This document shows, one piece after another, positions 1-64,000 of a stretch of DNA of 64,000 nt. Position numbers and translations under genes: made by a program. How positions within the stretch are numbered: position 1 is the stretch's first letter; every line of letters begins with the position of its first letter. The stretch spans positions 1-64,000 of the IMG/VR virus record IMGVR_UViG_3300005096_000005. The stretch is one strand, 5' to 3'. This stretch comes from a virus. The notes beneath the pieces are model-generated. The model saw only the letters and a program-made list of their open reading frames with translations, searched no databases and was not told the origin of the DNA.

Positions 1-24
1 TATGTTCGAAATGAAGAAGGATAC

Positions 25-348
25 ATGGAAAACGTAGATACAGTATTCTTCCAGAATGACTGTGGTCCTCACTACGTCTGGACTTCCCTCGTTAACCATG
101 ACAACTTCTCTCCAGACTGTGAGATTATCGAGGAGGGGAAAGAGGGCGATGTACGATATGATGGAACGAACCTTGCAGAGTATATCGAAAGTGGAGCTGT
201 GTGTGAGAACTGCGGAGGTCCTCTCCTTACAGGATTAGACAATGAGACTTTGCAACCATGCGAAAACGAGTACTGTGACGGAGGAGAAGATCCTCTGGAC
301 AAGGAGCGACAGGAAGCTGAGGAAGACTATTATGAAGAGATAGAATGA
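25..348 (+). CDS. Small acidic protein with cysteine cluster, unknown function
   Basis: 107 residues, strongly acidic at the C-terminus. The middle holds CENCGG and, about 20 residues on, CENEYC, a spacing that could bind zinc as a ribbon. A GAAGGA Shine-Dalgarno lies just upstream of the ATG. Its TGA stop overlaps an ATG at 345 that introduces the next gene. No family is recognised; the zinc binding is an inference from cysteine spacing. Confidence 0.7.
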   Translation: MENVDTVFFQNDCGPHYVWTSLVNHDNFSPDCEIIEEGKEGDVRYDGTNLAEYIESGAVCENCGGPLLTGLDNETLQPCENEYCDGGEDPLDKERQEAEEDYYEEIE

Positions 349-646
349 AGAACCAAGACTCTATGTACTGGTCAGGAAGGATCTGCGTGGGTCTCAGCAG
401 GCTGTACAGGCAGGCCATGCAGTTGCTGAGTTCATGCTTGACAATCCTGGCTCGGAATGGAAGAATAACTACCTGATCTATCTGAACGTGAAAGATGAGA
501 TAGAATTGGGCGAGTGGATAGATAAACTCACCAGCCTTGGTGTCAGGTACAGCGTGTTTCGAGAACCTGACCTGGGACACCAGAAGACAGCAATTGCTGC
601 TGTTAACAGTAATGGATTATTCAAAGACTTAAAGTTGTTACGATGA
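345..646 (+). CDS. Peptidyl-tRNA hydrolase 2 (PTH2) family protein, start out of frame
   Basis: The frame 344-646 encodes a PTH2-like domain of about 100 residues: LYVLVRKDL at the start, SQQAVQAGHAVAEF (the family's Q-AGHA helix), and EPDLGHQKTAIAAV near the end. PTH2 enzymes release tRNA from stalled peptidyl-tRNA, which fits a phage with many tRNAs. The homologous frame is closed by a TAG at 341-343 and has no ATG, GTG or TTG before the conserved domain. The well-placed ATG at 345, which overlaps the previous stop, is one nucleotide out of frame. Either one base is missing from this copy, the gene is frameshifted, or translation slips. The family call is good; whether it is expressed is uncertain. 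Confidence 0.75.
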
Positions 647-653
647 CCTCTAC

Positions 654-707
654 TTGCCAGTTCAAAGAGAAGTGCGCACAGGAGTAAGCTCCACAGGTAA
701 CTGGCAA
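654..707 (+). ncRNA. Branched structured RNA upstream of the amber tRNA
   Basis: TTGCCAGTT (654-662) pairs perfectly with AACTGGCAA (699-707). Inside lie the self-complementary GTGCGCAC (672-679) and a hairpin GGAG-TAAG-CTCC (681-692). The 9-bp closing helix enclosing two small hairpins resembles the other non-tRNA branched RNAs of this window. There is no open frame here. Function is unknown; it could be a processing structure for the tRNA transcript. Confidence 0.4.
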
Positions 708-783
708 CCAGGCGGGCATCACGTGAAGCAGAACCTTCCTACTAATCGTTCTCGCTCCTTTATGGCCGTGGTGTTCGCCAACT

Positions 784-858
784 GACCTGTTAGCTCAGTG
801 GGAAGAGCCGGGCGCTCTAAACGCCTGTGTGTCGGGAGTTCGAATCTCTCACAGGTCA
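784..858 (+). tRNA. Suppressor tRNA, anticodon CUA (reads UAG)
   Basis: Complete cloverleaf: acceptor GACCTGT/ACAGGTC, D-arm GCTC/GAGC, anticodon stem GGGCG/CGCCT, T-arm GGGAG/CTCTC with loop TTCGAAT. The seven-base anticodon loop is CTCTAAA, giving U33, anticodon CUA and A37, a canonical loop that reads the amber codon UAG. The variable region is 7 nt, so it is not a standard class II tRNA. CCA is not encoded. The amino acid it carries cannot be read from the sequence. Confidence 0.88.
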
Positions 859-919
859 CTACCAGAAGGTAATATCCTAAACAAGTGGCCCTAATAGGAG
901 AAAAACACACTTTTTTCCT

Positions 920-1252
920 ATGGTGGCTAAAGAAGATGAAGGGAGTATGGCATCTGTGAAGAACACTGAGAATGAATCTACAGGAGACGAGGAGTATCTG
1001 GATGGCTCTATTAAGGAGCTCAACCTGTATAACCTGAGTAAGGGACATGAAAAGGAGAGACCTCTGTTCTTCGGACATCGCATCGCTAATGCGGATAACT
1101 CTGAAGGAGTTAAGTGCGCTCTATCGGTAGGTATTGGGGCATTCTCGAACTTCCTAAACGTCAGTATTCAAATGCCAGATGGCGAAGATGTCGATCGTAT
1201 GATCAGTATCAGCGAGCTTTTCGCAGCTGTTGCGGAGGTGGTGAACATATGA
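920..1252 (+). CDS. Hypothetical protein
   Basis: 110 residues with a charged, low-complexity first third (many Glu, Asp, Asn, Ser) and a more ordinary second half ending in LFAAVAEVVNI. No recognised domain. No good ribosome-binding site precedes the ATG, and the start codon lies in the 3' arm of a possible hairpin (ATAGGA near 893 with TCCTAT at the start). The stop overlaps the next start (ATGA). Confidence 0.6.
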   Translation: MVAKEDEGSMASVKNTENESTGDEEYLDGSIKELNLYNLSKGHEKERPLFFGHRIANADNSEGVKCALSVGIGAFSNFLNVSIQMPDGEDVDRMISISELFAAVAEVVNI

Positions 1253-1695
1253 TAAAGTATGGACATGATTTTGACATGCGGGTGCTTAAGTACATTCACG
1301 ATCACCCGGAAGTAAAGACAAACGAGATAGTGGCTGCAGCCAATCGTTCCGGACTCGACGTCAACTACGGTAACATATATCGGTCATTGATGCGTCTCAA
1401 GAAAGAAAAGTATGCTATCATCAGGTATCAGATGGTAGACGATGGACGTGTCTCTACCAAGCGGCGGAAAGAGATACACTGTACAATCTCTGAACAGGGT
1501 AAAGAAGCTCTTGAGAGGTACAGGAATCGCGCACAACAGCTGGAGCTTCCACTTCAAATGTCCATAGCCCCCGAGAGTCAGGAACAGGGACAGGTTCATG
1601 TAACACGACGTTTCGGAGACATTCAGATCACTATCAGCGGAGACCTCCCCATCACTCACAGACTCTATGTGACACTGGAGCCGATAGCCCAATGA
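1249..1695 (+). CDS. Winged-helix DNA-binding protein (PadR/MarR-like)
   Basis: 148 residues starting at an ATG preceded by GGAGG. The first 85 residues look like a winged helix: MRVLKYIHDHPEVKTNEIV (helix), NYGNIYRSLMRLKKEKYAI (recognition helix) and a basic wing with SEQGKEALERY, as in PadR-type regulators. The C-terminal part is a probable beta-rich extension. It is likely a phage transcription regulator; its target is unknown. Confidence 0.6.
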   Translation: MIKYGHDFDMRVLKYIHDHPEVKTNEIVAAANRSGLDVNYGNIYRSLMRLKKEKYAIIRYQMVDDGRVSTKRRKEIHCTISEQGKEALERYRNRAQQLELPLQMSIAPESQEQGQVHVTRRFGDIQITISGDLPITHRLYVTLEPIAQ

Positions 1696-1958
1696 TACCG
1701 CCACATATACTTGAAACTCTTACGAATGCCAATCCGGAAGCTCAGCTTGTCGATGGATACGAGGAAGCGTTCATCGGCATTGCCTATCGTGTTGGTGAAA
1801 CGCCAATTGCTGCATACGATTATGGGAAGTGCATTCGGATACTGGCAGACAGAGAAGGCATGACTCCAGGTGAAGCAAAAGAGTTCTTTGAGTTCAATGT
1901 GACAGGCTCCTGGGTAGGTGAGGGAACTCCAGTTTTTGTAGAAGTGGAGGAAGAGTAG
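1692..1958 (+). CDS. Hypothetical protein
   Basis: 88 residues, acidic, with EAFIGIAYRVGETPIAAYDY and a helical stretch MTPGEAKEFFEFNVTGSWVG. The start overlaps the previous stop by four bases. The stop is TAG, one of few amber stops in this window, and the following ATG lies one base after it. No family recognised. Confidence 0.6.
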   Translation: MIPPHILETLTNANPEAQLVDGYEEAFIGIAYRVGETPIAAYDYGKCIRILADREGMTPGEAKEFFEFNVTGSWVGEGTPVFVEVEEE

Positions 1959-1959
1959 G

Positions 1960-2232
1960 ATGGACAATGATCGACCGGTTAGAACAATTCAGGTAGAAAC
2001 CAGCAAACCAATTCTGTATTGTGAGCGCTGTGGGTCGGAGTATAGTGCCAACAAGGGTGACTACTTTGATGCCCCACCCGGACAGAAGCTTGTGTGTTGC
2101 GGAAAGCAACTTGTTCTGGCACGTCGCATCGTTTCGATAGATGTTCTGAAAGAAGGCCCGGTCCGGGTCAGAGAATTACCACAACTAATAGGGAGACCAA
2201 TAAATGACAGAAGAACTGAAAAGACCGATTAA
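1960..2232 (+). CDS. Small zinc-ribbon-like protein
   Basis: 90 residues. CERCGSEY near residue 24 and a second CC pair near residue 46 resemble a small zinc ribbon. A Shine-Dalgarno (GGAGGAAG) lies in the end of the previous gene. The last 29 bases overlap the next gene in another frame. Role unknown. Confidence 0.6.
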   Translation: MDNDRPVRTIQVETSKPILYCERCGSEYSANKGDYFDAPPGQKLVCCGKQLVLARRIVSIDVLKEGPVRVRELPQLIGRPINDRRTEKTD

Positions 2233-2644
2233 AGAGAAGCTTATCGAGGTACTGAACGCAGATCTCGATGCACAGGAAGCCCAGATTGCGCTTTCCAGGA
2301 AGCGAGACGAGCTCCAGCAGCTTATGGAAGAGCAGAAAGTTGGTGTCATCGATGTTACTATGTTTAAACCGGATGGGATGCCGGATGTTACAGTCAGTGC
2401 CAGGCTCGATCCCGTCGTCAAGAGTGAAGTGGATGTTAACACTGTCGAGGAAACACTAACGGCTGAACAGAAGGCGCCCTTCACCAAGTTTAACATAACG
2501 ATAAGTAAGCTTGAGGGCGGACTCAAGAAAGGCACTTTCGGAAACGATGAGGAAGTCCTCAGAATCCTGCACGGATGCATAAAACGTATTCCCACCGGCA
2601 AGTCCAAGCTCGTTGTAAAAGGCATTCCAAAGGTAATGTCATGA
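2204..2644 (+). CDS. Hypothetical coiled-coil protein
   Basis: 146 residues. The first 45 are strongly helical and charged (KEKLIEVLNADLDAQEAQIA, then KRDELQQLMEEQ), a likely coiled coil. The remainder is mixed. A GGGAG sequence precedes the ATG. The stop overlaps the next start. No family recognised. Confidence 0.6.
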   Translation: MTEELKRPIKEKLIEVLNADLDAQEAQIALSRKRDELQQLMEEQKVGVIDVTMFKPDGMPDVTVSARLDPVVKSEVDVNTVEETLTAEQKAPFTKFNITISKLEGGLKKGTFGNDEEVLRILHGCIKRIPTGKSKLVVKGIPKVMS

Positions 2645-3126
2645 AACACGCTGAGTTCAGAGAGTTTGTACGGAAGATGATGTCGGAAGAGTTCAATATC
2701 CTTTGTACCAAAGGTGAGGACTACACACGTGGAGAGGACAATGCTCAGGCAAACTTCACCGGTATCGGCGAAGATATGGTTCCACTCCTGAAGAATGTTC
2801 TTTCACGGACGGTACTTTCTATCACCTTCGAAAAAGAAGACGGACAGAGAACAGTTGTCGACCTCGATGAATGTCACAAACTAGAAGTCACATACGACGA
2901 CTATGAGCTGACCAAACTCGCAACACTTTTTGCCTGGTTCGTCTACTTTAAGAAGCATCTTGATGCTATAATCAAGTACATCGTAACAGGTACCGTCGAG
3001 TCGGAAGGGTTAAGAGGAAGACTCCACGATATTGCAAACTACTCAAAGCTTCTCGGCGGTCTAATGATCGACTATGGAGACATACATGTCGAAGTCGAAG
3101 AAGAAAGCGCATCCACTGAGGGATGA
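2641..3126 (+). CDS. Nucleotide-modification-associated-like protein (DUF1599-like)
   Basis: 161 residues starting at an ATG overlapping the previous TGA. KGEDYTRGEDNAQANF in the N-terminal third and GRLHDIANYSKLL near the C-terminus resemble small phage helical proteins grouped as nucleotide-modification-associated (DUF1599-type), which carry a KxxDY motif and a late D-x-x-N-Y motif. This match is by eye only. The next gene starts inside its 3' end. Confidence 0.4.
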   Translation: MKHAEFREFVRKMMSEEFNILCTKGEDYTRGEDNAQANFTGIGEDMVPLLKNVLSRTVLSITFEKEDGQRTVVDLDECHKLEVTYDDYELTKLATLFAWFVYFKKHLDAIIKYIVTGTVESEGLRGRLHDIANYSKLLGGLMIDYGDIHVEVEEESASTEG

Positions 3127-4033
3127 GATTCCAATTATGGCTGTACTCCATATGTACGGGGCGGATGAAAACCTTAAGCGGGTAGGGCCAAATGAATTCC
3201 GGTCAGTATGTCCTGTACATGCCAAGGCAGACAACGATACAGCTTTCGCAGTAAACGTCCAGACAAATCGAGCAACATGTTATACACATTGCGGTATGCT
3301 CACTACAATAGACCTGGTCATGCACTTTGACCAGCTGACAATGGCACAGGCATGCAAGAAGCTCCACCTGATGAAGCCCCAGCTATGCCGAATGGATGTA
3401 CCTCAGCCACAGGGTCCATCTCCCGATGTTGAAAAGCCGGAAGAGATTATTCCTCTCAGGTTTCTGCCACGTACAGTGCCCGCAACAGACTACCTTATGT
3501 CTCGTGGCATTACTGCAGAGACAGGATTGTTTTTCGGCTTCGGGATAGCTGTTAGAGGAAAGAGAAAAGGGTCACTTATTGTTCCAATTCATTGGGATGA
3601 TGGAACTCTGGTAGGCTATGCTCACAGGAAGCTTGCTGATGGCGAGCGATACAGAATGAGCTTTGGCACTCCCAGAAAGACTCTTATCTACAACATCTGG
3701 CGGCAGCCAAGAGGAATTCCTCTCATTATTACTGAAGGCTATATGGATGTGGCAAAGCTATATCAAGCCGGATATCCTAACGCTGTCGCAACATGTGGCA
3801 CGGCTATAACTCGAATGCAGGCTCAAAAGATTGACGAATGGGCTTCTTTCGCCTATCTTATGTATGACGCCGACAGCGCAGGAACCGACGGCGTAGTAGC
3901 TTTGAGCAAGTTACTGAAAGTTCGTCACCGGATTGTAACCCTCGCCATAGGAGATCCTGGAGCTCGCTCAGAAGAAGCCTTAAGGAAGATACTTCAGACT
4001 GTAGGTCTTAAACCATATGACACAGCAAATTGA
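3086..4033 (+). CDS. DNA primase (CHC2 zinc finger and TOPRIM)
   Basis: 315 residues. A CHC2-type zinc finger is visible as CPVH near residue 42 and CYTHC near residue 66. The TOPRIM domain shows EGYMDVAKLY near residue 217 (catalytic Glu) and MYDADSAG near 260 (the DxD metal site). It would make RNA primers for the replisome with the DnaB-like helicase and DnaE polymerase downstream. At 315 residues it lacks the usual C-terminal helicase-binding domain. The ATG at 3086 is chosen because GGAGA lies about 6 nt upstream; an in-frame ATG at 3074 is also possible. It overlaps the end of the upstream gene. Confidence 0.88.
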   Translation: MSKSKKKAHPLRDEIPIMAVLHMYGADENLKRVGPNEFRSVCPVHAKADNDTAFAVNVQTNRATCYTHCGMLTTIDLVMHFDQLTMAQACKKLHLMKPQLCRMDVPQPQGPSPDVEKPEEIIPLRFLPRTVPATDYLMSRGITAETGLFFGFGIAVRGKRKGSLIVPIHWDDGTLVGYAHRKLADGERYRMSFGTPRKTLIYNIWRQPRGIPLIITEGYMDVAKLYQAGYPNAVATCGTAITRMQAQKIDEWASFAYLMYDADSAGTDGVVALSKLLKVRHRIVTLAIGDPGARSEEALRKILQTVGLKPYDTAN

Positions 4034-4265
4034 ACAACTGATTAGCAGAGTGCCCGTATCCAAACGGGAAGAGATAAGGATCAGGGGTATAGTGATCAAG
4101 GGCCTCTATCAGATCGATATAAGGAGGTTCTACTGGAAAGGACAGGAGGGTAAGTTCCTTGCGTCACGAAAAGGAATATCGATACCTGTTAGCCAGGTAG
4201 CATCGGTTATTCTGTCACTTCAACAGGCCCTGAACCCAGAGAAAGGACAAGAAAATGGCACGTGA
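4017..4265 (+). CDS. PC4/p15-like single-stranded-DNA-binding protein
   Basis: 82 residues. The centre reads YQIDIRRFYWKGQEGKFLAS followed by RKGISIPVSQVASVI, the pattern of the PC4/p15 coactivator fold (DIRxFY, KGI, then a C-terminal helix). Such proteins bind single-stranded DNA and occur in phages near replication or late-transcription genes. It overlaps the primase stop, so it is probably translated with it. Confidence 0.65.
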   Translation: MTQQIEQLISRVPVSKREEIRIRGIVIKGLYQIDIRRFYWKGQEGKFLASRKGISIPVSQVASVILSLQQALNPEKGQENGT

Positions 4266-4506
4266 AAAAGGTATCAAAGAAGGAGCGGTCGAGGTTGCTG
4301 AAAGGATCCAGGAGGAAGGGATTATCCCCGGAGATTCCATACTGAAGAATGCAGACCTGGTCTGCGCTGCCGGTCATTGTTCGGAACCCGTCGAGAACGG
4401 CAACTCAATTACGTTCAAGTGTCTCGTAAGCCACACTATCACGTTCAACCGTGAAGTAGAGGTTACAATTGACGGACAGGACAATGTCTCCTACGAGAAT
4501 ATATGA
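4255..4506 (+). CDS. Hypothetical protein
   Basis: 83 residues, with an AAAGGA ribosome-binding site. Acidic, with VCAAGHCSEPVENGNSITFK suggesting a small beta-rich fold. It lies between the PC4-like gene and the helicase, overlapping both by a few bases, so it belongs to the same operon. Function unknown. Confidence 0.55.
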   Translation: MAREKGIKEGAVEVAERIQEEGIIPGDSILKNADLVCAAGHCSEPVENGNSITFKCLVSHTITFNREVEVTIDGQDNVSYENI

Positions 4507-6008
4507 TTCCAGCCGAGATGGTACATGCAGGTTTGCTGTATGTTCCTGAAAGGTATGTTCTCAAAGAAGCAATTGAACGGTACACAATGAGGAACCCGGC
4601 GTTTGCTCAGGCGGTCGCCAACTCTGGAAACAAGAATCCTGACATACCAAAAACCATTCAGGCTTACAAAGAACTGAAGGGGTATATAGGATTCCCTCCA
4701 TACTCAGAACCAAAGCTTCTGGCATCGGAAGAACTGCCAATCAGAGACCTCAGATCCCACGGAGAGGACTTTGAGTTTACCTTTCGGGAAGACAAAGCGG
4801 AGCTACGTCCTGACCTGGTCTCAGAACAGAGGCTGGCTGTCAAGAAGCTTCTGAACCGTGGTCATGGTATGCTCGTGGCCAAGCCCGGCCAGGGGAAGAC
4901 AAATACTTTTATCTGGCTGATGTCCAAGATCAAAAAGAGCACGATCATCTTCGTGCATACGTCTCAACTCCAGAAGCAATGGTTTCGAAGATTCACGGAG
5001 CCTGACCCAAAGATTGGGAATGTAGCATGGACAAACGTGACAAAAGAAGATATTGCTCTGCTTGGCGACGGAAAGAAGAAGTATAGCGGACAGCCTATTA
5101 TCATAGCGACTTTGCAGATGACAGGACGGTCCATCATCCATAACAAAGAAGTTATGCACAAAGTCGGCATGGCTATTGTCGATGAGTGTCATCATCTCAG
5201 CGCGGATACGTTTCATCCATGTATGGCAGCCTGCCGTGCCTTTCATAAGTTCGGAGCAACTGCCACTCCTTATAGGACTGATAAATTAGATAAGATATTC
5301 TATGACCATCTCGGTGGCATAGCTGCAGTCATGAGGAATGTATCTCTCACCCCAACTGTGAACATCTGGCCGTTCTATACTGGCGTAGATCTGGATGATT
5401 GTACAACAAAGACAGGGAAACCATTCCTTCCTGGAATGATCAATGTCTTGTGTGCCAGTGACACATACAATGACTTTATCCTTGGGTTAGCCCTTATGCG
5501 GCTGATGGAGGGCCACAAGGTAGTAATGATAAGTCATAGAGCTGACCATTGCGTAAAGATTGCAGCCAGAGTACGACAGGAAGGATATAAAGCCAACTTC
5601 ATTGTTGCATCGTACACTGGACCTGACGATAAGCCCAAGACGCTAAGTGTTAAGAAACGTGAGGCCAGGTATGACAATCAGTTTATAGCTGCAACCCCCG
5701 GATGTATGATAGAGGGAATAGATATTCCTGATATAAGTTGCGTACAATTCGTTACTCCGTTCGGTGCCAAGAACATGGTTGAACAGGGCTGTGGCCGTGC
5801 TCAACGTCACTTCCCCGGGAAGTTGGATCCGGTAATTGACGACGTTCTGCAGGAAGACCACAGGATGCTGGTAAACCTCGGGAACAAACGCCGCCGGCAC
5901 TACGGATCATTCCACTGGCCTGTTTATTATAGAGAAGGCTCTGGATATACGGTAGATCCTGTAGCCAGAGCAATGTCTCAGCACATCACAGCAGAAGAAG
6001 AATTCTAA
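4503..6008 (+). CDS. Superfamily 2 DNA/RNA helicase (UvsW/XPB-like)
   Basis: 501 residues. Motif I (AKPGQGKT, near residue 126), motif II DECHH (near 227), motif III (GATATPYRTD, near 258) and motif VI (QGCGRAQR, near 429) are all present in order, so both RecA-like lobes are complete. The arrangement resembles UvsW/XPB helicases that remodel replication or recombination forks. The ATG overlaps the previous TGA. An ATP-driven helicase is certain from motifs; the substrate is inferred. Confidence 0.88.
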   Translation: MIPAEMVHAGLLYVPERYVLKEAIERYTMRNPAFAQAVANSGNKNPDIPKTIQAYKELKGYIGFPPYSEPKLLASEELPIRDLRSHGEDFEFTFREDKAELRPDLVSEQRLAVKKLLNRGHGMLVAKPGQGKTNTFIWLMSKIKKSTIIFVHTSQLQKQWFRRFTEPDPKIGNVAWTNVTKEDIALLGDGKKKYSGQPIIIATLQMTGRSIIHNKEVMHKVGMAIVDECHHLSADTFHPCMAACRAFHKFGATATPYRTDKLDKIFYDHLGGIAAVMRNVSLTPTVNIWPFYTGVDLDDCTTKTGKPFLPGMINVLCASDTYNDFILGLALMRLMEGHKVVMISHRADHCVKIAARVRQEGYKANFIVASYTGPDDKPKTLSVKKREARYDNQFIAATPGCMIEGIDIPDISCVQFVTPFGAKNMVEQGCGRAQRHFPGKLDPVIDDVLQEDHRMLVNLGNKRRRHYGSFHWPVYYREGSGYTVDPVARAMSQHITAEEEF

Positions 6009-6022
6009 TCCGGAGAGATACA

Positions 6023-6403
6023 ATGACAGAGAAGACTCGCGAGGCAACCGCTCGCTATATTAGGCATGTCCCGGCTAAAGCGTGGAAACAGTTATACCCC
6101 GATGATCCAACCCGCTCCGAGGGAACACAGACTGACCATACGCAGGTCGTCCTGGTCGAGGAATTCACCTGCCCATTTTGTAATTCCAGTATGTTGAAGG
6201 CTGTAACTATAGCCAAAGTCAGGCTCATTGATTCTCCTTTTGACCCTAACGAAGACTACAGTAAAGAGAAGATTGAGAAAGAGCAGAGACTGAGTCGATA
6301 TCTGGGTGTCAGATGTCTCAGTTGCAATAATATACTGGAGAATGCAAGGGATATACGAACGTTTCGTAAGGTTAAGGAACACAAACGGTTAGGCGCATTA
6401 TAA
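6023..6403 (+). CDS. Zinc-ribbon protein
   Basis: 126 residues with two CxxC pairs (CPFC near residue 50 and CLSC near residue 99), the layout of a zinc ribbon with a long loop between knuckles. A GGAG site precedes the ATG. Lies between the helicase and the MoxR ATPase. Role unknown; nucleic-acid binding is plausible. Confidence 0.6.
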   Translation: MTEKTREATARYIRHVPAKAWKQLYPDDPTRSEGTQTDHTQVVLVEEFTCPFCNSSMLKAVTIAKVRLIDSPFDPNEDYSKEKIEKEQRLSRYLGVRCLSCNNILENARDIRTFRKVKEHKRLGAL

Positions 6404-6416
6404 CAAGGAGGCAGTA

Positions 6417-7862
6417 ATGGCATCAATTCTGGAAAAGATGGGCATGTATGGGCTCCAGTCTCAGGAAGACTTCCTGCTGGCCGGCATGTTGACAGGAGAC
6501 CCTGTGCTTCTGATAGGTACACATGGATCGGGGAAAACATACTTCTGCGAACTGGTAGCAAAAGTTCTCGGGGTTGACTACCAGTGTTATGACGCATCAA
6601 AAGCAATGTTCGAAGACACTCTGGGGTTCCCGAATCCCAAGAGTCTTGTTCAGGGCTCGGTAGACTATATTCCCACACCAATGAGCATCCTGCCAAAAGA
6701 GTTCGTCTTGATTGACGAGATCAGTAGAGCTCACGTGCAGATGCAGAACAAGTGGCTGGAGATTATCAGGTCCCGCCAGATCATGGGAGTAAAGTGCCGC
6801 CGCCTGCGCTGGGTATGGGCAGCCATGAATCCTCTCAGTTATGAAGGCGCTGTACCCCTTGACGAAGCTCTCGCCGGCAGGTTCAGTCTCATTATCATCA
6901 TGCCCGAAGCAAAAGATATGGAAGACGCGGATGCCCTGAGTGTTGTCATGAGCGAGAATGGTGACGATGCTCTGGCGATATCATCATGGGGCGGAATGAA
7001 GAACGAACGTCCATCACTTCCAACGAAAGACCTTAAAGAGCTGCTCGCACACGCGGGGAGCTGCTACAATAGCATAGTAAAAGAGAAGTCTGCAGCGATC
7101 AGCACATATACTGTCCGCCTGATGCGAGCGCTCAGCGAGAAGGGTGTAACCAACCTTGATGGAAGACGTCTCGGCATGATTCGCAGGAACATCATGAGTG
7201 TACTTGCTATACGCAGGGCCAAGAACTCTATAGAAAACGTCGAGAAGACAGTAAAGGAGACTATCCTGAAGAGTCTTCCTAACATAGCCACAGGCCATGA
7301 GATAAGCGCTACAGATGTCCTTACAGCTCACAATCTGGTGAAGGCATCCCTGAACGCAAAGCAGGATGTCAACTATACCATAATGATCGAGCGTGACATG
7401 TCCAGAAAGATATTCCTGGCTATGAACAATGCAAAGCATGTGAATCCGAATACGATGAAAGATATCGTTCAGGCTCTGGTAAGTGAGGACGAATACCTGC
7501 CAGTTGCTATAGCGCTGGCTCCAATTCTGCTTAAGTTCCCACACCACTTCGATATTGAGACGGTTACTCAGGTATCTCGTTGCGTTGCGGAGTTGAGCGG
7601 TCCTGAACAGTTCAACTTCATTCTGGACAAAGGATCCGTTCTTGCGCTCGAAGACTTCATGGCCATTGAAGCTGAATTCAAGAAGACTACTGTCGGAATT
7701 ATGGCGCTGAGACTTGCAGCTCACCTATCTTCAATGTCCGATAATCAGGATCTGATCTCATTCAATAACATTGCGCACGATTGCAAAGAGAAGATAGAAC
7801 ATGCGATATCAAGGTTCAGACCGCTATATGAGGCAATGAAGGCCGGGACATACACAGCATGA
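6417..7862 (+). CDS. MoxR-family AAA+ ATPase
   Basis: 481 residues. Walker A (GTHGSGKT, near residue 37), Walker B (LIDEIS, near 99) and AMNP (sensor 1 region) are clear, with an arginine-rich stretch between. MoxR ATPases act with VWA-domain partners encoded next door to remodel or insert metal into target proteins. Here the next gene, overlapping by four bases, is exactly such a VWA protein. A strong AAGGAGG site precedes the ATG. Confidence 0.88.
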   Translation: MASILEKMGMYGLQSQEDFLLAGMLTGDPVLLIGTHGSGKTYFCELVAKVLGVDYQCYDASKAMFEDTLGFPNPKSLVQGSVDYIPTPMSILPKEFVLIDEISRAHVQMQNKWLEIIRSRQIMGVKCRRLRWVWAAMNPLSYEGAVPLDEALAGRFSLIIIMPEAKDMEDADALSVVMSENGDDALAISSWGGMKNERPSLPTKDLKELLAHAGSCYNSIVKEKSAAISTYTVRLMRALSEKGVTNLDGRRLGMIRRNIMSVLAIRRAKNSIENVEKTVKETILKSLPNIATGHEISATDVLTAHNLVKASLNAKQDVNYTIMIERDMSRKIFLAMNNAKHVNPNTMKDIVQALVSEDEYLPVAIALAPILLKFPHHFDIETVTQVSRCVAELSGPEQFNFILDKGSVLALEDFMAIEAEFKKTTVGIMALRLAAHLSSMSDNQDLISFNNIAHDCKEKIEHAISRFRPLYEAMKAGTYTA

Positions 7863-9331
7863 GTAAACGACGCTCGATTACAGAGATATGTCAGGACGGA
7901 GACATAGAAGCACTGAAACTGGTGGTTATCCATCAGCTTCAGGGAGACTTCTTCCATCTGTCTCACTTTCTTGGTGTACACTCGTTCAGATTCAGCAATG
8001 ATATCGCAACAGCCTGTATCACCAAGGATAGAGACTGCTTGCTGAACCCTGAATTCATTATTAACAACGCGAATACACCTCAGAAGCTGACTATGGTAGT
8101 GTGTCACGAAGTTTATCACAAAGTCCTTAAACATATTGAGATCCCCTCCAACTATGTAGAGGATATTGCAATGGATGCTGTCATAAACGCTATGCTGTGT
8201 CAGGTTTTTCATGGTGGACGTTACTGGGCGTTCTTCAAGGACTATTACAGTCCCGATATCTTTCCAAACTTTATCCTCCGTCCGCATAGCAAGATGTCGA
8301 CAATGTCTTTTATGGACAAAAGGTATTACAGAGTTCTTTACTATAAGAAGGATGTAAACCATATTGATGAGGTGCATCATGACCCAAATGTTACAACGAA
8401 AAGAAACTGGGGCCTAACCTATGAGGACGTAGTAGATTGGCTATCCAGAATCAGTGAAGACCAGCTCGATGAAGCCCTCAAAAAGCTCGATGAACTGGAC
8501 GAGAGTAGTGGGGTCCCTCTGCCGGGTGGCAGCATTCTTATTGGAGACCATAAAGCTGGTAAGATCACAAGAACAGAAGAAGATGACATAGACGAGTTGT
8601 CTGATATCATTAAAGAGGCAGGCGAAAAAGTCAGGACTAAGTTCGCAGGCTCTGGTGAAACGCTCTTCGATGAGATGCTGGACCTCCTTGAGGCAAAGAA
8701 AAACTCGAAGTTGGCCGAAGCATTCGACAAAGCTCTGACGCAAAGTGTAACCAGTAAGGTAACAAGCACTATCCGGTCTGCCTTTCCTGATCTGCCTGAA
8801 CGGAGTGTGGTTCCGCTTGGCATAGGCCGCAAGGAAGTAGTAATGCTCGCGGCAGGATTCCTCCCGGTGTTCTGGAAGACTGTTGTCCCGGACATCAATA
8901 GTGGGGCAGTACATGTATATATAGACGTGTCGGGTTCCATGGGAGAATGGGTTAAGTGGTGCTATGAACTATGTCTCAGCCTTGCAGACTGGTTGCATGA
9001 ACCTGTCCACTTGTTCAGTAACAAGGTAGTGGACATATCGATACAACAGCTCAGGAGAGGAAAGGTGAGTACTACGTACGGCACTGACTTCGACTGTATT
9101 TGCGAGCATATGGTCGCAAACGACGTAAAGAAGACAGTCATCATAACTGACGGATATGCATCCATGTCCGCAGAGAACCAGAACATTCTAAAACAACAGG
9201 ACAGACACCTCTTCACAGCGTTCATTCCCAATCGCTGGGGTAGAAAGGTGGGAACAGATAATGCTCATGGGATTCTGAAAGAGATATCCTATAAGTACTG
9301 GGAGCTTACTGAAGAGGACAAGATTGTTTAA
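7859..9331 (+). CDS. VWA-domain protein with zincin-like HExxH motif (DUF2201-like)
   Basis: 490 residues. The N-terminal part has VVCHEVYHKVLKH near residue 83, an HExxH metallopeptidase signature. The C-terminal part has a von Willebrand A domain with MIDAS motif DVSGSMG near residue 357 and ITDGYAS later. This two-part layout matches the DUF2201 (putative metallopeptidase plus VWA-like) family, usually paired with a MoxR ATPase. The start overlaps the MoxR stop, so the two are translationally coupled. The substrate is unknown. Confidence 0.82.
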   Translation: MSKRRSITEICQDGDIEALKLVVIHQLQGDFFHLSHFLGVHSFRFSNDIATACITKDRDCLLNPEFIINNANTPQKLTMVVCHEVYHKVLKHIEIPSNYVEDIAMDAVINAMLCQVFHGGRYWAFFKDYYSPDIFPNFILRPHSKMSTMSFMDKRYYRVLYYKKDVNHIDEVHHDPNVTTKRNWGLTYEDVVDWLSRISEDQLDEALKKLDELDESSGVPLPGGSILIGDHKAGKITRTEEDDIDELSDIIKEAGEKVRTKFAGSGETLFDEMLDLLEAKKNSKLAEAFDKALTQSVTSKVTSTIRSAFPDLPERSVVPLGIGRKEVVMLAAGFLPVFWKTVVPDINSGAVHVYIDVSGSMGEWVKWCYELCLSLADWLHEPVHLFSNKVVDISIQQLRRGKVSTTYGTDFDCICEHMVANDVKKTVIITDGYASMSAENQNILKQQDRHLFTAFIPNRWGRKVGTDNAHGILKEISYKYWELTEEDKIV

Positions 9332-9351
9332 CATCCAGACGGAGGCGTAGT

Positions 9352-10689
9352 ATGATTCTAATCGATGGTATAACACCGATTCGGATAGTAGATGTACCAG
9401 GGTACAGGCTGAAAGCGGCGGTTACAAAGTCAATGGGGCAACCATTCCTGCTTGATCTAAGAGAAGTTATATCAAAGCGGATAACACCATTACAAGACGA
9501 CACTCAGGCCATAAGCAAGGCAGGGCTAAATGCTATCGAATCCGGTATAATGACCACTCTGACACCGGATAGTGACGAGGATGTATGTGTTGTGTGCTAT
9601 TATTATCCGGAGAATGATGACAGCGGGTTGCGCTCCTTGCTTATCGAACGGGCATGCCTTACTATAGGCCAGGGAATCGGTCAGCTCATTCACGGGTTCA
9701 ATGATCAGAGAAACTTTCTCTATGAATGTTTTCCGGAGCTGAGAGGAAAGATCCGAAGTGGTAGCAACCTACAGGGCGTAAACGCAGTGATTACAAGCCA
9801 GCAGAAGAAACTTGCTGTTCGGAAGTATCTGGCTACTCAAACAACAGAGATGCTGGCTTTGCAAGCAAAGATCGATTCAACCTCTCTCATCGCAGTAAGC
9901 AATGACTTTATAGAGGACAAAGTCGGTGTGGACTCTGAATTCCCATTGCTCAGGCCGGTTACTCTAATGGCATCGAACCAGAAGCCACTGTGTACTGGAT
10001 ATGTTGGCAGTCTCCAGGAACAGTCCTTCACTCATGTTGGCAACGTCCGTGTGTACTTTCCGGACCAGGCGTCCGAATACTATATCTGCATTATAGACAC
10101 TGGAGATGGCGCAGACGGCGGGGGTAGGTTCGACACGAGGGTTATCGAAAGTGTTGAAGAGGTAGAAGATGTCGTAAGGGAGTCTCATGGCGATGTTAAA
10201 CTCTATGCAAATGAGAACGTAAACGATATCGAGAGCCACTACCAGATGCCATCTTTTACAACGACTGTAGGCCGTGCTCAATGCAACTTCATTAAGTCCA
10301 GCAGCACTATTGTGGAAATGAAGGAGGTATGCAAAAGCCTCGGAATCGCCGGATACAGTGGGAAGGATAGAGATCAGCTCACTGAGATGATCGCAGAATT
10401 CCTTACTGTAAACTATGAGAACGAACAGACGCTTTATGGGAACTACATGACCAGGAAGGTATTCGTACGCAACGATGAGGGAAATGTTCCTGATATTGTT
10501 GGAAGAATAAGTGCCGATAGTGTGTATCTGGCAGACCGCGAGTGTATTATTCCAGAGGTCAAGTTGAACACGTGCTATGAGGTAGTAGACATCTTGAATC
10601 CATACGAGGCTGGCTTTCAATATGTGAGTGATGATTATGAGGAGGATTCCAGAAGACTTCGGGAGGCAAACAGACGTGCAACAGCATAA
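9352..10689 (+). CDS. Hypothetical protein following the MoxR/VWA pair
   Basis: 445 residues, preceded by GGAGG. No catalytic motif recognised. A short helical segment near residue 325 (VCKSLGIAGYSGKDRDQLTE) resembles a SAP-type helix-turn-helix, which might bind DNA. It directly follows the MoxR/VWA pair, spaced by 20 bases, so it may be a third member of that unit. Confidence 0.6.
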   Translation: MILIDGITPIRIVDVPGYRLKAAVTKSMGQPFLLDLREVISKRITPLQDDTQAISKAGLNAIESGIMTTLTPDSDEDVCVVCYYYPENDDSGLRSLLIERACLTIGQGIGQLIHGFNDQRNFLYECFPELRGKIRSGSNLQGVNAVITSQQKKLAVRKYLATQTTEMLALQAKIDSTSLIAVSNDFIEDKVGVDSEFPLLRPVTLMASNQKPLCTGYVGSLQEQSFTHVGNVRVYFPDQASEYYICIIDTGDGADGGGRFDTRVIESVEEVEDVVRESHGDVKLYANENVNDIESHYQMPSFTTTVGRAQCNFIKSSSTIVEMKEVCKSLGIAGYSGKDRDQLTEMIAEFLTVNYENEQTLYGNYMTRKVFVRNDEGNVPDIVGRISADSVYLADRECIIPEVKLNTCYEVVDILNPYEAGFQYVSDDYEEDSRRLREANRRATA

Positions 10690-10978
10690 CCTGATAAGGG
10701 CATTATTCGAGCTGGATGGGATAGATATTCCTGATTACATTGAAGGTCTTGGACAAGAAGATCGCCGGCACCTCTACCATATTGCTGTACAACAGGTTAT
10801 AATGGAGGTCCTGGTGTCTGCTGGTGTCACAACTCCACAGGGTTTATCCATGCAAATAGAATCAAAATTGATGGCTATTGCTACGGACCCGGAACTACTG
10901 GAAGAGGCACTGGCATCGACACTTATTATGCCTTATGAGGAGGACAACAATGGCGAAGAAACAAGTAGCCGAAAGTGA
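10676..10978 (+). CDS. Hypothetical helical protein
   Basis: About 100 residues from a GTG at 10676, chosen because GGGAGG lies about 9 nt upstream and the start overlaps the previous stop, a common pattern here. An upstream GTG at 10628 is possible but would overlap more deeply. Mostly helical, ending in an acidic tail. The RecA gene begins inside its 3' end. Confidence 0.5.
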   Translation: MQQHNLIRALFELDGIDIPDYIEGLGQEDRRHLYHIAVQQVIMEVLVSAGVTTPQGLSMQIESKLMAIATDPELLEEALASTLIMPYEEDNNGEETSSRK

Positions 10979-12332
10979 AACATCTGAGGTATCACAGGGC
11001 TCTGAGAATGCAAAGGAGTCTATCCTGATTGACAAGTACTCACCATCTGGATGTGAAACAGTTCGATCGATGCTACATCTGTCAACAGATCCTGGGTCAC
11101 CAGATGAGAAGACAGTAGTCCCTTCGGATAGTCCATCGGAAGCATCTCAAGAAGATGACAAAGTAAACGAGCCGACCAAGAAGAAAGCTCCTGCCAAAAA
11201 GAAGAAAGCTAAGAAGGCTAAGAAGACCAAGAAGAAGAAGGAACTCTCCAAGTCGGATAAGCTTCGCAAAGCTCTGATAAAAGAGCATGGCGCGGAGATT
11301 CTTATCAAGCCTGAAGAATATGATAAGGGAGCGATTCCAACAGGCAGTAGAATGCTGGACCTCTCGCTGGGAGAGCAGAGGGGATGGCCGAGAGGTCGTG
11401 TTGCTGAAGTCTATGGTCTCGAGCAGACAGCGAAAACAACCCTATGCCTGCATACAATGAAAGAAGCACAGGCTATGGACCTCGACATTGCGTTTGTCGA
11501 CCTGGAGAAGTTCGATCCGCCGTATGCCAGCAACATCGGAGTGGATGTGGATAAACTCTTCATCTTACGACCCAATGAGAGTTCGCAGATACTGGACACT
11601 GTTATCACTGCCGTACGGAATGGGGCCGACCTGGTCATCGTTGATTCTGTTGCAGCTCTGGCGCCCAAGAAAGAAAAGGAACAGAGCATCGAGAAAGACA
11701 CAGTGGGTATCGTAGCCAAGCAGATGAATAAAGCGCTCAGGAATCTTCTGGACATTACATTCGAAAAGTCTGCCGTCGTTCTCTTCATCAACCAGCTCCG
11801 ATCGGACATCGGCCTGTTTAGTGCAGGTTATGTAACCACAGGTGGACTGGGTCTGCGAGCATTCGGAAGTACCAGGATAGCAATGAAGCGGGCTCTGGCC
11901 ATTCGGGAGAAGAGAGAAGTAATATATGATGAACTCATGGATGAAAATGTCACCAAGATTACTCGCCGGAAAACAGACGCAACGAACTGGTATAAGATGC
12001 CTGAAGTTGGCAGCGGCGTCAAAGCCCATGTGTTCAAAAACAAAGTAGGCGTCCCAAAGAAAGTAGTTGAGCTGGACGTTCTGTTTGGAGTCGGCATCGA
12101 CCAGGAACTGGATACGTTTAAGCTCGGTGTCCACTTTGGAATAATCAAGACTGCAGGCTCCTGGTTCGGGTATCCCGGAGTAGAAGTCCAGGACGGCAAG
12201 GGTAAGACTACTATGCTGAAACTCCAGGACCAGTTCGATATGGTCGACTCCATTATCGAATATGGTAAATGGGATGAGTTCAAAAGGGAGGTAGACGAGG
12301 CATGGATGAACACTGGCACGGCCCGCCTGTAA
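10950..12332 (+). CDS. RecA-like recombinase with long N-terminal extension
   Basis: 460 residues. The RecA core starts near residue 105: GSRMLDLSLG, then a Walker A GLEQTAKTT (residues 155-163), Walker B DLVIVDSVAAL, and FINQLRSDIG corresponding to RecA motif L2. The canonical RecA Walker A is GPESSGKTT; here the Gly before Lys is Ala. About 100 extra residues precede the core: a segment with VRSMLHL (shared with the next gene's protein), then a Lys-rich tract near residues 78-98. It catalyses strand exchange in recombination. ATG chosen for the GAGGAGG site. Confidence 0.9.
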   Translation: MAKKQVAESETSEVSQGSENAKESILIDKYSPSGCETVRSMLHLSTDPGSPDEKTVVPSDSPSEASQEDDKVNEPTKKKAPAKKKKAKKAKKTKKKKELSKSDKLRKALIKEHGAEILIKPEEYDKGAIPTGSRMLDLSLGEQRGWPRGRVAEVYGLEQTAKTTLCLHTMKEAQAMDLDIAFVDLEKFDPPYASNIGVDVDKLFILRPNESSQILDTVITAVRNGADLVIVDSVAALAPKKEKEQSIEKDTVGIVAKQMNKALRNLLDITFEKSAVVLFINQLRSDIGLFSAGYVTTGGLGLRAFGSTRIAMKRALAIREKREVIYDELMDENVTKITRRKTDATNWYKMPEVGSGVKAHVFKNKVGVPKKVVELDVLFGVGIDQELDTFKLGVHFGIIKTAGSWFGYPGVEVQDGKGKTTMLKLQDQFDMVDSIIEYGKWDEFKREVDEAWMNTGTARL

Positions 12333-12736
12333 TAGAGAAACACTACCCATTTGAATGTTCAGCAGTACGGGCAATGCTGCATCTTGCAGAGAATGCCGGA
12401 CCGTTTGATGGGAATGAGACGATGGCGATTCTGCGCCGTTCACTGATAGATCTCGTACATAATACGCTTCCGACTCACTGTTATGAAACTGGATGCGGAC
12501 TGCGAGATCTGAAGGACCCTCAAGCTTACGCAGACACTATCCAACAGACTGGAGAGATAAAGCCGAGACTGATCTTTGATCATGGCAATCCAAACTCCAG
12601 TGTTATGTTTGTTGGAGAAGGCCCCGGCATTGGAGAGCGTAACACTTACATCCCATTGGTCGGTGCACCCGAGGTTCAACAGAGCAGATGCGTGGAGTGT
12701 ACAAACTTTGAGACCTGCTTCAGGAACATACTATGA
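12302..12736 (+). CDS. Uracil-DNA glycosylase (family 4-like), N-terminal half
   Basis: 144 residues. Residues 88-115 hold the family 4 uracil-DNA glycosylase first motif, SSVMFVGEGPGIGE followed by IPLVG, and the tail has CVECTNFETC, likely iron-sulphur cysteines. The protein stops there; the rest of the fold (NAGDIFDRLL, CRPSQNR, HPAYVLR) is encoded from about 13626. The N-terminal segment EKHYPFECSAVRAMLHL repeats a module at the RecA N-terminus. Either this is a two-piece enzyme or the gene is interrupted. Overlaps the RecA stop. Confidence 0.75.
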   Translation: MDEHWHGPPVIEKHYPFECSAVRAMLHLAENAGPFDGNETMAILRRSLIDLVHNTLPTHCYETGCGLRDLKDPQAYADTIQQTGEIKPRLIFDHGNPNSSVMFVGEGPGIGERNTYIPLVGAPEVQQSRCVECTNFETCFRNIL

Positions 12737-13338
12737 AGAACAAAACGAACGTAGCGATGGCTGGCCTGCTGGGCTGGCCCGGAAAGATGTCTGCCAGAGA
12801 CAAAGGGATTTGTTATATGTCCCTGATGTATTCTCCATATGGTGATGTTGTCCTTCAGATAGCTGAACCTCTTGCTGTAGAACGCAGAGAAGCCAAAGGC
12901 TTTGCACCTCCAAAGGGTGTGAAAATGGTAGCAAACTTCCGTATTGACTTTCTGCAGAAGAATAAAGCTTACGGATGGTTCATGGATGAGAAGGACGGAC
13001 AGGAGATTGTAGTTCCCTGGCAGGAAGACTACTTCGGACACAATGTGAAGCTGCCAAAAACGGAGGATGGCCAGGTATATATTCCTCCGGAGATTGTGCA
13101 GCGCGCTCACGGTGTCCTGGAGGACTGGATAGAACTGGGGGGCAAGTTCCTGCCAGGTCATCTGAAAGAAGAAACACATTCGCTTGATTACAGGCGAATG
13201 AAAACCTATATTATGAGTCTTGGGAGGGCGTATGCCATCAATAAAGGGGGAGCAGCAGTTAAGAAGATTGATCGACGATCTTATGAGCAGGAGTCCTCAC
13301 GGCCTGATGACGAAGCCCTCGCTCAAGAAGATGGTTAG
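12733..13338 (+). CDS. Hypothetical protein inserted between glycosylase halves
   Basis: 201 residues; the ATG overlaps the previous TGA. N-terminal AGLLGWPGKMSARDKGICYM and a central WFMDEKDGQEIVVPWQEDYF suggest an ordinary folded protein, no family recognised and no endonuclease motif seen. It ends in TAG after an unusually long overlap (107 bases) with the next gene. It is one of two genes separating the glycosylase halves. Confidence 0.6.
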   Translation: MKNKTNVAMAGLLGWPGKMSARDKGICYMSLMYSPYGDVVLQIAEPLAVERREAKGFAPPKGVKMVANFRIDFLQKNKAYGWFMDEKDGQEIVVPWQEDYFGHNVKLPKTEDGQVYIPPEIVQRAHGVLEDWIELGGKFLPGHLKEETHSLDYRRMKTYIMSLGRAYAINKGGAAVKKIDRRSYEQESSRPDDEALAQEDG

Positions 13339-13630
13339 ACATTACATGCCACACCTTAGAGCAATTCCGTACAAGAATATGCTCAAGAAGAGAATCATTA
13401 TCAGTCTGGGCAAGGCAGTTGATGTAGAGTCCGGACAGAGAACAGAGCTCTTCACAAATGTGGAATGCGAAAAGGCGGCCAGGGCATGGTTAAACCACCA
13501 GGCACAGAACCTTAACCGTGACCAGGCTATTGAAGAAAGAAAGAAGGCACACTCGCATGTTCTTACAACCGACAACGTGTTGTCCTCACTTTACAAGAGC
13601 AACAGAGAGTCAGATACAGAAGAATCATGA
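13232..13630 (+). CDS. Hypothetical basic protein inserted between glycosylase halves
   Basis: 132 residues from ATG 13232, which has a GGGAGG ribosome-binding site. Basic and helical (QQLRRLIDDLM, SLKKMVRHYMPHL). No recognised domain. The first third overlaps the previous gene in another frame. Its TGA lies beside the point where glycosylase similarity resumes. Confidence 0.55.
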   Translation: MPSIKGEQQLRRLIDDLMSRSPHGLMTKPSLKKMVRHYMPHLRAIPYKNMLKKRIIISLGKAVDVESGQRTELFTNVECEKAARAWLNHQAQNLNRDQAIEERKKAHSHVLTTDNVLSSLYKSNRESDTEES

Positions 13631-14108
13631 ACATCTGGCCCGTCAGGGCCTCGGTAACGCCGGAGACATATTCGATCGTCTGCTCAGTGCAGTTGGACTG
13701 GACAGGAATGAGGACTGTTTCATTACCAACATTACTCACTGTCGGCCAAGCCAGAACAGAACACCGACGATTAAAGAAACAACCAACTGCAGTTATGTCT
13801 TGATGTCAGAGATACAACTCATAAAGCCCAGTGTTATCTTCACTCTTGGCGGAGTTGCATCGTCATTCCTGTTAGGTAAACCCAAGGTGTATATGAAAAC
13901 TGACAACGGCAAACTGCTCAGAAACCAGCGTATCAGTGTTCTAACAGGAAAAGACACTCTAATCGTTCCGGTAGTTCACCCAGCCTATGTACTGAGAGCA
14001 AAAGATGAGCCGGAAAAGATGAGAGAAGGAAAAAGAATGATGGGTGATGCGGTAAGGGGAGGACTTCGTGCAATCAACCATCCAAAGCTGAAGGAGCGTG
14101 CACAATGA
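13626..14108 (+). CDS. Uracil-DNA glycosylase (family 4-like), C-terminal half without a start codon
   Basis: From about 13650 the frame encodes the second part of a family 4 uracil-DNA glycosylase: GNAGDIFDRLLSAVGLDR, then ITHCRPSQNR with a second cysteine near ETTNC (iron-sulphur ligands in the family), and HPAYVLR, the catalytic-loop motif. No ATG, GTG or TTG stands at a sensible place; the ATG at 13627 is one base out of frame and the only in-frame ATG (13518) lies deep in the previous gene. The coordinates give the homologous region, not a proven start. It completes the half encoded at 12302-12736. Confidence 0.7.
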   Translation, partial: HEHLARQGLGNAGDIFDRLLSAVGLDRNEDCFITNITHCRPSQNRTPTIKETTNCSYVLMSEIQLIKPSVIFTLGGVASSFLLGKPKVYMKTDNGKLLRNQRISVLTGKDTLIVPVVHPAYVLRAKDEPEKMREGKRMMGDAVRGGLRAINHPKLKERAQ

Positions 14109-14527
14109 TAAAGAAAGTCGTCATGGCAGAAGGAAACGATAGCCAGGGGTTCACCTGGACTCGCCAGACCATTCAATCCTGCTGCAATAGGAACCTGGAT
14201 ACAGATCCTATAGACGTTAAACATCCCGCGGGAGATATCAATGATTTCGGGCAGCACATCACGGTAGGCCATGTAAGAATGCTCGAAAACAGGAACACAT
14301 ATATCATTGCTCATATTGAGATGATAGATCCAACGCCAGCGGGTTGTCCTGACATCACGTCAATTATGGAGCATGTAGTATTCAGAGCGATGCTCGACAG
14401 AGCGAACGTGGACCATAGAAAAGTCATTGGGAGTGCCCGTATCGCCTGCATCTTCGTTATACCGAAGGTGGCTGACGCACAATGTCAGTGCCGTATTCAC
14501 GATGACGCCCTAAAGGCACAGAAGTAG
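14105..14527 (+). CDS. Hypothetical protein
   Basis: 140 residues with an ATG overlapping the glycosylase stop and GGAG upstream. It has several Cys and His (RIACIFV, DAQCQCRIHDD) but no clear zinc pattern. It ends the operon with a TAG stop; a strong promoter follows. Confidence 0.55.
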   Translation: MIKKVVMAEGNDSQGFTWTRQTIQSCCNRNLDTDPIDVKHPAGDINDFGQHITVGHVRMLENRNTYIIAHIEMIDPTPAGCPDITSIMEHVVFRAMLDRANVDHRKVIGSARIACIFVIPKVADAQCQCRIHDDALKAQK

Positions 14528-14577
14528 ACTTTTTTGCCGGGCAGATAACCTACCAGAAAAACTTTTTGCTCAGGGGG

Positions 14578-14605
14578 TTGACAGTTGCAACCCTCTGTGT
14601 ATAAT
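14578..14605 (+). promoter_or_regulatory. Sigma70-type promoter for the RNA array
   Basis: A perfect -35 TTGACA (14578-14583) and -10 TATAAT (14600-14605) separated by 16 bases. Transcription should start near 14612 and run through the small gene at 14656 into the RNA region. The inverted repeat GGGTTG/CAACCC (14575-14580 and 14588-14593) overlaps the -35 element and could be an operator. Confidence 0.9.
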
Positions 14606-14655
14606 AATATGCAGATAGCCGATCAGGCGTGCATAGAAAAGAGAGGTGAAGCACA

Positions 14656-14856
14656 ATGTCAGGAACAAGAATAATTGTAAGAATGGAGCGGGAAACCAAA
14701 GAGCTCACTGTGAATCTCCCAACGGACTTCACTGACGAGGGTCTCAGGGAGATCATCGCCTCGGAACTTAATTGCGACACCGGTCGGCTGCAGCCTCTTA
14801 TCATCGAGCGAACACCGAATGGTATCACTCTTCGCGAGGAGGCACCGTTCGGATAA
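14656..14856 (+). CDS. Hypothetical small protein, first gene after the strong promoter
   Basis: 66 residues preceded by GAGGTGA. NLPTDFTDEGLREIIASEL suggests a small alpha/beta fold. It is the only protein gene between the strong promoter and 16,776, so it may be a leader gene of the RNA operon. No family recognised. Confidence 0.55.
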   Translation: MSGTRIIVRMERETKELTVNLPTDFTDEGLREIIASELNCDTGRLQPLIIERTPNGITLREEAPFG

Positions 14857-14863
14857 GCATAAC

Positions 14864-14943
14864 GGGTTGGCGCAGGGCGGCGCGAGTTTTCAGGGAAACC
14901 AGGGACACCTGAAGACTATCCGGGATCACGACCCGGGCAACCC
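14864..14943 (+). ncRNA. Cloverleaf-like RNA that is not a standard tRNA
   Basis: Closing helix GGGTTG/CAACCC; D-arm-like hairpin GCGC-AGGGCG-GCGC (14870-14883); a long hairpin AGTTTTCAGG/CCTGAAGACT (14885-14917) in the anticodon-arm position with a 13-nt loop; and a T-arm-like hairpin CCGGG/CCCGG (14920-14936) with a seven-base loop ATCACGA. The layout is that of a tRNA, but the T-loop lacks TTCRA and the anticodon arm is doubled in length. A tRNA-mimicking Y-RNA-like molecule is an attractive reading, given the TROVE protein at 23030. This is inference from folding by eye. Confidence 0.5.
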
Positions 14944-14949
14944 ACTTTC

Positions 14950-14978
14950 TGTCGCACACACGCAGTAAGCGTACAAAC
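14950..14978 (+). other. 3' half of the tRNA-intron element (before tRNA at 14980)
   Basis: Contains TGTCGCAC, joint ACACG, CAGTAAGC and the invariant UACAAAC, ending one base before the tRNA starts. TGTCGCAC can pair over 8 bp (one G-U) with GTGCGGCA at 15097-15104, and AGTAAGC over 7 bp with GCTTACT at 15083-15089. The two halves of the element therefore surround the tRNA in reversed order. Confidence 0.7.
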
Positions 14979-14979
14979 A

Positions 14980-15055
14980 TTGGAGTTAGCTCAAGTGGTT
15001 GAGCATCAGCCTATTAAGCTGAAGGTTGCTGGTTCGAGCCCAGCACCCCAAACCA
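14980..15055 (+). tRNA. tRNA-Asn-like, anticodon AUU, flanked by intron halves, encodes CCA
   Basis: Acceptor TTGGAGT/ACCCCAA (one A-C mismatch), D-arm GCTC/GAGC, anticodon stem TCAGC/GCTGA, loop CTATTAA (anticodon AUU, codon AAU), T-loop TTCGAGC. The 3' end reads A-CCA, so CCA is encoded; most tRNAs here do not encode it. A34 in an Asn anticodon is unusual, and a normal tRNA-Asn(GUU) exists at 18893. The gene lies between a 3' and a 5' half of the shared intron element. Confidence 0.8.
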
Positions 15056-15082
15056 GTCCCGGGGGACATAAAACACCCATCC

Positions 15083-15104
15083 GCTTACTACACCAGGTGC
15101 GGCA
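15083..15104 (+). other. 5' half of the tRNA-intron element (after tRNA at 14980)
   Basis: GCTTACT, then ACACCAG, then GTGCGGCA. These correspond to the first helix strand, the ACC linker and the hairpin 5' strand seen in the intact inserts. Their partners lie upstream at 14950-14970. It runs directly into the next tRNA at 15110, sharing the 10-base direct repeat GCACACACGC with the upstream half. Confidence 0.65.
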
Positions 15105-15109
15105 CACAC

Positions 15110-15262
15110 GCCCGCGTAGCTCAGCTGGCTAGAGCACCTCATAGTTTTCTTAGCTTTGAGCACCAGGTACGGTAAATCTCCGGAGACATCGTACATACGC
15201 CCCAGGCTTACAAACTTACCCTTAGGAGGGGGCGGTCGCAGGTTCGAATCCTGTCGCGGGCA
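15110..15262 (+). tRNA. Interrupted tRNA, anticodon UAG (reads CUA)
   Basis: Exons 15110 to about 15139 and about 15220 to 15262. Acceptor GCCCGCG/CGCGGGC, D-arm GCTC/GAGC, anticodon stem CCTCC/GGGGG after joining, loop CTTAGGA (anticodon UAG), T-arm GCAGG/CCTGT with TTCGAAT. The roughly 80-nt insert falls within the 5' strand of the anticodon stem, so no tRNA can form without its removal. By anticodon it would be Leu, but the variable loop is only 5 nt, unlike tRNA-Leu. Exact splice sites are ambiguous by a few bases. Confidence 0.8.
15152..15215 (+). other. tRNA-intron element in the UAG tRNA
   Basis: AGCTT (15152-15156) pairs with AGGCT (15204-15208, one G-U); CACCAG linker; hairpin GTACGGT/ATCGTAC (15167-15194); joint ATACG; then UACAAAC (15209-15215). 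Its hairpin loop holds TCTCCGGAGACATCGTA, nearly identical to the insert at 15703, so these two copies are recently related. Confidence 0.8.
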
Positions 15263-15270
15263 CTTAACAT

Positions 15271-15344
15271 TGCGAGGTAGAGCAGCAGGTCAGCTCGGAT
15301 GTCTCATAAGCATCAGGTCACGGGTTCGAATCCCGTCCTCGCAA
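15271..15344 (+). tRNA. tRNA-Met (CAU)
   Basis: Uninterrupted. Acceptor TGCGAGG/CCTCGCA, D-arm GAGC/GCTC, anticodon stem GATGT/GCATC, loop CTCATAA, T-arm ACGGG/CCCGT with TTCGAAT. Anticodon CAU; initiator, elongator or Ile2 identity cannot be decided by eye. Confidence 0.92.
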
Positions 15345-15433
15345 TAGAAACATCGGCAGTTAAAGGGAGGAAGAAAAGACCCGGAGACTGTGAACCTTGA
15401 TAAGTATATACCAGTCCAGTAATTGCTTTTTAT

Positions 15434-20080: not shown

Positions 20081-20266
20081 ATGCGGGCGCAACTGAACTG
20101 CCCGGCCTGTAATAGTATGAGGGAACACAAAGTACTCGTCACAGGCAATGGCAGCAACATCGTAACGTGCCTCTGCTGCTTTACAACACGGAGCATAAAA
20201 GAGGCAGAGGTATGCCAGGGTAGCTCAGATAGTAAAGCTCCAGCTTCTGGCACTAAGAAAGGATAG
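20081..20266 (+). CDS. Zinc-ribbon protein with a tRNA-derived C-terminus
   Basis: 61 residues from ATG 20081 with AAGGAGGTG upstream. CPAC near residue 6 and CLCC near residue 33 form a zinc ribbon. The last 18 or so codons lie in a truncated tRNA-like sequence (20213-20252: GGTAGCTCAGATAG, with TGCCAG pairing CTGGCA), so the C-terminus looks newly made from a tRNA remnant. Confidence 0.6.
   Translation: MRAQLNCPACNSMREHKVLVTGNGSNIVTCLCCFTTRSIKEAEVCQGSSDSKAPASGTKKG
20213..20252 (+). pseudogene. Truncated tRNA remnant (5' half only)
   Basis: TGCCAGGGTAGCTCAGATAG resembles an acceptor strand plus the TAGCTCAG start of a D-arm, followed by CCAGCTTCTGG in the anticodon-arm position. No T-arm follows. 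TGCCAG and CTGGCA can still pair. It is read as coding sequence by the gene at 20081. Confidence 0.5.
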
Positions 20267-20270
20267 AAGA

Positions 20271-20459
20271 ATGAACGAAGTAGATATGGCAAGAAAGATG
20301 ATTCAGGAACTCGATGACGGTGTCGAAAACAATGACTTCGAAGTCAGCGACTGGGAGTGTGACTTTCTGGACAACCTCAGGGATCACCTGGAGACAGCAA
20401 ATCATCTGAGCGACGCTCAGTACAATAAGCTCGAAGAGATTCATAGAGCAAAGATATAA
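20271..20459 (+). CDS. Small acidic helical protein
   Basis: 62 residues preceded by AAAGGA. Highly acidic, two likely helices ([15 protein letters not shown] and [12 protein letters not shown]), with one Cys and Trp between. No family recognised. Confidence 0.55.
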
Positions 20460-20494
20460 GGAGAGAACAGTATGGATATTGCAGAGATTGGATC

Positions 20495-20566
20495 GGGCGT
20501 GTAACTCAGCGGTAGAGTACGGCGCTGATAACGCCGGAGTCACTGGTTCAATTCCAGTCACGCCCA
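20495..20566 (+). tRNA. tRNA-Ile (GAU)
   Basis: Acceptor GGGCGTG/CACGCCC, D-arm CTC/GAG, anticodon stem CGGCG/CGCCG with loop CTGATAA, T-loop TTCAATT. Anticodon GAU. Confidence 0.95.
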
Positions 20567-20592
20567 TTAGTACAAAGAAAGGAAGTAACAGT

Positions 20593-20796
20593 ATGGCAGA
20601 GAGCGGTACAGTAAAATGGTTCGATGGAGCAAAAGGTTTCGGCTTTATCGAACGCAGCGATGGCGAGGATGTCTTTGTGCATTACTCAGACATTCAGGCT
20701 CAGGGTTATAAGACTCTCGACGAAGGTCAACGAGTCTCCTTCGACATTGCAGAAGGACCCAAAGGGGACAAGGCTGTCAACGTCATTCCGATGTAA
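20593..20796 (+). CDS. Cold-shock-domain protein (CspA family)
   Basis: 67 residues, the normal CspA length. [15 protein letters not shown] contains RNP1 and DVFVHY contains RNP2, the two single-strand nucleic-acid-binding motifs of the five-stranded beta barrel. AAGGAAG precedes the ATG. Such proteins act as RNA chaperones; here it sits inside an array of heavily structured RNAs, which it may help fold. Confidence 0.93.
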
Positions 20797-20802
20797 GCAG
20801 CC

Positions 20803-20877
20803 GGGCCTTTAGCTCAGCCCGGTCAGAGCAGCGGACTCATAATCCGTAGGTCGGAGGTTCAAATCCTTCAAGGCCCA
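20803..20877 (+). tRNA. tRNA-Met/Ile2 (CAU)
   Basis: Acceptor GGGCCTT/AAGGCCC, D-arm GCTC/GAGC, anticodon stem GCGGA/TCCGT with loop CTCATAA, T-loop TTCAAAT. Second CAU tRNA of the window. The next ATG starts 3 bases after its end. Confidence 0.94.
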
Positions 20878-20879
20878 CT

Positions 20880-21170
20880 ATGTTATTCACAATAGGTAAA
20901 GAGAAACCCTACGACGAACTCCTTGTCAGACACGGAAGGTTAAGGAAGGGCATAGGCGGCTTTGCGTTCGTTAACAAAGCAGAAGCCCTCGAAGAGGCCA
21001 GGCGTCTGACTGCAGGAAAGAGTAAGATAGTGGGTCTTCCAAAAGGAGCGTACTCAGTATACCTGATGGAGGGTAACGTGGGCGATGTCATACCGCGCAA
21101 ACATACCGGGTCCGACTCTACATATCCAAGCCTAAAGTTCCCACGGAGGATAATCCGGAAGGTCAAGTGA
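20880..21170 (+). CDS. Hypothetical protein, start abuts tRNA-Met
   Basis: 96 residues, basic and Gly-rich (RKGIGGFAFVNKAEALEEAR, PKGAYSVYLMEG). The ATG is separated from the tRNA by only CT, with no ribosome-binding site outside the tRNA, as at 16776 and 17785. No family recognised. Confidence 0.55.
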   Translation: MLFTIGKEKPYDELLVRHGRLRKGIGGFAFVNKAEALEEARRLTAGKSKIVGLPKGAYSVYLMEGNVGDVIPRKHTGSDSTYPSLKFPRRIIRKVK

Positions 21171-21180
21171 TTGGAAAGAC

Positions 21181-21205
21181 TCCAATAAGTAATAGTCTTA
21201 TTGGA
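21181..21205 (+). other. Stem-loop, 9 bp
   Basis: TCCAATAAG (21181-21189) pairs perfectly with CTTATTGGA (21197-21205) around a 7-base loop. No U-run follows, so it is not a typical terminator. TTGGA just upstream offers an alternative pairing with TCCAA. It sits in the short gap between two genes. Confidence 0.5.
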
Positions 21206-21243
21206 AGTTCAGTATCAAACTACCATTAAGGGTGGAGATAGAA

Positions 21244-21432
21244 GTGACATACAGTTGTTCAGATACAGTAATGGACCTGGCGAATAAAGTGTGCGGCCGG
21301 TGCCCATGCCTACAAGAATGCTCAGAACGGGAAAGCTCGGAAACACTGACAGCATGCATTATTGAATTGCTTGAGGATCATGTTGGGCTTCCGATAGAAT
21401 GGCCAGATACAAAAGAGATTCCCGAGACATAA
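21244..21432 (+). CDS. Small cysteine-rich protein
   Basis: About 62 residues from GTG 21244 (GGAG 6 nt upstream); an in-frame GTG at 21232 is an alternative. CGRCPCLQEC near residue 18 plus later Cys suggests a metal site. Function unknown. Confidence 0.5.
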   Translation: MTYSCSDTVMDLANKVCGRCPCLQECSERESSETLTACIIELLEDHVGLPIEWPDTKEIPET

Positions 21433-21433
21433 A

Positions 21434-21506
21434 GCCCCGGTAGCTCAGCGGATAGAGCAGCCGGCTTCTACCCGGCGTGTCGGAGGTTCGATTCCTTCTC
21501 GGGGTA
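21434..21506 (+). tRNA. tRNA-Arg (UCU)
   Basis: Acceptor GCCCCGG/TCGGGGT with G-U ends, D-arm GCTC/GAGC, anticodon stem GCCGG/CCGGC with loop CTTCTAC, T-loop TTCGATT. Anticodon UCU. Confidence 0.93.
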
Positions 21507-21519
21507 TGGAGGAACTATT

Positions 21520-21687
21520 ATGACAAATACTTGTGCAAGAGGTATCCAGGACGGAGAGGGGCCGAACGCTCCTATCAGTTGCAGTGCCCTGACAGAGAAA
21601 GTTGACGATCAGAACATCCGGAAACCCTGTCCTTTCAGCAGAGATGGCAGAATCCAGCGGATGTGTGGCATGTATGAAAAGAAGTAA
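21520..21687 (+). CDS. Small cysteine-rich protein
   Basis: 55 residues, preceded by GGAGG. Cysteines at TNTCARG, ISCSAL, RKPCPF and RMCGMY give a regular four-Cys pattern that could bind a metal. It fills the gap between two tRNAs. No family recognised. Confidence 0.6.
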   Translation: MTNTCARGIQDGEGPNAPISCSALTEKVDDQNIRKPCPFSRDGRIQRMCGMYEKK

Positions 21688-21688
21688 C

Positions 21689-21761
21689 GCGGTGGTAGCT
21701 CAATTGGCAGAGCGCTGGCCTTCCAAGCCAGAGGTTGCGGGTTCGAGGCCCGTCAACCGCT
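21689..21761 (+). tRNA. tRNA-Gly (UCC)
   Basis: Acceptor GCGGTGG/CAACCGC with one mismatch, D-arm GCTC/GAGC style, anticodon stem CTGGC/GCCAG with loop CTTCCAA, T-arm GCGGG/CCCGT with TTCGAGG. Anticodon UCC. Confidence 0.92.
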
Positions 21762-21763
21762 AC

Positions 21764-22004
21764 GACATGTGGAAGTAGCTTAGAGCCAAACAACACGTGG
21801 ATGGCCCCTCGTTGTAAGACTGCAGTGTGCTACTCATATCACATGATACGGGATGGACCTGCAGCGTTCGAGTATGAAGCGTGGCTCCGCACAGGACAAA
21901 GGCTCAGTAAGACCTCGGGACGTCTCGAGTGTAATCGGAACACAGGGCCACCGATACCGAGGGAAGTTACCCAAACTACAACGGGCAACGTGCGGCCTCA
22001 TGTC
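21764..22004 (+). ncRNA. Large branched structured RNA (about 240 nt)
   Basis: GACATG (21764-21769) pairs with CATGTC (21999-22004), closing a region between two tRNAs that has no credible protein gene. Inside, AGTAGC (21774-21779) pairs with GCTACT (21829-21834) around ACAAC/GTTGT; further short helices occur, such as GACC...GGGACGTC. It lacks tRNA T-loops and the signature of tmRNA. The length is too great for a spacer and suggests a distinct RNA, possibly a partner of the TROVE protein. Folding by eye only. Confidence 0.4.
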
Positions 22005-22007
22005 AAA

Positions 22008-22080
22008 GCGGCGATAGCTCAACCGGTAGAGCACCAGTCTGCCAGTCTGGAGGCCGTGGGTTCGACTCCCACTCGTCGCT
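22008..22080 (+). tRNA. tRNA-Gly (GCC)
   Basis: Acceptor GCGGCGA/TCGTCGC, D-arm GCTC/GAGC, anticodon stem CCAG/CTGG with loop CTGCCAG, T-arm GTGGG/CCCAC with TTCGACT. Anticodon GCC; the innermost stem pair is T-T. Confidence 0.9.
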
Positions 22081-22102
22081 CTATATTGAAGGGTCTGGTA
22101 AT

Positions 22103-22231
22103 ATGAGTATCCTTATAAAGATATGTATCCTGTTATTCTGGATTCTGTCCTCGATTGCTATTTGGCGAGCGGTTGACAGCGTTACGTCCATACAAGAAGA
22201 GCAGGACACTTCAGATGACGCGAAACTTTAA
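22103..22231 (+). CDS. Very small membrane protein
   Basis: 42 residues. Residues 2-20 (SILIKICILLFWILSSIAIW) form one hydrophobic transmembrane segment, followed by a polar, acidic tail. It sits between two tRNAs; the start lacks a strong ribosome-binding site. Could be a holin-like or accessory membrane peptide; function unknown. Confidence 0.5.
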   Translation: MSILIKICILLFWILSSIAIWRAVDSVTSIQEEQDTSDDAKL

Positions 22232-22232
22232 T

Positions 22233-22304
22233 AGCCTCGTAGCCAAGAGGTAAGGCGTCGGGCTTTGGACTCGATATTCGCTGGTTCGAATCCAGCCGGG
22301 GCTT
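22233..22304 (+). tRNA. tRNA-Gln (UUG)
   Basis: Acceptor AGCCTCG/CGGGGCT, D-arm GCC/GGC, anticodon stem TCGGG/CTCGA with loop CTTTGGA, T-arm GCTGG/CCAGC with TTCGAAT. Anticodon UUG. Confidence 0.93.
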
Positions 22305-22315
22305 TGGAGAGAAAC

Positions 22316-22633
22316 ATGAGAGTCGACATTAAGGAGATACTAAGAGATCCTATCAAGAAACGTAAGCTATTCACAGGAGTAATCAGGTTTCTTCACTGGA
22401 TAGGGTCTGATTGTAGAGGCGAAATTACACAGGAGCAGGCCGAGGATATCTACGACCTGACGTTCGACGAGAAAGTCCCTGTCGACTTTCCTGCTCCTGT
22501 AGAATGGACAGCAAACACAGACATGAAGTTTACATCACACGAGCGACAACGTATAATAATGTCCTACAAATATAACAGGCCATGGGTATCCCATAGGCCA
22601 GATATAAAGGAGGTGAACCCAGATGGGAAGTGA
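22316..22633 (+). CDS. Hypothetical protein
   Basis: 105 residues from ATG 22316 with TTGGAGAG upstream. N-terminal RVDIKEILRDPIKKRKLFTG and a Trp/Phe-containing middle. No recognised family. The stop lies inside the start of the next gene. Confidence 0.55.
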   Translation: MRVDIKEILRDPIKKRKLFTGVIRFLHWIGSDCRGEITQEQAEDIYDLTFDEKVPVDFPAPVEWTANTDMKFTSHERQRIIMSYKYNRPWVSHRPDIKEVNPDGK

Positions 22634-22895
22634 CTCCGGATCATCAGGAAGTTCGACAAGCAGGAGAGGCCAGCCGATAGATGGCGACGGCAGCGGTCTT
22701 GAAAACCGAAGGTCCTTAACAGGACGTGTGGGTTCGACCCCCACCCTCTCCGCTACTTGTGAACATGACTGGGACTTCTGGCATGATATCTCTTTCGTAA
22801 CCCAGACAGACGGAAACATGGGCGTATGCGTAAAGATGATGTGCAAGAAGTGTGGCGTTACCAAACATACTAACCCATTGTGTGTTCACGCATAA
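22623..22895 (+). CDS. Zinc-ribbon protein whose frame runs through tRNA-Ser
   Basis: 90 residues from ATG 22623, with a strong GGAGGTGA ribosome-binding site. Residues 14-44 are read from tRNA-Ser (22663-22752). The C-terminal 45 residues look like a real small zinc protein (CEHDWDFWHD, then CKKCGV and a final Cys/His). No other start lies between the tRNA and this domain. Processing of the tRNA would cut the message, so protein and tRNA compete for the transcript. Whether the protein is made is uncertain. Confidence 0.5.
   Translation: MGSDSGSSGSSTSRRGQPIDGDGSGLENRRSLTGRVGSTPTLSATCEHDWDFWHDISFVTQTDGNMGVCVKMMCKKCGVTKHTNPLCVHA
22663..22752 (+). tRNA. tRNA-Ser (UGA)
   Basis: Class II. Acceptor GGAGAGG/CCTCTCC, anticodon stem CGGT/ACCG with loop CTTGAAA, long variable arm GTCC/GGAC, T-arm GTGGG/CCCAC with TTCGACC, G73. 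Anticodon UGA. Lies within the open frame 22623-22895. Confidence 0.94.
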
Positions 22896-22896
22896 A

Positions 22897-22983
22897 GGAA
22901 GGTTGACAGAGAGGTTAATCGTGCCTGATTGCTAATCAGTGCGTCGTGAAAGCGACACGGAGGTTCGAATCCTTCACCTTCCG
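22897..22983 (+). tRNA. tRNA-Ser (GCU)
   Basis: Class II. Acceptor GGAAGGT/ACCTTCC, anticodon stem CTGA/TCAG with loop TTGCTAA, long variable arm GTCG/CGAC, T-arm GGAGG/CCTTC with TTCGAAT, G73. Anticodon GCU. Confidence 0.94.
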
Positions 22984-23029
22984 TTACCTACTACCAGGGA
23001 CGATAGGATCGTCCAGAAAGAGGTGACAC

Positions 23030-24553
23030 ATGACAGACATGTCAAGAGAAGAAAGAGATTACAGGACACAGATGCTTAATGCAGTCCTGGTTACACCCCA
23101 CAGAGATCGCAAAGGTACCAAGAAAGACACAAGTGCTCACCAGCATACCCGTGAGACATTACTCAGTTACCACAACGAACTCCTGCAGAATGACCCCCTT
23201 TTCTATGGGAAACTCGGATACTGGTATATGCAGAATGGAAGCATTCGGGATCACATGGAAGCCTTTGTAGGCAACATGTTCCTGAGTCCGGTTCCCGAGC
23301 ATCGTGACGCAGCTCACGTGATCGTATCGAAAGGAGATCAGTTTGCTCCTTACCAAATTCCCCGGCTTATTGACTTCGTCGAGAAGGATCAGGGTCGAAA
23401 CATGCCCCGTTGCATGAAAAAGGCCATCCATCGTTGGATCGATCAACTCGAATCAGACACAGCCAGGTTTGATGGTGCCGCATTACATGCTCGCAAGCAT
23501 CTGAAGTACGTTGCCAGAAAAACACGGAGCCACCTGTCTGAAAGGTCCAGGGGTATTCTCTTCACTAAAGAATATCCTGAAGGTTCAGTGTTCGAAGCAC
23601 TGAGACGCATGTCTAATGAGGACATGGAACCGCAGGAAGTCGCAGAGACTATCGTCAAGCATAAGATTCCGCTGAGGATAGCAGGTGCGTATATGAAAGC
23701 GGTTACACCTACTGTCCTCTGCGCAGTAGTTCATAATATGTCGTCCCAGGAACTCATCAACAACGTGGGCTGGCTGCAGGATCGCGGAGCCCTGGACAAT
23801 GAAGACCTCAAAGCTCTGGTCCAGGAAAAGCTGAAGAAGGCAAGGAAAGACAAAAACGTGGCCGCCATGAAAACAAGGACGGCTATCAGTACAGGTCGTG
23901 TCCATGACGAGAGTATCATGGAACAACTCCAGGAAGTAGGAGACGAACAGCTCAAAGCCAAAGGACGCATCCGCAGAGATACACTCCTGTCAATCGACAA
24001 GTCAGGATCAATGTACAATTCAATTCGCCTGGGAGTGGAGCTCGGGTCACTTATTGCCCAGTCACTGGAAGATGGCGCAGCGCTTTATGCGTTCGCGTTC
24101 GACACAGCTCCGTACGAGCTGGGCAACCCGGGGCCAAGAATGTCTGACTGGGAGAAGGCTCTCAAGTTCATCAAAGCAGGCGGAGGGACAGCATGCGGTG
24201 CTCCCACGACAGTCCTTACCAGGAAGGATATTATGGTAGAGAACATCGTCATCATATCTGATGGTGGTGACGGTTGCTCTCCGTTCTTCGACAACGCCTA
24301 CACAGAATACGTGAACAAGACCGGAGCAAAGCCTCTTGTCACGTTCATTGCTATCGATACTGCAGGCAATATACCGGGTAGACAGACACGTCTCGGGAAT
24401 GAGATCGAAGATCTGAAGATTGAACACAGAATCATCGACTTCAAAGGAGACAAGTACAGTCTTCCAGACGTCATTACCATCCTGTCCAGGCCGTCAATGT
24501 TTGATCTCGTTATGGAGATCATGGCTATCGAGCTGCCCAAACGTGCGGCATAA
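23030..24553 (+). CDS. TROVE-domain (Ro60/Rsr-like) RNA-binding protein with VWA domain
   Basis: 507 residues, GAGGTGA upstream. The N-terminal 270 residues follow the TROVE repeat pattern: FYGKLGYWYMQNGSIRDH, GRNMPRCMKKAIHRWID and PTVLCAVVHNMSSQELINNV. The C-terminal part is a von Willebrand A domain with DKSGSM near residue 324 (MIDAS). Ro60 proteins bind Y RNAs and misfolded small RNAs; bacterial Rsr works with tRNA-mimicking Y RNAs in RNA decay. Its position at the end of the tRNA array, which also holds several cloverleaf-like RNAs that are not tRNAs, points to a Ro-Y RNA system carried by the phage. The RNA partner is inferred. Confidence 0.82.
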   Translation: MTDMSREERDYRTQMLNAVLVTPHRDRKGTKKDTSAHQHTRETLLSYHNELLQNDPLFYGKLGYWYMQNGSIRDHMEAFVGNMFLSPVPEHRDAAHVIVSKGDQFAPYQIPRLIDFVEKDQGRNMPRCMKKAIHRWIDQLESDTARFDGAALHARKHLKYVARKTRSHLSERSRGILFTKEYPEGSVFEALRRMSNEDMEPQEVAETIVKHKIPLRIAGAYMKAVTPTVLCAVVHNMSSQELINNVGWLQDRGALDNEDLKALVQEKLKKARKDKNVAAMKTRTAISTGRVHDESIMEQLQEVGDEQLKAKGRIRRDTLLSIDKSGSMYNSIRLGVELGSLIAQSLEDGAALYAFAFDTAPYELGNPGPRMSDWEKALKFIKAGGGTACGAPTTVLTRKDIMVENIVIISDGGDGCSPFFDNAYTEYVNKTGAKPLVTFIAIDTAGNIPGRQTRLGNEIEDLKIEHRIIDFKGDKYSLPDVITILSRPSMFDLVMEIMAIELPKRAA

Positions 24554-24993
24554 TGGCAAAGTGTCATATCTGTAATAACGAAGTACCTGGTGCCAGACAG
24601 GGAACTCGCTACTGCGAAGCCTGTAAGGCTCAGCATGCTATTGATATACTGGTGGCCCGGTCTGCGGACCGGGCTGCCTTACTTTACACGAATGGGACGC
24701 TCGACAGGATGCAGCGTCTCGGAGATCTTCTGATTACAGGTCAGAGTATGTCCGAGGCGGCGCGTCGCTTAAACATATCCAGAACACGTCTCTATGACTT
24801 CGTTGACACATATAATCTCACAGACTACGTGCACGTATGTCAGGCTATGGGAAAAACATCAAACCTCGATGTATCAAAAGAGATGGATATTACTCGTAGG
24901 GAGCTCCTCGCTTCAGCAATCAAGTGTGCGATTGAAGGTGACATGAATGGATATAGGAAGCCTGATGAGCAAGATGAAGGCGTTGGACCATGA
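24553..24993 (+). CDS. Zinc-ribbon and helix-turn-helix protein
   Basis: 146 residues, starting on the last base of the TROVE stop. CHICNNEV near residue 4 and CEAC near residue 22 form a small zinc ribbon. Residues 69-86 (GQSMSEAARRLNISRTRLYD) are a helix-turn-helix. A DNA- or RNA-binding regulator coupled to the TROVE gene. Target unknown. Confidence 0.65.
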   Translation: MAKCHICNNEVPGARQGTRYCEACKAQHAIDILVARSADRAALLYTNGTLDRMQRLGDLLITGQSMSEAARRLNISRTRLYDFVDTYNLTDYVHVCQAMGKTSNLDVSKEMDITRRELLASAIKCAIEGDMNGYRKPDEQDEGVGP

Positions 24994-25843
24994 TTTACTA
25001 ACCACAGAGTTCATTGCCCCATACATTGGAGGACCTATCATCACGCGTATCGCCGGCATCGTCTATACATTCAGCCCCTATAGAATGAGCAGAAACAGGA
25101 ATGCATATCCGTGGCCAAAAACAGACCATGGAATATTCCGGTGGAAACCTATAGATACCAAGCGAGCTATCGCGCAACCGACAGGCCGGCTGGCATACCA
25201 TGAGTATCGTAAGTTTCTTGAACACTTCCCTATTCTCAAGGTAATCGTGATCCGTCGCCATGAAGGACAGTGGCTTACAGTTCCATGGAATGCTGAAGAA
25301 GTCTATACACGTTTTGGTATCGGTGGAGTACTTCCTGTTTACCTGTGCGATAGAGTAGAGCGCTTTGATGTAGTTAACGTGGCGTTTACTCCGGAACTGA
25401 TCTATATGGACCGGGCGAGACTGAGCGCTGGCTGGTTGCGGGAACTGAAAAGAACATGCTCCGGAGAACAACTTCCCGCCGACCCATACAACGTCCCGGG
25501 ACTTCCTCCGGAAGGCAGAACAGCTCTTGACTATCTGCTGAAGCGAGATGAGGAGTTGAAGATAGCTCTTGAAGAGCAAAGAATAAGAACAGCTCTTGGC
25601 CACATGGATGCTGAACTTGTATCCTACATGGATCAGGGGCCAAATCAGCTCGTCGTTAGATGGAAGTACCGTGGCATTGAGTACCGTACAGTAGTACAAA
25701 AGGACAACCTGGAAGTTGTATCCGCAGGTATATGCCTGAGTGGTCAGGACCGTAAGTTTGATCTAACGTCAATCGTCTCTGTTATGCGGGAACGTCAGGA
25801 TAGATGGGGCGATGATCACTTTAATCAACACGATCTTTATTGA
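24947..25843 (+). CDS. Hypothetical protein
   Basis: 298 residues (292 if the ATG at 24965, with AGGAAG upstream, is used). Aromatic-rich N-terminus (YTFSPYRMSRNRNAYPWPK), later helical charged segment (KRDEELKIALEEQRIRTALG). Overlaps the previous gene by 47 bases. No recognised domain. Confidence 0.6.
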   Translation: MDIGSLMSKMKALDHDLLTTEFIAPYIGGPIITRIAGIVYTFSPYRMSRNRNAYPWPKTDHGIFRWKPIDTKRAIAQPTGRLAYHEYRKFLEHFPILKVIVIRRHEGQWLTVPWNAEEVYTRFGIGGVLPVYLCDRVERFDVVNVAFTPELIYMDRARLSAGWLRELKRTCSGEQLPADPYNVPGLPPEGRTALDYLLKRDEELKIALEEQRIRTALGHMDAELVSYMDQGPNQLVVRWKYRGIEYRTVVQKDNLEVVSAGICLSGQDRKFDLTSIVSVMRERQDRWGDDHFNQHDLY

Positions 25844-25851
25844 GGAAACGT

Positions 25852-27024
25852 ATGGACCATAAACCGATTCATTACGAGAGAGTGATAAGAGATGCTGCGA
25901 TATTGGCTCCTGAGCTGGTGGAGGCAGGGATAAAACCTTTCTCATGGATGGACCCTGAAGTTAAAAGGGAATGCGAACGCTTTGGCGATGACCTCACATA
26001 CTTCAGGTACACTTACAAAGTAATTCAGCCGTTCGTAAGCAGGAACGCCCACATTGTGGCTACAATCATGAATACATTGTCCAAGTCACCAGGACTTGAT
26101 GAAGGCTGGATGATCACCCATCTAATGATGGAATATCATACCTATATGTTCAATAGGTTTGGCAGGCAGGTGTTCAGCATCATGCCCACACTCGCAAGGA
26201 TGCTTGTTGACACTGACCTCGATGTCGACACAGACCTTTTGAAGATGCCGCACCGGAGTATATATCTGACATTCCCGCCCGACCTGTTCAGGATATGGAA
26301 TCAGATGTCCGGGGTTCATAATGTAGAAGGTATCTATGTGTGTGAGGATCCCTGGGATATCGAAAAGGAATTTAAGAACCTGCGGACTGACACGAGTGTT
26401 GCAGAAAAGCTAAACGTAGAACAGAACCGCGTACTGAGGGTTCTACTGGTGGGATCCACCAATAATGATAACGCTCTGGATGATGCTCTGTTCCACTTCA
26501 GGGTAGATATTGGTCCGGGAACTCTGGGTCAGTACATTGAGAAAGTCACCGAGCTGGCTATGGAAATCATATCATCCTCACAGTTTGATAGTGTAAGAGG
26601 TAACAAGTCTCTATTAGAGATACAGCACATCTTCAGGTTTGTTGCAAACGTGCTACTGTATATAAGCTCTTCTCATCCTGACGTCACAAAGCAGTTTCCT
26701 GATAAGTTCAGGAAGGAGATGGAAAAGTGTAAACGTCTCGGAGGAGGAAAGTCCAGAAAAGGGAAGCGTGCAGCAGAACGTGCCCGGAGATATACCAGTA
26801 TCCCACGTATTGTTCTCGGGGCAAACATACCAAAAGATCATTACCAGCCAGGAACGGGTTCGAAAGTGTCCAAACGTTTCAAAGTAAAAGGACACTGGAG
26901 AACATACACAAGCATGCGTTATACCGAGGAAGTACGCGGTAAAACTGTATGGATTAAACCTTTCTATAAGGGACCCGAAATGGCCGACGAGCTTGACAGG
27001 CGATACAAGGTTGGTTCAGAATAG
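25852..27024 (+). CDS. Hypothetical protein with basic C-terminal GHWR motif
   Basis: 390 residues from ATG 25852, GAGG upstream. The C-terminal 90 residues are basic and include KRFKVKGHWRTYT and, 20 residues on, VWIKPFYKGPE. This GHWR...WI-P-G tail recurs in a broad family of phage proteins that includes AcrVA2-like proteins; I cannot confirm the relation. The stop is a tandem TAGTAG. Confidence 0.5.
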   Translation: MDHKPIHYERVIRDAAILAPELVEAGIKPFSWMDPEVKRECERFGDDLTYFRYTYKVIQPFVSRNAHIVATIMNTLSKSPGLDEGWMITHLMMEYHTYMFNRFGRQVFSIMPTLARMLVDTDLDVDTDLLKMPHRSIYLTFPPDLFRIWNQMSGVHNVEGIYVCEDPWDIEKEFKNLRTDTSVAEKLNVEQNRVLRVLLVGSTNNDNALDDALFHFRVDIGPGTLGQYIEKVTELAMEIISSSQFDSVRGNKSLLEIQHIFRFVANVLLYISSSHPDVTKQFPDKFRKEMEKCKRLGGGKSRKGKRAAERARRYTSIPRIVLGANIPKDHYQPGTGSKVSKRFKVKGHWRTYTSMRYTEEVRGKTVWIKPFYKGPEMADELDRRYKVGSE

Positions 27025-27051
27025 TAGTCCACAATAAATAAAGGAGGCCAC

Positions 27052-27771
27052 ATGGACAACCAAGACAAGAGTATGGCAGAGGGATCCTTTGCCGAAGTAG
27101 AAGAAGTCAATCCGAAGGAAGTAGAAGGTGAAGTTCTAAGAATCGACGACATTGTGCAAACCCCCGAAGATGTTCAGCCGAATGACACAGCGGAAGGGCC
27201 GCTCACCGCGGAAGACATCCCCAAAACTGAAGCACAGAAACAGGCGGAAGAACACCTCAGGAAACTGGAAGAGGGCTTCAAAGCCCAGCTCGCAAAGATC
27301 GAAGAGGACCTGAATGCCAAGGTTTCAGCCGGTCAGATGCTACCCGAAGCAAGGGACATCATCCTGCGTGCCGAAAGGCTCAAGCTGGACAAAGACCTTT
27401 TGAATCGCGCAGGTGTCGTTCAGATCAGTTACAATATGGTCTGGAACATGATCCAGACCTTCTTCGAATTCAGTACACTGCTCGAAGGTGGTCGGGTTAA
27501 AGCTCTTCGCATGAACAATAACCCGATACAGGGAACCATCGATGTTCTGTTCTGTCACGGAGATCTGGAGCCTCTGGCAGAAGGCGAGACCCCGCCGTAC
27601 GTACAGATGCCACAGCTTGCATTCAACGACTTCCAGCTCCTCATGGCGATTCGGAAAAAGGATCCGAAGCTTATGCAGAATACATTGCGTGCCGCTGGAT
27701 GGATGAACATAAACGTCACCGACCACACTCCGAAGATCATCGTCCCAGGGAACCAGGGAGGCGGCCAGTAA
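27052..27771 (+). CDS. Hypothetical acidic protein
   Basis: 239 residues, GGAGG upstream. Acidic low-complexity N-terminus (residues 1-60), a coiled-coil segment near 65-110, then a folded region with YNMVWNMIQTFFEFSTLLEGG. Its stop shares a base with the ThyX start. Unknown function. Confidence 0.6.
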   Translation: MDNQDKSMAEGSFAEVEEVNPKEVEGEVLRIDDIVQTPEDVQPNDTAEGPLTAEDIPKTEAQKQAEEHLRKLEEGFKAQLAKIEEDLNAKVSAGQMLPEARDIILRAERLKLDKDLLNRAGVVQISYNMVWNMIQTFFEFSTLLEGGRVKALRMNNNPIQGTIDVLFCHGDLEPLAEGETPPYVQMPQLAFNDFQLLMAIRKKDPKLMQNTLRAAGWMNINVTDHTPKIIVPGNQGGGQ

Positions 27772-28904
27772 TGGGACACGAAGTCAAATGTGTAGTTACG
27801 GCCCTGGATGGCGTAAAGTTCCCAATGTATCCGATCAGTTCGAGGGACGCATTCAAGCTCAATAGAGACAGAAGCGAAGAAGAAATCCTTGCAGATCCAA
27901 GGATGGATCCGGTAACATTCAGATACATGACCCCCGAGGAAAAGATCGAACGGGCAGGCCGTATTTGCTACAATAGCGAAGACAGGATCTGCCTGGGCAG
28001 TGCGGAGAAGTTCGTCAGAGGTGTCATGAAACGTGGTCATGAATCTGTGATCGAACATGAAGGTATCTGCGTGGAAGTAGAAACCAACCTCATTACACTT
28101 CTTCGGTTTCTGACTGAATGTCCTGTACACTCATTCATTCAGGTAACTATAACCGGGATATCACAGATGGGACTGGTTGCAGCAATCCTGTCTGGAAACT
28201 TCCGGACGTGGAGAGATCACTTCCGCTGGGATCCAAAGAATCCAATTGCTTTTCAAGCAATGCAGCTTATCAGTGAGAAGACCCCACTGTTTTCGGAGTC
28301 AATTCCAGAAACAGCCTGCGGTGGTCCGGATGAGACTAAAGGAGCTGCTACCGTTACGTTCATAGGATTCACCTCCCAGATCGCGCTGGAAACACGTTTC
28401 AGTACAGAAACCAGAATGAAGCACGGTACCTTCACGGTAGTAGTCGATGGCGTCTCCAGAGCAATGACACACCAGTTCGTACGTCATCGCCCGGTCGCCT
28501 TCAGCCAACGTTCACAACGCTATTGTGGCGAGTCTGACTTCAACTACGTTGTCCCACCAGATGCAATGGGAGAACTGAAACTCAAGAACGCCGATCGTGT
28601 TGCAGCAGTAATGGATAGAGAACCTGATACGTTCACGTTCAGTGACTCTATGCAACTGATGGGACACTTTTACAGCAAACTGCAGGGGGCTGGTCTCAAG
28701 AATGAGGACGCCCGTTTTGTGCTTCCCAACGCATGCGAGACCAACATTGTAGCTACGGCAACGTTGAATCAGTGGCTGCACATGATCAACCTGCGGACAT
28801 CAAAACACGCTCAGTGGGAGATCCGGGAGGCGCACAGACAAATATGCCACTTGCTTAAAGAGCATTGTCCCGGGCTTCCCTTTGACTCGATAGAGTTTGA
28901 GTAA
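27771..28904 (+). CDS. thyX: Flavin-dependent thymidylate synthase
   Basis: 377 residues; ATG overlaps the previous TAA and GGGAGG lies upstream. RHRPVAFSQRSQRY near residue 240 is the ThyX signature RHRxxSxxxxSxR; RGHESVIEHE near 85 and TEC near 110 match other conserved ThyX segments. The enzyme methylates dUMP to dTMP using FAD and folate. It is longer than usual ThyX (220-250 residues) because of an insertion near residues 145-200 and a longer N-terminus. Confidence 0.93.
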   Translation: MGHEVKCVVTALDGVKFPMYPISSRDAFKLNRDRSEEEILADPRMDPVTFRYMTPEEKIERAGRICYNSEDRICLGSAEKFVRGVMKRGHESVIEHEGICVEVETNLITLLRFLTECPVHSFIQVTITGISQMGLVAAILSGNFRTWRDHFRWDPKNPIAFQAMQLISEKTPLFSESIPETACGGPDETKGAATVTFIGFTSQIALETRFSTETRMKHGTFTVVVDGVSRAMTHQFVRHRPVAFSQRSQRYCGESDFNYVVPPDAMGELKLKNADRVAAVMDREPDTFTFSDSMQLMGHFYSKLQGAGLKNEDARFVLPNACETNIVATATLNQWLHMINLRTSKHAQWEIREAHRQICHLLKEHCPGLPFDSIEFE

Positions 28905-28925
28905 AGAGTTGTAAGCGCATATAAT
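28897..28925 (+). promoter_or_regulatory. Sigma70-like promoter before the E1-like gene
   Basis: -35 TTGAGT (28897-28902, inside the end of thyX), 17-base spacer and -10 TATAAT (28920-28925). Transcription should start near 28932, giving a 67-base leader to the next gene. Confidence 0.6.
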
Positions 28926-28942
28926 TAAGTACATGTCTGGAC

Positions 28943-28978
28943 AAGCCGGGGAGGTTACAACCATAATCTCCTCGGCTT
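28943..28978 (+). promoter_or_regulatory. Leader hairpin upstream of the E1-like gene
   Basis: AAGCCG (28943-28948) pairs with CGGCTT (28973-28978) and GGAG with CTCC inside, a strong stem in the untranslated leader. Just after it TCCT-CTT-AGGA can hide the Shine-Dalgarno AGGAG (28988-28992). Likely translational or attenuation control; no U-run for termination. Confidence 0.5.
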
Positions 28979-28998
28979 CCTCCTCTTAGGAGACTGCA

Positions 28999-29640
28999 AT
29001 GTTTAACCATGAACGAGACTATCGCGGTACCGGAGCGGAAGAACGTATCAGCCGCCAGCGTATCGTAGTGATGGGTTGTGGAGCACTGGGTTCTGGAATC
29101 GCTATAACTCTTTGCCGTATGGGGTTCAGGTTTATCGACCTTGTAGACAATGGCAGAGTAGAAGATCAGAACCTTGGCACACAACAATATGATATGCGAG
29201 ACGTAGGAGCAATGAAGGTACACGCTCTCTGGCAAAAGCTATATGATATAGTCGGCGATGGCCCGGGAGAACTCAATGTCTTTACACAGGACATTACGAA
29301 GAAGCGCCTCAAAGTATCAGACCATACGGTTATCATCATAGACTGCTTTGATAATGCCGCAGCCAGAAGTACTATCGAAGACCGTTACTCTATGAATCCG
29401 ATCATCCACGCAGGAATGGGCGATGGACTGTCCGAAGTAACCTGGCATCCGAGGTATAAAGTACCTACTGATCCGCCAGGGACAGAGACAGACCAGTGTG
29501 AGTACCCGCTGTCAGCTACCCTGGTGCAGATGACGGTAGGTATGGTATGTGAGGCTATAACTCGACGTGTTATTGAAGGAAAGGAGTATGATCTCAGGTT
29601 TACCCTGGGCGACTTTAATATCTCTGCACAACAGTATTGA
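28999..29640 (+). CDS. ThiF/E1-like adenylyltransferase
   Basis: 213 residues. VVMGCGALGSGIAI near residue 20 is the nucleotide-binding glycine loop; LVDNGRVEDQNLGTQQYD follows, matching the D-x-D...NL-RQ region of ThiF/MoeB/E1 enzymes; IIDCFDNAAARS is the next conserved strand. These activate the C-terminus of a ubiquitin-like protein. No CxxC zinc pair is present. No ubiquitin-like partner or JAB protease was seen in this window. Confidence 0.8.
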   Translation: MFNHERDYRGTGAEERISRQRIVVMGCGALGSGIAITLCRMGFRFIDLVDNGRVEDQNLGTQQYDMRDVGAMKVHALWQKLYDIVGDGPGELNVFTQDITKKRLKVSDHTVIIIDCFDNAAARSTIEDRYSMNPIIHAGMGDGLSEVTWHPRYKVPTDPPGTETDQCEYPLSATLVQMTVGMVCEAITRRVIEGKEYDLRFTLGDFNISAQQY

Positions 29641-29665
29641 CCACTATAGAATGTCCGCGTATAAT
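29637..29665 (+). promoter_or_regulatory. Sigma70-like promoter with overlapping inverted repeat
   Basis: -35 TTGACC (29637-29642, overlapping the previous stop), 17-base spacer, -10 TATAAT (29660-29665). TGTCCGC (29652-29658) in the spacer and GCGGACA (29683-29689) form an inverted repeat across the -10 and start site, a good operator candidate or a leader hairpin. Confidence 0.8.
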
Positions 29666-29718
29666 ATCAATGCATCCGTACTGCGGACACTACTATTAGA
29701 ACAGAAAGGAGCACCGGT

Positions 29719-30399
29719 ATGTCACTTCAAAGAACTTGTGATGCACATGGTTGCAAACAGAACGATCCACAGAAGTTCAGTCAGAAAGGTCAGATCATTA
29801 TCCAGAAGACAACAGGAGCATTCCCCGAAGACAAAGCTAAAGCGAAAGTCATCGAAGAGCTCTATCTTGACCTGTGCGATGACTGCATAGGCAAGGAAAC
29901 CTTATCTCTTTTCAAGGAGCAGGTCCTCGCTCCTGGCGGAGGAAAGCAGGCTAAGCCTTCCAAGAGAGGTCCTGCAAAACAGACCGCCGCAACATCGACA
30001 ACCAAGAGTACAACCAAACCCGCAGCCAAAAGCGCAGTTCCGGCAACACCACCAGCAAGTGAACCCACTGAACAGCCTGCGCAAACTGTTCCCGGAAAAG
30101 AAGATGCGGAAGCTGGCGTTAACAATGGGAACAATTATGGAGAACCTGAGCCCAACGGCACTGTTAATGAAGTTCCTGCCGAAGCACCTGCTCCCACCCC
30201 AAATGCAGGTGGCAGTAATCCCAGTAACAGTGATTCTCCTATGGATCCGGGAGATGGAGCACAGAAACAAGCGCCGGATAACACAGCAAGCCTGGCGCCC
30301 ACAGCTGCCTCCCAACCGCAAGTTCAAGCTCCCGCCGAAGGTCCAGTTACGCCTTCCGGAAAAGTGCGGCCAGGGCAGAGGTTCCGCTTGCCAGGATAA
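29719..30399 (+). CDS. Zinc-binding N-terminus with long Pro/Ala-rich tail
   Basis: 226 residues, AAAGGAG upstream. Residues 1-60 contain CDAHGC and CDDC, a likely zinc site (RTCDAHGCKQND, DLCDDCIGK). Residues 75-226 are low complexity, rich in Ala, Pro, Thr and Asn, and probably unstructured. First gene of the promoter at 29637, upstream of RNR. Function unknown. Confidence 0.6.
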   Translation: MSLQRTCDAHGCKQNDPQKFSQKGQIIIQKTTGAFPEDKAKAKVIEELYLDLCDDCIGKETLSLFKEQVLAPGGGKQAKPSKRGPAKQTAATSTTKSTTKPAAKSAVPATPPASEPTEQPAQTVPGKEDAEAGVNNGNNYGEPEPNGTVNEVPAEAPAPTPNAGGSNPSNSDSPMDPGDGAQKQAPDNTASLAPTAASQPQVQAPAEGPVTPSGKVRPGQRFRLPG

Positions 30400-30416
30400 A
30401 CAGGAGGCAATAACAT

Positions 30417-32642
30417 ATGCTCTCGCAGAACGCAATAACGATTCTCGAAGCCAGATACCTGATGAAGAACGACAAGGGCAAGATCATCGAGAAGCCCGAC
30501 GAGCTCTTCATGCGGGTCGCTACAACAATCGCCCAGGCTGAAGCAGTCTGGGGAACCGACACAGACGTCGAAGAATGGACCAATGTATTCTACAGCATGA
30601 TGTCTTCTCTCGAGTTTCTTCCTAACTCGCCAACACTAATGAACGCAGGGACAGGCGCTGGAACATTGAGCGCCTGTTTCATCGTTCCTATCGATGATAC
30701 CATGAGCTCACATCTTGAGCCGGATAAGTTTGGTATCATGGATGCGGTAACTGCCGCGGCTCTGATTCAAAAGTTCGGAGGCGGCGTGGGCTTTGCTTTC
30801 AGCAGGCTTCGTGGAATCGGATCACCAATACGCACGACTCACGGGAAGGCGTGCGGCCCGGTGGGAGTTCTCCATGAGCTGAATGAAACAGCTAACCTGG
30901 TAACACAGGGCGGCAAACGGAAAGGCGCAAACATGGGCGTCCTCCGAGTAGACCATCCTGATATCGTCAAGTTCATCAACTGCAAGAAGAAACATGGAGT
31001 ACTGATGAACTTTAACATCAGTGTAGGAATTACTGATGAGTTTATGCAGGCTGTTGTGGACTCAGACAAGCTGAAGCTCAGGCAGCCCCATACAGGAGAG
31101 ATCTCGGAAGAGATCGACGCCAGGCAGCTCTACGATGACATCGTAAAGTTGATGCACGCCAATGGTGAGCCAGGGGTTATATTCCTTGACACCATCAATA
31201 AAGCCAATGTAGTTCCGCACATGGGCGATATAGAGGGTACGAATCCGTGCGGAGAGATCCCGCTGCTTCCCTTCGAAAGCTGTAACCTGGGCAATATCAA
31301 TCTTGCACTTCATGTCACAGCTGATATGGATGACGTGGATTGGGCAAAGCTGGAAGAGACAGTAACCAATGCCACAAGGTTCATGGACAATGTGATAGAA
31401 GCTAACTCATTCCCGATGCCTCAGATCGAAGAGGCCACAAAGGCCACAAGAAAGATCGGTCTCGGGGTCTGTGGATTTGCAGACATGCTCAGTATGCTTG
31501 ACATTCCATACGATAGCCCAAAAGGTATTCGAATGGCCAGAAGGGTGATGGAGTTCGTACGCAAACGTGCCCACAAGGCCAGCGAGGACCTTGCGGAAGT
31601 TCGTGGACCGTTCCCGGCGTTCAAAAAGAACCGGCGAATCAGGAAGCCACGCAGAAACTCAACGCTCACAAGCTGTAATCCCACAGGCAGCATCAGCAAA
31701 ATTATGGGAGTGAGCGCCGGCATTGAGCCTCATTTTGGAATAGCCTTCGAAGCTCATATACTGGATGGAGAGACTCTCAGGTTCGTAGCCCACAGTCTCA
31801 GCAGAAAGATCGATGTAACAGATGCAGTCATGGATGCTATTATCGAAAAAGGTGGCTCGGTCAGGGGCGTCAATCTCATTCCGAAAAGCATCCAGAAAGT
31901 GTTTCCTATTGCCGAAGAGGTGTCTCCAGAATGGCATATCAAGATGCAAGCTGCATTCCAGGAGCATACAGACAATGCGGTAAGCAAAACCATCAATCTT
32001 CCAACGACTGCAACAGTTGCAGAGATGAAGGATATTATATCGTCAGCATATCTGGAAGGCTGCAAAGGTCTTACAGTGTATCGCATGGGCTCCAGACCGG
32101 AGCAGGTTATCCAGCTTCCGAATGGACAGCTTGCACTCCCAGAGGACCTCTGGGTCAAACCTCTGCGAAGACCGAAGGAAACAATCGGCAAGACAAGGAA
32201 GTTCAAAGTCGGACAGTGTGGCGTACTATACGTTACTGTCAACAGAGACCCTAAAACAAGTGAGATTGTAGAGATATTCGCTCAACCATCATCCGAAGAT
32301 GGTGGTTGCCAGAGCACGATAAACGCTCTGAACAAGATGACAAGTCTTATGCTCAGATGCAAAGTAAAGCCTGAATATGTTGCCAAGAAGCTTCGTGTCC
32401 AGGCATGTCATGCATGCGGTACAGGAACAGGAGCTGATGCAAGGAGTTGCCCTGATGCTATGTATCGTATGCTTATCCAGGAATTGGGTGCAGAAAACGA
32501 GGGCTATAGACTGACAGCACAAAGACCGTACTCAGCACCGCCGCCGGAGTGTCCCGCATGTGGTAAAGGAGTTCTTTCCATTCGCAAGGGAGTGACATGC
32601 AGGAAGTGCAATGTCTGCGGTTATGAAACATGTGGCGGATAA
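30417..32642 (+). CDS. Ribonucleotide reductase, adenosylcobalamin-dependent (class II)
   Basis: 741 residues, AGGAGG upstream. PNSPTLMNAGTGAGTLSACF, GGGVGFAFSRLR, GGKRKGANMG and NPCGEIPLLPFESCNLGN (the N-C-E radical site) follow the class II order. The C-terminus has a CxxC-rich ribbon (CPACGKG, CRKCNVCGYETC). It makes deoxynucleotides without oxygen dependence but needs vitamin B12. Shorter than many bacterial NrdJ. Its role is to supply dNTPs alongside ThyX. Confidence 0.93.
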   Translation: MLSQNAITILEARYLMKNDKGKIIEKPDELFMRVATTIAQAEAVWGTDTDVEEWTNVFYSMMSSLEFLPNSPTLMNAGTGAGTLSACFIVPIDDTMSSHLEPDKFGIMDAVTAAALIQKFGGGVGFAFSRLRGIGSPIRTTHGKACGPVGVLHELNETANLVTQGGKRKGANMGVLRVDHPDIVKFINCKKKHGVLMNFNISVGITDEFMQAVVDSDKLKLRQPHTGEISEEIDARQLYDDIVKLMHANGEPGVIFLDTINKANVVPHMGDIEGTNPCGEIPLLPFESCNLGNINLALHVTADMDDVDWAKLEETVTNATRFMDNVIEANSFPMPQIEEATKATRKIGLGVCGFADMLSMLDIPYDSPKGIRMARRVMEFVRKRAHKASEDLAEVRGPFPAFKKNRRIRKPRRNSTLTSCNPTGSISKIMGVSAGIEPHFGIAFEAHILDGETLRFVAHSLSRKIDVTDAVMDAIIEKGGSVRGVNLIPKSIQKVFPIAEEVSPEWHIKMQAAFQEHTDNAVSKTINLPTTATVAEMKDIISSAYLEGCKGLTVYRMGSRPEQVIQLPNGQLALPEDLWVKPLRRPKETIGKTRKFKVGQCGVLYVTVNRDPKTSEIVEIFAQPSSEDGGCQSTINALNKMTSLMLRCKVKPEYVAKKLRVQACHACGTGTGADARSCPDAMYRMLIQELGAENEGYRLTAQRPYSAPPPECPACGKGVLSIRKGVTCRKCNVCGYETCGG

Positions 32643-32668
32643 CTATATAGTAATGGAGGTGAGTAAAA

Positions 32669-32941
32669 ATGCCAGCAATCCTTGCAATTATGCCAGCACT
32701 GGCTGTGCTCTTATGGATTGGAATCGAGATGCCAAAAAAGTGGCGTCGCAAGTTCTTCAAGTTTCCAGTATTCGTGAGTAGCAGTGCGTTTGCTCTTACT
32801 ATAGGTGCAATTGGAAGAGGTGTTCTTGGTCCGATGACCGGGTTCATCGCAGAACTGATCCTGTTTCCGGGACTGTGGTTTATCAGGAAGTGTACTGTCG
32901 CAGGAGAAAAAAGGGAGGCCAAGCGTGTTAAACAAAGATGA
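32669..32941 (+). CDS. Small membrane protein
   Basis: 90 residues with hydrophobic stretches at about residues 3-18 (ILAIMPALAVLLWIGI) and 33-75, broken by a basic KKWRRKFFKF segment; two to three membrane spans are likely. Basic C-terminus. Follows RNR; function unknown. Confidence 0.6.
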   Translation: MPAILAIMPALAVLLWIGIEMPKKWRRKFFKFPVFVSSSAFALTIGAIGRGVLGPMTGFIAELILFPGLWFIRKCTVAGEKREAKRVKQR

Positions 32942-33416
32942 GCAGGTACAGAAGAATGTATGGCCCAAGGACAAAGATGACGTAGGCCCTCCCTGTATGC
33001 AATGCGGTAACGACCACACCGTGTTGTATACTCATCCGGATGGACTACAGGAGTATCTCTGTCCAAAGTGTGAACGTCCCAAAGAGACGATACCACCCAT
33101 ATCTATAGAAACAACCGAAGACGAGGAGGTAACAGCTGATGCCGCTGGGCGAAGGAATGAGCAAGGAAGAATGGGAGGACAAGATGTGCAAGTTCTTCCA
33201 CAGACTGCTGAGGGGATGCCCTCTCCAGGTGGATCCGATGAGAGTGGGAGTCCGAATCAAGTATCTCATGGAGGACACGACGTACGCGGAGTGGGAGACT
33301 CAGGCAGTCAATCAGGAATTCGACAAGCAGATAGAACAGTTCCTGAAGATAGGACTGCCCCCGGAGGACCCGAAGGAACGCCGGAAATGGGAAGCGGACA
33401 GACGGAAGAAGCGTGA
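32925..33416 (+). CDS. Zinc-ribbon protein with long low-complexity tail
   Basis: 163 residues. CMQCGNDHTVLY near residue 24 and CPKC near 46 form a zinc ribbon. Residues after about 70 are Gly/Ser/Asp-rich and lie over the next gene in another frame for 278 bases, an exceptional overlap in this genome. The folded part is convincing; the tail may be the by-product of a lost stop. Confidence 0.5.
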   Translation: MLNKDEQVQKNVWPKDKDDVGPPCMQCGNDHTVLYTHPDGLQEYLCPKCERPKETIPPISIETTEDEEVTADAAGRRNEQGRMGGQDVQVLPQTAEGMPSPGGSDESGSPNQVSHGGHDVRGVGDSGSQSGIRQADRTVPEDRTAPGGPEGTPEMGSGQTEEA

Positions 33417-33858
33417 CCGGTGGGAAGCTGCAATGCGGAGCGGTTCCGGCGCGAAGTGTCCAGCTTGCGGAGGTTGGGATACTGTCCGTATCGAGCCAAA
33501 GGACCTGCCCAAGAACAAGCTGACCACATTCCTGTCCACATATAAAGACTATCTGGTCTGTAAGGACTGTGGAACCAGGACGATGTACGACTCAGAAGAG
33601 CTGGAGTTCGTTCATAATACGGAGATCATATTCCTTGCAGATATACTGTCCAGACCGTTCAGCCATAACGGAAAGATCTTCCGGATGCGTCATCCGGATG
33701 TTTACGTCGTGAAGGTCCAGGGTCAGCATGACCAGTGGAAGCAGGAAGAAGTACGACGTATGATCCAAGTGATGTTTACAGAGGAGATTGTTCCATTATG
33801 GACAACAGCGAGCGAACATTCATTCCTGGAGAAACTGAAGGAGCTGAGCACAAGGTAA
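33139..33858 (+). CDS. Zinc-ribbon protein, unknown function
   Basis: 239 residues, GAGGAGG upstream. An N-terminal helical half (DKQIEQFLKIGLPPEDPKER, RRKKRDRWEAAM) and a zinc ribbon (CPACGGW near residue 103, CKDCGT near 134). Ends at the start of the RecA-like gene with a small overlap. Confidence 0.65.
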   Translation: MPLGEGMSKEEWEDKMCKFFHRLLRGCPLQVDPMRVGVRIKYLMEDTTYAEWETQAVNQEFDKQIEQFLKIGLPPEDPKERRKWEADRRKKRDRWEAAMRSGSGAKCPACGGWDTVRIEPKDLPKNKLTTFLSTYKDYLVCKDCGTRTMYDSEELEFVHNTEIIFLADILSRPFSHNGKIFRMRHPDVYVVKVQGQHDQWKQEEVRRMIQVMFTEEIVPLWTTASEHSFLEKLKELSTR

Positions 33859-34745
33859 TCCCCGCTACCCAGTTCCTGGAAGAGGCAGAACGCATCGACC
33901 GGGACTGGGGGTTTCGAAAGCCTGATAACCTGGAAGTTATCTCTACAGGAATCCCGAGTCTTGATGAACAGCTTAGAATTGGCGGCATCCCTCGTGGGTA
34001 TATTACGGAAATAGTTGGCGGGCCAGCCGCAGGCAAGAGCGTGCTGACATGGCACATCATCACAGAAGCATGTAAGGCAGATGTCGGATGGGATGGTTGT
34101 GCTCTTATCATGGACACAGATAGATCCCTTGCTGTCAAGTACATGGAGGCCATTGGTGTCTCTTTCGATAAGACCACCATTGTTAGAGCCAAAAGTATTA
34201 CGCAGGTTCATGAAGTCCTTAATATAGCAGTATCCAATGGGATCGACCTGGTGATTCTGGACTCTCTGGCGGCATTGCCTGAGGCCAGTAAATTTGCACC
34301 GTGGGACCTGGCCACTATTCTTGACATTACACATCAATCAGAAACAGCTGTTGTCATAACGAACCAATATCGGACATATAATGGAAGACAACGCCCCATG
34401 TATGAAGAATACCTTGAGATCATTGCTCCGATATCCATTGACATTAAGATGAGAGAATCGATCCTGAGGAATGGAGATGTTATCGGACACGAGGCAGATC
34501 TATGCGTCACAAGAAACAGGTTTGCATTCTCTTCGCCACAGATAAAGTGCCGACTAATATATGGTGAGGGAATTGATCTTGTAGATTCATGGATAGACAC
34601 CCAGCTTCACGCGGGAACGATTATACAGCGTGGAGGCGGGTGGTATGAGTGTAATAACAGACAGTTTCATGGCCGCGCAGCCCTGCGTGATGCAATAATA
34701 AGAGCAAGTATGGATAGAGGTGACTCCAATTATACATCTACATAA
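33798..34745 (+). CDS. Second RecA/RadA-like ATPase
   Basis: 315 residues from ATG 33798 (GGAG upstream). GIPSLDEQLRIGGIPRG, Walker A GGPAAGKS (near residue 74), Walker B DLVILDSLAAL, ITNQYR and a RecA-like C-terminus GTIIQRGGGWYE are present. Unlike the RecA at 10950 its Walker A is canonical. Phages with two RecA folds often use one as a recombinase and one as a mediator or UvsX-like protein; which is which is not clear. It overlaps the polymerase start. Confidence 0.8.
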   Translation: MDNSERTFIPGETEGAEHKVIPATQFLEEAERIDRDWGFRKPDNLEVISTGIPSLDEQLRIGGIPRGYITEIVGGPAAGKSVLTWHIITEACKADVGWDGCALIMDTDRSLAVKYMEAIGVSFDKTTIVRAKSITQVHEVLNIAVSNGIDLVILDSLAALPEASKFAPWDLATILDITHQSETAVVITNQYRTYNGRQRPMYEEYLEIIAPISIDIKMRESILRNGDVIGHEADLCVTRNRFAFSSPQIKCRLIYGEGIDLVDSWIDTQLHAGTIIQRGGGWYECNNRQFHGRAALRDAIIRASMDRGDSNYTST

Positions 34746-37700
34746 CCACAGCGTTTACTCTGCAAACGATGCTCTCTGTACGCCTGGAGAGCTGGTAAAG
34801 AAAGCAGTAGAGCTCAAGATGCCGGCAGTTGCACTAACTGAGCACGGTACCATGTTCAGTATCCCTGAACTGGTAAATGAATGCAAAAAGGTCAATAAAG
34901 CTGCTCAAGAAGCAGGTAGCCCACCAGTCATCAGACCTATCATTGGTCTGGAAGCATACCTGACAACGTCTCCGATCCTTCGTATAATGGGAAAAGAGAA
35001 GCCAAACGTCAAACAGGATAGTGGCCATATAACGCTCCTCGCTATGAATGAGGAAGGGTACGCCAATCTGGTCCGTCTGGCAACCCTTGGGTTTAAAGAC
35101 AATGTATACAATACCCGTCCCAGAATAGATATATACGACCTTGCACGGCACAGTGAAGGTGTGCTGTGCATGACGGGGTGTATGTACAGCTGGCTGAACA
35201 TCTGGATCACAAGGCACTTCTGGATGCTCAGAGATACTATGGACATGACCCAGCCCGAGTGGCAACTTATCGATCAGTTCAGTCCATTCTACAACATGGA
35301 CGCTGATGTATGGGAAGATCGGTTCGGCAATAAGTATACCGACCAATACCTGCAGACAGTGCTTCGTAACTTCAGAGTCTTGAAAGCAATATTCGGGGAC
35401 AATCTGTACATAGAACTGCAGTATCATGGATTCTTCGCTCAGCGTCTGCAGTCACAGTTCTGGCTTGAGAGTTTCCCGACAGAGAAGTTCGTGGCCACTA
35501 ATGATGTTCACTATATCGAACAGCGAGACTGGGATGCCTGGGACTTCCTTACGAGGATCCGGTGGAGAGGTCTGGATAGAACATATTACAACGAGCCGAT
35601 GGGAAGCAACACCACCGACTCTATTAAAGGGAACGCCTACTTCAAAACCAGAGAAGAGATGGCTGCCGGAGGGTTCGGCAATGAAGCATTAGACATGACA
35701 TACGAGATCATGGACAAATGCCAGTTCGACCTCAAACAGGACAGAAGTCTGTTTCCGTCAGTTGATATGAAAACAAAGGCAGAAATGGACACGGCCGGTG
35801 GCGCTATCGAGTATCTGCGCAGTCTTTGCAAGCAATCTCCAAACTATAAACCGGAGTACGACAAACGAATTGAGTTTGAGCTGGATGTTATCGGAGAGAT
35901 GGGCTATCCAGAATACTTCGTCATTGTCCGTAATCTGGTAAGTTTCGCAGTATCTATTGGCGCCACTCCCGGGCCAGGACGTGGAAGTGTGGGTGGCAGC
36001 ATTGTCGCATATCTGCTTGGAATCCACAATGCCAATCCAATAGAAGCAGGTCTGAAGTTCTTCAGATTCCTGAACAAAGAAAGAATCTCGATGCCAGATA
36101 TTGACCTGGACTTTCCGAAGGAGAAGCGTCAGGCGATCATCCAATATCTTATTGATACATATGGCACAGACCGCGTGTGCAATATTGGGACCGCCAGCAG
36201 AAACCAGGCCAAGGGCTGTATACAGGACTTCGGCCGTATTGCCGGAATCGACAAGCCTCGTATCGATGCGTTCAATGCGACTCTTGATGATGGGATGACA
36301 TTTGCCATTATGAAGGATGAGGGCGACAAAAAGATATCCCAGCTCAAAAGTCTGCTCGAGGAGAGTACAGATCTTCCTGAAAGCTATACTGCAGACGACA
36401 GACTTCGTCTCCTGGAAACAGCAGAAGGATCTATCAGGAGTTACGGAAAGCATGCCAGTGGCATTGTGGTATGCAGTCGACCATTAGATGGAGTCCTTCC
36501 ACTGTTCAGAAACAAGCTTGATGATCCACTTTGCACTCAGTATGACATGAATGCACTGGACGATCTTGGCTTCTGCAAGATTGATGTCCTGGGACTGAAA
36601 CAGATGGATGTCCTGAATGAATGTTTCCAACGGCTTGGTATCGATAGGAACCAGGTCGATATGAATGATCAGGACGCCCTTGATCTTATCAACGAAGCAA
36701 ACACGATCGGACTGTTCCAGCTTGGTACCCCCAGCTTTATCAAGATCATCAAGGCAGGTTTCCGCTGTCACAATATAATGGACATAACTGCTCTGAATGC
36801 TCTCAACCGGCCAGGCCCCAAAGACTACAAGGATGAACGGGGCATGACAATGATAGATCATTATGTCCAGAGGCAAACAGGAAACGAAGATGTAGAGTTC
36901 CTTCATCCAGCACTCAGGCCAATTCTTGGCGACACGTTCGGAGTTATGATATATCAAGAACAGATTATGATGATAGCCCGACAGATTGCCGGTTACAGGA
37001 TCGGAGAAGCGGATGATCTCAGAAAGTTCTGTGGCAAGAAACTTACGGAGAACATGACGCCAGAGCAGAAAGAAGAAGTCACAGCCCCAAAGAGAAACAA
37101 GTTTGTTCAGGGGTGTATGAGTAACGCGATTCCTCAGCAGGTAGCTGAGACCTTATGGAAACAGATCGAAACTTTCGGTAGATATGGGTTCAACAAGAGC
37201 CATAGTTACTTCTATGCAATGCTGGCAATGTGGGGAGCATGGCTCAAGGCTCATTACCCTACAACATTCCTTGGAGCCTGCCTCAAGTACGAGGACAAAG
37301 AAGAGAACCGGATCAAGCTTATCGATGATATCCGGAAACATTCAAGGGGTCTGGAACTTGCCAATCCCCACATCAATATCTCGAGCACTTATGTGGAATG
37401 GGATGAGGACGCCAAGCGGATATACCTCGGCCTGTCTGATGTTAAACAGGTGGCAACAGGAGTCGCGGAAGCTCTCGTGTCTGAACGTATGCTGAACGGT
37501 CCATTCGTCAGCTTACCGGAAATGGTGTCCCGCTTGAATACCTACTGTACTGAACGGGGAGAACACATGCCGGATAAGGGAAGCATGGCCAGACTGGCAC
37601 TGGTAGGCGCGTTCAACGACCTGGTGCCCGGACCTGAAGAAGGTCGCAGTGAGTATGCCTGCAGCCTATTGACAAGTGAACGGCTCCCAGAGAAGTTCCA

Positions 37701-38364
37701 GCTTGATGTATCTAAGCGTTCAACCAGAAAGACAAAGAAGCCGACAGTATACATAGAGAACTTCGTCGATAGACACGAAAGCGCATGGGTCAGGCTTATG
37801 GATCTCGGCATAAACATCAATAGGGAGGGTCTGCTGGCTGCAGTCCGCGCCAACAAGAACAGAAAAGCACAGGCTGATCTGTTCGAGATAGCAAAGACAT
37901 GGGATCCAGTAGCGGTTCTTGACGATCCGGATGGACAGGCTCTCTTCGCATCGACAGAACAACAGCTTTTTGGCTATGATCCTACAAGAAGGTCAGTGGA
38001 GAACTTCGACGTCCCAGCCAAGTGGCGGCAGATCTCTATGCCTATTGAGCAGGCAGTCCTGGAGGTAGTATCAGGATGGAGCAGGAAAGATTGTATAGTG
38101 ACGATTGGGATTGTTGGTCATAAGATTGACATGAGAGAAACCAGCCGCGGCACGCCGATGCTTGAGTTCTATCTCGAGAACTCAGTAGCCGAGACCAGAT
38201 GTGCGTTCTACGGAGACACAGAAAAGCGTGCCAGACTTGCAAAGATCATCGCTCCAGGCGAGATCGTGGCTGTTAAAGGATGGCCGCGCCCAACTTACTT
38301 TGCTATAGAGTCCATTAAGAAAGCGATAAACATATCGCGAAAAGTCAAAGCTATGGAGGCATAA
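34720..38364 (+). CDS. dnaE: DNA polymerase III alpha subunit (DnaE-type)
   Basis: 1214 residues starting with GTG. PHP domain at the N-terminus (HLHNHSVYSANDA, then LTEHGTM); GPGRGSVGGSIVAYLLGI; catalytic PDIDLDFP near residue 460 (two Asp) and KIDVLGLK near 620 (third Asp); then the fingers and thumb with YQEQIM. The PHP metal residues appear partly kept (TEHG in place of TDHG), so proofreading is uncertain. This is the replicative polymerase of the phage. Confidence 0.95.
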   Translation: MTPIIHLHNHSVYSANDALCTPGELVKKAVELKMPAVALTEHGTMFSIPELVNECKKVNKAAQEAGSPPVIRPIIGLEAYLTTSPILRIMGKEKPNVKQDSGHITLLAMNEEGYANLVRLATLGFKDNVYNTRPRIDIYDLARHSEGVLCMTGCMYSWLNIWITRHFWMLRDTMDMTQPEWQLIDQFSPFYNMDADVWEDRFGNKYTDQYLQTVLRNFRVLKAIFGDNLYIELQYHGFFAQRLQSQFWLESFPTEKFVATNDVHYIEQRDWDAWDFLTRIRWRGLDRTYYNEPMGSNTTDSIKGNAYFKTREEMAAGGFGNEALDMTYEIMDKCQFDLKQDRSLFPSVDMKTKAEMDTAGGAIEYLRSLCKQSPNYKPEYDKRIEFELDVIGEMGYPEYFVIVRNLVSFAVSIGATPGPGRGSVGGSIVAYLLGIHNANPIEAGLKFFRFLNKERISMPDIDLDFPKEKRQAIIQYLIDTYGTDRVCNIGTASRNQAKGCIQDFGRIAGIDKPRIDAFNATLDDGMTFAIMKDEGDKKISQLKSLLEESTDLPESYTADDRLRLLETAEGSIRSYGKHASGIVVCSRPLDGVLPLFRNKLDDPLCTQYDMNALDDLGFCKIDVLGLKQMDVLNECFQRLGIDRNQVDMNDQDALDLINEANTIGLFQLGTPSFIKIIKAGFRCHNIMDITALNALNRPGPKDYKDERGMTMIDHYVQRQTGNEDVEFLHPALRPILGDTFGVMIYQEQIMMIARQIAGYRIGEADDLRKFCGKKLTENMTPEQKEEVTAPKRNKFVQGCMSNAIPQQVAETLWKQIETFGRYGFNKSHSYFYAMLAMWGAWLKAHYPTTFLGACLKYEDKEENRIKLIDDIRKHSRGLELANPHINISSTYVEWDEDAKRIYLGLSDVKQVATGVAEALVSERMLNGPFVSLPEMVSRLNTYCTERGEHMPDKGSMARLALVGAFNDLVPGPEEGRSEYACSLLTSERLPEKFQLDVSKRSTRKTKKPTVYIENFVDRHESAWVRLMDLGININREGLLAAVRANKNRKAQADLFEIAKTWDPVAVLDDPDGQALFASTEQQLFGYDPTRRSVENFDVPAKWRQISMPIEQAVLEVVSGWSRKDCIVTIGIVGHKIDMRETSRGTPMLEFYLENSVAETRCAFYGDTEKRARLAKIIAPGEIVAVKGWPRPTYFAIESIKKAINISRKVKAMEA

Positions 38365-38365
38365 T

Positions 38366-38722
38366 ATGATTGATGTCAGATCGATCAACAAAGCACTACA
38401 GGGTACATCAAACCCTGAAGAAGTACTCGCTCTAACCAGGAAGACGATCCTGTTAGTGGGTCGCTCATTCCACCCAACAGACCCCGTTAACCCGATAGAG
38501 CGTGCTGTGTATAACACAGTAGCGAAAGACAGGTTCGACGACCTTATCAAGGAGCTGGAAGCTTGTGAAGCGCTCTGTGAGATCTTCAAGGCCAACCCGG
38601 ACAGGACGTCAATCGAAACTGTCGGCGACGAGTATGAATTCCTTCCCAAAGAAACGATCTCAAAGCTCGTACAGTTGGTAGCTGACACTGTCAAAGGGAT
38701 CCGTGCAGCATATCGGATCTGA
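38366..38722 (+). CDS. Hypothetical protein downstream of polymerase
   Basis: 118 residues, starting one base after the polymerase stop. Acidic and helical (RFDDLIKELEACEALCEIF, TISKLVQLVADTVKGI). No family recognised; position suggests a replisome role. Confidence 0.6.
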   Translation: MIDVRSINKALQGTSNPEEVLALTRKTILLVGRSFHPTDPVNPIERAVYNTVAKDRFDDLIKELEACEALCEIFKANPDRTSIETVGDEYEFLPKETISKLVQLVADTVKGIRAAYRI

Positions 38723-38730
38723 GGTGACCT

Positions 38731-39243
38731 ATGGCAAAAACACCACTCGTTTTATGTGAAGGAGCGTCTCCCGCACAGGCCCTAAAGCGTGAAGAGGAAT
38801 GGTACAGAGACATTGTAAAACCTCTTGCGGATCGATGGGAGCCCAAGATGTGCGCCATCAAGGTACCAGAAAAGCCGACACAGGCAGACCGGCAAAGAGC
38901 AGCATTCCAAATGGACCTTGTGTATGGAGACGTTGTTATTGAACTCCGGAAGGCCAAAGCAGTTATAGGCAAACTGGAAGAAGGCATCAAGTACAGAAAG
39001 GCTTATCACAAGAGGAGTGCTCGTGGTAAGACTGCAACGGAAAAGGATGGCGAAGCTATGCTGGAAGTAGCAAAGGAGGAACTTCCAGATGCGTTATTCG
39101 CAGCACAGGCAAAGTACAACTACGTCAGAGGCGTGGAAAACAGACTGTTATGGAAAAGGGACATGCTCAGGCTGGGTGACGAAAGACTTTCATTCGGTCG
39201 TCGGACTCCTTCTCCTGCTACTCCTGACCACTTTCGCAAGTAA
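38731..39243 (+). CDS. Hypothetical protein
   Basis: 170 residues, GAGGTGA upstream. Strongly helical and charged (VVIELRKAKAVIGKLEEGI, KRSARGKTATEKDG). The last 67 bases overlap the subtilase gene in another frame. Unknown. Confidence 0.6.
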   Translation: MAKTPLVLCEGASPAQALKREEEWYRDIVKPLADRWEPKMCAIKVPEKPTQADRQRAAFQMDLVYGDVVIELRKAKAVIGKLEEGIKYRKAYHKRSARGKTATEKDGEAMLEVAKEELPDALFAAQAKYNYVRGVENRLLWKRDMLRLGDERLSFGRRTPSPATPDHFRK

Positions 39244-40831
39244 TTGTGGTGGAGGAGGTAGCTCTAACGCGATTGCCTCGCAAGTACAGCAAGAAGAACA
39301 GACGGCAATCACAGCAGCACCCGCAGGGAGGATAGCACATGACACCGTCGCCGGATACGATTATGCCGAAGGACAGTATATGGTCAAAGCCAAAGAAGCC
39401 GACCTGGCAGGATTGTCCATTATTGGACGAAACACAGTCCTCGGCATGTTTCAAGTTCAAGCCGATAATGCCAGTGTGTTCTCCAACAGAAACGTCGAGT
39501 TCGCAGAGCCGAACATCATACGGCAGCGAGTCACAAATTATAGCGAGCCCTTCGAAGGAACTGAGGCGCGCCTATACATCGATACTCCGGTACTATCCCG
39601 GATTGCTATCATCGATACTGCTGTCAAAAGCACGCCGGACACAGCAGACATCAAGTCGGTTTCGTTCATTGGAATCCCGGATACAGAAGAGCATGGAACA
39701 CATGTCGCCGGAATTATCACAGCAGACTCCAACGACTACGGCATCACGGGGTCGGTTCCAAACGTTCGAGCGATCAATCTTGTGGTATGTAACACATACG
39801 GGTGTCCTATATCCGCGGTCAGCGCGGCAATCACTTATGCCGCTCACAATGGATTCGATGTCGTTAATCTTAGCCTGGGAGGGTGGGGAAGTACTCAGTC
39901 CGAACGAGCTGCTATTGACTACGCTACCGCCCATGGAGTTCTCATCGTGGCTGCAGCAGGGAACGACGGAGCAAACGCTTCAGGGTTCTATCCATGCGCT
40001 TACACCGAAGTCGTCTGTGTTGGTGCCGTTGATTATCTCGGTCAACGAGCTAGTTTCTCTAACTACGGACCTGCCGTTGATCTTTACGCTCCCGGGGTTA
40101 ACATCGTATCTCTTGGAACCGAAACGTCAACAGTCGCAATGTCCGGAACCTCAATGGCAGCCCCATTCGTCACTGCAGCAGCAGCTCTCTGCAGAGATCG
40201 TGAGGAAACACTTGACAATGCCAGGACAAGATTGCTATCATCATACAGCTCAGCCTCGGGGCTCAGGGTCATTGACTTTAGCAAAATCGATGGAATCTCA
40301 GAAGCAGATCCACCGGACACAATAATATCGAGCGCGTATGGTGAATCATCATACGTCTATATCGGAGAGTCAATTGGGATTTGGATTAACTACAGGGCGA
40401 CACCGGATACGGCATCTATCGAGATCCCATGTGGAAGCGTCTCAGTTAGTGTCTGGCCAAACAGATTTATATGGGATACCACAGGATGTACAGCAGGAAT
40501 CGCAAGCCTCACGGCGGTTGCGTCCTCAAGTAGTACAACCCACCGTTACCCATTCACCGTTGAAGTCAGAAACAAGGAAGGCATGCCAGACCCACCGTCC
40601 GAAGTAACATTCACTGTTCATGGAACTGTCGCAAGAGACGGTTTGCTGGCAGCAGGAGTTCACATACAGGTAATCGTAAACAGCTCAGTCCTATATACAG
40701 CTACCAGTTTGTCTGATGGCTCGTTTAGTGTCAGTGTCTCTAACTTTCCAATAGGAACGCCCATCCTGGTTGGCGCTGTAAGTAGTGATGGAGAAGGATA
40801 TACCACGAGTTTTGAGGTTGAAGATGAGTAA
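39176..40831 (+). CDS. Secreted subtilisin-like serine protease (S8)
   Basis: About 551 residues from GTG 39176. A signal peptide (HSVVGLLLLLLLTTFASNC) ends in a Cys that could be lipidated, then a Gly/Ser linker. Catalytic triad: AIIDTAV (Asp, near residue 146), HGTHVAG (His, near 175), SGTSMAAP (Ser, near 323), plus the N of AAAGND. After residue 370 come Ig/beta-sandwich-like domains (EVTFTVHGTVARDGLLAAGV). Secreted proteases are rare among phage genes; it might act on the cell surface or in superinfection. Start choice depends on the signal peptide. Confidence 0.85.
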   Translation: MTKDFHSVVGLLLLLLLTTFASNCGGGGSSNAIASQVQQEEQTAITAAPAGRIAHDTVAGYDYAEGQYMVKAKEADLAGLSIIGRNTVLGMFQVQADNASVFSNRNVEFAEPNIIRQRVTNYSEPFEGTEARLYIDTPVLSRIAIIDTAVKSTPDTADIKSVSFIGIPDTEEHGTHVAGIITADSNDYGITGSVPNVRAINLVVCNTYGCPISAVSAAITYAAHNGFDVVNLSLGGWGSTQSERAAIDYATAHGVLIVAAAGNDGANASGFYPCAYTEVVCVGAVDYLGQRASFSNYGPAVDLYAPGVNIVSLGTETSTVAMSGTSMAAPFVTAAAALCRDREETLDNARTRLLSSYSSASGLRVIDFSKIDGISEADPPDTIISSAYGESSYVYIGESIGIWINYRATPDTASIEIPCGSVSVSVWPNRFIWDTTGCTAGIASLTAVASSSSTTHRYPFTVEVRNKEGMPDPPSEVTFTVHGTVARDGLLAAGVHIQVIVNSSVLYTATSLSDGSFSVSVSNFPIGTPILVGAVSSDGEGYTTSFEVEDE

Positions 40832-41288
40832 AAAGGATCTGGGACTTGAGCATCTGGTAGAAAGCGATATAGAAGGCCGATATCAGCCTGGCAGTGGATG
40901 TTTATGGTTCGCAAAAGGAGACGTCAGGAACGACACATTCCTTGTTGAGTGCAAAGCATCAAATAGTGGAGTTATCCGGGTTAAGATTGACTGGATACAT
41001 ACAATCAGAAGATACGCGAAGAGGGAGAACAGGGATTGGGTATTAGCGATCGCGCCAACCCGTACGTATACTGATAGATACTGTGTGGTAGTAGAAGAGA
41101 ATGCTATGGATGACACACAGCCATTACCAGTATCCTGGAGAGATAGCAATACGAAAAGCTTCACGGTAACCAGTCAAACGATGCCGGAATTACATACACC
41201 AGAGAAAGTCCGTGACCTGGTACCAACACTGATTGTCATGGACAGAGAGGACTTTATCGTGTGGAACAATGTACGAACAAAGAGTTAA
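40824..41288 (+). CDS. Holliday-junction-resolvase-like PD-(D/E)xK nuclease
   Basis: 154 residues from ATG 40824 (GAGG upstream). GRYQPGSGCLW, KGDVRNDTFLVECKAS gives the G-D...E-x-K catalytic core of Hjc-like resolvases and related phage nucleases. A C-terminal helical part follows. Likely cuts branched DNA made by RecA and Rad52-like proteins encoded nearby. Confidence 0.7.
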   Translation: MSKKDLGLEHLVESDIEGRYQPGSGCLWFAKGDVRNDTFLVECKASNSGVIRVKIDWIHTIRRYAKRENRDWVLAIAPTRTYTDRYCVVVEENAMDDTQPLPVSWRDSNTKSFTVTSQTMPELHTPEKVRDLVPTLIVMDREDFIVWNNVRTKS

Positions 41289-41620
41289 GCATTAAGGCTC
41301 AGAGAGTTGCTGTAGTCATTGAAAAAGCTATAGCAGAGCTGGAAGTTGTTGATGCGGCATGGAAGGAGTTCCAGAGAAGAACACGCGGACTGGCAGTTAT
41401 GCAGCCGGAGCTACTTGGACAGCCAGTTAATGTGTTGACAAATACAATGGACCGCTTCTATTCGCTCATATCAGGACAGAGTACTCACCCGGAAGTGAAA
41501 GTCCTGAACGTGACAGGAGAATCCTCACCGCAGTCAGCAGCTCAGATCGTAGTGGCGCAGAAGCGAAGGGGCGAGATTATCAGCACGCTTATGGACACAT
41601 ACATAGACAGTATGATATAA
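41261..41620 (+). CDS. Hypothetical helical protein
   Basis: 119 residues starting with GTG, GAGAGG upstream. Largely helical (VAVVIEKAIAELEVVDAAWK). Overlaps the nuclease by 28 bases and precedes the annealing protein, so probably part of the recombination operon. No family recognised. Confidence 0.55.
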   Translation: MEQCTNKELSIKAQRVAVVIEKAIAELEVVDAAWKEFQRRTRGLAVMQPELLGQPVNVLTNTMDRFYSLISGQSTHPEVKVLNVTGESSPQSAAQIVVAQKRRGEIISTLMDTYIDSMI

Positions 41621-41631
41621 AAGGAGGACAC

Positions 41632-42657
41632 ATGGACCTGAAAAGTATTAAAACAGCACTGGAAGCCCCGTTTCCAGCCGAAGCAGTGCACTGGAAACCT
41701 CAGGCTACAAATTATCAGAAAGGTACCGGACTTGCCGTCGCCTTCGCAGATCCAAGGTGCTATGAAGACAGACTGAACTATGTCTGTCCGAATGACTGGT
41801 CGATGGAGATCAGCCTGACTCACTATGCGTTTCCGATACAGAAACAAAACAAGAAAGGTGAATGGTACTGGACTATAGTGGGAACTGTAATGGCTACGTG
41901 TAGCCTGACCATTTGCGGTGTTACAAGAACCAGTACCGGCGAATCCCCGGCAGACGACCAGAATGCGGCAACATCCGCAGAAGCTCAAGCCTTCAAGAGA
42001 GCCTGCGTCAAATTCGGACTGGGTCGATACTTCTACAACTTCCCAAAAGTGTGGAAACAAATGGAACAGGGATGTAGAGCATTCACACAGCAGTCACTGA
42101 ATGAGCTTGCAGGAATAGCCCAACAGGCAATTCAGACATGGCAACAGGCTCAGAATAATCAGGTTCCCCCACCTCCGCTCCCGGAACCTGCACCAGTAAC
42201 GACAGAACCGCCAGTTCAGCCACCGGCACAACCACCGGCCCAGCCAGCAGCTCCGCCGGTTCAGCAGCAACCAGCTCAACAACCTCCCGTGCAGGCACCA
42301 GTGCAGCCGCCCGCACAGACACCGGCACAGGCGCCACCACAACAGCCACCAGTTACAACAGCAGGACCACACATCCCAGCTCAAGAAGGTCCGTGGCAGC
42401 GACCGGAGCACATGCACTTGACCGAAGAGCAAAAGGGAAACATGAAAGCCTTAAAAGCCCGCATGGGATGTAGCGACAACTCCGAGCTGGACTACTACGT
42501 CAAACAGTGGATGCCGGACGCCGAGCTTAAACTCAAAGAGCTTGGAGCACCACTCGGAACGCCACTGTTTAAGGCAATTATGCGCGATAATGTAGAAGCG
42601 TTCATTGCCTTCATGGACGACTATCTTAACAACCAGAACAGTGGAGGAGACTTCTAA
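41632..42657 (+). CDS. Rad52/DdrA-like single-strand annealing protein
   Basis: 341 residues, AGGAGG upstream. Residues 1-150 show the Rad52-like fold pattern: WSMEISLTHYA, then a strand and ATSAEAQAFKRACVKFGLGRYFY, the strongly conserved Rad52/22 helix. Residues 175-245 are a Pro/Gln/Ala-rich linker, and the last 90 residues form a helical C-terminal domain. It anneals complementary single strands in recombination. Confidence 0.85.
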   Translation: MDLKSIKTALEAPFPAEAVHWKPQATNYQKGTGLAVAFADPRCYEDRLNYVCPNDWSMEISLTHYAFPIQKQNKKGEWYWTIVGTVMATCSLTICGVTRTSTGESPADDQNAATSAEAQAFKRACVKFGLGRYFYNFPKVWKQMEQGCRAFTQQSLNELAGIAQQAIQTWQQAQNNQVPPPPLPEPAPVTTEPPVQPPAQPPAQPAAPPVQQQPAQQPPVQAPVQPPAQTPAQAPPQQPPVTTAGPHIPAQEGPWQRPEHMHLTEEQKGNMKALKARMGCSDNSELDYYVKQWMPDAELKLKELGAPLGTPLFKAIMRDNVEAFIAFMDDYLNNQNSGGDF

Positions 42658-43001
42658 TGCCAAGCGTACTTGGGATGACAGTCACTACGACCACAGCCTC
42701 CATATATATGAAGGCAAAGGCGAAGTATGGGGAGACTGCTCTCAAGGAGGCAAAGCGAATAGCGGAATCTGACGCAGTTCCTGAGTTTAGGACGACTACA
42801 GACAAAGTAAAGTACATGTGCAGAATCGCTGCGAATGTTAGGGCAGGGTGCGAGGTTATCAAGGAGGATGCGTTTCATTCAATTAGAGAGATGCAGCGTT
42901 CTACGATACCACGCATGCCTGCCTGGCTTCTTGAGCGCCACATGTCGGTAGATGACACTATTAGAAGGATCGAAGGAGCACTGAATGGCACAGAAAGATA
43001 G
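42657..43001 (+). CDS. Hypothetical protein
   Basis: 114 residues; start shares a base with the previous stop. Basic, helical (MKAKAKYGETALKEAKRIAE). Ends overlapping the DnaB-like helicase, so it may be a loader-type partner, but no motif proves that. Confidence 0.55.
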   Translation: MPSVLGMTVTTTTASIYMKAKAKYGETALKEAKRIAESDAVPEFRTTTDKVKYMCRIAANVRAGCEVIKEDAFHSIREMQRSTIPRMPAWLLERHMSVDDTIRRIEGALNGTER

Positions 43002-44367
43002 CGAGTGGGGGTTGCTATGCTGTATAGTTAAAGATCCATCTATAGTTGCAGAGTGCGAGATGGCGGGCCTCGCAGAATGTGACTTCTTCTCCCCACTTTA
43101 CAGATACCTGTATGCTCGCATGTTCAAGCTGTATACAGACGGCTCCAAAACCATTGATGAAGTATCTCTCAGAACAAGCTGTGATGCGGGACTGGATGTT
43201 CTTTTGCGTTCCGAACAGGTAGAGAAGAACCGCCTGTTTACAGCCATGTTTACAAACCATGTATCACCGAGTAATGCGTCTGCATTCATTGATGATATTA
43301 TGGAACTGTCAATGCAGGCAGCCATAAATGAAAAGCTGAACGACTTTAACAGGGACAGAAACAACAACCTTATCATCACATCCGAACAGTTGATCACTGG
43401 AATGGAAGACGTCCTGCAGGGCGCGTACCAGCGTTTGACCTCAGAGCGCCCAACTGTAATTGGTGGTGGTTCCAACCTATTCGAACAGGTTCGATCGAGA
43501 GAACCTGCTCAGCTTACCGGACTGGCAACCCCATGGCCTACCCTGAACCATAAGATATCGGGACTTGGACCCGGTACAATTATGCTATGGGTCAGTCCTA
43601 CCGGTACAGGTAAGACAACATCCATGATCAATCTTATGAACAAGATTGCTATTACAGACAAGATACCAGCATTGTTCATAGGCACAGAGATGAATTACGA
43701 AGAGATAATGCTAAGGTCTCTGGCATGTCGCGCCGGTGTTAAAGAGAGAGACCTGCGCCTGAACCAGAATTGGCAAACAAGTGCTAAAACGGTTGAACAG
43801 GTCAGGAAGGCGTGCTATGATATGGATAGCACCGACACGTACCACTATCTGTGTATGCCGGAGTTCTCACTCTCTAAGATCAGAGGCCACGCGATCCGGA
43901 TGCAGATGAGGTATGGTATCAAGCTCCTCATATTCGACTACGTCAGCGAACCCGAGGACGCCGATACCAAGAGCAGGAAGGAGTGGCAAAACCTATCATC
44001 CTTCGTATGGCGAATGAAGGGCCTTGCTATAAAGCTCAATATCCCAATTGTAATTGTTGGTCAGACACCAATCATCACGGCCAGGGACTACATGACGCTC
44101 GACGATATTGCAATGGCAAAGTATATGAGCTTCCACTGCGACAATATCATCGGTGTCATCAACAAGAACTCAAACACACTGGCTTCGGAGAAAGCGTTGA
44201 ACATACAGAACATCGGTAACCAGAAGATGTACATCCTCAAAGCAAGACATGGTGGCGAGGAAGCTGGAAGCTCCGGCCATCGCTATATCAATATGAATTA
44301 TGAACGTCCTATACTCAGAATAACAGAAGGTTTGTTTCCACCAGATCAAAGGCAGGGCAAGAAATGA
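42985..44367 (+). CDS. DnaB-like replicative helicase
   Basis: 460 residues. N-terminal primase-interaction-type helices (EWGLLCCIVKDPSIVAE, SLRTS), then the RecA-like core: SPTGTGKTTSM Walker A near residue 204, GTEMNYEEIMLRSLACRAGV, LLIFDYVSEP Walker B near 313, and VIVGQTP. It unwinds parental strands ahead of the DnaE-type polymerase and works with the primase at 3086. Confidence 0.92.
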   Translation: MAQKDSEWGLLCCIVKDPSIVAECEMAGLAECDFFSPLYRYLYARMFKLYTDGSKTIDEVSLRTSCDAGLDVLLRSEQVEKNRLFTAMFTNHVSPSNASAFIDDIMELSMQAAINEKLNDFNRDRNNNLIITSEQLITGMEDVLQGAYQRLTSERPTVIGGGSNLFEQVRSREPAQLTGLATPWPTLNHKISGLGPGTIMLWVSPTGTGKTTSMINLMNKIAITDKIPALFIGTEMNYEEIMLRSLACRAGVKERDLRLNQNWQTSAKTVEQVRKACYDMDSTDTYHYLCMPEFSLSKIRGHAIRMQMRYGIKLLIFDYVSEPEDADTKSRKEWQNLSSFVWRMKGLAIKLNIPIVIVGQTPIITARDYMTLDDIAMAKYMSFHCDNIIGVINKNSNTLASEKALNIQNIGNQKMYILKARHGGEEAGSSGHRYINMNYERPILRITEGLFPPDQRQGKK

Positions 44368-44374
44368 GGACAAG

Positions 44375-44794
44375 ATGAGATTCACACCAGTGATGGCATT
44401 CGATGAGGTCAACGGAAGATGGAAAACGATAGGCGTATTCGCCGTCAATATCCATGGTATTGCCATCGTCAAGATCAACAAACGGGACCCACTTGTTGTA
44501 TCTACTCCCGCATATAGATCAATTGAAGAGGTCTATAACAAAGAGTTCGAAGAGGGAGAAGTAACATACTACAACAGGCCGCCCGGAGAGAATATGAGCG
44601 AGATTGTACATCTTAGTACGTCTGATGCTCAGTTCCTCGAAAAGTATGGAGAGCAACTAGAACAGCAGCGTAAGTTCCTCAGGCTTGGAGAGATCCGCGC
44701 AATTAAGTCGGAGAATATTACCGAGCACATGGACAGGCTGCTTCAGGAGGTAATACAAGATGGAGCTGGATCCGAGACAGCCACTAGCGGGTGA
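44375..44794 (+). CDS. Hypothetical protein
   Basis: 139 residues. N-terminal half beta-like (PVMAFDEVNGRWKTIGVFAVN), C-terminal half helical (EKYGEQLEQQRKFLRLG). Lies between DnaB and the TOPRIM-like gene and overlaps the latter. Unknown. Confidence 0.55.
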   Translation: MRFTPVMAFDEVNGRWKTIGVFAVNIHGIAIVKINKRDPLVVSTPAYRSIEEVYNKEFEEGEVTYYNRPPGENMSEIVHLSTSDAQFLEKYGEQLEQQRKFLRLGEIRAIKSENITEHMDRLLQEVIQDGAGSETATSG

Positions 44795-45416
44795 TATATG
44801 GGACACATCTATTCCGGCAACAGCAGTTCATAGTATCACAGACACAGACCTATTACAAAGAGCTGAAGTTAGAATCAGCAGACATCCAGACTGGAATGGA
44901 TACTTCGTACTCCCATTGTACAAGATGTATCGTATTGAAACACAGGAAGATCGTGAAACGGTCATAAGAATCGAAGGGCCAAACTACCTCACTGAAGAAG
45001 ATACCGGGAACATTATAATTGACCATATAGGCGTCATCGGCGTCCAGTCCCAGGACATGTCGCTCATCCATACGAAGGATGTATTACCACAGCGTCATCT
45101 GTATGGTGCACATCTTTTCGACCCATTCAAAGGATATGCAGTAGTGACTAACAATCCTATGGACGCCATTCTTCTGATGTCCGTAGGAATAGAGAACGTT
45201 CTGGCTGCAATGCAGAAAGAATTATCGCCAGCACAGATATTGTGGTTGTCTAACCATGCCAGGCGTGGTATTATTCTTGTGAATACCGAGGCTCCGGATG
45301 AGATTCTCAAGACAGTACCCCTGTATAGGGAACCGATGCCTCTGGACATAACAAAGAAGGTTCGGCCAAAGCCGGCCGGGTTACAACAAAGAGTCATGGA
45401 GGTGACTAATGGCTGA
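44760..45416 (+). CDS. Degenerate TOPRIM (primase-like) protein
   Basis: 218 residues, AGGAGG upstream. The segment VVTNNPMDAILLMSVGIENV parallels primase EGxMDxL...G..NvvA but lacks the catalytic Glu, and GIILVNTEAPDEIL stands where the DxD motif should be. YGAHLFDPFKGYA precedes it as in DnaG-type enzymes. It looks like an inactive TOPRIM paralogue, perhaps a structural partner of the primase or helicase. Confidence 0.6.
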   Translation: MELDPRQPLAGDIWDTSIPATAVHSITDTDLLQRAEVRISRHPDWNGYFVLPLYKMYRIETQEDRETVIRIEGPNYLTEEDTGNIIIDHIGVIGVQSQDMSLIHTKDVLPQRHLYGAHLFDPFKGYAVVTNNPMDAILLMSVGIENVLAAMQKELSPAQILWLSNHARRGIILVNTEAPDEILKTVPLYREPMPLDITKKVRPKPAGLQQRVMEVTNG

Positions 45417-45945
45417 TGACAAAATGTATCAGGCACTAATGGAAAGGCAGGCCGATCTTGCAATAAACGGCCCCAAAATCGATCAGTGCCCAATCTGCGG
45501 CGGAGCTACAGGTCGACTCCCCTGGCAGACAAAGGAAGGTCTATTCGAACAGATATACGGGTACCATTACTCGTGTGCCAAACAGGCAGATGCGTCCCAG
45601 TATCTGGAGTTCGAAAAAGACTGGAACAAACTGCAGGAGATTGAAGCGAAAAAGAAAGGGAAACTGGCACCGCAGGCAGGTTCAGCAGGGGCAAAGATTC
45701 AACAGGCAGTAAGGCGTCGCCTGGAAGAAGAAGCGGGAAGAGCAGGTCATCCAAACAAGAGGGTCCAGCCTTCGCCGGCACAGAAGGACGCCCCAGCTAC
45801 GCAGCCAACTGCAGAACAACCAGCATCGGAATCCACGCCGGTGTCGGAAACTGAAGAGCAGAGGGCAAACAAAGTGGACGACGAACTCTCAACTCTCAAA
45901 GATGAGAATAAAGAGGACGGCGAAAAAACAAGAGAGAAGGAATAA
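45409..45945 (+). CDS. Zinc-site protein with disordered tail
   Basis: 178 residues. CPICGGATGR near residue 24 with a later YHYSC suggests a zinc site; a helical region follows and the last 70 residues are low complexity, acidic and Pro/Glu-rich. Overlaps the TOPRIM-like gene by eight bases. Function unknown. Confidence 0.55.
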   Translation: MADDKMYQALMERQADLAINGPKIDQCPICGGATGRLPWQTKEGLFEQIYGYHYSCAKQADASQYLEFEKDWNKLQEIEAKKKGKLAPQAGSAGAKIQQAVRRRLEEEAGRAGHPNKRVQPSPAQKDAPATQPTAEQPASESTPVSETEEQRANKVDDELSTLKDENKEDGEKTREKE

Positions 45946-45951
45946 CCTGGT

Positions 45952-46857
45952 ATGAACATTCTGGATCTGGTGGATGCAAACCTCGTCGAGCGAGAAGTGA
46001 AACGGCGGGAAGAGAGACTCAAAACCCAGAGGGAAGGGTTCTTCTGGCCATCGGAATGTTCCGTTCTTTACTATCCAGTCCCGGGAGACAATTCCATTGT
46101 AGACCCTATCGGGAGTTGTCGACGGAAAGTCTTCTGGCGCTGGATGAAAGAACCATGGACTAATCCATTGCATCCCGGCTCAATCAGAGTCATGACTATG
46201 GGAAAGGTAATTGAACAGCAGGAGCTGGATTGGTACTTTGAGTTCGGCATGGGTATTGCCAGGAACTTCAAGTTTCAGAATGCTCATCTCCGAATATCTG
46301 GAGAGGGAGACGCTCTTGTTTATGACCCCAATGCCGGTATCGTCGGTGTGGAAATCAAGAGCTTCTATGGCTACTATGCCCAGAAAGAAATCATGGGCAC
46401 AAGAAGCTCTCCCGGTTTCCCACGTCTGGATAACCTGCTACAGGTCATGTACTACCTGTTAGTCACTAAAATCCCACAATGGCGTATTGTCTACATCACC
46501 AGAGAGCACTTTGACCATCGCCAGTTTGCTATCGGACTGGACGAACACGGTTACGCAATTGTTGAGGATCGTGATAAGGACTTCAGTACGGTGTTCAAAG
46601 GTTTCTCAGTTCATGACTCAGTTCGAAGAATGCAGGAACTGTACGAGATGATAGCCAGGAAGCAACTCCCTCCCAGGGAGCTATTTGAAGTCTATCCCGC
46701 GGACGAGATCGAAAAGAGGTTCGCAAATGGACTCATCTCGAAAACCAGATACAACGACTGGAAAAAGTCCAGTGGAGAAAAAACTGTTGGAGACTGGCAA
46801 TGCAATCCCAAGTACTGTAATTGGTACTCGCTCTGCCAGCAGTCGTCGGCGTCGTAA
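45952..46857 (+). CDS. Cas4/RecB-like iron-sulphur nuclease
   Basis: 301 residues. WPSECSVLYYP and SCRRKVFW near the start, GEGDALVYD (metal Asp, near residue 118), GVEIKSFYGY (E-x-K, near 134), QVMYYL and a C-terminal CNPKYCNWYSLC: the PD-(D/E)xK core plus four Cys for an iron-sulphur cluster, as in Cas4 and AddB-like exonucleases. No CRISPR genes are nearby, so it is probably a recombination nuclease. Confidence 0.82.
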   Translation: MNILDLVDANLVEREVKRREERLKTQREGFFWPSECSVLYYPVPGDNSIVDPIGSCRRKVFWRWMKEPWTNPLHPGSIRVMTMGKVIEQQELDWYFEFGMGIARNFKFQNAHLRISGEGDALVYDPNAGIVGVEIKSFYGYYAQKEIMGTRSSPGFPRLDNLLQVMYYLLVTKIPQWRIVYITREHFDHRQFAIGLDEHGYAIVEDRDKDFSTVFKGFSVHDSVRRMQELYEMIARKQLPPRELFEVYPADEIEKRFANGLISKTRYNDWKKSSGEKTVGDWQCNPKYCNWYSLCQQSSAS

Positions 46858-47215
46858 GAAGGCTCAGTATCAGCCGGTTACTACAGTAGAAGAGATTCTG
46901 AAACAGTTAATGAGTTTCAGAAACGGTGTACAGGATCTCGTTCATACAATGCTGTTTACGGGGCTTGATCCAAACAGTAACGCAAAGACAATGAAGACTC
47001 ACGTACGTGCTGCTGCGCGGCAGGAGAGCACGTTTCGAAAGCAGGTGTTTGCACTCTATAATAATGAGGTCGACCAGATTATGAGGTCGCTCAGAGCCTT
47101 CAGCGCAGTAGCTCCTTGCGAAAAGTGCAATTGCACTGGTAAACTGGGACAACTCGATGGTCCTCCAAAGCGTTGTCCAGTATGTAAAGGAACTGGTTGG
47201 GAACCATTGGTCTAA
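46787..47215 (+). CDS. Basic protein with DnaJ-like CxxC zinc motif
   Basis: 142 residues if translation starts at TTG 46787 (GGAG 9 nt upstream); no ATG fits. A basic N-terminus (SSRRRRKKAQY), a helical middle and a zinc motif CEKCNCTG with CPVCKGTGW, like the Cys-rich repeats of DnaJ. Overlaps the Cas4-like gene by 71 bases. Confidence 0.55.
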   Translation: METGNAIPSTVIGTRSASSRRRRKKAQYQPVTTVEEILKQLMSFRNGVQDLVHTMLFTGLDPNSNAKTMKTHVRAAARQESTFRKQVFALYNNEVDQIMRSLRAFSAVAPCEKCNCTGKLGQLDGPPKRCPVCKGTGWEPLV

Positions 47216-48015
47216 TGGCCAGGACAGTTATCTTCAAACCATACCATGTGTTTGCATTTAACAGGTGCCCAATCCTGGCGTACATGAATGTCGATCTGAC
47301 ACCACCATACGCCAGATGTCTGAGAACAGCGTTACTGGACATTGCCAGAGGATACGCTAAAGATCCAGACTCTCCTCCATCTATGATGTACTATCTGAAT
47401 GAGTTCGATAAAGAGTGGAGAGTTGCAGATGGTGCACTGAAGACCTATGAACCAAGCAGGAAGGAGAAGCTCGCCAGCGGTGCTATGAGGCGTCTGGCTA
47501 CATGGTATGGCGACCTGGCTGTATGCAGAGACCAGCCACTGAAGATCCCGAAACTTGTGGGTGTAAACTCCATAAAGTTTCTTGGAACGTTCTACGAGCG
47601 CTCCGGAGAGTCATATCACCTGTACATAGATATCCCCCTGGATGTAATTCTTCATGACGACACGCTATTGAGCATGGGGGTCTATGGCGTTGGAGGTAGT
47701 CGCATCAATCCGTACATGACTCCATTGGCCATGCCACACGCATGGGCCACGCTCGTCTGGCACGCAGAGCACAGGTTACGAGACATGAGCCGGATTAAGC
47801 GGGTTATCAATATGTCTATTAAAGCGATTGATGGCCTGGAAAACTCTCTCAGGTATTATCTCAGAGGAATCCATAATGTACTGTCTGGTCCAATAATTGC
47901 CGGCCGATTCGCAACTACATGCAAACGATGCAATCGCTGCAATGGTAACTACTTCATAGAAACAGAAGGTGAAAATGGTTATGGAAAAGAGAAAGAGACC
48001 CAGGGTAATAATTGA
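47215..48015 (+). CDS. Hypothetical protein
   Basis: 266 residues from an ATG sharing its first base with the previous stop (TAATG). Aromatic N-terminus (FKPYHVFAFNRCPILAYMN) and a C-terminal CKRCNRCNGNYF that may bind zinc. Unknown function; lies in the replication/recombination operon. Confidence 0.6.
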   Translation: MARTVIFKPYHVFAFNRCPILAYMNVDLTPPYARCLRTALLDIARGYAKDPDSPPSMMYYLNEFDKEWRVADGALKTYEPSRKEKLASGAMRRLATWYGDLAVCRDQPLKIPKLVGVNSIKFLGTFYERSGESYHLYIDIPLDVILHDDTLLSMGVYGVGGSRINPYMTPLAMPHAWATLVWHAEHRLRDMSRIKRVINMSIKAIDGLENSLRYYLRGIHNVLSGPIIAGRFATTCKRCNRCNGNYFIETEGENGYGKEKETQGNN

Positions 48016-48361
48016 TGGACAGGTAATCCGGTCTGAGTTCCAGGATATAGATTCCAGCGATGACAATATGGAAGTCGTTGAGATAGGAATGGAAGACCTG
48101 ATTACAGATGATGGGTCTGATGGGCAGGACCTGGTCGATATGACAACTGGAAAGACTGTCATTAAAGAGCGTGGTGGGAAACTAATTGTAAACGAAAGCC
48201 TCGGCATTATTGGGGGTGTAAAGAACGCCCCTGGTAGAAAGGCAATCTACCGGCTTGGAGAGGAAGAGGATGGCAAAACAAGGATCAGGAAAACCAAAGT
48301 CAAAAGCGGCAAAGAAAAGAGCAAGAAAAGCAGCAGAGCTGAAGGTAAAAAAGAGAAGTAA
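47975..48361 (+). CDS. Hypothetical protein with acidic middle and basic tail
   Basis: About 128 residues from ATG 47975 (AGAAGG upstream). Acidic central region (DIDSSDDNMEVVEIGMEDL) and a Lys-rich C-terminus (KTKVKSGKEKSKKSSR). It overlaps the RuvC-like gene by 92 bases. Unknown. Confidence 0.5.
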   Translation: MVMEKRKRPRVIIDGQVIRSEFQDIDSSDDNMEVVEIGMEDLITDDGSDGQDLVDMTTGKTVIKERGGKLIVNESLGIIGGVKNAPGRKAIYRLGEEEDGKTRIRKTKVKSGKEKSKKSSRAEGKKEK

Positions 48362-48908
48362 GAATCCATTCCTCATACTTGCGTTTGACACCGCATCACA
48401 TAATACTGGGTTTGCAGCTCGGATGAGTCATGACATCCTGATCCCCGGCCTTGAAACGTCCATTACATATGCAAACCTGCAGACCGAAAGCACTCACCTG
48501 GAGGTCAGATGCGGAAATATATATACAGAAGCCAAAGGTATATTCAACTACTTCCAACAGTGGAAGAATGACCACAACTACCAGGTTGTTGTAGTCATGG
48601 AACAGCCATTCAATAAGCGCTTTGTCGCTGTTTATGCAGCCTTACGGTGCGTACAGATAGCCGTTGCGTGTGCAGCCCACCAATATGAGTTCCCTATAAG
48701 ATACGTCACTCCAAATCAGTCACGAGCGGCATTGGATCTGCCGGCAGGAGCGGATAAAGCAGATATCCGTATGAAGATTCTAAAGAGATACAGTTCAACA
48801 GACTCGTCACTGGAATCTGCTGATGACAATATAACAGACGCAATAGCAATAGCTGATGCATTTGCTGCAGGATACTGTACTAATAAATCTATAAGGAGGA
48901 TTCGCTAA
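48270..48908 (+). CDS. RuvC-like Holliday-junction resolvase
   Basis: 212 residues from ATG 48270, with GAGGAAGAGG upstream. After a Lys/Ala-rich N-terminus come ILAFDTASHNTGFA (first Asp, near residue 40), VVVVMEQPF (Glu, near 110) and DDNITDAIAIADA (paired Asp, near 186), the RNase-H-fold metal residues of RuvC. Resolves junctions during replication and recombination. Confidence 0.8.
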   Translation: MAKQGSGKPKSKAAKKRARKAAELKVKKRSKNPFLILAFDTASHNTGFAARMSHDILIPGLETSITYANLQTESTHLEVRCGNIYTEAKGIFNYFQQWKNDHNYQVVVVMEQPFNKRFVAVYAALRCVQIAVACAAHQYEFPIRYVTPNQSRAALDLPAGADKADIRMKILKRYSSTDSSLESADDNITDAIAIADAFAAGYCTNKSIRRIR

Positions 48909-49387
48909 TGGTACTACTATGTCCAATACTATGTGACAAGAACAACGGACAGAGAATGACTATTCTCATCAAGAGAGATAAGCCCGACTGGCAGAGAGGA
49001 AAGATGAACCTTCCAGGAGGACGGATTCGGGAAGACGAGGCTCCGTGGGTTGCTGCAAGCCGTGAGTTTCTGGAACACACTGGTATTGCAGTAGATCCCG
49101 GGGAACTCACCTACGTAGGAGCCATCACGAATACACTTTCTCTACGTCCTGAGTCCCTTGACAGGCCCGTATTCGTCTATACCGTTCGTCTGTCCGAAGA
49201 CGTTATCGACCAGCTTGCAGATGAGAAAGTAATGAAGACATGGTGTGGCGAGATTGTAGATGCCCTATGTCATCCGGACTTGATTCCCGATCTCACGTTC
49301 ATTATCCCAAGATGCATGGAGAGACTTGCCGGCTGGAACGAACGCTGCTCTCACACAATAGCAGGCAGCATGCAAGCTAAAAAGTAA
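48908..49387 (+). CDS. Nudix hydrolase
   Basis: 159 residues. The Nudix box reads GGRIREDEAPWVAASREFLEHTGI, matching G-x5-E-x7-REUxExxGU except for His at one Glu position. Preceding strands carry MTILIKRDKPDWQRG. Such enzymes cleave nucleoside diphosphates linked to another moiety; the substrate is unknown. Confidence 0.82.
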   Translation: MVLLCPILCDKNNGQRMTILIKRDKPDWQRGKMNLPGGRIREDEAPWVAASREFLEHTGIAVDPGELTYVGAITNTLSLRPESLDRPVFVYTVRLSEDVIDQLADEKVMKTWCGEIVDALCHPDLIPDLTFIIPRCMERLAGWNERCSHTIAGSMQAKK

Positions 49388-49397
49388 AGGAGACATC

Positions 49398-50627
49398 ATG
49401 ACAGAATTGTTTGAACTTCCACGTCTGTATGGTGAGGGAAGTAAAGGGACTACAAAGGAATGGGAGATAAGTGTGGTACCTGTTATGAGCCCTGACGGCG
49501 ACTACGGAGAGATCCACACCGAGTATGGCTCAACTGGAGCCAGAATGCAGACAACCGTCAAGGTTATCAAAGAAGGTAAGAACATCGGGAAGGCCAACGA
49601 AACAACCCCGTTCGAACAGGCTTGTAAGGAAGCCCAGTCAGCCTGGACCAAGAAAAAGAAGAAGGGGTACAGAGAGTCCATTGAAGATCTGCGGAACATG
49701 GTAACCGCGGCCGACATGACTTCTAAAGGCGCATCAGGCATTGAGAGTGGTAAGGCAATCCTTCCAATGCTGGCACATCCATTCAACAAGAGAAAGCACA
49801 ATATTGTATGGCCAGCATTCGCTCAAGCAAAGATCGATGGCCACCGGGCGTATGGTACAGACGGAGCCTTACTAAGCAGGGGCGGCGATCCGGTACCGAG
49901 TCTGCCGAACCTACCACACATTCAACGTGACCTGGACCGTCTTGCCAAGCTCCTGCCCGATGGAACATGGTATGATGGTGAGCTGTATACCAATGATCTC
50001 CCATTCGAGGAATTGGGCGGACACATACGCAGAGCGAAACTGAAGCAAGAGGCAATGGAATATCTGCCCCTTATTAAGTTTTACGTATTCGACTTATTCA
50101 ATCCAAAAGACCTCTCCTGGACATTTGAGGATAGGTTCAATCTTCTGGCCGCACAATGGGACTCATGGAAGCTCAAAAACATTATTCTTGTACCGATTAA
50201 CCTGGTGCATAATGAAGAAGAGTTACGTGCTTTCCATGACATGTGTGTACAAGCTGGCTATGAAGGGGCCGTCATCCGCAATGCTTTGGGGACCTATGCA
50301 ATAGGTCATCATTCTGCCGATACTCAGAAGTTCAAAGAGTTCCAGGACGATGAGTTCCCAATCATCGACTTCAAGGAGGGAACCGGCAAAGACGCCGGCA
50401 CAGTTATCTGGGTATGTAACACTAAGGTAAAAGGCTCTGCCGGTGGCGTGGAAGTTGTGCCCCACTTTGATGTTCGCCCTGTGGGATCTCATGAATACCG
50501 GGCAAGACTGTTTCAGGACGGTGAGAGCTTCATAGGTAAGAACCTTACAGTTCGTTACCAGAACCTGACAGAATACGGTATTCCACGCTTCCCGGTCGGT
50601 CGCGCGATCAGAGAAAAAGGAGAATGA
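49398..50627 (+). CDS. ATP-dependent DNA ligase
   Basis: 409 residues, AAAGGAG upstream. Adenylation motif KIDGHRAYG near residue 144 (catalytic Lys), motif III YDGELYTND, KFYVFDLF, YEGAVIRN and a C-terminal OB-fold region with VRYQNLTEYGIPRFP. Phage-type ligase joining nicks in replication and repair. Confidence 0.92.
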   Translation: MTELFELPRLYGEGSKGTTKEWEISVVPVMSPDGDYGEIHTEYGSTGARMQTTVKVIKEGKNIGKANETTPFEQACKEAQSAWTKKKKKGYRESIEDLRNMVTAADMTSKGASGIESGKAILPMLAHPFNKRKHNIVWPAFAQAKIDGHRAYGTDGALLSRGGDPVPSLPNLPHIQRDLDRLAKLLPDGTWYDGELYTNDLPFEELGGHIRRAKLKQEAMEYLPLIKFYVFDLFNPKDLSWTFEDRFNLLAAQWDSWKLKNIILVPINLVHNEEELRAFHDMCVQAGYEGAVIRNALGTYAIGHHSADTQKFKEFQDDEFPIIDFKEGTGKDAGTVIWVCNTKVKGSAGGVEVVPHFDVRPVGSHEYRARLFQDGESFIGKNLTVRYQNLTEYGIPRFPVGRAIREKGE

Positions 50628-50629
50628 CC

Positions 50630-51163
50630 ATGAAGAATGAGCTTCCCATGGGGACTTTCACACACAACAAAGGCATCCATCTATATATGTATATAGTGTC
50701 GGATAGTGAGCCCTGTGGCGTTTTCGCAATCAGATTGAGTGAAACGGTTCCAATGAGTAAAGTACTCAAGTCATTGGATACTCCTTTTGTCTCACTCTAT
50801 AAGCTCTCCCATCTAACACATGAAGGACTGGAGAAGATGCTCAACATTGTATCGACACAGTATCATAGCGAGATGCTCAGAGCTGGCACTTACGGACATA
50901 AAACCCCCAAAGGACTTGTTCCAAAAACGGGTGTTTGTATTGGAGTAAGATACTCTGATTCCACAACAGGAACGACCGGAAGCGGGCGAATGATCCAGGT
51001 CCAGGGAGTTGACAAGGTCGACAATGTTAGGTTGAAGATCCGCGACGCCATTGATGACCTTTGCGACAGCATTGTAGAAGATGCAACAGACTGGAACTAT
51101 AGACTCGCCAGAGAGAACAAAATAACCAAGCCCTCAAAGCGAGCAAAGAAGACTACTGAATAG
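50630..51163 (+). CDS. Hypothetical protein
   Basis: 177 residues from ATG 50630, GGAG 8 nt upstream. No recognised family; the C-terminal third is helical and basic (NKITKPSKRAKKTTE). Follows the ligase. Stop is TAG. Confidence 0.6.
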   Translation: MKNELPMGTFTHNKGIHLYMYIVSDSEPCGVFAIRLSETVPMSKVLKSLDTPFVSLYKLSHLTHEGLEKMLNIVSTQYHSEMLRAGTYGHKTPKGLVPKTGVCIGVRYSDSTTGTTGSGRMIQVQGVDKVDNVRLKIRDAIDDLCDSIVEDATDWNYRLARENKITKPSKRAKKTTE

Positions 51164-51177
51164 AAAGGAGGATAGAC

Positions 51178-51465
51178 ATGAACAGATGTCAGATATGTGT
51201 GCCCCAGGAAGTAATTCTGACAGCCCTCAAAAACATCGGCTATAGCCTTGCGGGTGATACGTGTGTATGCGGTGCCGAATTCAGTTCTAAAGACAATTCA
51301 ATCTGGCTTGAGTTGGAAGGAGAGATGAAGCGAGAAGTGGCCATAGAGTTCCCGACAATACAACAACTCAGAGAAACGGACAGTCACCTTCAAGAGCTGA
51401 AGAACCCAATACCGACAATCAGAATCATTCCTCTGGACGAAGACGGCCACCCGACCGACCCATAA
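51178..51465 (+). CDS. Small protein with Cys motif, last gene of the forward operon
   Basis: 95 residues, AAAGGAGG upstream. CQICVP near residue 4 and CVCGAEF near 24 suggest a zinc site. Its end overlaps the end of the converging minus-strand gene by 41 bases, marking the boundary between the two transcription blocks. Confidence 0.6.
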   Translation: MNRCQICVPQEVILTALKNIGYSLAGDTCVCGAEFSSKDNSIWLELEGEMKREVAIEFPTIQQLRETDSHLQELKNPIPTIRIIPLDEDGHPTDP

Positions 51466-51772
51466 GTCCTTTCAATACATCTCCACCTTCTGGAGCCACA
51501 GCTTTATCTCTCTCTGCCGTAACACTATGATTGACACTGGGTGGTACCACGACCGCATTCGTAAGCGCGGGCTTGGTCCACTCTGGTGTCTTCTTTTGTG
51601 GAGATAAGGTGTTCGCCCGGCTCACATTTCCTACCTCTGCATTCTGTGCTACGACCTGTGAGAGCAGACGTACATCCGGTGTTTTCCTCATACAATACCC
51701 CAGTTTAATTACACCATAAGCAATCACACACAGTGCCCCTGTACTTATAATTGAACAGAGGTCCTGTATCAC
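51425..51772 (-). CDS. Small membrane-anchored protein
   Basis: 115 residues. An N-terminal hydrophobic helix (LCSIISTGALCVIAYGVIKLGY) followed by a polar, Pro/Lys-rich tail. Last gene of the minus-strand block; start overlaps the actin-like stop. Function unknown. Confidence 0.55.
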   Translation of the reverse strand: MIQDLCSIISTGALCVIAYGVIKLGYCMRKTPDVRLLSQVVAQNAEVGNVSRANTLSPQKKTPEWTKPALTNAVVVPPSVNHSVTAERDKAVAPEGGDVLKGLMGRSGGRLRPEE

Positions 51773-52926
51773 GGCTTGCCTCCTGCCGGATGGAACCCGG
51801 AAGGTATTGGAGGGAGCTCTGTCTGTTGAGGCTCTTGTTGTGGAGCCTCTTTTTGTGGCTCATCGCCACTCCCAGCCTTGTCGGCACTGGGTTCGGTCAC
51901 CTGTTCCGGCTGTTTTGCCGGAGACGAGGTTTCATCTTCATCAGAAGATGCCTCTGCATGCAGTAGAGCACCCTTTGCGACCGCATACAATGGATCCTGT
52001 ACATGAAACACATCTCCGATAGGTATAGGGAATCCTACAGCCTTAAAACGCTCCTCAAAACGCTTCACAAACCCCGGAACCATAGATGTGCCCCCAGCTA
52101 TAGCGATCTGCAGAGGCTCCTTAACCCGTGGTGGACGCTCGAGTGTATCAAACGCTGCCTTGATATTCTTGGCTGTGGCATCAATCAAGCTGTTATAAGC
52201 CGACTCAATCTGCCACAGTCCGTCACGTCCAATATTGTTGTTATCCAGAGAGAACTCATTCTCCTTCATATCTGTTATCTCTGCCCTGGAAAACCCGGAG
52301 GCATCTGCAGCAACCTGGTCTACCCAATCTCCAGACTGTTGCATACTAAAGGAGAACAGCTCATCTGCCAGGAATGAGAAGCTGACATTGACCATACCTC
52401 CGCCAAAGCTGATACCTATCCCTGTGAATCTGGACTTAGCAAGGGCAGAGAGTACGACACAATAGCCTTCGTGTACGGTATCCACAGTCCAGCCGAGCTC
52501 GCGCAGGATCTGTAGGAGCACGTCTTTGTGGTGGTCGATAAGGTACTCACAGTCGATAGTGGGAGCCGGTATACTGAGTGTGCAATTACCTCTACCCTTA
52601 CTGGCAACAGACTCCACGATAGCGCGCAACATAGGGTACGCATCCCGCTCCTTCTTATTAAGAATGCCTCTACTCAAAGGCCTCCGCACATCCATGGAGG
52701 TCGGATTGCTATTCGCGTACTCCAGGGCGGAATCACCAACCAGGGCAATTTGGCCATCTTCCCATGGAATCCAATCTATATTGGGATCCTGAGTAAGCAT
52801 CTGCCTGTTAAACTTTGTTCCTTTAATGAGCACAAAACAGTTTCGTTTGCGTGTAATCTCAACATCACGTTGAGCACGCCTGGCGCCTACCACGAACATT
52901 GTGCCACAGTCCATTCCAAGATTCAC
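51769..52926 (-). CDS. Actin/HSP70-fold (ParM-like) ATPase
   Basis: 385 residues. The three signature segments of the actin superfamily appear in order: phosphate-1 MDCGTMFVVGA at the N-terminus, phosphate-2 GIGISFGGGMVNV near residue 170, and adenosine motif IAIAGGTSMVPGF near 275. The C-terminal 90 residues are disordered and acidic/Pro-Gln-rich. Phage actins can move DNA or position structures; the low-complexity tail is unusual. It stands within the virion gene block. Confidence 0.8.
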   Translation of the reverse strand: MNLGMDCGTMFVVGARRAQRDVEITRKRNCFVLIKGTKFNRQMLTQDPNIDWIPWEDGQIALVGDSALEYANSNPTSMDVRRPLSRGILNKKERDAYPMLRAIVESVASKGRGNCTLSIPAPTIDCEYLIDHHKDVLLQILRELGWTVDTVHEGYCVVLSALAKSRFTGIGISFGGGMVNVSFSFLADELFSFSMQQSGDWVDQVAADASGFSRAEITDMKENEFSLDNNNIGRDGLWQIESAYNSLIDATAKNIKAAFDTLERPPRVKEPLQIAIAGGTSMVPGFVKRFEERFKAVGFPIPIGDVFHVQDPLYAVAKGALLHAEASSDEDETSSPAKQPEQVTEPSADKAGSGDEPQKEAPQQEPQQTELPPIPSGFHPAGGKP

Positions 52927-53195
52927 TGGGCACCTCCCTGCTGCCCCACGGCCTGTATCATACGTCGCGTTATCTCTGCCTGCGTCCGCTTGGCAGCAAA
53001 CACAGAACCGAGCTTAAGTTTTTGCATAGACATTGCAAACTCAAGCAGGGAATGCACGTCTTCTAATGGGACACCATCCTCGGTTTGGGTAATCCCACTA
53101 AAAGTAAAGCCACCATTCGGATGCCTCTGATAATTGATAGTAATAGTGTGATCCACCGGCTTTGGTACTTCCTTCTTTGTTGCTCTTTTTGCCAT
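52923..53195 (-). CDS. Hypothetical protein
   Basis: 90 residues. Basic N-terminus (AKRATKKEVPKPVDH), beta-rich middle and a helical C-terminus (LKLGSVFAAKRTQAEITRRM). The stop overlaps the actin-like start, so the two are coupled. Unknown. Confidence 0.6.
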   Translation of the reverse strand: MAKRATKKEVPKPVDHTITINYQRHPNGGFTFSGITQTEDGVPLEDVHSLLEFAMSMQKLKLGSVFAAKRTQAEITRRMIQAVGQQGGAQ

Positions 53196-53210
53196 AACTG
53201 CCTCCTTAAC

Positions 53211-55295
53211 TTATTCGACGACGATCTTCTTAAAAGACGGGGTAGCGCTATTGTCGAAACGTTTGATCGTTCCCGTCATATCGTCAGTCCTCACCCCAAA
53301 AACAACCTCAATACGCCCGTCTCCTTTATCCACCACATCCGCAAATCGCGGTTCAGTAGCAGGATCTGGATTAAACAGAGCGTACTTATTATTGACCCAG
53401 GACGAGGTCTTGTCTCTTATCTCTTCCATCACAGCAGCCGTTGCAGGATCGAACTCAATCTGAAAACTGCCGGTAGGCTTATACTCTCTGTGATATACTC
53501 CTATATGCATGGCTCCCATCATAACATTGCGACCAGTGGCTATCTCGGGCGTATAGTCAGCCACAAACACCAGACGCAAGAAGTTTAACTCTGTCCTCTT
53601 TACGTGGAGCTCAAGCATCCCCGCATTCCAAAAGATGTTCGGTCCTACCCCCAGAATAGTGTCAGGGTCGCCACCGGTAGTACTCAGGTTGTAAGGACCA
53701 AACTTTGGACTATACGGAACAGGTGTGTCGGGGCTATATGTACCGCCCACCCCGGCATCCATGCGAAACTGTCTGCCCATACCGTCAAGGCCGAATGGTT
53801 CTCCGGTGGAATACCGGACGTCTACAAGATGCATCCGGAACAGCGGAAGTGGATGTATCTGTATTGTGTTCATAAACATGTTTGAGTTAATATCCTGCGG
53901 TAGTTCGATATCATACAGGACCAGTACATGCGACGTTTGCACATCATTATCAAACGGTCTAAGCACAGGCCCATTAAGGTCAGTAACGGGAACAAGGTAC
54001 CATGCTGGCGTTGTTGGGTCTCCGTCCATAGCAAAGAGTGGATCAGTCTGTTCAAACACAGTTTGGATGTCCGCCGACGAGAGCTCCGGACTCACAACAG
54101 AGGCATCCTGCCTGGCAAGTACAGCGTCCTCAAGAATCTTCGAAAGATTGAATGGATTACCAGACCTGAACGGATCATAGTATCTATACTCATTACCATT
54201 GGTATCCTGAAGCGTCTCACCATGAATCCGGAATATCCTGGTGCTCACCTTTAAAGAGTCTGGCACCAACACTTTATCCGTCCCTCTCATCAATGCCTTG
54301 TCTCTCTCAGACTTGTATGGCAAAGTAATCTGTCCGTATGTGGGGTCGTGATGACAATTAGCTGAGTTTGTGAGCAAGCGATACATCGCATTATGTGTGA
54401 CCGGCCCCAGCCTTCCGGATGTAGCAGTCCAAACCCCGCTTGAGGTATGAAAGTCCACGATTACTTGCTCGGAAGGAGAATTAAGTGATACGTTTCCGCC
54501 CTGAGGGACAACAGTCATGTATCCGAGAAACTGCTCAGATCCATTATGCAATACAAGATTGTAACCTGTAGCAATAATATTCTTGGAGCGGTCAAAGAAG
54601 TAGAGAAAGACCGGGGTAGCACTGTCGTTTCCGGTTGCTACTTGCTGGTAAGATTCAACCCTACCAAGATAAAGATCGTTTTGTAATGACACACGAATCA
54701 GGGTCTCATTAGTTGCATGATCTTCATGAAACAAGAAACGATCCTCCGCCTGCTCATAATGGAAGGTTGTCAGATTGGTGGGAAGGGTACCAGCATCAGT
54801 CATGACAACCCAACCATTCGCAACATCCCAGTATTCAACCTGGAAAGGCGCCGCCTTGAATAGTGGTGTGACTGCAAGGTCTGCATAATCTATCCCTCCC
54901 ACATTCACAGTGCTGCCCAGATTTGCAAGAGCGTGCAAAAGACTGAACCTGCATTCATCTATGCCTTCAATTGTCTGGTAATCAGGCGGAAGTTGTATGA
55001 TTGCGAATGATGAACCGGATTGAGCATGTGACGTAACGGTATCAACCGGCGCAGTAAATGGATTTGTAACCCCGGAAAACGAGAGGGATTCGACCATTCC
55101 CTGAAGACTGTCCAGTTGTCCCCCAATCGTATCTTCTATCTGTTTGCTCTTTACCAGTAGTCCCGCATTGAAAGAGTACAATTCTGCCAGGTCTCTGGCC
55201 ACGTTCTCAATAAACTTATTAAGGTCTCCAGACGCAGCAATACCACGATACCTGGTCTTTATTCCTTTTGTTGTAATGTTTACCTGGTTATTCAT
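53211..55295 (-). CDS. Large beta-rich protein, probable virion component
   Basis: 694 residues. N-terminal coiled-coil-like helix (NKFIENVARDLAELYSFNAG through about residue 70), then a long beta-rich body with many Tyr, Asp, Gly and Thr (FHTSSGVWTATSGRLGPVTH). No catalytic motif. Such size and composition suit tail, baseplate or fibre proteins. Part of a run of overlapping large minus-strand genes. Confidence 0.5.
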   Translation of the reverse strand: MNNQVNITTKGIKTRYRGIAASGDLNKFIENVARDLAELYSFNAGLLVKSKQIEDTIGGQLDSLQGMVESLSFSGVTNPFTAPVDTVTSHAQSGSSFAIIQLPPDYQTIEGIDECRFSLLHALANLGSTVNVGGIDYADLAVTPLFKAAPFQVEYWDVANGWVVMTDAGTLPTNLTTFHYEQAEDRFLFHEDHATNETLIRVSLQNDLYLGRVESYQQVATGNDSATPVFLYFFDRSKNIIATGYNLVLHNGSEQFLGYMTVVPQGGNVSLNSPSEQVIVDFHTSSGVWTATSGRLGPVTHNAMYRLLTNSANCHHDPTYGQITLPYKSERDKALMRGTDKVLVPDSLKVSTRIFRIHGETLQDTNGNEYRYYDPFRSGNPFNLSKILEDAVLARQDASVVSPELSSADIQTVFEQTDPLFAMDGDPTTPAWYLVPVTDLNGPVLRPFDNDVQTSHVLVLYDIELPQDINSNMFMNTIQIHPLPLFRMHLVDVRYSTGEPFGLDGMGRQFRMDAGVGGTYSPDTPVPYSPKFGPYNLSTTGGDPDTILGVGPNIFWNAGMLELHVKRTELNFLRLVFVADYTPEIATGRNVMMGAMHIGVYHREYKPTGSFQIEFDPATAAVMEEIRDKTSSWVNNKYALFNPDPATEPRFADVVDKGDGRIEVVFGVRTDDMTGTIKRFDNSATPSFKKIVVE

Positions 55296-56311
55296 ACAAT
55301 CCCCCTCTGTATCCGGAGATGCTCAACGGTACTGTAAAGCTTTCTTAACTTCTCATTCATTCCCTCTGTGGTATCTTGAATGTTTTGCATAGCCTGATTA
55401 GAACCTCTCGCAAGCACTTCATCGATATCGTGAGTTATCTCCCCTGACATAGCAAGTTGTTTCCAACTCTCTCTGGGTCCACGGAACCTGTGGTTCCTAC
55501 GCTTCAACTGAATGTCGTCATTGGGATAATACCGGCTGGACGGTGGGTAGACAACAACGGAATCTTCTACAATAACGCTACAATTGCCTATTAAATCCAC
55601 CACGTATCCATATATGGTGACATCATTCCCTATATTGGTAAAGTACTCTGTTGCACCAAGCTTCCACAAAACAGGAACATACCCGCTCATTGTATTGTCG
55701 ATTCTGGCAATAGTGGAATGGTCAAAGTTCTCTCTCAGCCACCAATCCACCTGTGGTTGTGCAATGTATTCCATCCAGACGTCGGGCGGAATACTCTTGA
55801 GATCCGGTCCCGGTGCAGTAAACCGTACGAAGTCTATATCATCGAAAGTCATGTACCACTCTTTAGAATTGTACCATCTTTCCAGCCCGCTCCATGCAGT
55901 ATGTGGAAGTGGACGATCGTTATACTCAGGACTACCGGGTATGGCTACGTGCTGGTCACGTAAAGCCTCCAGCGCTTCCTTATCCGTAGAAAGAAAAGCG
56001 TACATCAATGGAGGAATCACATCCGGATTGATACCATCCGGCTCAGCGGTCAAAGTTACTGTTAGATCACGACTCTCAGCCTTGCCGGAACCATTATTGA
56101 TAATAAGCTGCGGCACCCACATACATTGCTCAATAACATTGATAACAATCGCATCATCTATAGTTATCAAATTCTCTGACAGATCAGTCAGAGCAACTGT
56201 AACGGTTACGTCAGAGCCGGCAGATGATAAAGTCAAATCAATGGAACGTGTCCGCTGATTCAGGACATACATGATAGGTATAAGGTTGCCATCAATTACC
56301 TGATAAAGCAT
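55292..56311 (-). CDS. Beta-rich protein with C-terminal coiled coil, probable virion component
   Basis: 339 residues. A beta-rich N-terminal region (TLSSAGSDVTVTVALTDLSE), then a segment WSGLERWYNSKEWYMTFDDI and a C-terminal helix (MQNIQDTTEGMNEKLRKLYS). Overlaps both neighbours by one or four bases. Virion role inferred from context. Confidence 0.5.
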   Translation of the reverse strand: MLYQVIDGNLIPIMYVLNQRTRSIDLTLSSAGSDVTVTVALTDLSENLITIDDAIVINVIEQCMWVPQLIINNGSGKAESRDLTVTLTAEPDGINPDVIPPLMYAFLSTDKEALEALRDQHVAIPGSPEYNDRPLPHTAWSGLERWYNSKEWYMTFDDIDFVRFTAPGPDLKSIPPDVWMEYIAQPQVDWWLRENFDHSTIARIDNTMSGYVPVLWKLGATEYFTNIGNDVTIYGYVVDLIGNCSVIVEDSVVVYPPSSRYYPNDDIQLKRRNHRFRGPRESWKQLAMSGEITHDIDEVLARGSNQAMQNIQDTTEGMNEKLRKLYSTVEHLRIQRGIV

Positions 56312-58572
56312 TAAACACTTACTCCCATCTGGAATAATTCCCGATCATAGAAAACAAACGTAAGCTCGTCGTTCTCAACGTTGCCACCTGCGGCAATGAT
56401 ATCATTATAATGCATAAGATAAGTTCCAGCATCCATTGCAGCAACAAAAGTGGCCGACGGCATACCAATAACCACAACCTTATACCTGTGATTGTGTTCT
56501 GGTGTTCCTGTATAATACATCAACCAAACGTCATTGCCCAGAGACGAGGGCACAAAACCGCTCGAGCCGGGAACGCCGATATCAATATACATCTCAGCCC
56601 TGTCCAGTACAGAAGGAGAAGTGTTCTTATGTGGGTACACAACGGCAATAGGCCCAACCTCTACTGGAGTATCTCCATCTACCCCCAGATCATATATCTG
56701 TATGAGCGGAATGTACCTGCACCCAGCTCCTTCCACCAGCGAACGACATAGGGTTAAACGAGTCTCCATGGCCGTAAAACTGCCCATATCACGACCAAAA
56801 ACAGGATCACGTAAAGATACCTCGGTGGCCACGTTTCCATTCTCTCCGCCCCATGGTGTAAAGTAAGACTCTACCCACATACTATACATATCACGCCCCG
56901 GCGTAGAGTCCCAGCACCTGGCCCTGATATAAAGAAGCTGCTGAGGCAGTTCGCCAATAGCGGGCACAGTAAGGGTCGCGACCTGCAAGTTGGCATACCC
57001 ACCAACCCCTCCATCCCAATAACCGGGGGCCACTCTCTGGTTGTACGATCTAATGATGTTTGTAAACCCCGCATCCGTGGCTATCTCTACGTGATAGAAC
57101 AGTGATGTGACTGGCGCAGACACTTGCTCGGAAACTACCTTGATGATCGGCGTTCCGTCCTCTGTTGTTGCATTACGCGCTGGACGAAGCAGAACAGGTG
57201 GATCGGGTGGTGCGGTAATAGCAAACGGACCAAAGAACTCGTACGGAGAGTACAGATTGTACAGAGTATTGGGATCCATGAACGCAACCTGGTCACCATC
57301 CCAGGCAGCTACACGAGCAAGTACGTTTGAATGCTGCCCGGACGGAGTATTCCATGTCTGTGTTGTACTGTCCGGACTGCCTGTCACGTCCATAGGAATC
57401 CACTGTGCATACTCGACTTCCATTACAGCCCCCATATCCGGGGACTCGATGACCCGAATTGTATCCCAGGCTTCGAGATACTCATATTCTACACCGTTCG
57501 TCCATAACACAGAGTCAACACGCACGTTGATGATACGCCAGCCAGGCGGTACTCGTATATATTCATCGGACGGCTGTTTAGAGAAGGTGTATAAACTCTG
57601 CCATCCTGACGTCGGTGTATCATAATCTATTAGATACCACCAATGATACTCTACGTTGTTTCCTTCAGGGTCAGTTGCAGGCTCACATTCAATAGGAACA
57701 GCTTCATCTGCAGGGACATCCCCATCTGGAAGTACCAGGCCGGGCACTACATCAAATCTGGACCTGCGATTGGCTTCGCCGACATCAGCCATTAGAGTAT
57801 CAAAGTACGCTCCGGGTTGTAGAAGGGCTTTGTAATAGTACCTGTCAGCTGTCGCAATATCATCGTCAGTAACAGCCCTTAAATCTCGCAGGTTTGTTTG
57901 GAACGACATACGGTCCCCCACGTTACCTCCGTGGTGGCTGAGGTCTGCAACATTATGAAACAAGATATAAAGGTTGTCTTCAAGATACATTGAGCTATTG
58001 TGGATCTCAACATCCGTAACCCATGTCTGCCCTCCGTCGTTTGACCACTTGAACCTGGACATATCAGTCGTGTCGTCTGTACCACTATACGTTAACTCAA
58101 TAATATAATGTCTGTAATCAGTCTGTTCGGGAATCCTGATAGCCCAATTAGAAGAACCCCAGAAGTCTTCATATCCATCAAAGGGCCATAAAGTAGGACC
58201 AAACTTAAGATCGCCAGTGATATTGTAGTCCTCATAAGTGGCATCAAATACGGCGGTAGGATCTCCGAGATTAGGGTCAAACAGATGATTGGTAGACCTG
58301 TGTAGTTCCAGCTCCTTCGCATACAATCCATCAAACGGCATATCTACATACGCCTTATGAATAGGAAACCCGCCAATCTCATATACCTGATGGACACGAC
58401 CTCCTGGCGGAGACACAAACGCCACAGTTCCAAGAAGAGAACTCGTTCCCCGTGGCGATGTCGGCATCTCAGTCTCGAATTGCACATGAGCAAAGATGTC
58501 AGTTTCACTTTGGGTATCAACCTGCTGATTGATAGTCTGAAACTGAATTGTCGCGACGAATTCTGCTATCAT
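56311..58572 (-). CDS. Large Ig/FN3-like protein, probable tail or fibre component
   Basis: 753 residues, beta-rich throughout. Segments such as FKWSNDGGQTWVTDVEI and PPDPPVLLRPARNATTEDG resemble Ig- or FN3-type sandwich domains common in phage tail and fibre proteins. A WSND...TW segment recurs in the next protein, so the two share a domain. No enzymatic motif seen. Confidence 0.5.
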   Translation of the reverse strand: MIAEFVATIQFQTINQQVDTQSETDIFAHVQFETEMPTSPRGTSSLLGTVAFVSPPGGRVHQVYEIGGFPIHKAYVDMPFDGLYAKELELHRSTNHLFDPNLGDPTAVFDATYEDYNITGDLKFGPTLWPFDGYEDFWGSSNWAIRIPEQTDYRHYIIELTYSGTDDTTDMSRFKWSNDGGQTWVTDVEIHNSSMYLEDNLYILFHNVADLSHHGGNVGDRMSFQTNLRDLRAVTDDDIATADRYYYKALLQPGAYFDTLMADVGEANRRSRFDVVPGLVLPDGDVPADEAVPIECEPATDPEGNNVEYHWWYLIDYDTPTSGWQSLYTFSKQPSDEYIRVPPGWRIINVRVDSVLWTNGVEYEYLEAWDTIRVIESPDMGAVMEVEYAQWIPMDVTGSPDSTTQTWNTPSGQHSNVLARVAAWDGDQVAFMDPNTLYNLYSPYEFFGPFAITAPPDPPVLLRPARNATTEDGTPIIKVVSEQVSAPVTSLFYHVEIATDAGFTNIIRSYNQRVAPGYWDGGVGGYANLQVATLTVPAIGELPQQLLYIRARCWDSTPGRDMYSMWVESYFTPWGGENGNVATEVSLRDPVFGRDMGSFTAMETRLTLCRSLVEGAGCRYIPLIQIYDLGVDGDTPVEVGPIAVVYPHKNTSPSVLDRAEMYIDIGVPGSSGFVPSSLGNDVWLMYYTGTPEHNHRYKVVVIGMPSATFVAAMDAGTYLMHYNDIIAAGGNVENDELTFVFYDRELFQMGVSV

Positions 58573-60689
58573 TCAATTACCACCTTAAACTTCCATCTTG
58601 TACGATACATCTTAGTGAGGTTTGGACTGCCATCAAGTGTCGTCCTGACATAGAAAAAGATATCCTGTCCTGGGCCGGGCCTCTGTCCTACGGTCGCACC
58701 TATTAGTTCCACCCCATTAGGATCACTTGCGTCCTGTTGTTTCCATCTCAAAGCACCACCATCAATACTTCCGGCCATTGTTCCATACCAGTTTGTCAGA
58801 GCCGCATCACCAGGAGTACCCTGGTCGGGGACATTTGTGTTACTGTCCACATCAGGACAAAAGATAATTGTATCAATATCAGGATGATCGCGATCCATAA
58901 TGAGAGCTTTACATGATGTGATGGTTCCATCGCTCGTGTTTCTTACATGGATACGCATTACATCCCCAGCAGTACCCATTGGGGTCATACCGACAGGAAT
59001 GACCTCTCCAGACCGCGGCATACCTACCGAGAAGTGCCACTTATCACCAGCAACACCTCCAGTTGCAGAGGAAAACGCTATTGACACGCCATCACTTAAA
59101 ACAATGGGTGCAGTAGAAACACTCACAGGACCATTCCAGGTAGCTTCGTCATCGTTTGACCACTGGAATGTGTTCGGGGTAGTTGCTCCGTCGACAATCT
59201 CGATCGTAAAGTTCTTCTGTTCATTGTTTGGATAGGCCGCATCGAACTCACTGTCATCAATGGTGAACGTGAGAGTCCCAGAATTCCCGTTGATCTTTCC
59301 AATTGCCGGATACTCTGTTGCAGGACGCGCTGTAGCAAGCGACGCCTGGCCAGGCTGCATCTCTACTTTGACTTTGTGGATGACAATATCAGAAGATCCT
59401 GCGTTTGTTATTCTGATACTCTTAAAAGCGGGGTAATCGTCTGCATTTAAGAAGAGCGCTTTCTTGATGCTTGGATAAACAATTCGGCGAGCTCTGTTTG
59501 TCCATCCTGTGTATGTGATTCCATAATCATGATGGTCCGGAACATCATCAACACTGTTATAACGTGTTAACGGCCAATCCAGATACCAGAGAGACCCATT
59601 CGTTTGTAGAATGGTAGGATACATAGCGCCGCTAAACGGATGATCCCCCACTACAATAGGAGTGCTCCACTGGCCAATCCCCTCACCGAATGCTGTCTGA
59701 AACTCTACCTGCAAATGGTTAGCAGACCGTGTGGCGTCATCATTTTGTGAACGACAGGCATCGTCGGTGACGATATCCACATACAACACCGGCCGATCAG
59801 TAGAGTCTCCTGTCAAGTCCACGACAATGTACTCACCAGACGGAAGAGTAACTTGTTCAGGATCTGATTCATTGTCTTTTGTAAGATTGGCAAGAACATC
59901 AGTCCCATTCCCAAGGACGACTCCACCAGAAGCTGTAGCACCGTTTGCCGCCTTTGCAAGGTCATTCTCGTCATAATCGAATACACCGAATTCCCCAAGG
60001 AGTATGCTCCCATTAAGATCTCCAGCAGTCCCGATTATATGTTCTTCAGTCACATACAAGCTTCTGAGGTAATACGGGAGATCTGCCCACATTGCATGGT
60101 TATCATGAGCCGGTAGATGGAACATAACTGTTCCTGTAGTTCCGTCCGGGTGGAATACGGCACCGAATATCCCGTGCTCATCACAGACATGTACAGCCTC
60201 ACACGTTTGCGCAATATAAGGAGACGGGTCGAATATCCTTAAAGGGAAAAGCCTGCTGGAGCCAGTGGTATCGATCATACTGTTGTAATTGGCCTGCCCA
60301 ACAGCCTCACCAGCTCTCGTGTATGCAGAAAATCCAATGTTACTCCAGTTCACTTCGCCAATAGCCGGAAGATTTGCCTGCGGTATCATATACAACCCAC
60401 TTACCCATCTGGATGTCCCCTTGGAGTACTGGACCACTGTAAACGGGAGTTTGAGAGGGAACGGAGTGAGTGGTGCGGTCGGCAGGTAATTAGTATACCC
60501 GCCATAGACTACCAGCCCGTCCTTTCCGATGTAGAAACCATTGCTGCCAAACTTTAAGTCGATCGGCCCTGCATGTATTCCCTCTGCAGGAGGACTGTCG
60601 TCCTTATTGAAAGCGTTCTGAAGTGTGGTATCGGCAAAGAACGGTCTCTCTCTAAAGTTTGCAAATGCTCGTTTCCATCCTATTGGCAT
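58569..60689 (-). CDS. Large beta-rich protein, probable fibre component
   Basis: 706 residues. Gly/Thr/Ser-rich beta strands, including FQWSNDDEATWNGPVSVST, which echoes the FKWSNDGGQTW of the previous protein. The C-terminus ends in FKVVIE. Likely part of the host-binding apparatus. Confidence 0.5.
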   Translation of the reverse strand: MPIGWKRAFANFRERPFFADTTLQNAFNKDDSPPAEGIHAGPIDLKFGSNGFYIGKDGLVVYGGYTNYLPTAPLTPFPLKLPFTVVQYSKGTSRWVSGLYMIPQANLPAIGEVNWSNIGFSAYTRAGEAVGQANYNSMIDTTGSSRLFPLRIFDPSPYIAQTCEAVHVCDEHGIFGAVFHPDGTTGTVMFHLPAHDNHAMWADLPYYLRSLYVTEEHIIGTAGDLNGSILLGEFGVFDYDENDLAKAANGATASGGVVLGNGTDVLANLTKDNESDPEQVTLPSGEYIVVDLTGDSTDRPVLYVDIVTDDACRSQNDDATRSANHLQVEFQTAFGEGIGQWSTPIVVGDHPFSGAMYPTILQTNGSLWYLDWPLTRYNSVDDVPDHHDYGITYTGWTNRARRIVYPSIKKALFLNADDYPAFKSIRITNAGSSDIVIHKVKVEMQPGQASLATARPATEYPAIGKINGNSGTLTFTIDDSEFDAAYPNNEQKNFTIEIVDGATTPNTFQWSNDDEATWNGPVSVSTAPIVLSDGVSIAFSSATGGVAGDKWHFSVGMPRSGEVIPVGMTPMGTAGDVMRIHVRNTSDGTITSCKALIMDRDHPDIDTIIFCPDVDSNTNVPDQGTPGDAALTNWYGTMAGSIDGGALRWKQQDASDPNGVELIGATVGQRPGPGQDIFFYVRTTLDGSPNLTKMYRTRWKFKVVIE

Positions 60690-60690
60690 G

Positions 60691-61950
60691 TTAATCTCCC
60701 TCCACTGTTACATCGACGTCAATGTCGTCAATAATTCCTCTCGTATATACTCTTCCTGTATGTTGATCCACTTTCATATTCTCTGTGCTGGACGTTACAG
60801 TTGCGACGATCCTGAGCTCACGTATATGTTTCACAATCGTTAATGGTATTGTGGATATATTGCCCCCAGTATCTGTTACAGCAATTATGACTGAATTGTC
60901 ACCTTCAGACAACTGAGCCAACATAGTATCATCAGCGAGAAGCATGATATCCACCGCTCCCGTGTCTATTCCTTTGCCATGAACAGGATCAATAATAGTA
61001 TGCCAGGTTGGGCCTTCTGTGACAACAGTGGTGGGAACGCTCGGGAGCGGATCGTATGCTATCTGTGGATCAAATATCAGACAGCTCATGTTCCATGGTC
61101 CAAGATTCGCTCTCCACCTGACGCCTGGTTGAGTCACGTCTGCCTCATTCGCGATATCTCCTACAACAATACTGTATATGGAAACTGTTAGAGATATCTT
61201 GAACAGTTTACGGTGATCAGATACATATCCACAAAACAGTTCGTTGCCTGTTACTGCGAACTTTGGACGGCGCGGAAGTGAGTTCGGGTCTTCGGCAGAA
61301 ACCTTTGGGGTGGTATCGGCAAGCTGGAACAGCTCGGCGGTTGTTGTATTCGGATCGTAATTTAGTGGTGGTGCATACCGTGAAAGGGCCGGCAAAGCCT
61401 GTGCGGAGTTTACCCTGCGCCACACAATTATATCATAGTCAGTCCCATTATCTACCCGCAGAACAAAGTACTTGATCTCCTTTGTAGCGGACGATACAAA
61501 CGGAGGAATCGTCAATCGCACAATGTCGAGTGGGGCAGTGTTTTCTACTACCAGGTTCAATACATCCCGCCCCGCCTCTGAAGAGTAATCATGAATGACC
61601 TGGGGTGTAAACCTTCGGGTGCTATCGCCAGTAACGGCAGTCCACGGCCATGCGGTATCCAGGGTAATACCACTGCCGTAGTGCGCCTCATCTCCGTAGA
61701 AACCCTCTCCAAGTAAATAAGTCGCTCCACCCAATTCGAAGACGCCAGGGGATGTTTCAACTCCACTCTCAAAAGGAGCTTCATCATCAGTTGGTTCAAA
61801 CTGAAGTGCGAATATCTTGAAGGAAGCAGAAGCCAGTCCAACACCAAAAAGGCGAAGAGTCATTCCAGAGAAGACTTCCAGCAACCTATCACTATACGTG
61901 TCCGTCATCTCCAGAGCGGAGAAGTATATGTTTATATTGGTCGAAGCCAT
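60691..61950 (-). CDS. Beta-rich protein, probable virion component
   Basis: 419 residues, beta-rich with repeated DxxT turns (SEGDNSVIIAVTDTGGNIST). Starts overlapping the next upstream gene by one base and is followed by a single-base gap. Virion role inferred from the gene block. Confidence 0.45.
   Translation of the reverse strand: MASTNINIYFSALEMTDTYSDRLLEVFSGMTLRLFGVGLASASFKIFALQFEPTDDEAPFESGVETSPGVFELGGATYLLGEGFYGDEAHYGSGITLDTAWPWTAVTGDSTRRFTPQVIHDYSSEAGRDVLNLVVENTAPLDIVRLTIPPFVSSATKEIKYFVLRVDNGTDYDIIVWRRVNSAQALPALSRYAPPLNYDPNTTTAELFQLADTTPKVSAEDPNSLPRRPKFAVTGNELFCGYVSDHRKLFKISLTVSIYSIVVGDIANEADVTQPGVRWRANLGPWNMSCLIFDPQIAYDPLPSVPTTVVTEGPTWHTIIDPVHGKGIDTGAVDIMLLADDTMLAQLSEGDNSVIIAVTDTGGNISTIPLTIVKHIRELRIVATVTSSTENMKVDQHTGRVYTRGIIDDIDVDVTVEGD

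Positions 61951-64000: not shown

Follow-up and report, generated by a model that had tools for sequence, protein, structure and literature searches.

The tRNA-fused Y RNAs of this phage lie beside, and not within, the four-armed RNA at 14864-14943 of the window (the whole stretch of 64,000 nucleotides that was analysed). The sequence-only reading had taken this cloverleaf for a Y RNA candidate; such an identity fails for 14864-14943 and holds for its neighbourhood, where tRNA-fused Y RNAs are encoded in an adjoining array. The region is probably an operon-like Ro60 (TROVE) locus whose Y RNAs do not include the cloverleaf; its Ro60 sites would be the modules at 14950-16399, with binding suggested by linkage to TROVE and by core copies of the module in TROVE 5′ UTRs. 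The features of the locus are as follows.

14578-14605, plus strand: sigma-70 promoter-like site, TTGACA-16-TATAAT (12/12), consensus match only
14656-14856, plus strand: 66-aa ubiquitin-like (beta-grasp) protein
14864-14943, plus strand: the flagged four-way junction, with a 6-bp closing stem and three hairpins, without a Y module (folds, z-scores)
14950-15104, plus strand: Y RNA 1, P2 14950-14957/15097-15104, P1 14964-14971/15082-15089, UACAAAC 14972-14978, enclosing tRNA-Asn(AUU) at 14980-15055
15150-15215, plus strand: Y module 2, in a tRNA-Leu(UAG) gene (15110-15252)
15434-15586, plus strand: Y RNA 3, P2 and P1 around a circularly permuted tRNA (sequence, fold; model R1 finds the 3′ half)
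15700-15765, plus strand: Y module 4, in a tRNA(UUG) gene (15662-15813), near position 26
15900-15953, plus strand: Y module 5, in a tRNA-Leu(UAA) gene (15885-16017), position 8-9
16096-16149, plus strand: Y module 6, in a tRNA-like RNA (16067-16200) whose anticodon arm is a closed hairpin
16346-16399, plus strand: Y module 7, in the D-loop of a tRNA gene (16323-16459)
22993-23016, plus strand: Y-module core (ACCAGG and P2 hairpin) in the TROVE 5′ UTR (sequence, fold, weak R1 match)
23030-24553, plus strand: predicted Ro60/TROVE protein, HEAT ring and vWA domain

The fold of the flagged RNA is as it had been described, with the minimum free energy and centroid structures in agreement. The closing stem, GGGUUG/CAACCC, pairs 14864-14869 with 14938-14943 over 6 bp and leads into a D-like arm (GCGC-AGGGCG-GCGC, 14870-14883), an anticodon-like arm (AGUUUUCAGG-(GAAACCAGGGACA)-CCUGAAGACU, 14885-14917), for which the predicted fold bears out the reported 10-bp stem and 13-nt loop, and a T-like arm (UCCGGG-AUCACGA-CCCGGG, 14919-14937), whose 7-nt loop, AUCACGA, is indeed not UUCRA (TTCRA in DNA). 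The four arms are perfectly stacked, and the linkers between them measure 0, 1, 1 and 0 bases. The 80 nt fold at -36.6 kcal/mol (z -3.2; 2/200 shuffles as stable), and with short flanks the value is -38.1 kcal/mol (z -3.6; 0/200 shuffles as stable). Its energy is reached by 20 of the 6392 94-nt windows on both strands of the 64 kb (~0.3%), one random window in a sample of 250 has a z of -3.2 or lower, and when the RNA itself was shuffled 1000 times, 11 of the products gave any such cloverleaf. Despite the 90 cloverleaf-type folds in the window, real tRNAs counted, the fold is beyond chance, and it is the most stable cloverleaf of the window on the plus strand. The description as a four-armed cloverleaf is right, while the likeness to tRNA is weak because the linker at positions 8-9 and the variable loop are absent, and 'four-way junction' describes the RNA better than 'tRNA mimic'. 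A tRNA identity was rejected on this missing linker, a variable region of 1 nt, the AUCACGA T-loop and the 13-nt anticodon-like loop, and neither ARAGORN nor the Rfam tRNA model RF00005 detects the RNA.

What identifies a Y RNA is an end stem carrying the Ro60-binding helix with a conserved asymmetric internal loop (PMC4726728). The ends of the cloverleaf do pair (6 bp) but open directly into the four-way junction, with no internal loop, and between 14864 and 14943 there is no P2/P1 stem pair, no CCNWAC/ACYWGG loop closing on a stem and no UACAAAC; none of the conserved Y blocks is present. The Infernal search suggested as a check on the Y-RNA claim returned no Rfam match to the cloverleaf, either at the gathering threshold or at E<=10. 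The YrlA model RF02553, run at E<=10 over 14840-16480, gave no match overlapping it, and assignment to YrlA was rejected by this covariance model, which produced background scores only across the whole record and the control genomes. Likewise, our Y-module model R1 found nothing at 14864-14943 even with its filters off, but picked up seven modules in the adjoining stretch; the closest Y RNA begins at 14950, 7 nt downstream of the cloverleaf. In a search for distant DNA relatives of the region in phages no homologue of the cloverleaf was found, the matches listed covering the tRNA-Asn part only, and a conserved cloverleaf behind the small ORF of three other phages is not supported, with different hairpins standing there. 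The small ORF stands upstream of the structure and Y RNA 1 downstream, and its folding depends on neither. The A-CTT at its 3′ flank is what usually follows a tRNA gene in these phages, so the cloverleaf sits in a tRNA slot, and its 3′ end region, CAACCC-A-CUUUC-UGUC, looks like the 3′ end of a tRNA with a Y stem behind it.

The modules that do belong to the Y family consist of a stem P2 (6-8 bp), an internal loop CCNWAC/ACYWGG, a stem P1 (5-8 bp) and then UACAAAC. They are called Y because their architecture matches the bacterial Y RNA plan, in which a Ro-binding stem is combined with a tRNA-like domain and encoded near Ro60 (PMC8394870; PMC4726728; PMC7790460). Most copies have a 5′ end that pairs with the 3′ end, and a tRNA or a short loop at the far end. 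The second loop strand reads ACUUG(G) in other phages (ACTTGG as DNA) and ACCAGG in this phage, and the cyanobacterial modules end in UACAUAC instead of UACAAAC. In the tRNA array adjoining the cloverleaf the module is seen as a repeated motif ending in GCUUACAAAC. The 595-kb phage LR756511, whose TROVE homologue has 39% identity, carries the motif many times directly upstream of TROVE; two further phage contigs, found by the DNA pattern of the RNA motif alone, both have a TROVE homologue directly downstream, and TROVE lies downstream of the modules on the same strand in 4/4 phages first examined. Searches that started from TROVE brought in further phages as well as 67 loci in bacteria (cyanobacteria, planctomycetes, deltaproteobacteria and others). 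Modules upstream of TROVE number 179 in sense against 0 in antisense orientation (45 of 63 related loci), and 8 lie downstream (one finder). Motif matches in the set L005-L011 and a copy at 72663 of the record were judged to be chance, their long shared flanks resembling coding sequence.

The pairing within the modules covaries strongly. The 19 copies of other phages score 0.547 for covariation, whereas shuffling gives 0.240 and 0/500 shuffles reach the observed score; 94% of their cells are paired, and sliding the partner by one base destroys the signal. In 118 bacterial copies, chosen by primary sequence alone, 90% of the P2 cells are paired, a share that never exceeds 83% in shuffles. The covariance model R1 was built from 19 copies of other phages and includes no window sequence; its seven best matches in the 64-kb window all fall between 14952 and 16399, and on non-phage copies it reaches E-values down to 4e-6. 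The scores of the window copies are modest (11-21 bits) because these have ACCAGG where the others have ACTTGG. The P2/P1 stems and the conserved loop of the family, supported by covariation among the other-phage copies, are found at 14950-15104, at 15434-15586 and in the five inserted modules, and for 14950-16399 the nearby Ro60 gene is the downstream TROVE.

The seven modules at 14950-16399 differ in how they are joined to tRNA: five lie inside tRNA genes, while of the other two Y RNA 1 surrounds a tRNA and Y RNA 3 a circularly permuted one. The minimum free energy structure of Y RNA 1 contains an 8-bp P2 and an 8-bp P1. In Y RNA 3 the T arm and the acceptor 3′ strand come before the acceptor 5′ strand, the D arm and the anticodon arm, while the five inserted modules are inside-out and sit in the D-loop, at position 8-9 or at position 26 of the tRNA genes.

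Several observations were made alongside. tRNA genes interrupted, enclosed or permuted by a Y module occur at 15110-16460 of the window and in the TROVE phages L002 (15789-19240), L037 (8700-9880), L040 (6600-8900), L038 (7600-8980) and L041 (8870-9640). tRNA bodies with the anticodon AUU stand in or around Y modules of unrelated genomes (window 14980-15055, L003 4061-4120, L043 near 8190), where A34 is odd for a bacterial tRNA-Asn. Structured non-tRNA RNAs lie between the array genes at 15827-15890 and 16201-16320, with closing stems GAAGUGGUG/CACCACUUC and CAGAUAC/GUAUCUG, and at 16657-16990 of L002 a permuted Y module surrounds an RNA of ~290 nt with GACGGTCATAAGGTAGCGAG, 23S rRNA-like by eye. 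In L043, L051 and L074 (Microcoleus, Laspinema), 25-30 tRNA genes lie upstream of a chromosomal TROVE, and Y RNAs enclosing tRNAs are present in these loci. At 784-859 the window also holds a tRNA gene with anticodon CUA, tRNA-Pyl according to ARAGORN and possibly an amber suppressor.

The sequence-only reading was correct in placing a TROVE protein at 23030. By sequence and by its predicted structure, the product of 23030-24553 is a Ro60 homologue: phmmer against the PDB returns TROVE chains (E 5e-6), PHROGs gives 'RNA-binding protein' phrog_850 (2e-7), and Pfam gives no match. The AlphaFold model, made from 21 relatives (pLDDT 86.5), matches 2nvo, 1yvp, 9nen and 9l5y with E-values of 1e-9 to 5e-11; its counterparts are Rsr of D. 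radiodurans and vertebrate Ro60 (Xenopus, human), both at E about 1e-10, as well as the Ro60 encoded by Thermus phage phiLo. The protein has a DKSGS motif, and the model has the HEAT-repeat ring and a vWA domain with MIDAS. As sole queries, the TROVE and UDG proteins of the window gave no matches in viral_contigs. The 66-aa protein encoded ahead of the cloverleaf has homologues ending in RPxAVFG or RPEAVYG, upstream of or next to TROVE in ~40 loci; its predicted model (pLDDT 88.8) has ubiquitin-like domains as its best matches, which are weak, and the protein is not in Pfam. Just ahead of the Shine-Dalgarno sequence of TROVE lies the core copy at 22993-23016, which is without P1. Core copies occupy the same position in the TROVE 5′ UTR of L002 (19934-19968) and L040 (9951-10002), with E-values of 2e-5 and 2e-3, and a core ahead of the TROVE start suggests autoregulation.

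Taken as a unit, the layout is operon-like and runs from the promoter-like site at 14578 through the ubiquitin-like protein, the cloverleaf, the tRNA-fused Y-module array and more tRNAs to TROVE. The binding sites for Ro60 would be the modules of P2 stem, CCNWAC/ACYWGG loop, P1 stem and UACAAAC at 14950-16399, which may tether TROVE while the attached tRNA body acts as an effector or decoy domain. Through the core copy ahead of its start codon, TROVE would repress its own mRNA. In related phages the slot of the cloverleaf holds a tRNA gene, and here it may be a decayed or restructured tRNA slot. If the cloverleaf has a role, the likeliest would be in RNA processing or stability: it would keep the mRNA apart from the Y RNAs and shield the 3′ end of the transcript of the small gene.

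For the cloverleaf, a remodelled tRNA slot or a structured spacer is favoured over a Y RNA. That it is a degenerate or remodelled, non-decoding tRNA gene, one of several tRNA-like RNAs of the array without an anticodon arm, is possible, if doubtful: it stands in a tRNA slot ahead of a Y RNA with the A-CTT 3′ context, shares ACTTTCTGTC with a tRNA-??? gene in the same slot of L040, and has a parallel in module 6, whose host is also a tRNA-like RNA with its anticodon arm closed. Against such an origin stand the absent linker 8-9, variable loop and TTCRA, and the silence of both tRNA finders. We give about the same tentative weight to a stable structured spacer that arose by chance behind the small gene and has no specific function. 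The share of equally stable windows given above fits a chance spacer, as does the lack of visible conservation, other phages having different hairpins at the same place; its rank as the most stable plus-strand cloverleaf of the window and its position in a tRNA-like slot do not. Very unlikely is a divergent Y RNA or TROVE ligand, in which the 10-bp arm with its ACCAGGGAC loop would replace the anticodon arm as the Ro60-binding stem. The cloverleaf does adjoin Y RNAs in a TROVE locus, bacterial Y RNAs do combine a Ro-binding stem with a tRNA-like domain (PMC8394870), and the 9 bases ACCAGGGAC of the long-arm loop recur in the TROVE 5′ UTR, as a relic or weak TROVE site might. However, no P2 helix follows ACCAGG in the cloverleaf, and neither the module model with filters off nor Rfam matches it. 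A pairing of this ACCAGG with the strand at 14950 was also rejected: the P1 and P2 partners of that strand (8+8 bp) are located downstream, at 15082-15104, and not in the cloverleaf. The cloverleaf is stable but probably incidental.

The modules inside tRNA genes could be read as small introns that are excised, the permuted and flanked copies then giving circular pre-tRNAs. Such introns are conceivable because removal of the inserted modules restores good tRNAs: in several genes, taking out ~50-80 nt ending exactly at ACAAAC leaves tRNAs that score as intact. The flanked tRNA in L002 and L040 reads CCA-AAAC, where joining would regenerate the acceptor, and the Leu tRNAs of the window occur in interrupted form only. 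We nevertheless consider excision unlikely. The identical module occurs in free-standing Y RNAs, and among the tRNA bodies are some that cannot decode, some whose anticodon arm is closed and some with the anticodon AUU. Moreover, UACAAAC often serves as the 5′ strand of an acceptor: the 3′ end of the module pairs with the tRNA part, where the complement, which changes along with it (GUUU, but GUAU opposite cyanobacterial UACAUAC), is enriched (59/123; mean of 40 and maximum of 52 in shuffles), and at such sites cutting would be unnecessary. Of the two ligase families searched for, RtcB was not found in any of four phages, nor was an Rnl2-type ligase in this record, and the interrupted tRNAs have no match to a group I intron or another Rfam ribozyme. 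A combined scheme, in which the Y modules are mobile, removable inserts of tRNA genes, TROVE aids their excision or the circularisation of permuted tRNAs, and Y RNA and intron are two states of one element, is distinctly improbable. Our preferred reading is that of Y modules fused to tRNAs in a Ro60 locus.

That Y RNAs with tRNA-like domains lie near Ro60 in bacteria and phages is already known from reviews. Key primary papers on bacterial Y RNAs are Chen 2014, which reportedly describes such Y RNAs, and Sim and Wolin 2018. In the part of the literature covered, we found no description of inside-out insertion in tRNA genes or of mixed topologies in one array, nor of a conserved ubiquitin-like partner or a copy in the TROVE leader, and we claim no priority. 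The locus bears on the question of why Y RNAs of bacteria should look like tRNA. A single Y module is here combined with genuine tRNAs in all topologies: it surrounds a tRNA or a permuted tRNA, lies inside D-loops or stands free. In phages, cyanobacteria, planctomycetes and others, its loci pair the module with Ro60 and with a ubiquitin-like protein, and they offer a large natural set for testing the role of the tRNA part for Ro60, together with a defined RNA motif for finding Y RNAs. For the flagged cloverleaf the result is sobering.

Among known systems, the closest comparison is with the YrlA class (RF02553) and its Rsr/Ro60 partners, with which the phage modules share paired ends that form the Ro-binding stem, an opposite tRNA-like domain and a gene adjacent to Ro60 (PMC8394870). 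Y RNA 3 even has the YrlA order, with the T arm before the D arm. In contrast to YrlA, whole tRNAs are enclosed here, the array has many copies, and five inside-out copies are inserted in tRNA genes; no module at 14950-16399 matches the Rfam Y or YrlA models at gathering score, the best YrlA score in this record being 16.5 bits against a cut-off of 69. A vertebrate Y3-type sequence (PMC4619022) reads GGCUGGUCCGA..., GUUUACAAC..., ...CACUUGACUAGCC; by eye, its block order recurs in the phage modules as GUCCCCUAC, GCUUACAAAC and GACUUGGAC. Similarly, GGUCCGA, UUUACAAC and CACUUGAC of the Y3-type sequence resemble GUCCCCUAC, CUUACAAAC and GACUUGGAC of the phage in order, again by eye and as a lead only (PMC4619022). 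The phage modules differ from vertebrate Y RNAs in having no Rfam Y_RNA match, and the bulged C and three-base bulge are not demonstrated in them. With the Ro60 of Thermus phage phiLo (9L5Y) and the TROVE proteins of jumbo phages (PMC7824862), the phage shares a TROVE ring with a vWA domain that is encoded by a phage. These proteins are only distantly related in sequence to that of 23030-24553.

Permuted and intron-containing tRNA genes of archaea and algae have reversed tRNA halves and insertions at variable positions of the tRNA. Reversed halves and insertions are likewise seen in the phage array; here, however, the insert is a Y module and not a bulge-helix-bulge intron, and splicing is only one reading of it.

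What the first reader, a model, noticed from the sequence alone, without database searches (positions are those of the whole stretch)
23030..24553. Phage-encoded TROVE/Ro60 protein at the end of a structured-RNA array
The TROVE repeats and MIDAS-type VWA domain are recognisable. Together with cloverleaf-like RNAs and odd tRNAs it suggests an RNA quality-control or RNA-chaperone system. Known bacterial Rsr works with Y RNAs, and phage copies have been reported; combination with interrupted and permuted tRNAs is, to my knowledge, not described.
Basis: partly seen in the sequence, partly recalled or inferred. Interest (0 to 1): 0.72.

Follow-up and report, generated by a model that had tools for sequence, protein, structure and literature searches.

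The report
Phage Ro60 with tRNA-shaped partner RNAs
A virus of microbes carries a divergent copy of the RNA-binding protein Ro60 together with a tailor-made set of small RNAs in which the predicted Ro60-binding stem is grafted onto whole, rearranged or fake tRNAs, an arrangement that recurs in related phages and suggests a dedicated tRNA-handling or tRNA-decoy machine.

Summary
23030-24553 encodes a 507-aa Ro60-type protein: the predicted structure matches Ro60 over about 446 residues (Z 21.6), with a MIDAS motif. It is very divergent; Pfam finds nothing in it. About 7 kb upstream (14950-16458) lie seven RNAs, each joining a tRNA or tRNA-like body to one covarying stem ending in UACAAAC. The stem caps an arm inside the tRNA (five copies), encloses a whole tRNA (one) or encloses a circularly permuted tRNA (one). 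At least one body has a UUCG hairpin in place of the anticodon arm, so 'interrupted tRNA genes' is the wrong reading. They resemble bacterial Y RNAs (YrlA), although no Rfam Y-RNA model matches. Related arrays lie beside TROVE in most of 15 related phages; in whole records, strong model matches occur only there. The same hairpin covers the ribosome-binding site of TROVE itself in the window and in three relatives, which suggests autoregulation and is the best evidence that this protein binds this stem. A beta-grasp (ubiquitin-like) protein, fused to TROVE in one phage, an unknown protein and a ThiF/E1 enzyme travel with it. Function (decoy, tether or chaperone) is not shown. New variant of a known kind.

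The parts
23030..24553 (+). TROVE/Ro60-fold protein (helical ring plus VWA domain with MIDAS)
22986..23025 (+). TROVE mRNA leader hairpin ACCAG-GGACGAU-AGG-AUCGUCC-AGAA with an outer stem that pairs the Shine-Dalgarno AGAGGU; same core as the array stems; probable autoregulatory site
   Evidence: only + strand match of the motif outside the array; strict form expected 0.05 per 64 kb
14656..14856 (+). small beta-grasp (ubiquitin-like) protein conserved with TROVE, fused to its N-terminus in L005
14950..15106 (+). type B chimera: Ro stem enclosing a complete tRNA (ARAGORN: Asn, anticodon ATT, 14980-15055)
15110..15261 (+). type A chimera: tRNA acceptor, D- and T-arms with the Ro stem (15151-15215) in the anticodon-arm region
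15434..15586 (+). type C chimera: Ro stem enclosing a circularly permuted tRNA (T-arm, capped acceptor, D-arm, anticodon arm)
15662..15813 (+). type A chimera: Ro stem 15701-15765; no consistent anticodon arm after removal of the stem
15885..16017 (+). type A chimera: Ro stem 15901-15953 in place of the D-arm, plus an extra hairpin
16067..16200 (+). type A chimera: Ro stem 16098-16149; anticodon arm replaced by a UUCG hairpin
16322..16458 (+). type A chimera: Ro stem 16347-16399 in the D-loop of a tRNA reading as Ser (TGA)
16604..22983 (+). cluster of mostly ordinary tRNA genes between the chimera array and TROVE
24947..25843 (+). 298-aa protein of unknown fold, conserved next to TROVE in 14 of 16 phages
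28999..29640 (+). ThiF/E1-like adenylyltransferase, conserved near TROVE in 14 of 16 phages

Best explanation
A phage Ro60 ribonucleoprotein system. The 23030-24553 protein folds like Ro60 (shown by model). It binds, on the outside of its ring as Ro60 does, a dedicated set of phage RNAs that work like bacterial Y RNAs: each carries the same two-part stem with a conserved internal loop and a UACAAAC tail (stem shown by covariation; binding inferred). The rest of each RNA is a tRNA, a permuted tRNA or a tRNA mimic held at different positions of the stem. The same core hairpin over the ribosome-binding site of TROVE lets surplus protein shut off its own translation (inferred from position and sequence in four phages). 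Most likely job, clearly less certain (about 0.4 given the rest): the tRNA modules act as bait or decoys, or gate access to the ring, so that the particle captures factors that act on tRNA, for example host defence nucleases that cut tRNA. A beta-grasp protein, an unknown protein and an E1-like enzyme belong to the same cassette and may modify or regulate the particle.
For: Ro60 fold over 446 residues, Z 21.6; profile match to human RO60 6.4e-8. Stem covariation in 26 copies from three phages: 92.9% of cells paired against 73.4% shuffled, 85 double changes against 29.2, 0/500 shuffles, slid controls <= 49%. Seven window copies: 89.3% paired, 0/500. Whole-record searches: strong matches only beside TROVE in the 595-kb and 390-kb phages and in the window's 170-kb record. 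The model built from window copies alone finds the arrays of other phages at 7e-8, 6e-6 and 1.3e-5. The core hairpin sits at the TROVE start codon in the window and in L001, L004 and L012. Conserved neighbours: beta-grasp 13/16, 298-aa protein 14/16, ThiF 14/16, and a beta-grasp-TROVE fusion. Actinophage Ro loci carry YrlA-type Y RNAs of the same layout.
Against: No binding data. No Rfam Y-RNA model matches. The stem motif differs between phages: ACUUG...CCCC in L001/L004/L006, ACC[AC]G in the window, a third form in L003. No clear TROVE leader hairpin in most of the other loci. L005, L017 and L023 show no clear array, so TROVE can occur without it. No direct evidence for decoy function.
Confidence: 0.75

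Rival explanations
1. The inserts are small introns of disrupted or permuted tRNA genes that are removed to give functional tRNAs, with TROVE as an RNA chaperone of the process.
For: Deleting the stem gives plausible tRNAs with real anticodons in several copies (L001 Tyr, Lys, Arg, Met; L004 Gln, Lys, Arg; L006 Met, Phe; window Ser). Permuted copies resemble permuted tRNA genes known from algae and archaea.
Against: Window 16067-16200 cannot give an anticodon arm, 15885-16017 has lost its D-arm and 15662-15813 gives no consistent anticodon. Some copies have no tRNA (L001 10608-10671, 11207-11277; L004 6707-6776). Type B copies leave a complete tRNA untouched. The hairpin also sits in the TROVE mRNA leader. 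No group I or II intron family match. No RtcB in seven records; RNA ligase PF09414 only in two.
Confidence: 0.12
2. An Rsr-type RNA-repair system like the bacterial rsr-yrl-rtcBA operon, where TROVE and its RNAs help repair cut tRNAs.
For: Same protein fold, tRNA-like partner RNAs; a review proposes RNA repair for TROVE in jumbo phages (PMC7824862).
Against: RtcB not found in any of the seven records. RNA ligase PF09414 not found in the window's record, which may be incomplete, and present only in W01 and G003.
Confidence: 0.1
3. The stems are selfish insertion elements that spread among phage tRNA genes and have nothing to do with TROVE.
For: Many copies at different positions in tRNAs.
Against: Confined to the neighbourhood of TROVE in the whole records searched, conserved with compensatory changes between distant phages, and present in TROVE leaders.
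Confidence: 0.03

Closest known systems
Bacterial Rsr and YrlA-type Y RNAs (Deinococcus, Salmonella, mycobacteria; RF02553)
   Same: Ro60-fold protein next to RNAs made of a two-part Ro-binding stem and a tRNA-like domain; in actinophage loci the tRNA-like domain also has the T-arm before the D-arm.
   Different: Here there are many copies per genome, real tRNAs as modules, several graft positions including the stem capped inside the tRNA, a different stem sequence with a UACAAAC tail, no RtcB found, and a linked beta-grasp/ThiF pair; no Rfam match.
Phage Ro60 proteins: Thermus phage phiLo (PDB 9l5y, 9kop), 'Ro-like RNA binding protein' of actinophages, Listeria phage CKA15 (PMC12282133)
   Same: Phage-encoded Ro60, in some cases with (putative) Y RNAs nearby.
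   Different: The window protein is a distant branch (29-42% identity to the six relatives aligned; tblastn in the phage collection finds only LR756511.1) and has an expanded RNA array.
Circularly permuted tRNA genes of algae and archaea
   Same: T-arm half precedes the 5' half, acceptor ends joined by a short spacer.
   Different: Here the outer ends pair as a Ro-type stem rather than a splicing motif; at least one sister RNA lacks an anticodon arm.

Membership tests
Ro60/Rsr (TROVE) proteins | helical HEAT-type ring followed by a VWA domain | tested here: met
   AF2 model, Z 21.6 over 446 residues to Ro60, 20.5 to D. radiodurans Rsr
Ro60/Rsr (TROVE) proteins | MIDAS residues in the VWA domain | tested here: met
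   D323-K-S325-G-S327, with D/S/S invariant in seven relatives
Ro60/Rsr (TROVE) proteins | sequence homology detectable by profile | tested here: met
   profile of seven to human RO60 6.4e-8; vWA_Ro60 over cut-off in L003; no Pfam hit for the window protein
Ro60/Rsr (TROVE) proteins | binds Y RNA and misfolded RNA | not testable with these tools
   needs experiment
Y RNAs (YrlA type) | 5' and 3' strands form lower and upper helices separated by an internal loop | tested here: met
   types B, C and stand-alone copies; covariation (B, C and S copies re-ordered for alignment), folds
Y RNAs (YrlA type) | tRNA-like domain at the other end | tested here: met
   stand-alone copies in L001, L004, L006 lack it
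Y RNAs (YrlA type) | match to Rfam Y_RNA or YrlA model (diagnostic, not strictly defining) | tested here: not met
   no match in window or L001; RF00019 none in the window record. I therefore claim 'works like a Y RNA', not proven membership
Y RNAs (YrlA type) | bound by the cognate Ro protein | not testable with these tools
   inferred from linkage and from the TROVE leader hairpin
tRNA introns (group I, BHB or other) | removal yields a complete tRNA | tested here: not met
   window 16067-16200 (UUCG hairpin in place of the anticodon arm) and 15885-16017 (no D-arm); 15662-15813 inconsistent; met for several copies elsewhere
rsr-yrl-rtcBA RNA-repair operon | RtcB ligase present | tested here: not met
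   PF01139 not found in seven records, control rings in nine genomes; records may be incomplete

The most novel reading that the evidence does not exclude
A phage ribonucleoprotein platform in which one Ro60 protein is loaded with a repertoire of Y-like RNAs, each displaying a different real, permuted or fake tRNA through a standard adaptor stem, autoregulated by the same stem and controlled by a ubiquitin-like/E1 pair, serving as a multi-bait decoy against host nucleases that attack tRNA.
Probability: 0.3. Interest if true: 0.9.

Novelty: new variant of a known kind. Interest (0 to 1): 0.75.

Why it matters
The function of bacterial Y RNAs and of their tRNA mimicry is an open question. These phages supply many natural variants of one Ro stem grafted at different positions onto tRNAs, plus a likely autoregulatory site. 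That makes the recognition rule and the role of the tRNA module directly testable, and it ties Ro60 to phage-host conflict over tRNA. It also warns that tRNA finders report some of these RNAs as ordinary or intron-containing tRNAs.

Tried and rejected
Intron reading: rejected as the general explanation (16067-16200 has no anticodon arm, 15885-16017 no D-arm, stand-alone copies, leader hairpin). RtcB repair operon: RtcB not found. RNA ligase families in the window's record: PF09414 none; PF09511 none, but its control rang nowhere, so uninformative. Rfam Y_RNA RF00019 search: one sub-threshold match elsewhere, uninformative. Bacterial relatives of this TROVE branch in 84,980 genomes: none confirmed by the pattern search; the Deinococcus fragment also found nothing there, so that search is not evidence of absence. 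PRTRC: PRTRC_ThiF scores far below its cut-off (31-46 bits against 144.75), and there is no convincing Pfam, PHROG or NCBIfam match for the beta-grasp or 298-aa proteins scanned, so it is not filed as PRTRC. Exact pattern scan of viral contigs for one stem form found nothing. blastn of the 23S-like RNA of L001 against E. coli found nothing; a short direct comparison did.

Full report
What is there. The ORF at 23030-24553 is exact. On its own it matches Pfam nowhere and PHROG 850 weakly. A profile of seven relatives finds human RO60 in the PDB at 6.4e-8. The AlphaFold model made from six aligned phage proteins (pLDDT 81, pTM 0.72) superposes on Ro60, Rsr and the Thermus phage phiLo Ro60 over 425-446 residues, Z 18-21.6, while the next matches cover only the VWA domain at Z 14.6 or less. 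The MIDAS serines and aspartate are invariant.

Relatives. The window lies in a 170,138-base IMG/VR virus record. tblastn finds one relative in 50,697 phage records, LR756511.1 (595 kb; 38.9% identity). Viral-contig scans gave five and then nine further distinct loci, so 16 phages in all with the window. Classical Ro-like proteins are common in other phages, mainly of Mycobacterium and Streptomyces (342 records hit by a fragment of the Deinococcus protein), but the window belongs to a separate branch.

The RNA array. In the window, between 14950 and 16458, seven RNAs share one stem: an outer helix, a small internal loop ([ACG]CC[ACT]G on one side), a second helix, and a UACAAAC tail. Aligned without gaps, 89.3% of cells pair, with 16 double changes against 5.9 in shuffles and 0 of 500 shuffles reaching it. 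In three related phages 26 copies of a sister form (ACUU[GA]GAC ... GUC[CU]CC ... UACAAAC) were extracted by motif, not by pairing. There, 92.9% of cells pair, 85 double changes stand against 29.2, and slid registers fall to 49% or less. For copies that enclose a tRNA or stand alone I rotated the two halves into one order before alignment, with a GAAA linker. The pairing across an intervening tRNA is therefore tested, but the rotation is mine.

Topology. Type A: the stem is capped by a short loop and inserted in the body of a tRNA (D-loop, between D and anticodon arms, or anticodon region). Type B: the stem encloses a complete tRNA (window tRNA-Asn at 14980-15055). Type C: it encloses a circularly permuted tRNA, T-arm first, acceptor stem capped, then D-arm and anticodon arm (window 15434-15586, fold; L006 8905-9060, fold; L022, by reading). 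Type S: stem only, about 65-75 nt (aligned). Types B and C have the layout of the YrlA RNAs of bacteria, which carry a Ro-binding stem and a tRNA-like domain. Three actinophage Ro loci fetched as controls indeed show such RNAs: the Rfam YrlA model reaches 36 and 33 bits in two of them (below its gathering score), with the T-arm before the D-arm and ACUUG beside the lower stem in some copies. ACUUG is also what I recall for the vertebrate Y-RNA Ro site (memory, not tested here); PMC4726728 describes that site as a seven-pair helix with a bulged C and a three-base bulge. No Rfam Y-RNA model matches the window, so homology is not proven and I claim only that they work like Y RNAs.

Not introns. 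Removing the stem from type A copies gives credible tRNAs in several phages (Tyr, Lys, Arg, Met, Gln, Phe, Ser). In the window, however, 16067-16200 has a UUCG hairpin in place of an anticodon arm, 15885-16017 has the stem in place of the D-arm, and 15662-15813 gives no consistent anticodon. The stand-alone copies contain no tRNA to mend. A single account that covers all types is an RNA adaptor stem that carries tRNA bodies.

Link to the protein. First, confinement: with the sister-form model, every strong match in the 595-kb and 390-kb records lies within a few kilobases of TROVE. With the window-form model, all matches in the 170-kb window record are at 14942-16399, and the same model, built from window copies only, finds the arrays of other phages at 7e-8, 6e-6 and 1.3e-5. 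Second, the leader: in L001 and L004 the sister-form model matches directly upstream of the TROVE start codon. In the window the only + strand match of the window motif outside the array is 22993-23014, 16 bases before the ATG, with an outer stem that pairs the Shine-Dalgarno sequence. A strict form (7 pairs or more, loop of 8 or less) is expected 0.05 times per 64 kb; with loose settings the minus strand has four matches, so the position is what makes it notable. L012 has an ACUUG hairpin before its ribosome-binding site. A protein that binds the stem would thus repress itself. Binding itself is inferred.

Distribution. Two or more orphan T-arms (T-arm motif outside ordinary tRNAs) occur near TROVE in the window, L001, L002, L003, L004, L006, L010, L011, L016 (minus strand), L019 and L022, and downstream in L012; L005, L013 (little upstream sequence) and L017 show none and L023 one.

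Cassette. A 66-85 aa protein with a predicted beta-beta-alpha-beta-beta fold, closest by a weak Foldseek match to ubiquitin-like proteins (E 0.17), is encoded near TROVE in 13 of 16 loci and is fused to TROVE in L005. A 298-aa unknown and a ThiF/E1-like enzyme follow TROVE in 14 of 16; the two exceptions are L023 and the contig-end locus L019. Gene order with the array varies. Whether the E1-like enzyme activates the small protein is unknown; its C-terminus is FG in most, not GG.

Function. Committed view: Ro60 with cognate Y-like RNAs, autoregulated (0.75). The role of the tRNA modules is inference. Published ideas that fit are a decoy for anticodon nucleases, proposed for YrlA (PMC7790460), and tethering of PNPase (Deinococcus, cited in PMC12282133). 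Host systems that cut tRNA during infection exist (PARIS, PMC11455837; Septu, PMC13096335). I rate decoy or bait at about 0.4, tether or gate 0.3, tRNA delivery or maturation 0.15, other the rest. An RtcB-type repair system is disfavoured: RtcB was not found in seven records.

Novelty. Phage TROVE proteins are noted in jumbo phages (PMC7824862), in Borg elements (PMC11208441), and with suspected Y RNAs in a Listeria phage (PMC12282133). The paper I take, from memory, to be the source of LR756511.1 does not mention TROVE or Y RNA (PMC7162821). I found no account of arrays of Ro stems grafted at different positions on tRNAs, within an open-access library that lacks several key Y-RNA papers.

Limits. 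All sequence of this branch is metagenomic and unannotated; hosts are unknown, records may be incomplete, and expression and binding are untested.

Noticed in passing
window 784-859: tRNA with anticodon CTA far from the cluster (ARAGORN labels it Pyl): a possible amber-suppressor tRNA, so the phage may read TAG as an amino acid in part of its life cycle.
   Followed up: no
L001 8690-8960: A Ro-stem half (CCGUCCCCGAC...UACAAAC) is followed by a stretch matching 17 of 18 bases of bacterial 23S rRNA (ACGGTCCTAAGGTAGCGA region) and, 210 bases on, 12 of 13 bases of the next conserved 23S stretch: a possible rRNA-mimic module in place of a tRNA.
   Followed up: partly
window 14980-15055, L011 5517-5587, L022 5151-5226: In three phages the tRNA enclosed by or next to the Ro stem reads as Asn with the unusual anticodon ATT (A at position 34).
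   Followed up: no
window 21762-22004, 16205-16322, 15830-15885, 16500-16600: Non-coding stretches inside the tRNA cluster; the three that were folded look structured and match no Rfam family; possible further RNAs.
   Followed up: no
L005 9767-11740: The ubiquitin-like beta-grasp protein and TROVE are fused in one ORF, in a phage with no visible RNA array.
   Followed up: partly
window 39089-40831: Subtilase-family (S8) peptidase gene in the phage (PF00082, E 1.8e-39).
   Followed up: no
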